From a virus, in IMG/VR virus record IMGVR_UViG_3300013125_000041, positions 1 to 26,463 of that record: 26,463 bases of DNA, one strand, 5' to 3'. Shown here in pieces: positions 1-26,463 of the stretch. The translations under genes and the position numbers were made by a program. How positions within the stretch are numbered: position 1 is the first letter of the stretch; the number at the start of each line of letters is the position of its first letter. The notes under the pieces were generated by a model, which was not told where the DNA came from, did no database searches, and saw nothing but the letters and a program-made list of their open reading frames with translations.

Positions 1-58
1 AACGACCAGTTACTTGGCAAGTCGTTTTGTAAATGTAATGGTGTTGTTTGCGTGGCAT
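1..58 (-). CDS. GIY-YIG endonuclease, 5' end only (cut by window edge)
   Basis: The first 19 codons of a minus-strand gene are visible before the window ends. They read MPRKQHHYIYKTTCQVTGR, which matches the N-terminus shared by the GIY-YIG genes at 1520-2122, 3939-4790, 5468-6136 and 6553-7185 (MARKQHKYHYIYKT). The Y-I-Y tripeptide is the start of the GIY half of the nuclease motif. The ATG at 58-56 forms the last three bases of an 18-bp perfect hairpin (56-107) with a late promoter box in its loop, the same arrangement as in its relatives. The remainder lies outside the window, so I cannot say whether it is intact. Confidence 0.8.
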   Translation of the reverse strand, partial: MPRKQHHYIYKTTCQVTGR

Positions 59-107
59 TTTTGTACTGATGTCTTTTGATTATTTATACGACATCAGTAC
101 AAAAATG
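56..107 (-). promoter_or_regulatory. Hairpin with late promoter box in loop, covering start codon
   Basis: An 18-bp perfect inverted repeat (56-73 with 90-107) encloses a 16-nt loop. On the minus strand the loop reads GTATAAATAATCAAAA and so contains a T4-type late box TATAAATA. The 3' arm ends in the ATG of the GIY-YIG gene at 1-58. A long read-through RNA would fold and hide the start codon. An RNA started at the late box would lack the 5' arm and leave the start free. Confidence 0.75.
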
Positions 108-115
108 ACCAGATG

Positions 116-201
116 TAGCGGGAATAGGATTCGAACCCATGTTCTCTTTCGAGTTATGGCTTATGAGACCCCGCTGGTGGCCATCTCCAGTCGACCCCGC
201 A
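116..201 (-). tRNA. tRNA with CAT anticodon and type II-like variable arm
   Basis: The minus strand shows a D-arm CTGG/CCAG, an anticodon loop CTCATAA (CAT), a variable hairpin CTC-GAAA-GAG and a T-arm ATGGG-TTCGAAT-CCTAT. The acceptor TGCGGGG/TCCCGCT has an unpaired 1:72 position, a feature of initiator tRNAs. The anticodon stem is weak (about 4 of 5 pairs). The long variable arm is not expected for Met or Ile2, so its identity is uncertain. It starts only 3 nt after the upstream tRNA-Phe. Confidence 0.65.
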
Positions 202-204
202 ATG

Positions 205-278
205 AGGAGATGGTCAGAATCGAACTGGACTCCTCTGGTTTTTCAGACCAGCGCTTCTACCAAGTTAGCTTCATCTCC
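205..278 (-). tRNA. tRNA-Phe (GAA)
   Basis: The acceptor GGAGATG/CATCTCC is perfect. The anticodon stem CTGGT/ACCAG closes the loop CTGAAAA with anticodon GAA. The D-loop has the usual GG. The T-loop is TTCGATT, but the outer two T-stem pairs are mismatched. No CCA is encoded. Confidence 0.88.
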
Positions 279-283
279 AAATA

Positions 284-367
284 CGTAACCTAAATTGCTA
301 CTAGCCATCCCGGTCCCAGGTTCGGGGCTTAAGACTAAGGTATGTGTCACTGTCACCCAAGGTTACG
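284..367 (-). other. tRNA-sized structured element without a T-loop
   Basis: This is the spacer between tRNA-Phe and tRNA-Val. It is closed by an 8-bp perfect stem (cgtaacct at 284-291 with aggttacg at 360-367). Inside are further short hairpins (CTTA/TAAG, GCT/AGC and a CCCCG...CCGGG arm). It has the size of a type II tRNA but shows no TTCGA-type T-loop on either strand. It could be a decayed tRNA, a processing signal or a small RNA. Confidence 0.45.
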
Positions 368-371
368 TGTG

Positions 372-457
372 TGGAACCACTCGGACTCGAACCGAGATCA
401 TACTTCGCGTCTCCACTTTGTAAGAGTGGGATGTTTATCCAGTTACACTATGGTTCC
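372..457 (-). tRNA. tRNA-Val (TAC), long variable loop
   Basis: The acceptor GGAACCA/TGGTTCC is perfect. The D-arm GTGT/ACAT has a GG in its loop. The anticodon stem CCACT/AGTGG closes CTTACAA (anticodon TAC). The T-arm is CTCGG-TTCGAGT-CCGAG. The variable region is 16 nt, much longer than normal for Val. The upstream endonuclease fragment uses bases 443-457 of this tRNA for its last codons and stop. Confidence 0.8.
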
Positions 458-682
458 TTTTAATTCCTCTATCTTACGTAAGAGGTATTCTTTTCCTATT
501 TTTGTGTTAGGATTTTTCCAATCTATTCGTATCACCGTAAAACCTAACGATTTTACAAATTCATCTCTGATTTTGTCACTCTTAATTCTATCTTCGAATT
601 TGTGTTGACTTCCGTCGATTTCCAAATTCAGTTTGCCACCTATTAGGAAATCTAAGAAATACGTTTTTCTACCATTAGTTAA
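443..682 (-). pseudogene. DUF559/Vsr-like endonuclease, C-terminal fragment
   Basis: An open frame of about 79 codons runs from just after a TGA at 685-683 to a stop inside tRNA-Val, with no ATG at its head. The sequence includes FLDFLIGGKLNLEIDGSQH and then GFTVIRIDW, the core of DUF559/very-short-patch-repair-like nucleases (LD...EIDGxQH...R). The same pattern occurs in the gene at 2944-3345. The N-terminal zinc-finger half seen there is missing, so this is probably a remnant. The last codons (for G-T-I-V and the stop) are formed by the 5' acceptor stem of tRNA-Val, which suggests the gene once inserted directly at the tRNA end. Confidence 0.6.
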
Positions 683-714
683 TCATATTGTATATCTTAA
701 GTTGTTATTTTATA

Positions 715-731
715 TACTATATGATACGTTA
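715..731. repeat. 17-bp inverted repeat, left copy
   Basis: The bases tactatatgatacgtta occur here. Their reverse complement recurs at 1468-1484 with one mismatch. The two copies flank the GIY-YIG/HTH gene (733-1302) and tRNA-Glu (1388-1463). Confidence 0.6.
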
Positions 732-732
732 G

Positions 733-1302
733 TTACTTTCTAACTCGTTCTTTTTTTACTTTATTTAAAATGTCCAATCCTTTAAGATTGGTAATGTAGT
801 CTTGTACCAATTTAAAATTTACAGTAGAATCAGATGTTTCGATTTTACTTATAGATGATCGGCCTACTCCTATTAATTCTGCCATTTCCTGTTGAGTTAA
901 ATTTCTAAAAACTCTTTCTCGTTTTAAAATATCAGGAATTCGGTATATGATTCTAACTAAAAAATTAAAATCAATTTCATCCTCTTCTGATCTACCTTCG
1001 ACTATCGGTTTTTCAATTAACATAATATTTAGTAATTCTGGATTTATGTAATGATAGTAATCAATCCAGTATTTTTCTCGATCGGCTAAATCTTCTAAGT
1101 TTTCAACTTCTTCAATTACATCAATTATAGGATATAAGAAGTTGTCAGATAAAGTTTGTACCCATTCCTTTACTTTTGGCGAATGCGATTTAGTAAGATG
1201 CGAGATTGGTCTTTTTACACTAACTGTAGATTTACCAATGTATTGATAAACATCATTACGTGGATCTCGTAAACCATAAATTATGTTCCGTGTATTTTCC
1301 AT
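733..1302 (-). CDS. GIY-YIG-type nuclease fused to an Xre-family helix-turn-helix
   Basis: The 189-aa product starts at MENTRNIIYGL. An in-frame ATG 21 nt upstream exists but gives an odd MFKIIII leader. Residues about 5-90 resemble a GIY-YIG domain (NIIYGLRDP, then YQYIGKS, and the conserved Glu in ADREKYWIDYY). Residues about 135-180 form a classic Xre/lambda-repressor-type HTH (LTQQEMAELIGVGRSSISKIE). It is distinct from the MARKQHKY group. A late-type box (AGATAAATAA) lies about 30 nt upstream at 1331-1340. It is probably a homing-type nuclease whose HTH supplies DNA binding or autoregulation, and the flanking inverted repeats at 715-731 and 1468-1484 are candidate sites. Function is inferred from motifs only. 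Confidence 0.7.
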   Translation of the reverse strand: MENTRNIIYGLRDPRNDVYQYIGKSTVSVKRPISHLTKSHSPKVKEWVQTLSDNFLYPIIDVIEEVENLEDLADREKYWIDYYHYINPELLNIMLIEKPIVEGRSEEDEIDFNFLVRIIYRIPDILKRERVFRNLTQQEMAELIGVGRSSISKIETSDSTVNFKLVQDYITNLKGLDILNKVKKERVRK

Positions 1303-1330
1303 TATGATTATTATTTTAAACACTAAATAG

Positions 1331-1340
1331 TTATTTATCT
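1331..1340 (-). promoter_or_regulatory. T4-type late promoter box (AGATAAATAA)
   Basis: The minus strand reads AGATAAATAA about 30 nt upstream of the GIY-YIG/HTH start. It matches the loop sequence found in the hairpins before the other endonuclease genes, but here only a weak hairpin can be drawn. Confidence 0.5.
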
Positions 1341-1387
1341 AAGAACACTCAGATTTTTTATTTAATGATTAAAATAGTAATCATTGG

Positions 1388-1463
1388 TACTCCGTAGGGG
1401 ATTTGAACCCCTGATCTTCAGGATGAAAACCTGATGTCCTAGACCGTACTAGACGAACGGAGC
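1388..1463 (-). tRNA. tRNA-Glu (TTC), CCA encoded
   Basis: The acceptor GCTCCGT/ACGGAGT, the anticodon stem CAGG/CCTG closing TTTTCAT (TTC) and the T-arm AGGGG-TTCAAAT-CCCCT are all clear. The three bases after the discriminator (1387-1385) encode CCA. Confidence 0.92.
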
Positions 1464-1467
1464 ATGA

Positions 1468-1484
1468 TAATGTATCATATAGTA
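1468..1484. repeat. 17-bp inverted repeat, right copy (with a nearby direct repeat)
   Basis: Taatgtatcatatagta is the reverse complement of 715-731 with one mismatch. A further copy of about 22 bp with three mismatches lies at 1500-1521, in direct orientation to 1469-1490 with a 31-bp period. The AT-rich motif may be an operator or nuclease site. Confidence 0.55.
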
Positions 1485-1519
1485 AACATTTCGTGACAAA
1501 ATGTATCATATATTGAACA

Positions 1520-2122
1520 TTATATTGTCAATGTTCTTCCTCTTTCCCATCCTTGTGAAAAAAATGAATCGAGTTCAGATAACTTAATCTTTTTATTTCC
1601 ATGTTCTTCGTGAAAGATCCAACAAGTGCCCCAGCAACTGCTTTTGTCACCAGTTCTTTGTTGCGTCTTTTCTCTTAATCTTTGTTTTGTTTCTTCTGTG
1701 TGATGTTTTCCAGCAAACGTATTTCTTGATATGATCTTCATTTGAGCAGCATAGATTGGATCTTGCCATCTTCTTTTAAGACTATTTGATGCGCCAGCAT
1801 GAGCTTTTTTCAAAACCTCATTTCCTGGATTACCACCTTCATCGCCAACCATTAAGTTCATGCACATAAGATCTTCTAAGAACTTTTCGTTGATGATTTC
1901 CTTTTCTCTTATTTTCAAAGAATTTCTGTCAGGCAAAAACTCCAAGATTTCTTTTCGATGATTCTCGAGTCCGTGCTTACGAATTGAGTGCCAAAGTCTT
2001 TTTCCACTTCCGATATACCCATCTTCAAGATTATCGGTCGAGTGCATTCCTACATAAAAGTTTCCTGTTGTGATACAAATCGTTTTATAGATGTAATGAA
2101 ACTTTCTTTCTTGTCTTGCCAT
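1520..2122 (-). CDS. GIY-YIG homing-type endonuclease
   Basis: The 200-aa product is read from the ATG at 2122-2120 (MARQERKFHYIYKT). This start is preferred over the upstream in-frame ATG at 2161 because it matches the MARKQHKY starts of the sister genes and directly follows a promoter hairpin. The GIY-YIG core is HYIYKT...FYVGMHST, followed by GYIGSGKRLW and the conserved Glu of KIREKEII. The C-terminal part carries the module WGTCWI...KIKL...GWERGR, shared with 5468-6136 and 6553-7185, which is probably the DNA-recognition part. Family members of this type are free-standing homing endonucleases (T4 Seg-like). The downstream tRNA-Glu lies 57 nt away. Confidence 0.85.
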   Translation of the reverse strand: MARQERKFHYIYKTICITTGNFYVGMHSTDNLEDGYIGSGKRLWHSIRKHGLENHRKEILEFLPDRNSLKIREKEIINEKFLEDLMCMNLMVGDEGGNPGNEVLKKAHAGASNSLKRRWQDPIYAAQMKIISRNTFAGKHHTEETKQRLREKTQQRTGDKSSCWGTCWIFHEEHGNKKIKLSELDSFFSQGWERGRTLTI

Positions 2123-2160
2123 TGTACCTAAGTTTTTCTTTATATCATTTCTTAGGTACA
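2123..2160 (-). promoter_or_regulatory. Hairpin with late-type box before GIY-YIG gene
   Basis: A 10-bp perfect stem (tgtacctaag at 2123-2132 with cttaggtaca at 2151-2160) closes an 18-nt loop. On the minus strand the loop contains TATAAAGA, a near match to the late box. The ATG begins at the first base after the 3' arm. The loop resembles the segment upstream of the gene at 3306-3602 (GATATAAAGAAAAAC). Confidence 0.65.
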
Positions 2161-2173
2161 CAAATGTTCATGG

Positions 2174-2245
2174 TATTGGGTGAGGGAATCGAACCCTCGT
2201 TCTTAGACTGAGAATCTATTTTCCTAGCCACTAGAAGAACCCAAC
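2174..2245 (-). tRNA. tRNA-Glu (CTC)
   Basis: The acceptor GTTGGGT/ACCCAAT, the D-arm TTC-TAGTGGCTAG-GAA, the anticodon loop TTCTCAG (CTC) and the T-arm GAGGG-TTCGATT-CCCTC are clear. It complements the TTC isoacceptor at 1388-1463. Confidence 0.87.
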
Positions 2246-2253
2246 GTGTTTTG

Positions 2254-2330
2254 TACTGGCGGAGGGATTTGAACCCGCATGTAACCAGTTACCCTTTCTA
2301 CAAGGTATAAGCTTGAGGGGATACGCCAGC
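2254..2330 (-). tRNA. Non-canonical tRNA-like gene, possible Ile (TAT), no D-arm
   Basis: The acceptor GCTGGCG/CGCCAGT and the T-arm GCGGG-TTCAAAT-CCCTC are normal. Only seven bases (TATCCCC) separate the acceptor from a hairpin TCAAG-CTTATAC-CTTGT that looks like an anticodon arm. A 21-nt segment then precedes the T-arm and contains GTAAC-TG-GTTAC. The same unusual layout is found at 3653-3729. The anticodon call is tentative. Confidence 0.5.
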
Positions 2331-2351
2331 AAGTAAGTTGGAGAGAAAATC

Positions 2352-2398
2352 GGAAGAGCTGTTTAAGTAAAACCAAAATTTACGAAGTAACTCTTTCC
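2352..2398 (-). other. Mini tRNA-like hairpin with a Gln (TTG) type anticodon arm
   Basis: The outer stem GGAAAGAG/CTCTTCC (one bulged A) encloses GTAAA-TTTTGGT-TTTAC, a 5-bp, 7-nt loop arm that would carry anticodon TTG. There is no D-arm or T-arm. Its flanks repeat those of the unit at 2654-2736, so it may be an internally deleted tRNA or a processing relic. Confidence 0.4.
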
Positions 2399-2412
2399 TT
2401 TACTACTCCTAG

Positions 2413-2487
2413 TGGATACGTATGGGCTTCGAACCCATGACCTGCTGAGTGCAAATCAGCCGCTCTTGCCATCTGAACTAACGACCC
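2413..2487 (-). tRNA. tRNA-Ala (TGC), bulged acceptor stem
   Basis: The anticodon stem GCTGA-TTTGCAC-TCAGC gives anticodon TGC, and the T-arm is ATGGG-TTCGAAG-CCCAT. The acceptor pairs GGGTCGT with ACG-ATCC only if one T is bulged on the 3' side. This makes it either a defective copy or a recent mutation, and an intact TGC tRNA lies next door (2560-2633). Confidence 0.8.
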
Positions 2488-2493
2488 AAAGTT

Positions 2494-2558
2494 TGCGATT
2501 GAGGCTTACCTATCCGCCTCCATTGGTACCATGGACAGAGGAGCTGGTTACAATCGCA
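2494..2558 (-). other. tRNA-sized cruciform between two tRNA-Ala genes
   Basis: An 8-bp perfect stem (tgcgattg at 2494-2501 with caatcgca at 2551-2558) encloses an arm CCAT-GGTACCA-ATGG and an arm GAGGC...GCCTC. The fold is cloverleaf-like, but no standard T-loop is present. It sits 1 nt after one tRNA and 6 nt before the next, as a tRNA would. Confidence 0.45.
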
Positions 2559-2559
2559 G

Positions 2560-2633
<74 letters not shown>

Positions 2634-2653
2634 AAAATTAAGTAGAGAAAGTC

Positions 2654-2736
2654 GGAAGAGATAACTGGCGGTTTCGACACCGCGACTTTTGTTTAAGAGA
2701 CAAATGCTGGACTCCCAGCTCGAAGTAACTCTTTCC
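2654..2736 (-). tRNA. Non-canonical tRNA-like gene, possible Lys (CTT)
   Basis: The anticodon arm TTTGT-CTCTTAA-ACAAA (CTT) is perfect. The T-arm has GCGGT...ACCGC around a short GTCGAA loop. The closing stem is about 12 bp, with a bulge and a mismatch, so it is far longer than a 7-bp acceptor. The segment in the D-arm position is GCTGG-GAG-TCCAGC. Flanks are repeated at 2341-2407. Confidence 0.45.
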
Positions 2737-2751
2737 ATTACTACCACTTAG

Positions 2752-2827
2752 TAGGGTAGGTGGGCTATGACCCCACGTGCTCTTGATCCCAAATCAAGCG
2801 AGATAAACCTGACTCCTCTACTACCCT
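2752..2827 (-). tRNA. tRNA-Pro (TGG)
   Basis: The acceptor AGGGTAG/CTACCCT is perfect. The anticodon stem CTTGA-TTTGGGA-TCAAG gives TGG. The T-stem GTGGG/CCCAC is perfect, but its loop is GTCATAG instead of TTCRANN. Confidence 0.82.
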
Positions 2828-2893
2828 GTGATGTTATTTTTTAAGAATTCCAGATATGGCGTCCTATGAAACCATCAAACTGTCTCCCATGTG

Positions 2894-2966
2894 TAGTGTC
2901 TCTGGGACTCGAACCCAGAACCATTTAATCTTTCTATGCCTTATCAGAGCGAGGGTATACGTGCCA
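2894..2966 (-). pseudogene. Chimeric, probably non-functional tRNA overlapped by an endonuclease gene
   Basis: The 3' half is a good T-arm (CTGGG-TTCGAGT-CCCAG) plus acceptor strand AGACACT-A. The 5' half nearly copies the unit at 3653-3729 (TATACCCTCGCTCTGATAAG). The 5' end cannot pair with AGACACT. The endonuclease at 2944-3345 ends inside this 5' half and takes its last codons (R-I-P-S-L-stop) from it. It looks like a tRNA whose 5' part was replaced when the nuclease gene moved in. Confidence 0.6.
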
Positions 2967-3345
2967 ATATATCTTTAACGGATTGTAAAATGTTTTCTTC
3001 CGGCCATTTCACTCGATAAACTTGCCATCCGTTTTCTTTAAGCAATTTATCTTTCTTATCATCTATGCTTTTTCTTTCACATAATGTGTGTTGCTGTCCA
3101 TCAATTTCTATAGCAATCTTATGTTCAAGTAGAGCGAAATCTATAAAGTACGGATGAAAAGAATATTCACGTTCATATTTAATCCCAGACGATTCAAGAA
3201 CATAATTTGCTAATTTTTCAGGATATGACATTTCAAACACTGTTCTTTTTTGCCAACCAAATTTTACATTAGGATCCGCGTGTTTTTTCTTAGCATTTTT
3301 TGATGCTAAATTTTCATCAGATCTTGATATTCTTTTCGACTCCAT
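2944..3345 (-). pseudogene. DUF559/Vsr-like endonuclease, 3' part of a frameshifted gene
   Basis: The 133-aa frame contains KFGWQKRTVFEMSYPEKLA, then YSFHPYFIDF, IAIEIDGQQH and GWQVYRVKW. These are the catalytic elements of the DUF559/Vsr-like PD-(D/E)XK nucleases. It overlaps the zinc-finger frame 3306-3602 in the -1 frame, and the two together look like one zinc-finger/nuclease gene of about 215 residues. The overlap shows no convincing slippery heptamer, so a frameshift mutation is more likely than programmed shifting. The ATG at 3345 could still allow separate translation. The 3' end lies in a chimeric tRNA. Confidence 0.65.
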
Positions 3346-3602
3346 CTTAATTTAGAACTACACGATAAAGAACATGTTGTTTGATTTCTTTTGTTCCATT
3401 TAACGGTAAAAGAATTTCCACAAATTACACAAATGTTTGTGATTTTATCATGTCCTGAACCAATAATCTTTAATCTAACTTTTTCATTGATTTCTTTTCG
3501 TTTTGCTTTAGTACTAAAACCGTACTTGCATTTCTTTGAGCAAAATCTTCCAGTTTCAAAACTTTCATCGTGATCATTCCCACAGTTTTCACAAGGTTTC
3601 AT
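3306..3602 (-). pseudogene. Double zinc-finger N-terminal part of the same endonuclease
   Basis: The 98-aa frame carries two CxxC...CxxxC fingers: CENCGNDHDESFETGRFC with KKC at residues about 4-27, and CVICGNSF...TTCSLSC at about 58-80. Such fingers head many phage-encoded putative homing nucleases. The second finger is closely related to the C-terminal finger of the GIY-YIG gene at 3939-4790 (CESCGESF...KTCSLSC), so this module has been swapped between nuclease types. It ends at a TAG just where the DUF559 frame takes over. Upstream is GATATAAAGAAAAAC, a late-type box also seen in the 2123-2160 hairpin, here with only an imperfect stem. Confidence 0.65.
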
Positions 3603-3652
3603 GGTATATGTTTTTCTTTATATCATTACGAACCTATGAATTTTTATCTTTG

Positions 3653-3729
3653 TAGGCAAGGTGGGGCTCGAACCCACATGTAACCATTTAACCTTTCTAC
3701 GCCTTATCAGAGCGAGGGTATACATGCCT
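3653..3729 (-). tRNA. Non-canonical tRNA-like gene, possible Ile (GAT), no D-arm
   Basis: The acceptor AGGCATG/CTTGCCT (one T-T mismatch) and the T-arm GTGGG-TTCGAGC-CCCAC are normal. Seven bases (TATACCC) lead directly into TCGCT-CTGATAA-GGCGT, an anticodon-like arm with GAT. A 21-nt segment follows before the T-arm and shares AGAAAGG, TAA and TGGTTACAT with 2254-2330. Confidence 0.5.
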
Positions 3730-3736
3730 GTATAGT

Positions 3737-3901
3737 TTAACTTTCATATAATCGTGATAAGTTTTCTCCGTATTTTTCTTTTACATACTTAAATATTGAT
3801 TGAAGTTTTTCATAGTCATATACAATAAGTTTTTCAGGAAATTGCTTTTCTTTTTCTTCCCATTGTTTTGACTTATATCCTTTTACTTCTTCAAAATTTC
3901 C
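3737..3901 (-). pseudogene. PD-(D/E)XK-type nuclease, C-terminal fragment (EVKGYKS)
   Basis: An open frame of 54 codons without a start reads GNFEEVKGYKSKQWEEKEKQ and continues to KLIVYDYEKL. The EVKG...KLIVY pattern matches the catalytic strand pair of PD-(D/E)XK nucleases and resembles EVKGFF in the split-intein nuclease at 17804-18637. It begins directly at the truncated tRNA half at 3905-3948, so the N-terminal part was lost in the same event. It stops 8 nt before the next tRNA-like unit. Confidence 0.5.
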
Positions 3902-3904
3902 AAG

Positions 3905-3948
3905 TTCCGGCCTCAACCGGACGCTCTAAGCTGCTGAGCTAATGGGAT
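3905..3948 (-). pseudogene. Truncated tRNA, 5' half only
   Basis: The sequence gives an acceptor 5' strand ATCCCAT, a clear D-arm (TAGCTCAGCAGCTTAGAGC) and an anticodon-like stem TCCGG/CCGGA with a 6-nt loop TTGAGG. It then runs into nuclease fragment coding with no T-arm. The upstream GIY-YIG gene (3939-4790) ends within its first bases. Confidence 0.6.
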
Positions 3949-4790
3949 ATTTCTTTGTTTCGGCGTTTTTTAGCACCGACTCGTAAAGATAGTATGCGAT
4001 TTTTTCGAAAGATTTTATTGTTCCAAGATAATTTAGTGGAACAAGACAATGAGCAAGTTTTTTGTTTTCTTTTAGTGTATGGAATTTCAAATGATTCGCC
4101 GCACGATTCACAAATCTTTGTTATTTTGTGCTGTTCCTTTTTCGGTAATGCAAGCCCTATTTTCCAACCATTATTGATGTATTCAGGAATAGAGGAATGG
4201 TCGACTCTTTTATTTCCAAAGGTCGGATGAGTCATCCAATGCTTACCGTATCCGTTATTTTTACAACCTGCATTTGCTTCTGAATTTTTAATTCCTATTT
4301 TTTTCTTCGTTTCTTCAGTATGATGTTTTCCTGTCCAAGAAATGTGGTTCATCATTTTTTCTCGGTATTCTGGAGAAGTCCATCGTTCTTTCAATTCTTC
4401 GCTGATTTGTTCCTTTCTTCTCTTTGAAAGAACCGGATCACTCCAAAGCTTTATTGCTCGATTCCTTGCTCCCTTTTTGCATCCATCCTTTGATATGAAA
4501 CCCCCGCCTCCACCGTAAACCAAATTCATGCACATTGGATCCTTCAGAACGTCCTCGTTGACGAGTTGAGTTTCCCTATTCTTAAGAGCTTGCCTGCTCT
4601 CCAGGAACTCCAGAATCTCCCTATTATGATTTTCTCTACCATGTTTGTTTATTGATAGCCAGAGTCTCCTACCGCTTCCGATGTATTCATCTTCTAAGTT
4701 GTCGGTAGAGTGCATTCCTACGTAGTATCGTCCTGTGATCTTGCACGTCGTCTTGTAGATGTAATGGTATTTGTGTTGCTTTCTTGCCAT
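3939..4790 (-). CDS. GIY-YIG endonuclease with C-terminal zinc finger
   Basis: The 283-aa product starts at an ATG in the base of the 4789-4836 hairpin. The GIY-YIG domain spans about residues 1-105: HYIYKT at 9-14, YYVGMHST, EYIGSGRRLW and the Glu of NRETQLV. The middle has the GYGKHWMTH...GWKIG module, a variant of the WITN...GW..GR recognition segment of the sister genes. Residues about 220-250 add a zinc finger (CESCGESF, TCSLSC) shared with 3306-3602. The C-terminus may be shortened: after the finger it keeps only about 35 residues and stops (S-H-stop) inside the 5' end of the broken tRNA at 3905-3948. Confidence 0.85.
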   Translation of the reverse strand: MARKQHKYHYIYKTTCKITGRYYVGMHSTDNLEDEYIGSGRRLWLSINKHGRENHNREILEFLESRQALKNRETQLVNEDVLKDPMCMNLVYGGGGGFISKDGCKKGARNRAIKLWSDPVLSKRRKEQISEELKERWTSPEYREKMMNHISWTGKHHTEETKKKIGIKNSEANAGCKNNGYGKHWMTHPTFGNKRVDHSSIPEYINNGWKIGLALPKKEQHKITKICESCGESFEIPYTKRKQKTCSLSCSTKLSWNNKIFRKNRILSLRVGAKKRRNKEISH

Positions 4791-4836
4791 TTCGTAACTT
4801 CACTTTCAATTATTTATCTGAGTGAAGGTACGAAAT
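4789..4836 (-). promoter_or_regulatory. Hairpin with late promoter box in loop, before GIY-YIG gene
   Basis: A 16-bp stem (4789-4804 with 4821-4836, one C-T mismatch) encloses a 16-nt loop containing AGATAAATAAT on the minus strand. The start codon lies at the 3' foot of the stem. The lower stem uses a C-G pair where the copy at 7184-7231 has T-A, a compensatory change. Confidence 0.75.
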
Positions 4837-4846
4837 AGTCACGAGG

Positions 4847-4919
4847 AGCTTCCTGTCGGAATCGAACCAACGACATCCTCATTACAAGTGAGGCTCTCTA
4901 CCTGCTGAGATAAGGAAGC
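4847..4919 (-). tRNA. tRNA-Thr (TGT)
   Basis: The acceptor GCTTCCT/AGGAAGC is perfect. The D-arm is TCTC-AGCAGGTA-GAGA. The anticodon stem CCTCA-CTTGTAA-TGAGG gives TGT. The T-arm is GTTGG-TTCGATT-CCGAC. Confidence 0.93.
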
Positions 4920-4938
4920 AAATCACAAAAGAGTTGAG

Positions 4939-5012
4939 AGCCCTATGACCGATTCGAACGGTCGACCTACTGAGTACGAAACAGTCGCTCTGCCGAACTG
5001 AGCTAAAAGGGC
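4939..5012 (-). tRNA. tRNA-Thr (CGT)
   Basis: The acceptor GCCCTTT/ATAGGGC has one T-T mismatch, and the T-arm is GACCG-TTCGAAT-CGGTC. The anticodon arm ACTGT-TTCGTAC-TCAGT gives CGT with a mismatch at 31:39. The upstream YkgJ-like gene ends within its first ten bases. Confidence 0.85.
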
Positions 5013-5449
5013 ATTATAACATTAGAGGCTTCTATGAATTCCTTGGTGCCGATTCGATTGACTCCTCCGTCAACGAAATAGAGAACGTTGTTGCCGGTGT
5101 TAAGCGCCCATAGGAAGATCCAGTTAAGAACTGCAGAATCTATTTTGACTTCGGCTTCGATCACTTGGTAGTGTTCGATTTTTCCAGTCTTCTTCGTGAT
5201 GATGACGTTGGAATTGCTGGGCTTCATCCACATCGGAATGGTATCGTTAGTCAACCATTCGCACTTGTAAGTGATGCACGGATCGATTGGACGATTCTCA
5301 TAAATGGTACAACCCTTTCCGCTCTCTACGAAATGGCAAGGTTTTCCCCTGTAGAACTTTTCGCCGTGAGCTTTTCCGCTCAACCAACCTTCGCAACAGC
5401 GTGTGCATCCGTCGCAATTCTTTTTCGGCATGTTAATGTTAGCGTCCAT
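5003..5449 (-). CDS. YkgJ-like cysteine cluster protein
   Basis: The 148-aa product has CDGCTRCCEGW at residues about 13-23 and later GKPCHF, GKGCTIYENRP and ITYKCEWL. This is the layout of the YkgJ (CxxCxxCC) family, thought to bind zinc or an iron-sulfur cluster; its function is unknown. The start at MDANINM was taken as the first ATG, but the second Met (MPKKNCDG) is possible; neither has a Shine-Dalgarno sequence. It lies 19 nt after a GIY-YIG gene and its stop overlaps the tRNA-Thr(CGT) 5' end by 10 nt, so it may be cargo brought in with the nuclease. Confidence 0.75.
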   Translation of the reverse strand: MDANINMPKKNCDGCTRCCEGWLSGKAHGEKFYRGKPCHFVESGKGCTIYENRPIDPCITYKCEWLTNDTIPMWMKPSNSNVIITKKTGKIEHYQVIEAEVKIDSAVLNWIFLWALNTGNNVLYFVDGGVNRIGTKEFIEASNVIMPF

Positions 5450-5467
5450 CTTAGCAATTTTGATCTA

Positions 5468-6136
5468 TTATATCGAAATGCTGGATGAAGTTTCGACATG
5501 TTTATTGTAGTTAGTTCTACCTTTTTTCCAACCAGGTTGAAGATTTTGACCTTTTTTGATCTTTTGATTTTCTATACCGTTTGTTATCCATATAGTTCCA
5601 AACTGCGAATTATTAAAACCAATTTGTTTAACAGAATTTATGGCTGCAATTTTTTTCTTAGTTTCTGGCGAATGTTCTCTATTCAAAAATGGTTTCTTTG
5701 TACTCATTTTTTCTCTAAATTCTGGTGTTTTCCAAGCTGCGGTAAATATTCTAGTTGCTCGTTTGCTAAGTATTTCAGGATGTTCTTTCATGTATTGGTT
5801 AACTGTCCTGAATTTATCTCCGCCTATTTGCTTTCCGTTGTTTGGCCAACCGCTTCCACCGACACATAAATTCATGCACATAGGATCCTTCAGAACGTCA
5901 TCGTTTACGAGTTGATGTTCTCTATCCTTCAATGCTTGTCGATTCTCTAGGAACTCCAAGATCTCTTTGGTGTGATTCTCCTTGCCGTGCTTATTTATGG
6001 ACAGCCAGAGTCTTCTACCGCTTCCGAGATACCCGTCTTCTAAGTTTGACGTAGAGTGCATTCCGATGTAGTATCTACCAGTAATACTGCATTTGGTCTT
6101 GTAAATGTAATGGTATTTGTGTTGTTTTCTTGCCAT
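5468..6136 (-). CDS. GIY-YIG homing-type endonuclease
   Basis: The 222-aa product is MARKQHKYHYIYKT... with YYIGMHST, GYLGSGRRLW and the Glu of KDREHQLV. The first 100 or so residues are almost the same as in 6553-7185. The middle diverges and has several basic stretches. The C-terminal part has the module FGTIWITNG...KIKKG...GWKKGR. The ATG lies at the foot of the 6135-6182 hairpin. It is followed closely by the YkgJ-like gene. Confidence 0.87.
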   Translation of the reverse strand: MARKQHKYHYIYKTKCSITGRYYIGMHSTSNLEDGYLGSGRRLWLSINKHGKENHTKEILEFLENRQALKDREHQLVNDDVLKDPMCMNLCVGGSGWPNNGKQIGGDKFRTVNQYMKEHPEILSKRATRIFTAAWKTPEFREKMSTKKPFLNREHSPETKKKIAAINSVKQIGFNNSQFGTIWITNGIENQKIKKGQNLQPGWKKGRTNYNKHVETSSSISI

Positions 6137-6182
6137 TTCGTAACTTCACTTTCGATTATTTATCTGAGTGAAGGTACAAAAT
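6135..6182 (-). promoter_or_regulatory. Hairpin with late promoter box in loop, before GIY-YIG gene
   Basis: A 16-bp stem (6135-6150 with 6167-6182) contains one G-T wobble and one C-T mismatch. The loop holds AGATAAATAATCG on the minus strand. The G-T pair sits exactly where the sister hairpins have C-G or T-A, an intermediate in a compensatory change. Confidence 0.75.
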
Positions 6183-6191
6183 AGTCACAAG

Positions 6192-6264
6192 CACCCGTGG
6201 AAGGACTTGAACCCTCAACCCTCGGTTTTGGAGACCGGTACTCTACCAATTGAGCTACACGGAT
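6192..6264 (-). tRNA. tRNA-Trp (CCA)
   Basis: The acceptor ATCCGTG/CACGGGT and the discriminator G are clear. The anticodon stem CCGGT-CTCCAAA-ACCGA gives CCA. The T-loop is TTCAAGT. Confidence 0.92.
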
Positions 6265-6312
6265 AAGTTTGATTTGAGAATGGTAAAAAGAGTTTTTGCA
6301 CTGGGCGACTTT

Positions 6313-6382
6313 TGGAGCCTGGTATTGGATTCGAACCAATGTTAACCATCGATGTATCTCTTTTTTTGCTACAAATCATTGG
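6313..6382 (-). pseudogene. tRNA 3' half with encoded CCA, no matching 5' half
   Basis: A perfect T-arm (ATTGG-TTCGAAT-CCAAT) is followed by ACCAGGC, discriminator T and CCA. The required 5' strand GCCTGGT is absent before the upstream tRNA-Asp. The preceding bases include GTAG and ATGGTTA, similar to the odd 21-nt segment in 2254-2330 and 3653-3729. It is probably a tRNA remnant. Confidence 0.5.
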
Positions 6383-6455
6383 CAGTGCTGACGGGGCTCG
6401 AACCCGCGACCTGAGGATAGACAGTCCACCACTCTTCCTGCTGAGCTACAGCACT
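6383..6455 (-). tRNA. tRNA-Asp (GTC), copy 1
   Basis: The acceptor AGTGCTG/CAGCACT is perfect, with discriminator G. The anticodon loop CTGTCTA gives GTC. The T-arm is GCGGG-TTCGAGC-CCCGT. Confidence 0.9.
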
Positions 6456-6472
6456 ATTTTATTTTTGGCAAG

Positions 6473-6546
6473 CGGTCTGTACGGGACTCGAACCCGTGAC
6501 CTTCGCCGTGACAGGGCGACATTGTAACCAACTCTACTAACAGACC
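6473..6546 (-). tRNA. tRNA-Asp (GTC), copy 2
   Basis: The acceptor GGTCTGT/ACAGACC is perfect, with discriminator G. The anticodon stem TCGCC-CTGTCAC-GGCGA gives GTC. The body differs from copy 1, so it is not a simple duplication. The upstream GIY-YIG gene ends 6 nt before it. Confidence 0.9.
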
Positions 6547-6552
6547 AAATAT

Positions 6553-7185
6553 TTACATGATTCTTCCTTTATGCCAACCATCTGGAGGAATCTCTGTATT
6601 CTTAATTTTTTTATTGATCGAACCATTCGTTATCCATATCGTACCGTATTGATTATTATTTTTTCCGGTTTGTACGACTGATAATTTATGGCTTATTGTT
6701 AATTTGGTGGAATTTTTATGTTTACGATCTTTCCAATTTAATGAAAACTTAAAACCTTCAGCTATTCGTTTAGAATTATTCTGACTTACTTTTTCGGAAA
6801 AACTTTTTCTAAATGCTTGGTCGTTTTTAATTTTTTCAGAAAAAGCTAAGGTTGCTGCGGTTTGAGCTTTTTTTGCATGTTCGATATTACAAAAACCTCC
6901 TCCACCACCCGGTTGCAAATTCATGCACATAGGATCCTTCAGGGTATCATCGTTTACGAGTTGATGTTCTCTATCCTTTAGTGCTTGTCGATTCTCTAGG
7001 AACTCCAGAATCTCTTTGGTGTGATTTTCTTTTCCATGTTTATTGATTGATAACCAAAGACGTCTGCCGCTTCCGATGTACTCGTCATTTAAGTTAGAAG
7101 TCGAATGCATTCCTATGTAATATCGGCCGGTAATACTACAAGTAGTTCGGTAAATGTAATGATATTTGTGTTGTTTTCTTGCCAT
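6553..7185 (-). CDS. GIY-YIG homing-type endonuclease
   Basis: The 210-aa product begins MARKQHKYHYIYRT with YYIGMHST, EYIGSGRRLW and the Glu of KDREHQLV. Its C-terminal module YGTIWITNG...KIKN...GWHKGR matches that of 5468-6136. The middle differs (KNDQAFRKSFSEKVSQNNS), probably the part that sets DNA target. The ATG is at the foot of the 7184-7231 hairpin. The stop lies 6 nt before tRNA-Asp copy 2, so the gene fills the spacer between two tRNAs. Confidence 0.87.
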   Translation of the reverse strand: MARKQHKYHYIYRTTCSITGRYYIGMHSTSNLNDEYIGSGRRLWLSINKHGKENHTKEILEFLENRQALKDREHQLVNDDTLKDPMCMNLQPGGGGGFCNIEHAKKAQTAATLAFSEKIKNDQAFRKSFSEKVSQNNSKRIAEGFKFSLNWKDRKHKNSTKLTISHKLSVVQTGKNNNQYGTIWITNGSINKKIKNTEIPPDGWHKGRIM

Positions 7186-7231
7186 TTTGTAACTTCACTT
7201 TTGATTATTTATCTGAGTGAAGGTACAAAAT
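7184..7231 (-). promoter_or_regulatory. Hairpin with late promoter box in loop, before GIY-YIG gene
   Basis: A 16-bp stem (7184-7199 with 7216-7231, one C-T mismatch) encloses a 16-nt loop with AGATAAATAATCA on the minus strand. The ATG lies at the 3' foot. Here the variable stem pair is T-A instead of the C-G of 4789-4836. Confidence 0.77.
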
Positions 7232-7239
7232 AGTCACGG

Positions 7240-7312
7240 TAGGCCCGAAGGGACTTGAACCCTTGACTCCCGCCTTAAAAGGGCGGTACTCTACCAACTG
7301 AGTTACGAACCC
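7240..7312 (-). tRNA. tRNA-Lys (TTT)
   Basis: The anticodon stem CCGCC-CTTTTAA-GGCGG gives TTT. The D-arm is canonical (AACTC-AGTTGGTA-GAGT). The T-arm is AAGGG-TTCAAGT-CCCTT. The acceptor GGGTTCG/CGGGCCT uses three G-T pairs. Confidence 0.9.
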
Positions 7313-7331
7313 ATGAAATAGATAACCGAGT

Positions 7332-7529
7332 ATGACTAAGACGATATTCCGCTGTCGCAAGTGCGGCACGATCATAGACGATCACGGTAATCCGCTACCA
7401 TCCGATAAAAAATCTGACTTGAAGGAAAAAGAACTTCCGACGAGCGAGTGCAAGTCATGCACTGACTATTTTATCTGGGAAAACAGCACGTACTGCAAGA
7501 GGACCCAGAGAGATTCGAACTCTCAATGA
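7332..7529 (+). CDS. Small zinc-ribbon protein, unknown function
   Basis: This 65-aa plus-strand frame sits among minus-strand tRNAs. It starts MTKTIFRCRKCGTII and carries two CxxC knuckles (CRKC at residues 8-11 and CKSC at 40-43), enough for one zinc ribbon. The last 20 codons run antisense into the tRNA at 7500-7569, so the C-terminus may be accidental. No clear Shine-Dalgarno sequence or late box precedes it. The cysteine pairs argue that it is real. Confidence 0.5.
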   Translation: MTKTIFRCRKCGTIIDDHGNPLPSDKKSDLKEKELPTSECKSCTDYFIWENSTYCKRTQRDSNSQ

Positions 7530-7569
7530 CCATATGGACGGGGCGCGCACCAACCGCCGCGTTGGGCCC
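7500..7569 (-). tRNA. tRNA with CAT in a degenerate anticodon arm (Met-like)
   Basis: The acceptor GGGCCCA/TGGGTCC, the D-loop GGTTGG and the T-arm GAGAG-TTCGAAT-CTCTC are good. The region between is about 3 nt short. The anticodon arm can be drawn only as CC-(8 nt)-GG around CCATAT, and the variable loop is tiny. It may be a defective tRNA-Met. Confidence 0.6.
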
Positions 7570-7610
7570 ATTCTCTATCTCTTTTACCTTGATTAGTTTG
7601 GTTGTTAATG

Positions 7611-7694
7611 TGGGATGTGAAGGAGTCGCACCTCCCGAGTCCTAAGACAAAAGTTTTACAGACTTCCCCGCTACTATCTACGGAATAACATCCC
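7611..7694 (-). tRNA. tRNA-Tyr (GTA), type II
   Basis: The acceptor GGGATGT/ACATCCC is perfect. The anticodon stem AAGT-CTGTAAA-ACTT gives GTA. The long variable arm is expected for bacterial-type Tyr. The T-loop is TGCGACT. The HNH fragment's stop codon is immediately adjacent to its first base. Confidence 0.88.
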
Positions 7695-8142
7695 TTATGA
7701 TTTTCGAATGAAACATTCACGATAGTAAAAATCGTGCATGTTACGTTTCATCCAAATTGACACTCTCTGTGGAGAGATCCCGATGATTTTTGAAACATCG
7801 TTTACCCATCCGAATTTTTTGAAATCGATATTTGCTTGTTGAATCAAAACTTTTCTATTTTCTTTGTTTTTTAGAAGCTCCTTCTTTCGTAAAGCTAATT
7901 GCTCTCTTTTTAATCTAGCAGCTTCCTTGTCGTAAGAACCCCTAAATCCATAATAATATGGTTTCCACGAATCTCCCAAAAAGATGGACAATGGTATGAG
8001 TGTCGATTTGTCTATTTTTTTTGCATGCGCTAATCGATGGCAGTTCGGACATAAGTAACATAAATTACTATGATTATCCGCATCCTCTATTTGCCTTCCG
8101 TTAATGTGGTGAATATCTCCTATGAAAAAGCGATAAGCTGTG
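7695..8142 (-). pseudogene. HNH endonuclease, N-terminally truncated, filling a tRNA spacer
   Basis: The frame is open from inside tRNA-Asn to a TAA that touches the first base of tRNA-Tyr. It contains GDIHHINGRQ, then NLCYLCPNCHRLAH, the His-Asn-His zinc core. The C-terminal part has a helix-turn-helix-like segment, VSKIIGISPQRVSIWMKRN. There is no ATG between the tRNA-Asn 3' end and the HNH core, and the usual N-terminal cysteine pair is missing. The nearest upstream ATGs would force translation through tRNA-Asn. I read it as a truncated homing nuclease. Confidence 0.65.
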
Positions 8143-8226
8143 CGTTCCAGGTAGGACTCGAACCTACGGTGGAGTTGCCTCGTCGGGTTAACAGCCCGGA
8201 CCTTTCGCCGCTCAGGCCACTGGAAC
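8143..8226 (-). tRNA. tRNA-Asn anticodon (GTT) on a Ser/Leu-like type II body
   Basis: The acceptor GTTCCAG/CTGGAAC is perfect with discriminator G. The D-arm (TGGCC-TGAGCGGCGAAA-GGT) looks like a serine or leucine tRNA. The anticodon loop is CTGTTAA (GTT). The variable arm GAG-GCAA-CTC is a true type II stem-loop. The T-arm is GTAGG-TTCGAGT-CCTAC. The charging identity is open. Confidence 0.8.
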
Positions 8227-8234
8227 ATCATTGG

Positions 8235-8307
8235 AGCGAGAGACGGGGATCGAACCCGCTGCATCCAGCTTGGAAGGCTGGCACTCAACCAAATGAGCTT
8301 CTCTCGC
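8235..8307 (-). tRNA. tRNA-Gly (TCC), CCA encoded
   Basis: The acceptor GCGAGAG/CTCTCGC is perfect, with discriminator T and CCA encoded at 8234-8232. The anticodon stem CCAGC-CTTCCAA-GCTGG gives TCC. It is the promoter-proximal tRNA of the cluster. Confidence 0.93.
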
Positions 8308-8312
8308 AAAAT

Positions 8313-8342
8313 TTGGTACGGCTCACCATCACGGCTGCCGTA
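8313..8342 (-). other. Hairpin just upstream of the first tRNA
   Basis: An 8-bp perfect inverted repeat (GGTACGGC/GCCGTACC) lies about 6 nt before tRNA-Gly. A second short GC-rich hairpin (GCGGG/CCCGC) follows at about 8355-8382. They may guide processing of the tRNA precursor or be a decayed tRNA. No U-tract follows, so this is not a terminator. Confidence 0.4.
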
Positions 8343-8442
8343 CCGTGTTTTGCGGGGAGGATGGTCGCCTCACCCGCTGTTTTATTCCAAGATGTCAAAG
8401 AACTTTATGTTTATGCTTTTGTTATGCGTATTCTGTAAAATG

Positions 8443-8480
8443 AAAAAACCCGGACTTTCGTTTTTGAAGGTCCGGGTTTT
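8443..8480 (-). terminator. Rho-independent terminator
   Basis: An 11-bp perfect stem (AAAACCCGGAC at 8445-8455 with GTCCGGGTTTT at 8470-8480) is followed on the minus strand by six T. It lies 32 nt after the putative 41-aa gene and would insulate the tRNA array from that unit. On the plus strand only four T follow. Confidence 0.85.
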
Positions 8481-8511
8481 CCCTAGATTTTCGTGATATG
8501 CTGCTTCACTT

Positions 8512-8637
8512 TCACTTCAACCTATGTAAACCTAGACCCATTCTTTCGTCGCATGACGGATTCCATGTGCCAATAAATCCCACGAGGGCTATTGGTTGGG
8601 AACTACGATACGACTTATGTAAGTTCTGGTTTTTCAT
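8512..8637 (-). CDS. Putative 41-aa late protein
   Basis: An ATG-initiated frame (MKNQNLHKSYRSSQPIALVG, then FIGTWNPSCDERMG) lies between a late promoter box (8661-8670) and a strong terminator (8443-8480). That makes a compact unit of about 210 nt with one small gene. There is no Shine-Dalgarno sequence, as for most genes here. I recognise no family. The alternative is a non-coding RNA, or that the plus strand codes here (an open but low-complexity hydrophobic frame runs at 8498-8803). Confidence 0.4.
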   Translation of the reverse strand: MKNQNLHKSYRSSQPIALVGFIGTWNPSCDERMGLGLHRLK

Positions 8638-8660
8638 TGGTTTTTTAGTGTTGTTCGGTT

Positions 8661-8670
8661 TTATTTATCA
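8661..8670 (-). promoter_or_regulatory. Late promoter box (TGATAAATAA)
   Basis: It lies 24 nt upstream of the 41-aa frame on the minus strand. Between here and 8820 I see no confident gene. A minus-strand open frame at about 8712-8803 (F-P-P-P-Y-D-L-N-K) lacks a start codon. Confidence 0.55.
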
Positions 8671-8821
8671 CGATACTTCAAAAAGTTTTCGCGTTGGTTT
8701 GATATTTTACCACTTTTTTTCTGGGTTGGTCATTTTTTTTCCAAGGCCGCCGATTTTATTTAAGTCGTACGGCGGTGGAAAATCGTCTCCCTTATTGTAC
8801 TAAAAATTGATCAATTTAGGT

Positions 8822-8831
8822 TAAATAAATA
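8822..8831 (+). promoter_or_regulatory. Late-type promoter box (TAAATAAATA)
   Basis: The box ends 5 nt before the ATG at 8837. With T4 spacing the transcript would start at or next to the start codon, giving a leaderless or nearly leaderless mRNA. Confidence 0.45.
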
Positions 8832-8836
8832 ACGTT

Positions 8837-9472
8837 ATGCAACAGCCGATCGTCAAAACATTCCTACAGTTCGTCAACGAAAATGTAGAACAACCTCAAC
8901 TTGATACTAGCAAATTTTTAATAGAGTTAGCTGACCTAATGAGAGCTAGTGAAAAGTTTGGAACCGTATCGGTCGAAGGTACTTACATTGAAATTACTAG
9001 AAACGAGAACATCTATGACTGTGAAGATATGAACATCCATGACCGTAAAGATATTAGGGATGCAACTGGCGATTCAATTAGAGTGTATGCGGATTACGAA
9101 GCTAAACTGATGCCTCTGTTCAAAGAACAATTGGACATGGGCATAGACGAAATCAATGCACTTACTCAGCATGGAATAATAGATCTTTCGACTTTTCTTA
9201 GAGGTTTTGCAATATCTGCTACTCTAGAGTGCTGGTCAAAGGATCTTGAGGGCTGGATGATGGACGACGGTATTGATGAAATGGAAGAAGAATCATTAGC
9301 AGATTTTGACATACCGGAGGAATCGTCAATCCAAACTATAGCAGAAAAACTGGTAGAATCCGTTGATGATAGATTCGACCAGTTCTATCTTGCTGGGGAT
9401 GCTATTCAAGATTCAGTAGACGATTACTGCAATCAGTACTCGGATGAAGATGAAGAGCCCGATGAAGATTAA
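8837..9472 (+). CDS. Acidic phage protein, unknown
   Basis: This 211-aa protein begins MQQPIVKTFLQFVNE; a hydrophobic FLQFxxE leader is common at the N-terminus of T4-like phage proteins. The rest is rich in Asp and Glu and ends in a strongly acidic tail (SDEDEEPDED). There is no membrane segment or enzymatic motif I can name. It is preceded by a late-type box and is convergent with the 9469-10449 gene, with a 4-nt overlap of the ends. The late promoter suggests a virion or assembly role, as inference. Confidence 0.75.
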   Translation: MQQPIVKTFLQFVNENVEQPQLDTSKFLIELADLMRASEKFGTVSVEGTYIEITRNENIYDCEDMNIHDRKDIRDATGDSIRVYADYEAKLMPLFKEQLDMGIDEINALTQHGIIDLSTFLRGFAISATLECWSKDLEGWMMDDGIDEMEEESLADFDIPEESSIQTIAEKLVESVDDRFDQFYLAGDAIQDSVDDYCNQYSDEDEEPDED

Positions 9473-10449
9473 AAGCCGAAAGGCTTCATTCCAGGTTTTA
9501 CTTTCCAATACAGATGCCTCCAACCTACTGGGATGTAGTGTGACATTCCAGCATTGTCGAGAACGCGGTGTCCACCGCTCTTGCTGACGTTCAACTGAAC
9601 CGGCCGCTTGATCTTGATGGTCTTTCCGTCTGGGTACTTGTAAATACAGTACAGCTCGGTGGTGATGTCCATGAAATCGAGATTCGTTGTCGGCTTCGTC
9701 AGCGGAGCAGGAATTTCGGACAGGGTTTTCACGAGGTTGGTATTCCTTCCGGCCGAAACTCCGCGATACTTCTTCATCACCGTTTCGAACGATTCGTCAG
9801 CGTTCCATGTGCGAGTATCGTGCCTCTTTTCGAACTTTCCGTTCTCGTTCCAGAGTCCGGCGGTCGTGTTTTCTAGCATGACCTGAACCTCGTCGTTATC
9901 GAGGATTGAAAAGGTACCGTTTCCGGTTCTGTTGGTTGACCAGTAAACTCCATTGAAATGGAAGAGCTGCTTGGTGTACCCGTACTTGCGTTCGAATTCT
10001 GCCTGGATGCGTACCACCAACTGGTGGCCGATCATTCCGATATTGGTTTCCAACCAGTCATTGATTTCGTTCTCACGAATCAGAATGTCGATCGACTGTT
10101 TAGTTCCGGGTTTCGAGATGCGGTATATGTCGGCACCTACGTAATTCACCGCAACTCCAAGCATGTGACTCGTGATAAACCCGCAAATTGTCTGGTACAT
10201 TGGCGTTTTAGATTCGGCAAGGAAGTCGATTTTTTTAATCATTGACTGGAATTCTGCCAGGACGGCATCATATCCATTGACTTTGGTTTTTCTGTCGTTC
10301 ATCATTTTGATCACGATGGCCGGTTCAACGGATTTTGTCGTAAGTACTTCCTGAAGAAGCATTATCGATTTTACATTGATCTTCCTGAGCTCGTCGTCCG
10401 TGAACTCGGTCACTCTTTTGAATTCTGGTGTTACGTAAAGGTTTTTCAT
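9469..10449 (-). CDS. Conserved-looking phage protein, unknown
   Basis: The 326-aa product is mixed alpha/beta by composition, with an N-terminal half rich in charged helices (FTDDELRKINVKSIMLLQEV) and a C-terminal half with aromatic, beta-prone stretches (FHFNGVYWSTN, YIPVGWRHLYW). No signal peptide, membrane segment or catalytic motif is evident. It starts 13 nt after the stop of the 85-aa gene and belongs to a minus-strand group of small genes. I do not recognise the family. Confidence 0.75.
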   Translation of the reverse strand: MKNLYVTPEFKRVTEFTDDELRKINVKSIMLLQEVLTTKSVEPAIVIKMMNDRKTKVNGYDAVLAEFQSMIKKIDFLAESKTPMYQTICGFITSHMLGVAVNYVGADIYRISKPGTKQSIDILIRENEINDWLETNIGMIGHQLVVRIQAEFERKYGYTKQLFHFNGVYWSTNRTGNGTFSILDNDEVQVMLENTTAGLWNENGKFEKRHDTRTWNADESFETVMKKYRGVSAGRNTNLVKTLSEIPAPLTKPTTNLDFMDITTELYCIYKYPDGKTIKIKRPVQLNVSKSGGHRVLDNAGMSHYIPVGWRHLYWKVKPGMKPFGF

Positions 10450-10462
10450 TTTCGTATTTTTG

Positions 10463-10720
10463 TTATTTGATTCTTTCTTTTACTTCGACCGAGATCGTGA
10501 ATCTGGTCGATTCTTTTTTTACGTGCAAGATCATTTCGGAGAAGTCCCTAACCCAAATGACGTCCTCGACTATGTCCTGAAGATCGTCTCCACATAGGCC
10601 AGGATGAACTACTCCGGGCTGGTACGGGTCGTTTTCGAGTTTCTCAACGAATTCGTTAGCCGTTCTGATGAACTCAGCTTTTTCGGCCTTGCTTCTTAAT
10701 TCTGATCCCTTTTCTGACAT
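10463..10720 (-). CDS. Small phage protein, unknown
   Basis: The 85-aa product has a charged helical N-terminus (SELRSKAEKAEFIRTANEF) and a predicted strand-rich C-terminus (SEMILHVKKESTRFTISVEV). Its ATG overlaps the TAA of the 59-aa UVR-like gene by 1 nt (TAATG), so the two are probably translationally coupled. Confidence 0.7.
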   Translation of the reverse strand: MSEKGSELRSKAEKAEFIRTANEFVEKLENDPYQPGVVHPGLCGDDLQDIVEDVIWVRDFSEMILHVKKESTRFTISVEVKERIK

Positions 10721-10899
10721 TATTGTACTTCATTTTGTAGGTTATCGTCCTCAGCATCCTCGTATTCTATCTCCTCGTTAGGATCGATTGTAGGTAGGAT
10801 GTCTCTGACGTTTGCTGCTCCCTCGTAATTCTCGCAGGCAATCACGTCCTTCAGTAACTGTTCATACAAAGCTTTCTTATTGATCTTGACGATTGTCAT
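10720..10899 (-). CDS. 59-aa protein with a UVR-type motif
   Basis: This short frame reads MTIVKINKKALYEQLLKDVI, then ACENYEGAANVRDIL. The pattern of a leucine helix, an acidic-aromatic-acidic turn, AA and RD matches the UVR motif of UvrB, UvrC and McsA, a helical hairpin that mediates protein contacts. The tail is acidic. The stop overlaps the next start (TAATG). It lies between the sugar-modification operon and the small genes. A role as an adaptor to a host repair or protease complex is speculation. Confidence 0.65.
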   Translation of the reverse strand: MTIVKINKKALYEQLLKDVIACENYEGAANVRDILPTIDPNEEIEYEDAEDDNLQNEVQ

Positions 10900-10910
10900 A
10901 GTTCTATTTT

Positions 10911-12464
10911 TTACTCGACGACCTCTACTGGTTTTCTTCTTTTTGCGTATATCATTCCTATCGAGTCAGTATTCTCGTCTCCAGAAATCCAATCCAGATT
11001 CGGTTTTACCCAATCGAAACCGGTTCTCGCCAGTTTATCCAGTATTGGTTTTATCTCCGGTCCATTGTTGAAATGGTACTCGAGAATGATTCTTGTAATG
11101 GTTGCAAGGAATTCGTCGGGAATGATTTCCATAATCCGATATTCCTCTCCTTCACAGTCGATTTTCAGGAGATCAATGTGATCTAGCTTTGCAGTGTTAC
11201 GTATGAAATCGTAGAAATCGATACACGGAACGGTGTACTCCTGGAGACCCATCGTATTCACAGGTTTACAGAAAGTGCTGGAATCAAACGAACCTGACGT
11301 GCTGTAGAAGGTAGTTTCGCCGTAATGATCCGAAACTGCAACGTTATGCAAGGTAACCTTGTCCTTATCTGGGTAAATGTCATGGATCTTTTCGTACAGG
11401 TCCTTGTTCGGTTCGAAAGCTACGATCTTGCTTGCTCCCTTGTTTAGAGCGCGTAGCGAAAAGATTCCGAAATTGAATCCTACGTCGACGACCACGTCGC
11501 CAGGTTCAACGTCAACGTAATCGGAAAATTCATGAACTGCCAAATGTTCTGCGATCACGGCTATCAAGCCTAGACGTCTTTCGTGTCTGCTCTCGCGTTC
11601 AGCTATCTTTTTCAAGTAGCCTTCCCTGTCCATAGGTTCAAGTTCGAAATCACCGTCAAGGACTACGCTGTTGTAGAGTTCCTGGGTTTCCCTGTCCAAG
11701 ATGGCGAACGTTCTGTTCTTCCAAGGTAGAGGCTGTTCAGACCAGTACGTTGCATCGGGCGGAATGTCCAGCGGGCAAATGTACTGAGTTATGCCGGTGT
11801 AAGGTTCAATGAATTGTACTTCAACTTTTTTCGTCTCGCTAGTGACGTTAGTGAAATGGACCTTTCTGTTACCGTTTTCTACGGCAACGATGTCGAACTT
11901 CTTTACTTGGTCCATTTCAACCAATGCTTTTTCGACAAAAGCTTCGATGTTATTGCTCCACAGAAGGTCGGAGTATTCGGCAATTCTACGAGCGGACCAT
12001 TCCCACCATTTTATCTTTAACAATTTTTCGACGAGATCAGCATTGAACCTCGTGTAGAGAAATTCTGCCGGAACTCCACCGACCACGGTGTAAGGTTTTA
12101 CGTTTTTTGTAACGACTGACCTTGCCGCAATGACGGCTCCATCTCCTATTTTTACTCCAGGCATTATCATTGCTTGAGTTCCGATCCATACGTCATTTCC
12201 GATGGTGATGTCATCTCCAGCATTATGATTGAGCGTGTGATTCAAGTACTCGTTAAGTTCCGGAGTTACTGGGCCACGAAGCATCGATGATGTGGTTACC
12301 CAGTCTGGGCGGTGATTCACGTTCAAAAGGAACGTGCAATCCCTTGCGATTGAGCAGTACCGGCCGATTCGCACTTTAGAATCGTCTGTCCATGACATGA
12401 TGTTTATGTTTCGATCGTAGTAGGTTCCCCTACCAGTTTCAAGCAGGTGTAAGTTCTCTGACAT
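10911..12464 (-). CDS. Hexapeptide acetyltransferase-FkbM methyltransferase fusion
   Basis: The 517-aa product joins two enzymes. Residues about 30-140 are a left-handed beta-helix acetyltransferase of the xenobiotic (CatB/Vat-like) type: repeated I-G-x-x motifs (VRIGRYCSIA, ITIGNDVWIGTQAMI), the catalytic His of NVNHRPDW and the VVGGVPAEFL end. Residues about 185-280 are beta-rich and unassigned. Residues about 315-510 are an FkbM-family methyltransferase with VVVDVGFNFGIFSL (SAM loop), IVAFEPN and LLKIDCEGEEYRIM. The protein probably O- or N-acetylates and O-methylates a sugar. It is the last gene of the operon starting at about 15497 and begins 1 nt after the previous stop. Confidence 0.85.
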   Translation of the reverse strand: MSENLHLLETGRGTYYDRNINIMSWTDDSKVRIGRYCSIARDCTFLLNVNHRPDWVTTSSMLRGPVTPELNEYLNHTLNHNAGDDITIGNDVWIGTQAMIMPGVKIGDGAVIAARSVVTKNVKPYTVVGGVPAEFLYTRFNADLVEKLLKIKWWEWSARRIAEYSDLLWSNNIEAFVEKALVEMDQVKKFDIVAVENGNRKVHFTNVTSETKKVEVQFIEPYTGITQYICPLDIPPDATYWSEQPLPWKNRTFAILDRETQELYNSVVLDGDFELEPMDREGYLKKIAERESRHERRLGLIAVIAEHLAVHEFSDYVDVEPGDVVVDVGFNFGIFSLRALNKGASKIVAFEPNKDLYEKIHDIYPDKDKVTLHNVAVSDHYGETTFYSTSGSFDSSTFCKPVNTMGLQEYTVPCIDFYDFIRNTAKLDHIDLLKIDCEGEEYRIMEIIPDEFLATITRIILEYHFNNGPEIKPILDKLARTGFDWVKPNLDWISGDENTDSIGMIYAKRRKPVEVVE

Positions 12465-12465
12465 T

Positions 12466-13419
12466 TTACAGTAATTTTTTTTCCCAGTATTTTATGAATG
12501 ATTTGAAAGTCTTCATGTCTATCTCTTGGAGGGCTTCTATGTGATCCCTTACCATGTGAATAGTATCATTAGCCCACTTAATATCGTCCCAACCGTAAGC
12601 TACCCCGTACATTTGAATGGGATTCTTCAGCTTGTATTCTGTAGGCGTCATCACTTCCCTATCTCCTTGAGTGTTCGCGTTGGGGCTGAACTCGTAAGTC
12701 GGACCTGGATTCAGAATTATTGATTTACAGCCGCACAGAGCAGCAAAGGTGGTGAGCAAACTTTTTTGATCGTACGTAAGCATGTACTCATATTGGTTGA
12801 AATGTTCTCGTAAGAAATCGAACCTGTACTCTCTGTACTTCGACCAATCGCTCAAGTTCGTAGCTCCCAGTTTTTCGACGAAAGCATCTCCGTCCGGTGG
12901 AGTGTGTTTGTTTCGAACGTAACAGAGACCCTTTCTCTTTCCCGTATTGGTGATGTACATTTTGTCGAGCTGGTAATCGAAGATCGTTAGCTTGTGTTTC
13001 TCCCAGTCCCTGTAAGTTTTGAAATCTCCGAACGAGAACAGAACGTCAGTGTCGGAATACATGTCCTCCAGTGCTTGTTCAGTATCGTAAAGGATCCATC
13101 TTGCTACGTGAGCTGTATTGAACGGATTTCCTGGAGTTACTTGAGGATAGACAGAAATCGTTTTTTCCATTGGGTAATTGAATCCTTCCCATTGGAAGTA
13201 CTCTACGAATCTCTTCTGATCGATGATCTCGCATGGGATTCTTTTTATGTTGGGATGCTCGTATTCCGGCTTGCAGAAAACGTAAGCATTGTGACCAGAT
13301 TCGGCGATCAGGTGAGCAAGCTTATGAAGGACTACTATGCCTCCGGTTACCATTCTATCGTACGACGAATGGACTTGCACCAAAAAATTGAGTTTGCCAG
13401 GTACGTTCTCTAAATCCAT
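12466..13419 (-). CDS. Glycosyltransferase-like protein
   Basis: The start was set at MDLENVPGKLNFLVQ because its ATG overlaps the upstream stop in a TAATG; an upstream ATG at 13491 would run into the preceding gene. The 317-aa product has an N-terminal Rossmann-like start with a GG turn (VTGGIVVLHKLAHLIAESGH), typical of GT-B glycosyltransferases, and a C-terminal CGCKSIILNPGP followed by a long helical end. I cannot assign donor or acceptor. Its place among sugar-modifying genes supports a transfer step. Confidence 0.7.
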   Translation of the reverse strand: MDLENVPGKLNFLVQVHSSYDRMVTGGIVVLHKLAHLIAESGHNAYVFCKPEYEHPNIKRIPCEIIDQKRFVEYFQWEGFNYPMEKTISVYPQVTPGNPFNTAHVARWILYDTEQALEDMYSDTDVLFSFGDFKTYRDWEKHKLTIFDYQLDKMYITNTGKRKGLCYVRNKHTPPDGDAFVEKLGATNLSDWSKYREYRFDFLREHFNQYEYMLTYDQKSLLTTFAALCGCKSIILNPGPTYEFSPNANTQGDREVMTPTEYKLKNPIQMYGVAYGWDDIKWANDTIHMVRDHIEALQEIDMKTFKSFIKYWEKKLL

Positions 13420-14012
13420 TACTTCTTTAGCAATTTTGCTGGAACTCCAACGTACGTTCCGCTGTTCGTTTCGAATCCGTTCACCATGCACGAACCCATT
13501 CCCAAAGTTACGTCGCTACCTATCGATAGCTTTTCTCTTATGCTAGAGTTGGTTCCCATGTAAACCCTATGGCCTAACGAACAATTTCCCGAAACGATTG
13601 CTCCCGGCATTGCGCTGAAGTAATCACCAATGATGCAATCATGTCCGATTTGAACTCCACGATTGAGTATGGCATGTTTTCCGATTCGTATGTTAGTCGT
13701 CAGAATGCAGTAAGCTCCGATGAACGTTCCTGGGCCGATGTCCATGCACGAATCGTCAACGATAAGGGCAGTCTGATGAACGAACGAGAAGTACTCGGTC
13801 TCTTTTGGTAACCTGGAAACAATGGCTTCTCGGTCCAACGGTTCTGCCACCGCGACCATCATGTAGTACTCGTTCGGATCGAACTCGCTGATTGGTTTGG
13901 TGAACCTCTGAGCGTATGCATCGTCAACGAAAAACGTGACTGGCTTTCCGATTTGCGCTGCAACTTCTCTTGCATGCCCACCGGCTCCGAACAATGCGAA
14001 TTTCTTATTCAT
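13419..14012 (-). CDS. PglD/NeuD-type sugar O/N-acyltransferase
   Basis: The start is MNKKFALFGAGGHARE; its ATG overlaps the aminotransferase stop by 8 nt. The 197-aa length is normal for the family. Residues 1-75 form the PglD_N nucleotide-sugar binding domain (FALFGAGGHAREVAAQ, TFFVDD). The rest is a left-handed beta-helix with GIQIGH-type repeats; the His of GVQIGHDCIIGD corresponds to the catalytic base of PglD. It ends GTYVGVPAKLLKK. With the adjacent DegT aminotransferase it suggests a 4-amino sugar is made and N-acylated, as in bacillosamine or quinovosamine pathways. Confidence 0.88.
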   Translation of the reverse strand: MNKKFALFGAGGHAREVAAQIGKPVTFFVDDAYAQRFTKPISEFDPNEYYMMVAVAEPLDREAIVSRLPKETEYFSFVHQTALIVDDSCMDIGPGTFIGAYCILTTNIRIGKHAILNRGVQIGHDCIIGDYFSAMPGAIVSGNCSLGHRVYMGTNSSIREKLSIGSDVTLGMGSCMVNGFETNSGTYVGVPAKLLKK

Positions 14013-14649
14013 CTCTGTTTGCCTTTGTGTAGATTTCGAATTTTGACAGGTCCGGGTACGGAAGTTCCAAATCATCGTTGTACTTCTTACTTCCGTCTAT
14101 ATTGTAGAACTGCTGCATAAAAAGGACGCCCCTTGCTGCGATTTCTGGCATCATGTAAAAGTTCCAACCGAGCATGTCGAAGTAATCATCATGGTACGAG
14201 CATTCCCTACGACCCGAAAATCTTGCACGCTTGAACCAGTGATAAGCTTCGAGATCGTCTGTCAGTATAGCTCCGCCCTTCGAAAGTTTCAGGTGCTTGT
14301 ACGGTCCAGTGAAAGAAACGCAGGTGTGAGTTTTCGGTTCGTACATGTCTGCCGTGAATCTCAAAGCCGAATCGACAACGATCGTTGGGAGCAAACGATA
14401 CGCTCCTTTCAGAGTCTTACCGTTGACCTGACGAAAATTCACCTTTGCTCCAGCATGAATGATCTCGCACGGAACCGAAGGATACGTTCTGGATGGAATT
14501 GTTATTTCCATGCCTTTCACTCCCTCGTACGTCAGAGCAAGAAACAGAGCATTCGACATGTTATCCACAGCAACCGCATAGGGAGCTCCAGTGTAATTGC
14601 ACAGAGTTTTTTCGAACTCTTCGGTTATTTTGTAAACCCCGTTTGCCAA
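14005..14649 (-). CDS. Compact DegT/DnrJ/EryC1-type sugar aminotransferase
   Basis: The 214-aa protein begins with the family N-terminal pattern (FEKTLCNYTGAPYAVAVDNM, then ALFLAL). It has IVVDSALRF, in the position of the PLP-contacting Asp, and SFTGPYKHLKLSKGGAILTDD, with the probable Schiff-base Lys. Standard members are about 370-400 aa. This one ends shortly after the central domain, so it lacks most of the C-terminal domain. It overlaps the upstream FkbM-like gene by 25 nt. It may be a genuinely minimal phage version or need a partner. It probably acts on a nucleotide-activated keto-sugar. Confidence 0.8.
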   Translation of the reverse strand: MANGVYKITEEFEKTLCNYTGAPYAVAVDNMSNALFLALTYEGVKGMEITIPSRTYPSVPCEIIHAGAKVNFRQVNGKTLKGAYRLLPTIVVDSALRFTADMYEPKTHTCVSFTGPYKHLKLSKGGAILTDDLEAYHWFKRARFSGRRECSYHDDYFDMLGWNFYMMPEIAARGVLFMQQFYNIDGSKKYNDDLELPYPDLSKFEIYTKANRDE

Positions 14650-15497
14650 GCTTCGTAGGTATTTTTTATCATGATTGCATTGCGGCCGTCATTGAATAGC
14701 TTGTAATTGTGTTCCTGTGCCCAGTCCAAAATGGCATAGTACTGCTCCTGTTTGATGTGCATGACTTCAAAAATGATCAGAGTAGGTTCGTACTTAAGAG
14801 CAAGAATGAGGTCTCCATCGATTCCCTCCACGTCAAGATGCAGCCAGTCCAATTTCTGAAGAGAATTCTTCTCTATTAAATCGTTGATAGACGTGCTGGT
14901 CCTGTGAGTTTGTTTGATCTTATCGTCCGTAAGGAAGACGTTGATTACCGGTTTGTAGATCGTATCGGTGAAACCATCTCCTCCCTCGAACCATTCGACC
15001 TCGCTACCGTCCGTCGTGATGATGTCATGGACGAACTTAACGAAAGGCAAGTGTCCGTAATTCTTCACGACTTCCTCGAACTGAGGTTTGCTTCCATCAA
15101 CTAGGACCACGTCCGACATGCCAGCGATTACTGGAAAAGTCCAGTGACCAAAAGTTCCGTCATGACAGCCTACTACCAAACCGGAGGGCCTGTGATTTAA
15201 GCTGCGTATGAAGTACCACATTATTTTTTCGATGGTATCTCCATGAGTTGGCACGCTGTACTTATGTTCGAACACGGTTTTTCCGGTCTTAGTCGTCAGG
15301 ATCACATTGTACGGAGTTTCGGCTCCTCTCCAGGAAACCCAAGTCCCTGGATTTATTTCCGAACTCCATTCTTCAGTGTTCGTTATAGTTTTTTTGAAGT
15401 GAGCAGTCAATGGCAAATCTTCTGGCTTAAATAAGGTGAACTTATCTAGAGTCACTACCGTCTTATTCTCACCCCTATTGTAATCTACAGTTATCAT
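14625..15497 (-). CDS. FkbM-like methyltransferase
   Basis: The 290-aa product has a beta-rich N-terminal part (residues 1-95) and a class I methyltransferase core: SGLVVGCHDGTFGHW (SAM loop), VVLVDGSKP, and WLHLDVEGIDGDLILAL, the FkbM-type D-x-E-G motif. It is the first sugar-modification gene of the operon, follows the metallophosphoesterase with a 4-nt overlap and overlaps the aminotransferase. The substrate is probably a glycan hydroxyl. It is only distantly similar to the FkbM half of the fusion at 10911-12464. Confidence 0.78.
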   Translation of the reverse strand: MITVDYNRGENKTVVTLDKFTLFKPEDLPLTAHFKKTITNTEEWSSEINPGTWVSWRGAETPYNVILTTKTGKTVFEHKYSVPTHGDTIEKIMWYFIRSLNHRPSGLVVGCHDGTFGHWTFPVIAGMSDVVLVDGSKPQFEEVVKNYGHLPFVKFVHDIITTDGSEVEWFEGGDGFTDTIYKPVINVFLTDDKIKQTHRTSTSINDLIEKNSLQKLDWLHLDVEGIDGDLILALKYEPTLIIFEVMHIKQEQYYAILDWAQEHNYKLFNDGRNAIMIKNTYEAWQTGFTK

Positions 15498-16180
15498 CCT
15501 CTTTCGATTATTTTGTTGCTAACTGGATCCCATTCGATGGTCAGTGGTTTGTACTCGTAATCGTACCTCTCGTTAAGAACTGAAGCATTGATGAAATGAG
15601 TATGACCGTCAAAGAAGTAACCGTTTCCGCTGTGAATGTGACCGAACACGTGAATCTTTGGTTTGAAAGTATTGATCCTTCTGATCAGGACTTCACATCC
15701 CAACTTATCGCTCCAACCTTTGATGTTGTCAAGAATACCGTTCGGTGGTCCATGAGTGATGAGAATGTCGGTGTCGTCCGGAATTGCATCCCAAACTTTT
15801 TGGATTTCGTGACCTTCTCTAGGAAGGTTGAATGCCCAGTTGTAAAATTCGGGTTGCCAAGGACTACCGTAAATCTTGATCTCTGGATCCAAACCGACGG
15901 TCATTCGATCGTCCTGCAAGTAATTGATCCACTTGTAAGAATTCACGATCTGAGCAGCATCGTCCCTGCGATTTTCGAAAAGAAAATCGTGATTACCAGC
16001 GATGAATATCTTGTGATCGTAATTATCGATCTTGTCGAACCACTTGCAAAAGGATTCGACCTCATGCGGGTATCCACGCGAGCTCAAGTCTCCAGCATGA
16101 ATCAGAACATCACCACCTGGTAAATCAGCAGTTATTTGATTATGCTTATTGTGAGTATCGGAGATGAATGAAATTCTCAT
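15494..16180 (-). CDS. Calcineurin-like metallophosphoesterase
   Basis: The 228-aa product has the complete metal-binding set: SDTHN (D8, H10), HAGD (D31), GNHD (62-65), ITHGPPNG and GHIHSGNG. The spacing and the HAGDLSSRG signature place it near the MPPED1/2-like group of cyclic-nucleotide or general phosphodiesterases. In phages such enzymes have been linked to clearing cyclic nucleotides, DNA ends or tRNA ends; the substrate cannot be told from sequence. It overlaps the following FkbM-like gene by 4 nt and follows the zinc-ribbon gene. Confidence 0.88.
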   Translation of the reverse strand: MRISFISDTHNKHNQITADLPGGDVLIHAGDLSSRGYPHEVESFCKWFDKIDNYDHKIFIAGNHDFLFENRRDDAAQIVNSYKWINYLQDDRMTVGLDPEIKIYGSPWQPEFYNWAFNLPREGHEIQKVWDAIPDDTDILITHGPPNGILDNIKGWSDKLGCEVLIRRINTFKPKIHVFGHIHSGNGYFFDGHTHFINASVLNERYDYEYKPLTIEWDPVSNKIIERG

Positions 16181-16181
16181 G

Positions 16182-16445
16182 TTAGGGTAGTACTATTGGG
16201 CTGGCCGGTTTTTCTGGTTCTTCGACCTCTCTCAGCTTGAACTGCTTGTTCACGTGATGACACTTTGAACATGCGTAAGCTGGAATCGGAACTAACTGAT
16301 CTTCCGGCGAACCTGTTAATAATTTTGACACCTTTCTCAAGTAAACTACTTCTACGAAGGTATCGGTTCCGCACTCATCGCATGTAAGTGCGGTCGTATT
16401 GTCCAAGCCAATACGTATCTGCTGTTTTGGAATATCCATTGACAT
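16182..16445 (-). CDS. Zinc-ribbon phage protein
   Basis: The 87-aa product has LTCDECGTDTF at residues 20-30 and YACSKCHHV at about 57-65, two CxxC knuckles separated by about 35 residues. Small proteins with this layout (IRIGLDNTT..., LRKVSKL) are frequent in T4-like and related phages, but their function is not known. A Met at position 3 is an alternative start. It heads the operon that runs to 10911. AAATAAAT lies about 10 nt upstream and could be a late-type box. Confidence 0.75.
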   Translation of the reverse strand: MSMDIPKQQIRIGLDNTTALTCDECGTDTFVEVVYLRKVSKLLTGSPEDQLVPIPAYACSKCHHVNKQFKLREVEEPEKPASPIVLP

Positions 16446-16504
16446 AAGTGAGATTTATTTTGGATTTTTTACTACACGGTGACGATTAGTTTAGTCAGTC
16501 ACAC

Positions 16505-16537
16505 AAAAAAAGAGGGGCTTCATTGAAGCTCCTCTTT
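16505..16537 (-). terminator. Rho-independent terminator after lipoprotein gene
   Basis: The stem AAAGAGG-GCTTC / GAAGC-CCTCTTT (one internal mismatch, ATT loop) is followed on the minus strand by a run of seven T. It lies 20 nt after the lipoprotein stop and separates that unit from the zinc-ribbon operon. Confidence 0.83.
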
Positions 16538-16556
16538 ATCCTGGTATTTCTTACAC

Positions 16557-16724
16557 TTACTTTACGACCTTGGTCGTGTCAACTGCAGTTGAATCAACTG
16601 ACAGGCTATCAACCTGAACCGATATTGAGTCGGTCGAGGTTGCTGAACCATCTGTCGGAGTCGAGTTACAACTAACAAAGGCGATAGCAAGGACCATTAC
16701 CATTGCAAAGATAAATTTCTTCAT
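16557..16724 (-). CDS. Small late lipoprotein
   Basis: The 55-aa product starts MKKFIFAMVMVLAIAFVSC, a lipoprotein signal with a lipobox (A-F-V-S-C, Cys at residue 19) just after the hydrophobic core. The mature part is 37 residues rich in Ser, Thr, Val and Asp (about 10% Asp), with no further hydrophobic segment. It has its own late promoter box (16753-16760) and terminator (16505-16537). Phage lipoproteins of this size act in superinfection exclusion (T5 Llp-like) or as outer spanin subunits. The late timing suits a spanin; the absence of Pro-rich sequence is less typical. Confidence 0.8.
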   Translation of the reverse strand: MKKFIFAMVMVLAIAFVSCNSTPTDGSATSTDSISVQVDSLSVDSTAVDTTKVVK

Positions 16725-16752
16725 TTCTCGTTCTAAATTATTTTTTCTGTCT

Positions 16753-16760
16753 TATTTATA
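16753..16760 (-). promoter_or_regulatory. Late promoter box TATAAATA
   Basis: This exact T4 consensus late box (minus strand GTATAAATAAGACAG) lies 29 nt upstream of the lipoprotein ATG, giving a leader of about 22 nt. Confidence 0.75.
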
Positions 16761-16809
16761 CACGCTACTTACGCGCGGTTTTTAACATTTCTTAACATTT
16801 TCAAACTTA

Positions 16810-17835
16810 TTAGAATGTCGTTATTGCGCAGGCTCCACCTGAACAAGCCAATTCGCCTTTCAGATCAGTAACATCTTCAAGTTCAATAACTTGCGAAAGA
16901 TCGACCTTAGTTAGGTGGGCCATCATTTCGTCGTACACTTCTGGAGTACAATCCTCAAATGGAGCCTGAACGTACGATCCACCGTCGTAAGGCAGAACTG
17001 CCAAGCCGTTGTAGAACTTACGATTCTCCCACATCCATTCTCCAACTTCGTCCCATTCGCCTTCGCGTATGGAAACGGTAGCTGAAATGTTGTGAGTGTT
17101 CTGTCCAGTTCTATGCCCCGGTTTTATCCAGTCGGTGTAGAAAGTTTTCACTCTTTCAAGAAGATCGAGAGCAGTTTCGTACCTCAGTATCGATCCCTCT
17201 GGGGATCTTTGTGGTACTTGGATGATGGCAGTATCATGCGGACAGAAAAAGTCATTCTCAAGCAATTCTGGGTGATGGATTGATAGGTAGGTGTAGATAG
17301 ATTCGTTCTTACCTACTCTTACCCTACGAATGTAGTGATTGTTGTGCCATGCATGAATTCCGGAAGAAGTTCCGAGAACCAAGCTGGAAGTTCCGCTTGG
17401 TTTGATAGTAGTGCATCTTGCTGCTGGATTGATTCCGATTGCAAAAGCAACCCGTTCGTTCTCCTTCTTCACGACGTCTGCTGCTTCTTTCAAGTTGTAC
17501 TTCTGGGCTGCTCCGGATCCGATGCCGGTCATTCCGACTCCAATGAGAGCTTCGCGTTCGGTAGTCCTCTGCCAGTTGGGGCGAAGGTAATGGAAGCTTG
17601 TGTACCCTGCTTGCAAGGTTCCAATGAAAGATGCAGCTTTGACTCGAGCGTTAAGATCGGCTTGAGATTCGATGTCTGAAGCATTCACCTCGCATAGGTT
17701 ACAGAATTGGAAAGGTCTTAGGGAAATTTCGCAATTATGCACTAATATATTGTTAGCAAAGAAGTTATGATTTTTTTCAACTTGAATATCATAAACATCC
17801 TCGTTAACTTCCACAGTTATTCTTTTTATTTTCAT
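16810..17835 (-). CDS. nrdJ: Class II ribonucleotide reductase, C-terminal half with C-intein
   Basis: Residues 1-34 are the C-terminal part of a split intein: VYDIQVEKNHNFFANNILVHN, with the invariant His-Asn at the splice site, followed by +1 Cys. The C-extein (307 aa) starts CEISLRPFQFCNL, the conserved sequence that follows the thiyl-radical cysteine. It includes IKPSGTSSLVLGTSSGIH and ends ACSGGACAITTF, whose two Cys fit the redox pair at the C-terminus. After trans-splicing with the product of 18673-19917 it should give an adenosylcobalamin-dependent reductase of about 620 residues that makes dNTPs for phage replication. Its first 32 nt overlap the endonuclease gene. Confidence 0.93.
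   Translation of the reverse strand: MKIKRITVEVNEDVYDIQVEKNHNFFANNILVHNCEISLRPFQFCNLCEVNASDIESQADLNARVKAASFIGTLQAGYTSFHYLRPNWQRTTEREALIGVGMTGIGSGAAQKYNLKEAADVVKKENERVAFAIGINPAARCTTIKPSGTSSLVLGTSSGIHAWHNNHYIRRVRVGKNESIYTYLSIHHPELLENDFFCPHDTAIIQVPQRSPEGSILRYETALDLLERVKTFYTDWIKPGHRTGQNTHNISATVSIREGEWDEVGEWMWENRKFYNGLAVLPYDGGSYVQAPFEDCTPEVYDEMMAHLTKVDLSQVIELEDVTDLKGELACSGGACAITTF
17734..17835 (-). other. C-intein coding segment (34 aa)
   Basis: It encodes MKIKRITVEVNEDVYDIQVE and then KNHNFFANNILVHN, with terminal His-Asn and a following Cys codon. The similarity to the NrdJ-1 C-intein (DTYDIQ...HNFFANDILVHN) is from memory and strong. Confidence 0.92.
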
Positions 17836-18637
17836 TTATCTTTCGTATTTTTTTCCATTCTTTCAATTCGGATATGTAATTCGATCCAGATTCGCAGTAC
17901 GTTGATATTGATGAATTTGTAAAGTTCAGCAAAATCACAGATACGTTTATATCAGAATTCAATAATTCTGCTTTATACGCGAGAGGATCAAAGAATCCTT
18001 TTACTTCAAGTATCTTCGATATTTCACCGTTTTCGTAAATAAAGAAGTCAGGTCTATACTCTTTTCCATTTGATAACGTGTATTTTTTTACTTCTGTGTC
18101 CCATACTTGATGAGTTCGGTCCAACCATTTGGCGTATATGTATTCATACGTACTTCGCAACCATACCCACTTATCCATAGACCGATTGAAATACCATCCC
18201 TGAACCCCGCGATTGGTTTTATTTTTTATTGCTATATTTTGTCTCACTGTGTCTGAAAACCATCCAGTTTTAGTATTCATTTCCATCTGACACTTGTTAG
18301 CTCTTTTAATGCGTAACTCGCCAGTCACGACGTTATATCCGTGTCTGATTGGGATGTTCAGATACTTAAAAAGTTGTCTAATTAGAGTATATGACGATTG
18401 TAATTCGCTGGCGATTGATTTAAGACCATGACCGTCATTGTACTTTTTAGTTAGCCACTGTATCTGTTCAACAGTAACGTATTTTTTTATCATGAACTCT
18501 TTATAAACTACAGAAAACTTAGATACTTGAGTTTTTCTGAAGTCTAAATATTCATTCATAAACCCATCTCTTTCTATCTTTGATCGCAATTCCTTTTTTG
18601 AAAGAGACAAAATCTCCGTTACGTTGGACATTTTCAT
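17804..18637 (-). CDS. PD-(D/E)XK homing endonuclease inside a fractured nrdJ gene
   Basis: The 277-aa protein lies between the two split-intein genes. The N-terminal third is helical, with an HTH-like segment (VEQIQWLTKKYNDGHGLKSI, ASELQSS). The C-terminal part carries STYEYIYAKWLD, then KEYRPDFFIYENGEISKILE and VKGFF, giving E...PD...ExK as in Vsr-like/PD-(D/E)XK nucleases. Free-standing nucleases of this general fold are known from fractured genes with split inteins. Its start (MKM or MSN) follows a hairpin-borne late box at 18644-18672, so it can be expressed apart from nrdJ. It ends by overlapping the C-intein start by 32 nt. Confidence 0.85.
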   Translation of the reverse strand: MKMSNVTEILSLSKKELRSKIERDGFMNEYLDFRKTQVSKFSVVYKEFMIKKYVTVEQIQWLTKKYNDGHGLKSIASELQSSYTLIRQLFKYLNIPIRHGYNVVTGELRIKRANKCQMEMNTKTGWFSDTVRQNIAIKNKTNRGVQGWYFNRSMDKWVWLRSTYEYIYAKWLDRTHQVWDTEVKKYTLSNGKEYRPDFFIYENGEISKILEVKGFFDPLAYKAELLNSDINVSVILLNFTNSSISTYCESGSNYISELKEWKKIRKINENKKNNCGS

Positions 18638-18643
18638 GATTGA

Positions 18644-18672
18644 ACCCGTGTGTTTATTTTATTTATACGGGT
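18644..18672 (-). promoter_or_regulatory. Hairpin with late promoter box before the split-intein endonuclease
   Basis: A 6-bp stem (acccgt at 18644-18649 with acgggt at 18667-18672) encloses a 17-nt loop. Minus-strand TATAAATA spans 18660-18667. The 3' arm is 7 nt before the ATG, in the ribosome-binding region. It lies directly after the N-intein stop codon and repeats the design used by the GIY-YIG genes. Confidence 0.68.
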
Positions 18673-19917
18673 CTACCACATTAATAGTTCATCGTCCTCC
18701 GTAAGTTTAGCAGCCTCAACGTAACCTCTGTTTTTGGTGTACACTTGGTGATCTGGAGTCAATTTTATGATCGATCCATTTTCCAACTCGAGCTTTATGA
18801 GTTCGGCGTTTTGTCTGGTTAAATCAGCAGCTTCTATAGACATGAGCTCTCGAGTTGCGGTTTTTTCATCATACGTCCAGACCTTTGGGCAGGATCCGGT
18901 TTTTTTATGAAGATTTACTAATTCTCTGATCGGTATCTCTCCGTTCTTGGTTTGAATGAGAGTATCTCCGCTCAAGCAACACGGATTGGTTCCCCAGTCC
19001 TTGTCGTTGCTGAAGTAAATTCCCGGCTCTCCTGCTCCCGATGCTTTGATCTTGCCCCATAAGTCGAGGAAGAATTCCTTTTCGATCTTGTTTCTCAACA
19101 GCACAGCAGAGTTGTTAGCTCTTCCCCTTTGTGGGTTCAGTTCCCACCACATTCCAGCCTTTGATGAAATCATTTCATCGTCGTCAGCACTGAACAGGCT
19201 GATCAGAGCAGCTCTACGAATTCCACCGGTTAGGACAGCGTCCGCAATGTGGCATACGAGATCGTGAACTTCGATCGGCTTCAGTTTCTCGTTGTTCTCC
19301 TTTTGGGATAGTAGACCCTCAATTTTCATTAGGCATTCCTTAAGCGGTTGCGGCCCCGGCGCTTTACCGCCGGAAGTTACGAGCTTTACTCCCTTCTGCC
19401 GAATGCCCCTGAAATCGAAATCGATCGCTGATCCTCCGAAAAAGTAGGATTTTACGAGAACTTTAACAGCATCGGCCCAACCCTCTATACTGTCACCAAT
19501 GAGAAACCTACGCTTGCGATTCGGATTCGGCTTATTGATTTCGGGTAAGTTGTCAACGTGATGCTTCTGAACGCTGAATCCGACTCCAGTTCCGCCAAGT
19601 AGCAGAAACATGATTTCGCTGAACGCTCTCCAATCATCGATTGGTAGGTACGCACAATTGTAAATTCGGTTCGGAGAAATTTCGATAGGTTTTCCACCGA
19701 ACTGTAATGATCTCATTGAGGGCAGAACTTTTCTATCGTAAACCAACTTGTAATTCTCTCGAATTTCTTCCTCAAGTTCCGGGTATTTTTTGATATGCAT
19801 GTTCATGTTTCGCGTCACCAGTTCGTCCCATGTTTCTCGTCTCTTCATCTCTGGAGAGTACCTCGCGTACTTCATGTAAACGGTGATGTCGCTCAAAATT
19901 TGGTTTGATAATTCCAT
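18673..19917 (-). CDS. nrdJ: Class II ribonucleotide reductase, N-terminal half with N-intein
   Basis: The 414-aa product has an N-extein of 313 residues and an N-intein of 101. The extein matches monomeric adenosylcobalamin-dependent reductases: KVLPSMRSLQFGG, IYNCAYLPID (the redox Cys that reduces substrate), LLGGTGVG and TGGIRRAALISLF. It ends WGTNPC, where the Cys is the thiyl-radical residue. The intein starts immediately after, CLSGDTLIQTKNGEIPIREL, and includes TPDHQVYTKNRGYV (block B) before stopping at LLMW. The intein therefore sits at the most conserved position of the enzyme, which should be inactive until spliced. The start is the only ATG at the head of the frame. Confidence 0.94.
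   Translation of the reverse strand: MELSNQILSDITVYMKYARYSPEMKRRETWDELVTRNMNMHIKKYPELEEEIRENYKLVYDRKVLPSMRSLQFGGKPIEISPNRIYNCAYLPIDDWRAFSEIMFLLLGGTGVGFSVQKHHVDNLPEINKPNPNRKRRFLIGDSIEGWADAVKVLVKSYFFGGSAIDFDFRGIRQKGVKLVTSGGKAPGPQPLKECLMKIEGLLSQKENNEKLKPIEVHDLVCHIADAVLTGGIRRAALISLFSADDDEMISSKAGMWWELNPQRGRANNSAVLLRNKIEKEFFLDLWGKIKASGAGEPGIYFSNDKDWGTNPCCLSGDTLIQTKNGEIPIRELVNLHKKTGSCPKVWTYDEKTATRELMSIEAADLTRQNAELIKLELENGSIIKLTPDHQVYTKNRGYVEAAKLTEDDELLMW
18676..18978 (-). other. N-intein coding segment (101 aa)
   Basis: It begins with Cys1 after NPC and contains block A (CLSGDTLI) and block B (TPDHQVY). There is no internal nuclease domain. The stretch LTRQNAELIKLELENG and TKNRGYVEAAKL resembles the NrdJ-1 split intein. 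Confidence 0.92.
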
Positions 19918-20057
19918 ACTTTTTGCTATCGTTTTTTTAAGATCTGTTTGTCAATTTGTTAAGTGGAAGCCTTTCGAATTTGAATACTATTACTATCGAC
20001 TCTCTGTTCGACTAGTGATAACATGAGCTGGTCGGAAGATCACTAATTGTGGTTCCG

Positions 20058-20150
20058 TTACGTTACGTACTTGAATTCTCTAATTTGGATTTGATCTGGG
20101 GATGACCTCGTATGTGAAGCTGGAGTTAGTATTCTTGTCAGATCAATCAT
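20058..20150 (-). CDS. Possible 30-aa late peptide
   Basis: A short frame (MIDLTRILTPASHTRSS...) starts about 29 nt downstream of an exact late box at 20179-20186. It has no Shine-Dalgarno sequence and no recognisable family. It may instead be part of the leader of the nrdJ transcript. Confidence 0.25.
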   Translation of the reverse strand: MIDLTRILTPASHTRSSPDQIQIREFKYVT

Positions 20151-20171
20151 GTTAGTAAAAATGGAAAGGTT

Positions 20172-20190
20172 TCAGTCTTATTTATACTGA
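20172..20190 (-). promoter_or_regulatory. Late promoter box TATAAATA in a short stem-loop
   Basis: The box at 20179-20186 (minus strand) lies between TCAGT (20172-20176) and ACTGA (20186-20190), a 5-bp inverted repeat. It may drive nrdJ or the 30-aa frame late in infection. Confidence 0.55.
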
Positions 20191-20210
20191 CTGTACTGTC
20201 GTTGGTTTGA

Positions 20211-20218
20211 AATAAATA
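20211..20218 (+). promoter_or_regulatory. Late-type promoter box (AATAAATA) before amidase
   Basis: It lies 17 nt upstream of the amidase ATG, leaving a leader of about 12 nt rich in A. This is consistent with late expression of lysis genes. Confidence 0.5.
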
Positions 20219-20235
20219 ATAAAAAATTCTAAAAC

Positions 20236-20898
20236 ATGAAGCCGATTACTCAATATTCATTTCCTGCTGACCAGTACGTACAGGAAGAAACGCAAAAGAA
20301 ACAAATTTACCTCCATCACACAGCTGGAAACCCAAATCCGTTCGCTACCTTTGACTGGTGGGCAAGCAATTCCGATAGGATCGCAACTTGCATCGTGATC
20401 GGAGGAAGGCCGACGTCCGGAAAATGGATAGACGGTCAAATCGTTCAGGGGTACTCCTCGAAATTCTGGGCATTTCACCTTGGCCTGAAGCAAGCTATTT
20501 TCGATGCTCATTACGTTCCTTACCAGAAGCTCGATAAGATCAGCATTGGAATCGAAACCTGCAACTGGGGTCAGTTGACATTAGCGTCGGACGGATCCTT
20601 CAAGAATTACGTAAATCGTACGGTTCCAGAAACCGAAGTTTGCGAACTTGACAAACCGTTTAAGGGCTTCAAGTACTATCATGCCTACACGGACGCCCAG
20701 ATAGAGAGCATTTACCAATTGCTCGTTTTCTGGAATCAGAGGTTCGGCATTCCTCTAGCATACAACCCTGATATTTGGGGTGTTTCTCCACGAGCTTTGC
20801 GTGGAGAACCTGGAGTTTACACTCACAACTCGGTAAGGTCCGATAAAAACGACATGTCGCCTCAGCCGAAGCTGGTGGCCATGCTAAAATCACTCTAA
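20236..20898 (+). CDS. N-acetylmuramoyl-L-alanine amidase (endolysin)
   Basis: The 220-aa product is a stand-alone amidase_2 domain. Zinc ligands are expected at H27/H28 (IYLHHTAG), H197 (YTHNSVRSDK) and D206 (KNDMSPQP); WAFHLG at 78-83 and GIETCNWG at 105-112 are further family motifs. It cleaves the amide between muramic acid and the stem peptide. There is no signal peptide, so a holin or other exit is needed. It is preceded by a late-type box and followed 15 nt later by the GH16 gene, forming a wall/glycan-degrading pair. Confidence 0.9.
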   Translation: MKPITQYSFPADQYVQEETQKKQIYLHHTAGNPNPFATFDWWASNSDRIATCIVIGGRPTSGKWIDGQIVQGYSSKFWAFHLGLKQAIFDAHYVPYQKLDKISIGIETCNWGQLTLASDGSFKNYVNRTVPETEVCELDKPFKGFKYYHAYTDAQIESIYQLLVFWNQRFGIPLAYNPDIWGVSPRALRGEPGVYTHNSVRSDKNDMSPQPKLVAMLKSL

Positions 20899-20913
20899 CC
20901 TATATTCTATAAC

Positions 20914-21846
20914 ATGAGTTTCAAAACCTGGCTATTGAATGGCTGGTATTATGCACGTTTTTACTGGAAAGCCTATTTCACGAATTATTTCAAGAACCCA
21001 CAAGTTAATGAAAATCCTGAAAAACCTGGCTATTCTCTAGAATTCTCTGATGAATTCAATGACCCAATTGATTGGGAAAAATGGCGTTGGTGTGAAGGCT
21101 GGGGTTGTAAAAGAGATCAGGTCATCTTCAAGCAAGAACAAGTATCACAAATTGAATCGAATGCAGTGCTTACTTCTGATTTGAACAACGTTGAAGGAGA
21201 ACCGTTAGTAAAATCAGGAGGATTGTACTCTTGGAATTCTTACTTTTTCAAGCATGGATTCTTCGAATCCAGATGGAAGCTAACTCCGGACGGAATAAAG
21301 TATTGGCCAGCATATTGGCTTAGTTCAATAGACAGTTGGCCTCTTGAAATCGACGTATTCGAATTGATGGGAGACAATAGTTCGTATTTCACGATGACTC
21401 TTCATTGGAGGAACGTTTGGACTAATGAAAAAGAAATTCAGAAGATTTACGATGAAATCCAAGCCGTGTACGGATACGTTCCAACGGATTACGATAACAC
21501 AATAAGATTTTTGCAACAACCGGAATGGAGTGAACAGAAACAAGCGTTCATTGATAGGTTGGGTGCATTGACATCTCACGAAATGAAAGGTCGGCGTTTG
21601 AAATTTCCAGGAAAAGATTTCTTGGCGAAAGACTATCACACTTGGGCATGCGAATGGACGGACAAAAAAGTAGTGTGGTACTTGGATAATCTCCCAGTTT
21701 ATGTTCTGGACAAACACGTTCCGGAAAGAAACATGTTTCTCTTACTAACTCATAACTACACCTACGATAAAACGGTTGGCCCCGATTCAACTGCCGTTCC
21801 TAAGAGCGTTTACCTCGATTACGTTAGGGGATACAAGAAAGATTAA
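20914..21846 (+). CDS. GH16-family glucanase-like hydrolase
   Basis: The 310-aa product has a hydrophobic-aromatic N-terminus (residues 3-27, WLLNGWYYARFYW) and then a concanavalin-type GH16 domain: YSLEFSDEFN at 40-49, GLYSWNSYFFKHGFFESRWK, YWPAYWLSS and EIDVFE at 145-150. The last is the GH16 active-site signature, with E145 as nucleophile and E150 as acid/base. Later come WACEWTDKKVVWYLDN and PKSVYLDYVRGY. GH16 enzymes cut beta-1,3/1,4-glucans, agars and carrageenans. It could open a host capsule, storage glucan or envelope polysaccharide at lysis. It is convergent with prs with a 4-nt overlap. Confidence 0.88.
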   Translation: MSFKTWLLNGWYYARFYWKAYFTNYFKNPQVNENPEKPGYSLEFSDEFNDPIDWEKWRWCEGWGCKRDQVIFKQEQVSQIESNAVLTSDLNNVEGEPLVKSGGLYSWNSYFFKHGFFESRWKLTPDGIKYWPAYWLSSIDSWPLEIDVFELMGDNSSYFTMTLHWRNVWTNEKEIQKIYDEIQAVYGYVPTDYDNTIRFLQQPEWSEQKQAFIDRLGALTSHEMKGRRLKFPGKDFLAKDYHTWACEWTDKKVVWYLDNLPVYVLDKHVPERNMFLLLTHNYTYDKTVGPDSTAVPKSVYLDYVRGYKKD

Positions 21847-22778
21847 ACCTTGTCTAGGCGCTCGTCCATTGAGCTTCGATTGACGATGGCTTCTATCGCG
21901 GCAGATAAGACATGAGCACAGCTTATTACTTTTATCTTTGGCGTTTCCACCTGTTCGATGGAATCAGTAATGACGAGTTGATCTAAGAATTGACTCGTCA
22001 TTATTTTTTCTCTACCGTTTCCCGATAGAATTCCGTGCGAGATCAGGGCGGTTACTTTTTTAGCTCCACCGTCCTTCAGCAGTTCTGCAGCCTTCACCAA
22101 CGTTCCGCCAGTATCGACCATGTCATCGAGAAGAAGAACGTGCTTGTCGGAAACTTCGCCGATAAGGTCCATTCTCTCGATCGCGTTCGGCCGAGTTCTC
22201 AGCTTCGACATCATTGCGAAGGTCGCTTCCGGAAAGCGACGAAGGAATTTCTGGTAGAACCGCATGGCTCTCTTCACTCCACCTGCGTCCGGCGAACAAA
22301 CGCAGTAATCGTCTGCCTTGAGACTCTTGCTGAACTTGCTGAAAGCAACGCTTCCTGGAATCATGTTGACCGGTATGTTGAAGAAGCCCTGAATCTGTTC
22401 GGAATGCAGGTCGATGGAGATCACCTTAGAGGCACCCGCCGCCTCGAATAGTGTAGCCATAAGCTTGGCGCCAATCGCACCCCTGGATCCCTCTTTTCTG
22501 TCCTGTCGTGAATAACCCAAGTACGGCATGACTATGATTATTTCGCTGGCCGAAGCAAGCTTTGCGGCTTGAATGGTCAGGAACATCGTGAGTATTTTTT
22601 CTGGGGTAGTGGTGCTTCCGACGAGGAAGACTTTTTTCTCGCGCACCGTTTCGAGGAATTGCGGGCTAAGTTCTCCGTCTGAGAAACGATCGACCTTAAA
22701 CCGGCCGAGCTCGATACCGAGCTCGTCTGCTATCTTCTGCGCTAATGATGATCCGTCAACTGAAAAAATTTTATACAT
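21843..22778 (-). CDS. prs: Ribose-phosphate pyrophosphokinase
   Basis: The 311-aa protein has all signature motifs: PYLGYSRQDRK (84-94, ATP binding), SIDLHSEQIQGFF (121-133), CSPDAGGVKRA with the catalytic Lys at about 169, and HVLLLDDMVDTGGTL (213-227, the PRPP/ribose-phosphate loop). It makes PRPP from ribose 5-phosphate and ATP. In several large phages prs sits with nicotinamide phosphoribosyltransferase to rebuild NAD+. No such partner is visible in this window. The length is normal and the start (MYKIFSVDGS) is well placed, with no Shine-Dalgarno sequence. Confidence 0.95.
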   Translation of the reverse strand: MYKIFSVDGSSLAQKIADELGIELGRFKVDRFSDGELSPQFLETVREKKVFLVGSTTTPEKILTMFLTIQAAKLASASEIIIVMPYLGYSRQDRKEGSRGAIGAKLMATLFEAAGASKVISIDLHSEQIQGFFNIPVNMIPGSVAFSKFSKSLKADDYCVCSPDAGGVKRAMRFYQKFLRRFPEATFAMMSKLRTRPNAIERMDLIGEVSDKHVLLLDDMVDTGGTLVKAAELLKDGGAKKVTALISHGILSGNGREKIMTSQFLDQLVITDSIEQVETPKIKVISCAHVLSAAIEAIVNRSSMDERLDKV

Positions 22779-22788
22779 TCATGCTTGA

Positions 22789-23250
22789 TTATTTTGGCAC
22801 CAAAACTGTCTGGTTCAAACCAGTTGCGACCACCCAGAAGGTGTACGTTCCGGTTATATCAAGATAAGGCGGTTCATAATCATCCGGGTATCTCATTGGT
22901 CTTCCGCCCGGATTGTAAAAACCCTCACGTTTGTTCTTCTGTCCGATGATGATTCCTGAGCCAGCTTTTCTTTTGAAAATGACCTTTCTTAATGCAGGAG
23001 GAAAGTAAAGTTCGCCTGGTCTTGAAACGCTTTCTTTTTGCGGAACTATCGTGAATATTTCTTCGCCGTCATAGATCTTACGATACTTGAAGTCCTCCTC
23101 GGCGATGTAAACCACATCGTGAAAGATCTCGGTGAATTCGATCCTATCGCCGAATTTCGATTTCATTGTGCTGTTAGTCATAATTGAATGGGCTAAATTC
23201 ACGTAAAAAATTTTGTCTCTGCTGAATGCGACCGCATCGAACGAGCTCAT
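22789..23250 (-). CDS. Unknown phage protein
   Basis: The 153-aa product begins MSSFDAVAFSRDKIFYVNLA and contains ELYFPPALRKVIFKRK and a Gly/Pro-rich YNPGGRPMRYPDDYEPPY, ending in a beta-prone segment. GGAG directly precedes the ATG, one of the better ribosome sites in the window. It lies 10 nt upstream of prs, so the two are probably co-transcribed. I recognise no family. Confidence 0.7.
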   Translation of the reverse strand: MSSFDAVAFSRDKIFYVNLAHSIMTNSTMKSKFGDRIEFTEIFHDVVYIAEEDFKYRKIYDGEEIFTIVPQKESVSRPGELYFPPALRKVIFKRKAGSGIIIGQKNKREGFYNPGGRPMRYPDDYEPPYLDITGTYTFWVVATGLNQTVLVPK

Positions 23251-23335
23251 CTCCGAGCTTCTTCATGATGTTTCCGGTTCCGGCAACATTAATATAAATC
23301 ACGTGGCTGTTGGTTTCAGGATAGGTGAAAGTTAT

Positions 23336-23449
23336 CTAAGCTTTGTCTGGAGCCATGACATTATTTGGATTTTCACCGGAAGCACGGTACTTGAAGCCTA
23401 ACGATTCGGCCATTTCACGAACGTCTGCAATTGTCACCTTGTTTTTCAT
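23336..23449 (-). CDS. 37-aa protein ending at an in-frame amber
   Basis: The ATG overlaps the upstream stop in an ATGA, so the frame is probably translated: MKNKVTIADVREMAESLGFK, then YRASGENPNN to APDKA-stop. The same frame stays open beyond the TAG for about 60 codons, starting ITFTYPETNSHVIYINVAGT, which reads like ordinary protein. The gene may be interrupted by a nonsense mutation or undergo read-through. Other genes here use TAG as a normal stop, so general recoding is unlikely. Confidence 0.5.
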   Translation of the reverse strand: MKNKVTIADVREMAESLGFKYRASGENPNNVMAPDKA

Positions 23450-23796
23450 ACTCTGTTTCCAGTTAAGATCATGTAATCTGCACCACTTCTGTTAGGTCCA
23501 TCTATACCATCATCAATGTGATACGAAATTTTCCATTCAGCTTTTTCGTAACGATCCTTTAACTCGTCCGCCATCATTCTTTTTCTGATTGGCTTTAACC
23601 AGGTTCTAAATTGTTTTGCTATTGGATCGTATTCGAAGTTTGCTATCCCTAAGAATATCCACACTTCATTTCTGGTTTTGAACTGATTTAGGATTTCGCT
23701 ATCGATGTGTTGTTCGACAGTAGAGACTATTGACAGTTCTTCTTCCGTCAATGGTTTCTTGTCGATTTTATTCAATTTACTGTACTTAATTGCCAT
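23446..23796 (-). CDS. Unknown phage protein
   Basis: The 116-aa product starts MAIKYSKLNKIDKKPLTEEE. It has a helical N-terminal half (LSIVSTVEQHIDSEILNQF) and WKISYHIDDGIDGPNRSGAD near the C-terminus. There is no motif that I can name. It is part of the minus-strand run between the 272-aa gene and prs and is coupled to the next frame by ATGA. Confidence 0.65.
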   Translation of the reverse strand: MAIKYSKLNKIDKKPLTEEELSIVSTVEQHIDSEILNQFKTRNEVWIFLGIANFEYDPIAKQFRTWLKPIRKRMMADELKDRYEKAEWKISYHIDDGIDGPNRSGADYMILTGNRV

Positions 23797-23845
23797 GGTA
23801 GGGGTTAATTTTTGAATCCGCCGCTTTTCGAAAGGAGGTAATGAC

Positions 23846-24664
23846 TTATAGAGATTTGAAGAGGTCTTCCTTGGTAGGAAATACGTCTTTTTCCTGGAAT
23901 TCGCCGTGGCAGGTAGAGTAGATCGTGCTGTTCGGGCCGAACCTCTGGAAAGCTTCCTTCTGCGCTGCAGTTACCGCATTGATGTCGGAATTCTCGGTGT
24001 TTGCACGTGAAAGAACGCGGGCCGAATGTACCAGGTTGTTCTTCATGTAGAAGACCAGCTGACCGATCTCGTACTTGTAATCCGGAGCAACTCTCTTGAG
24101 GCCGGCGTTTTCGACCGAGGTCACGATGATCAGCATGCCCATGTTGTACAGGTCCTTCGCGATTGCTGCGAATTCTTCCTTGGTGCCGATCACACTGTCC
24201 CACAAGGTGGAGAAGATCGCATTGCTCTCGCCGAAGTACGTCCAGCCGCCTGCTGCGTTCTGTTTCTTGTAAATTTCCAGGCCGTTGGCGAGTACGGCAA
24301 CGCGAATGAATCCGTTCTTTTTGTTATACTCCAGACGTTCGTCTTCGTTCAGTCTCTGCACTGATTTGTTCGGAGTTCCGGTCGTGCCGGTTGCGACTGC
24401 ATTCTCGGGAGGAGCCGTGGTCAGGTCAGCCTGTTTCACGAACATGTACTGGCCCCTCGAGCTACGAACTGCCAAGCCTTTGGAAACTAAAGATTTGCAA
24501 TGAGGACTTGCCCATCCACTGTAATCGCTGGAATCGTAATACGCTTTGTCAAGGCCGTTTGCTTTCTTGTAAGCCTTTCCGATCTCGGTAGGAGATACGT
24601 AAACGTTCGGCTGCTTTGCGAGGTAATCTAATACCCACTGCTGTTTAACTGTTGTTGCGTTCAT
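23846..24664 (-). CDS. Unknown phage protein with possible winged-helix N-terminus
   Basis: The 272-aa product starts MNATTVKQQWVLDYLAKQPN. Residues 1-75 have the helix-helix-wing pattern of a winged-helix domain (VSPTEIGKAY, then CKSLVSKGLAVRSSRGQYMF). A Thr/Pro/Ala-rich linker follows (about 78-100), then a C-terminal domain with VAVLANGLEIYKKQ, IFSTLWDSVIG and LYNMGMLIIV. DNA binding is inferred from the pattern only. A high-scoring second frame (23805-24203) is a shadow. Confidence 0.68.
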   Translation of the reverse strand: MNATTVKQQWVLDYLAKQPNVYVSPTEIGKAYKKANGLDKAYYDSSDYSGWASPHCKSLVSKGLAVRSSRGQYMFVKQADLTTAPPENAVATGTTGTPNKSVQRLNEDERLEYNKKNGFIRVAVLANGLEIYKKQNAAGGWTYFGESNAIFSTLWDSVIGTKEEFAAIAKDLYNMGMLIIVTSVENAGLKRVAPDYKYEIGQLVFYMKNNLVHSARVLSRANTENSDINAVTAAQKEAFQRFGPNSTIYSTCHGEFQEKDVFPTKEDLFKSL

Positions 24665-24742
24665 ATTTCTTCTTGAAGTTTAGATCCGTTTGGTTTGGTA
24701 TAAACTACCATTCTTGGTGTCACTTGGAACTTTTTGCCAGTT
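24665..24742 (-). other. Short spacer with a possible 16-codon frame
   Basis: A frame MVVYTKPNGSKLQEEI ends by overlapping the ATG of the 272-aa gene (ATATGA). The same frame is open upstream without a start (KTGKKFQVTPR). It may be a leader peptide, a tiny gene or the remnant of a longer one. Confidence 0.3.
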
Positions 24743-24880
24743 TTAATCGTCTTTGTCGTTATACAATGCTTTAACTGCGAAATAATTCATCAACCACCAA
24801 GCAGCAAACACGCACAAAATGTAAATTGCATATTGGCGATCAGTCATATTACCTAACCAATGTACAAGAGCATGTATCAT
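24743..24880 (-). CDS. 45-aa single-pass membrane protein
   Basis: The frame MIHALVHWLGNMTDRQYAIY continues ILCVFAAWWLMNYFAV, a single hydrophobic segment at about residues 18-37, and ends with a charged tail (YNDKDD). Its ATG overlaps the topoisomerase stop (ATGA), so it is translated by coupling. It may be a small accessory or membrane-modifying protein. No family is recognised. Confidence 0.6.
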   Translation of the reverse strand: MIHALVHWLGNMTDRQYAIYILCVFAAWWLMNYFAVKALYNDKDD

Positions 24881-26241
24881 TCGTGAATCGTAGTTTTCAA
24901 AGTCTGTTTAAGCTTAATAAGATCTTCTTTGTACATGTCCAGAGGCAATCTCTTTTTGATTTCTGCCAGTTCCACTTTCGTTTCCTCGACTTCTTTCAAG
25001 AGCTGTTCGTACGTTTCCTTAGTCACGGAATGAATTGGCATTCCCAACAAGTAATTGTAAGACCCGTCCACCTCATCGAAGTTTCCAGCTTCCAAGTAGA
25101 GAACGATCTCTCGCTTTGGAACGTTGTTGATCTTCAACTTTCCGGCGATGATTTCCTTCACGAACCTTGCACGATTCGATAGGAAGCTTAGTTCACGTTC
25201 GTACTTGGCAATGAGGTATGCCTTGCGCTTGTCGTAGAATTTGAGACGGAAATTCACGAAGTACTCCACAACCTCCGGAATCGTACTGAACTCGATTAGC
25301 TTTCCATTCTCGTTCAAACAGGTCAGGTTCTCAGTTTCGGTCTCCACCATTTTAAGAGTCTGATCGAGCTTTCCCTTTGCTATCAATTTAGCAAGGACTG
25401 CACGTGAGAACTTCAACGTGTAGTTTATTCTGCTAGAGGAATTGTCCTCGTAATTGTAGATGATGCCTCTTTCGAGCAAAGAATTGAGATGCGCTTCGTA
25501 CTTCTGAAACGTGATGGATGGCGGAAGTTCGGAAACTTCGACCGTCGTGGTGTTCACGACATTGTACCGTCCACGCATGATGTACTGGTTCGTACCGTCC
25601 ACCTGTTCGACTGGCCCGTTGTAAGCGCTCCACCATGGAAGAAGCTTACCGACCTTCTTGCCTTCGAGAACTCTCTGGCAAGCGTCTATCAAGTCAAGAG
25701 GATTACGATTCAATATGTTAGTAGCAAAACCGACTGCGATTCCGGAGCTTCCGTTCAGAAGAACGGTTGGGATGATTGGTAAGAAGTACTTGGGCTCTAT
25801 CTCGCAGCCCTCTTCCACCCTGCTTTCGAGGAGTTCGAAGTCCTTGTAAAGCAACCGGAAATTCTTTGTCGTTTTCGTAGAAATGTAGCGAGCCGCTCCG
25901 GCTTCAGGAGAACGAAGGGATCCGAATTGGCCGATCTCTTCCAGTAACGGGAGAGAATTATTGAACGATTGAGCCATTCCAATGATTGCTCCGTTTAAGC
26001 TGCCATCGCCGTGGTGGTAATGTGCATCGGCTGCAATTTTTCCTCCAAGCTGAAAGATCTTCAACGGTTTTTCCGTACCGGTTTTCCAAACCTTGTCAGC
26101 AATGAAAATGATCTTTCTCTGAGTTGGTTTGAAACCATCGATGACGGATGGAATTGCTCGATTCTCGAGAGTGTACATTCCGTAAAGGGAATAATCCTCA
26201 TCGAGGTATTGTGTTACTGTCTTCTGTTTTGGTTGCGTCAT
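24877..26241 (-). CDS. 52: Type II DNA topoisomerase, medium (GyrA/ParC-like) subunit, T4 gp52-like
   Basis: The 454-aa length matches T4 gp52 (about 440) rather than full GyrA. Motifs: VIDGFKPTQRKIIF (33-46), HYHHGDGSLNGAIIGMAQ (74-91), IGQFGSLRSPEAGAARYIST with catalytic Y119 after R118, and GIAVGFATNI. The C-terminal third is a helical coiled region (EETKVELAEIKKRL). It cuts and religates both DNA strands together with a large ATPase subunit, acting in replication and origin use in T4-like phages. The large subunit is not visible in this window. The start overlaps the upstream stop by 3 nt. Confidence 0.93.
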   Translation of the reverse strand: MTQPKQKTVTQYLDEDYSLYGMYTLENRAIPSVIDGFKPTQRKIIFIADKVWKTGTEKPLKIFQLGGKIAADAHYHHGDGSLNGAIIGMAQSFNNSLPLLEEIGQFGSLRSPEAGAARYISTKTTKNFRLLYKDFELLESRVEEGCEIEPKYFLPIIPTVLLNGSSGIAVGFATNILNRNPLDLIDACQRVLEGKKVGKLLPWWSAYNGPVEQVDGTNQYIMRGRYNVVNTTTVEVSELPPSITFQKYEAHLNSLLERGIIYNYEDNSSSRINYTLKFSRAVLAKLIAKGKLDQTLKMVETETENLTCLNENGKLIEFSTIPEVVEYFVNFRLKFYDKRKAYLIAKYERELSFLSNRARFVKEIIAGKLKINNVPKREIVLYLEAGNFDEVDGSYNYLLGMPIHSVTKETYEQLLKEVEETKVELAEIKKRLPLDMYKEDLIKLKQTLKTTIHE

Positions 26242-26463
26242 GCTAGTTCGGTGAAATTGCGTGCACCCATATCATTTGTTCCCTCCGGAAGGTCGCTGTT
26301 GGTGTCATTGACGTCATCTGTGATCGGGTAGATATGAATTTGCTCATCTTTTTTGAAGACGATGACTTTCTTGACGTCATCGTCGATTTTCATGTCTTCT
26401 TTTATATCAATCACAACGCCTTCAGTTTCTTTGAGAAGGCACGATAGGGTTGCCGCGAATATC
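26238..26463 (-). CDS. Unknown protein, 3' end (cut by window edge)
   Basis: An open frame enters from the right edge and stops at a TGA overlapping the gp52-like ATG (CATGA). The visible 74 residues include GVVIDIKEDMKIDDDVKKVI, QIHIYPITDD and an acidic tail ending NFTELA. Overlap suggests co-translation with the topoisomerase subunit. It could be the end of a topoisomerase partner or an unrelated small protein; the visible part carries no diagnostic motif. Confidence 0.6.
   Translation of the reverse strand, partial: IFAATLSCLLKETEGVVIDIKEDMKIDDDVKKVIVFKKDEQIHIYPITDDVNDTNSDLPEGTNDMGARNFTELA

What the first reader, a model, noticed from the sequence alone, without database searches (positions are those of the whole stretch)
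56..7231. Late-promoter-in-a-hairpin switch repeated before GIY-YIG genes, with compensatory changes
Five hairpins (56-107, 2123-2160, 4789-4836, 6135-6182, 7184-7231) share a late-box loop while their stem sequences differ. In each, the ATG of the nuclease is in or against the 3' arm. One stem pair is C-G, G-T or T-A in three copies, which supports selection for the fold. Early read-through RNA would hide the start codon, and late RNA begun in the loop cannot fold. T4 intron nucleases such as I-TevI are known to be controlled this way. Here the device seems to be a standard module carried by a whole family.
Basis: partly seen in the sequence, partly recalled or inferred. Interest (0 to 1): 0.85.

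Follow-up and report, generated by a model that had tools for sequence, protein, structure and literature searches.

The report
Late-promoter hairpin switches on homing endonucleases
In this huge phage every copy of a selfish DNA-cutting gene starts with an RNA hairpin that should hide its start codon until the phage's own late promoter, sitting in the hairpin loop, makes a shorter RNA; relatives in other phages keep the hairpin but carry their own phage's late promoter instead, so the known T4 trick looks like a general, re-tuned timing device.

Summary
All five hairpins are at the stated places on the minus strand, each before or over the ATG of a SegB-like GIY-YIG gene (fold z -2.5 to -9). 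The box in the second copy is TATAAAGA, and three stems are near-copies. The switch is known in T4 (I-TevI, segB, lysozyme); segB and I-TevII served as positive controls here. It is a family feature: 55 GIY-YIG leaders have median fold z -5.2; 37 further leaders gave -3.0. In long phage records, opening the start region costs 16.8 kcal/mol (median) in read-through RNA and 1.8 in RNA begun at the predicted late start; other genes behind the same boxes cost 3.4 and 1.8. The new part: the loop box differs between phages in six dialects (T/GATAAATA, GATATATA, GTATTTAT, GCTAAATA, CTATTTAT, AATATATA), and in most tested records it is the motif most enriched upstream of that phage's own genes. These motifs precede T4 late-gene homologs (16/44), rarely replication genes (1/64). 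Thirteen of 14 phages match. The window also has a sixth such leader, before an intein-associated ORF. Nothing has been shown experimentally. New member of a known kind, with a generalisation I could not find reported.

The parts
56..107 (-). Hairpin 1: arms 90-107 and 56-73, 16-nt loop 74-89 with late box TATAAATA (88-81); ATG 58-56 lies in the 3' arm; predicted late RNA start about 75
   Evidence: z -9.0; opening 20.7 early vs 1.1 late kcal/mol
1..58 (-). Start of GIY-YIG gene copy 1 (runs off the window; whole, 212 aa, in overlapping contig G002)
2123..2160 (-). Hairpin 2: arms 2151-2160 and 2123-2132, loop with TATAAAGA (2144-2137), ATG at 2122 abuts the stem
   Evidence: z -2.5; opening 11.0 vs 2.3
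1520..2122 (-). GIY-YIG homing endonuclease copy 2 (phrog_314; weak SegE_GIY-YIG)
4789..4836 (-). Hairpin 3: loop with GATAAATA (4818-4811); ATG 4790-4788 at the end of the 3' arm; predicted late RNA start about 4805
   Evidence: z -6.3; opening 20.0 vs 2.3
3939..4790 (-). GIY-YIG homing endonuclease copy 3 (283 aa)
6135..6182 (-). Hairpin 4: loop with GATAAATA (6164-6157); ATG 6136-6134
   Evidence: z -3.6; opening 16.8 vs 2.8
5468..6136 (-). GIY-YIG homing endonuclease copy 4 (222 aa)
7184..7231 (-). Hairpin 5: loop with GATAAATA (7213-7206); ATG 7185-7183
   Evidence: z -5.7; opening 17.9 vs 2.3
6553..7185 (-). GIY-YIG homing endonuclease copy 5 (210 aa)
18644..18672 (-). Sixth hairpin, not in the finding: ACCCG / CGGGT core around TATAAATA (18667-18660), a few nt before ATG 18637
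   Evidence: opening 10.6 vs 1.1 kcal/mol
17804..18637 (-). Nuclease-like ORF (277 aa, no Pfam hit; nuclease role inferred) between the two intein-carrying halves of NrdA

Best explanation
Each hairpin is a timing switch for a free-standing SegB-like GIY-YIG homing endonuclease lodged just 3' of a tRNA gene. RNA that reads through from the tRNA operon contains both arms and folds, burying the start codon, so little nuclease is made. When late transcription begins, the phage's late RNA polymerase uses the promoter box in the loop (in some relatives the 5' arm) and starts about 13 nt downstream of the box start, at the first bases of the 3' arm; this RNA lacks the 5' arm, cannot fold, and is translated. 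The hairpin is kept by selection for pairing, while the box is re-tuned to the late-promoter dialect of whichever phage lineage carries the gene. Shown by computation: hairpins, pairing conservation, box identity with the lineage's own motif, accessibility difference. Inferred: that the boxes fire late, that read-through RNA exists early, and that translation differs.
For: Folds: 55 leaders (50 IMG/VR relatives and the five window copies), median z -5.2, 89% below -2; out-of-sample set of 37, median z -3.0, 26 below -2, opening 10.5 against 5.4 for shuffled leaders. Accessibility: GIY-YIG start region 16.8 early vs 1.8 late kcal/mol, other box-led genes 3.4 vs 1.8; difference >=8 in 19/21 vs 19/356, Fisher 1e-19. 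Positive controls: T4 segB, I-TevII, gene 49 and gene 26 give differences of 8.6-12.9; T4 genes 15, 18, 20, 22 give -0.1 to 1.8. Pairing: 5/14 pairs doubly changed, none in slid controls. Box tracks lineage: the top upstream 8-mer is the loop box for GATATATA (52 vs 2.2 expected), GTATTTAT (55 vs 3.2), GCTAAATA (16 vs 0.9), CTATTTAT (15 vs 0.5), AATATATA (60 vs 3.5), and ATAAATAA for the A-type records; 24/30 endonuclease leaders hold their own phage's box vs 4.7 expected. Motifs are late: 16/44 late homologs vs 1/64 replication homologs; tail sheath in 7/7 records where found. gp55-like late sigma in 10/15 records. A tRNA on the same strand ends within 120 nt upstream in 40/54.
Against: No transcript or protein data. 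The box of copy 2 is TATAAAGA, and only 3 such minus-strand sites exist in the joined 94 kb (all 12-22 nt before an ORF start). No gp55-like gene was found in the window's own phage fragments or in G001, G010, G004. In G006 four of nine GIY-YIG leaders lack the box, and G003's leader lacks it. The out-of-sample set folds more weakly than the first set. Box flavours were named after looking at loops, and leaders within one phage are not independent. Some structural genes also show the hairpin.
Confidence: 0.83

Rival explanations
1. The hairpins are transcription terminators or RNA-processing sites of the tRNA operon; the late box in the loop is incidental.
For: The hairpins' ATGs sit 27-67 nt after tRNA 3' ends, and T4 segB RNA is processed by RNase E (PMC2988022).
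Against: No terminator-like site coincides with any of the hairpins (that scan allows only 3-8 nt loops, so this is partial); the 3' arm is followed by ATG and codons, not a U-run. The arm is placed relative to the ATG, even pairing with early codons in many relatives. It would not explain why the loop box follows the lineage's promoter dialect. A like leader occurs on the intein-associated ORF family.
Confidence: 0.07
2. The palindromic leader is a DNA operator: the endonuclease binds it to repress its own late promoter, as shown for I-TevI.
For: I-TevI binds an operator overlapping its late promoter (PMC2988022). A conserved block GTGAACnTTTTTGTACC precedes many stems.
Against: An operator predicts conserved sequence; the stems are conserved in pairing but not in sequence. 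It could act in addition, on the conserved outer block.
Confidence: 0.06
3. The hairpin keeps translation low at all times (a brake on a costly nuclease), with no temporal switch.
For: Pairing over the start codon is the most constant feature; some leaders lack a recognisable box (G003, four in G006).
Against: The box sits so that the late RNA loses the 5' arm, and that RNA is as open as other late genes' (1.8 kcal/mol each). A brake alone does not need a lineage-matched promoter box.
Confidence: 0.04

Closest known systems
T4 segB (free-standing GIY-YIG homing endonuclease between tRNA-Arg and tRNA-Ile)
   Same: Homologous gene (T4-like SegB proteins about 37-38% identical to a window copy), same tRNA context and orientation, late-type box plus hairpin over the start region; early-late opening difference 10.2 kcal/mol in my calculation. 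Described in PMC2988022.
   Different: In T4 the box (CATAAATA) lies in the 5' arm of a short-loop hairpin; here it lies in a 16-18 nt loop. T4 has one segB; this phage has at least seven copies.
I-TevI, I-TevII, I-TevIII leaders of T4 and mobE of phage Aeh1
   Same: Late promoter placed so that late RNA lacks the 5' strand of a start-site hairpin; early RNA is poorly translated (experiments reviewed in PMC2988022, PMC3014915).
   Different: Intron-borne or HNH type; here free-standing in a tRNA cluster. Only the arrangement, not the effect, is shown here.
T4 genes e (lysozyme), soc, 49, 25/26
   Same: Same logic for ordinary late genes lying on early transcripts (PMC3014915, PMC2988022); two endolysins in related huge phages show it too.
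   Different: Not mobile genes.
Lineage-specific late promoters of T4-like phages (CTAAATA in Aeh1, PMC1524935)
   Same: Shows that late boxes differ between T4-related phages, as found here for six dialects.
   Different: GATATATA, GTATTTAT, CTATTTAT, AATATATA were found here de novo; I found no description of them in the papers read.

Membership tests
T4-type late-promoter / start-site hairpin switch | Hairpin that pairs the start codon or ribosome-binding site in long RNA | tested here: met
   5/5 window copies, opening 11-21 kcal/mol
T4-type late-promoter / start-site hairpin switch | Late-type box placed so that late RNA loses the 5' arm | tested here: met
   Box+13 falls at the start of the 3' arm; late RNA opening 1.1-2.8 kcal/mol. 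Copy 2 has a non-consensus box TATAAAGA.
T4-type late-promoter / start-site hairpin switch | The box is a late promoter of this phage | tested here: inconclusive
   ATAAATAA/GATAAATA/TATAAATA are enriched upstream of genes in the same phage's contig G002 and in related G001, G010, but no late homolog was found behind a box in these fragments and no gp55 gene was found in them. In flavours B, C, D the motifs do precede late-gene homologs.
T4-type late-promoter / start-site hairpin switch | Gene lies downstream of genes transcribed early in the same direction | tested here: inconclusive
   tRNA genes lie on the same strand directly upstream; that they are transcribed early is inferred from T4
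T4-type late-promoter / start-site hairpin switch | Translation repressed early and released late | not testable with these tools
   needs an infection time course
SegB-like free-standing GIY-YIG homing endonucleases | GIY-YIG domain with conserved residues | tested here: met
   phrog_314 E 8e-33 to 6e-36; YIY...GMHST...GSG blocks invariant; PF01541 hits are below its curated cut-off
SegB-like free-standing GIY-YIG homing endonucleases | Cuts a cognate site and homes | not testable with these tools
   needs biochemistry or crosses
Intrinsic terminator | Stem followed by a U-run | tested here: not met
   and sequence: ATG and codons follow
Known Rfam RNA element | Match at gathering score | tested here: not met
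   only tRNAs

The most novel reading that the evidence does not exclude
A start-site hairpin with a late-promoter box in or by its loop is a general regulatory cassette of phage homing endonucleases across T4-related huge phages and at least two unrelated nuclease families. The pairing is conserved while the box is repeatedly rewritten to the late-promoter dialect of each new phage host, so that the loop of an endonuclease leader reports the phage's late promoter.
Probability: 0.65. Interest if true: 0.7.

Novelty: new member of a known kind. Interest (0 to 1): 0.58.

Why it matters
Homing endonucleases move between phages whose late promoters differ. If the leader must be rewritten to fit each late polymerase, this shows how selfish genes stay silent early and are tolerated, and gives a way to read the late promoter of uncultured huge phages from one gene. 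It turns a set of T4 cases into a testable rule, and pairs most box dialects with a divergent gp55-like sigma factor whose specificity could be tested.

Tried and rejected
Megablast of the window against phages found only a tRNA match. MAFFT alignment of the mixed TATAAATA/GATAAATA leaders is not structurally consistent because loops differ in length, so covariation was counted only on the gapless GATATATA set. The arm-swap figure (self 100%, cross 47%) is biased, since self pairs come from the fold itself, and I do not lean on it. G014 and G015 gave no clear motif and cannot test the box rule. For G008 the TATAAATA-type box is not the top k-mer; it was kept because it precedes 4 of 11 late homologs there and 0 of 11 early ones. 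The tree of the nuclease needs at least 11 changes of box flavour by parsimony, but deep branches are weak, so repeated rewriting is likely rather than proven. G002 was first counted as an independent record; it overlaps the window by 833 identical bases, so the match is 13 of 14 phages, not 14 of 15.

Full report
WHAT IS THERE. The window is a 26.5-kb fragment of a T4-related phage record; its gp52-type topoisomerase is about 51% identical to those of 634-642 kb uncultured huge phages. Fifteen tRNA genes lie on the minus strand. Between them sit five SegB-like GIY-YIG genes on the same strand (phrog_314; alignment). Another IMG/VR contig (G002, 68.7 kb) overlaps the window by 833 identical bases (window 1-833) and holds the whole of copy 1 plus two more copies, so this phage has at least seven.

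OBSERVATION. All five hairpins are real. Loops hold TATAAATA (copy 1), TATAAAGA (copy 2) and GATAAATA (copies 3-5). Three stems are near-copies. The cited C-G/U-G/U-A pair is real but weak evidence alone. Distances from box to ATG are regular, mostly 27-31 nt for the commonest boxes in the joined 94 kb.

SWITCH TEST. With the T4 rule that TATAAATA spans -13 to -6 (PMC1524935), the predicted late RNA starts at the edge of the 3' arm. I computed the energy needed to open -12 to +3 in read-through RNA and in late RNA. Window copies: 20.7/1.1, 11.0/2.3, 20.0/2.3, 16.8/2.8, 17.9/2.3 kcal/mol. Over 12 long records plus the window, 21 GIY-YIG leaders have medians 16.8/1.8 and 356 other genes behind the same boxes 3.4/1.8; a difference of at least 8 occurs in 19/21 against 19/356. 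The same calculation on T4 recovers segB, I-TevII, 49 and 26 (8.6-12.9) and leaves 15, 18, 20 and 22 at -0.1 to 1.8; reviews name these four among the genes with such structures (PMC2988022, PMC3014915).

FAMILY. IMG/VR relatives gave 50 non-redundant leaders; with the window's five the median fold z is -5.2, 89% under -2. A second scan with a different query alignment gave 37 new leaders: median z -3.0, 26 under -2, opening 10.5 against 5.4 for shuffled leaders and 1.7 when cut at -16. In seven GATATATA leaders a 14-bp helix is 100% paired with five doubly changed pairs; sliding the columns leaves none. A same-strand tRNA ends within 120 nt upstream in 40 of 54.

BOX DIALECTS. The loops do not all hold TATAAATA. 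I fetched long records and asked which 8-mers are enriched upstream of all genes. G007: GATATATA, 52 against 2.2 expected; G004: GTATTTAT, 55 against 3.2; G001, G002, G010: ATAAATAA with GATAAATA or TATAAATA. G006: GCTAAATA, 16 against 0.9; G009, G005, G003, G011: GATATATA/ATATATAA. G013: CTATTTAT, 15 against 0.5, none on the opposite strand; LR756502 (231 kb of 642 kb): AATATATA, 60 against 3.5. In nearly all, the nuclease leader carries that same box in its hairpin: for example LR756502's single GIY-YIG gene reads aactattttAATATATAaaaataaaatagttATG. Counted over 15 records, 24 of 30 leaders hold their own record's box against 4.7 expected (p about 3e-15 if independent), and 14 of 15 records match against 4.5 under permutation (p 5e-5). 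Since G002 is the window's phage this is 13 of 14 phages. Caveats: flavours were named after seeing the loops; the six GATATATA records are related; G008's box is not its top motif; G003 does not match; in G006 four of nine leaders lack the box; for G013 the leader is that of an intein-ORF relative, not of a GIY-YIG gene.

ARE THE BOXES LATE PROMOTERS? They lie within 100 nt upstream of 16 of 44 homologs of T4 late genes and 1 of 64 homologs of replication or early genes; the tail sheath gene has one in all seven records where it was found. A gp55-like late sigma was found in 10 of 15 records, none in G000, G001, G002, G010, G004. For the window's own phage the lateness of the box is therefore by analogy. 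Aeh1 is known to use CTAAATA and a diverged gp55 (PMC1524935), the same core as in G006.

BEYOND GIY-YIG. ORF 17804-18637 (minus), between the intein-bearing halves of NrdA, has TATAAATA inside a hairpin and 10.6/1.1 kcal/mol. Several relatives of this ORF also have start-site hairpins of 10-23 kcal/mol with CTATTTATA, CTACTTATA or ATACTTATA in the loop. Other genes with the device include a helix-turn-helix ORF that looks HNH-like, a NUMOD3/LEM-3-type GIY-YIG ORF, a DUF7487 ORF and two endolysins (Amidase_2, GH108), plus some large structural-looking genes. Other nuclease-like ORFs of the window (3306-3602, 733-1323) have a box but little hairpin (differences of 3.4 and 4.2).

ALTERNATIVES. 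A terminator is unlikely: none is found at the hairpins and ATG follows the stem. No Rfam family other than tRNA matches. An operator role for the protein may exist in addition. A permanent brake does not explain lineage-matched boxes.

VERDICT. The part I could not find in the papers searched is the family-wide conservation and the tracking of the phage's own late-promoter dialect. The library holds open-licence papers only, so absence there is weak evidence of novelty.

Noticed in passing
window 16810-19917 (-): NrdA is split in two ORFs that each carry part of an intein, with a nuclease-like ORF between them: a 'fractured gene' arrangement (name from memory).
   Followed up: partly
G009 about 125003 (-) and G006 about 219008 (-), reverse-strand coordinates: Endolysin genes (Amidase_2; Glyco_hydro_108) with late box and start-site hairpin, like T4 lysozyme gene e.
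   Followed up: partly
G012 148239 (-), G003 113051 (+), G005 139218 (+), G006 326840 (+): Very long structural-looking genes (about 1470-1580 aa) whose late box also sits in a start-site hairpin.
   Followed up: no
5' of hairpins, e.g. window 7216-7238 (-), and most loci L004-L083: A block like GTGAACnTTTTTGTACC follows the tRNA 3' end across box dialects; it may be the left edge of the mobile cassette or an operator.
   Followed up: partly
G006 296078 (+) and 316712 (-): Variant design: GCTAAATA then a hairpin GGTCTC...GAGACC with the ribosome-binding site AAGGAG in its 3' arm; the predicted start still removes the 5' arm.
   Followed up: partly
window 3306-3602 (-) and 3939-4790 (-): The C-terminal CxxC...CSLSC zinc-like segment of GIY-YIG copy 3 resembles the small ORF 3306-3602, whose leader shares the tgaTATAAAGAaaaac context of copy 2 but little of its hairpin.
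   Followed up: no
G001, G004, G006, G007, G012, G013, LR756502: Likely late-promoter dialects of uncultured huge phages could be read out de novo: GATATATA, GTATTTAT, CTATTTAT, AATATATA, GCTAAATA.
   Followed up: yes
window about 117-178 (-): tRNA-like sequence directly upstream of copy 1 that ARAGORN and Rfam do not call.
   Followed up: no
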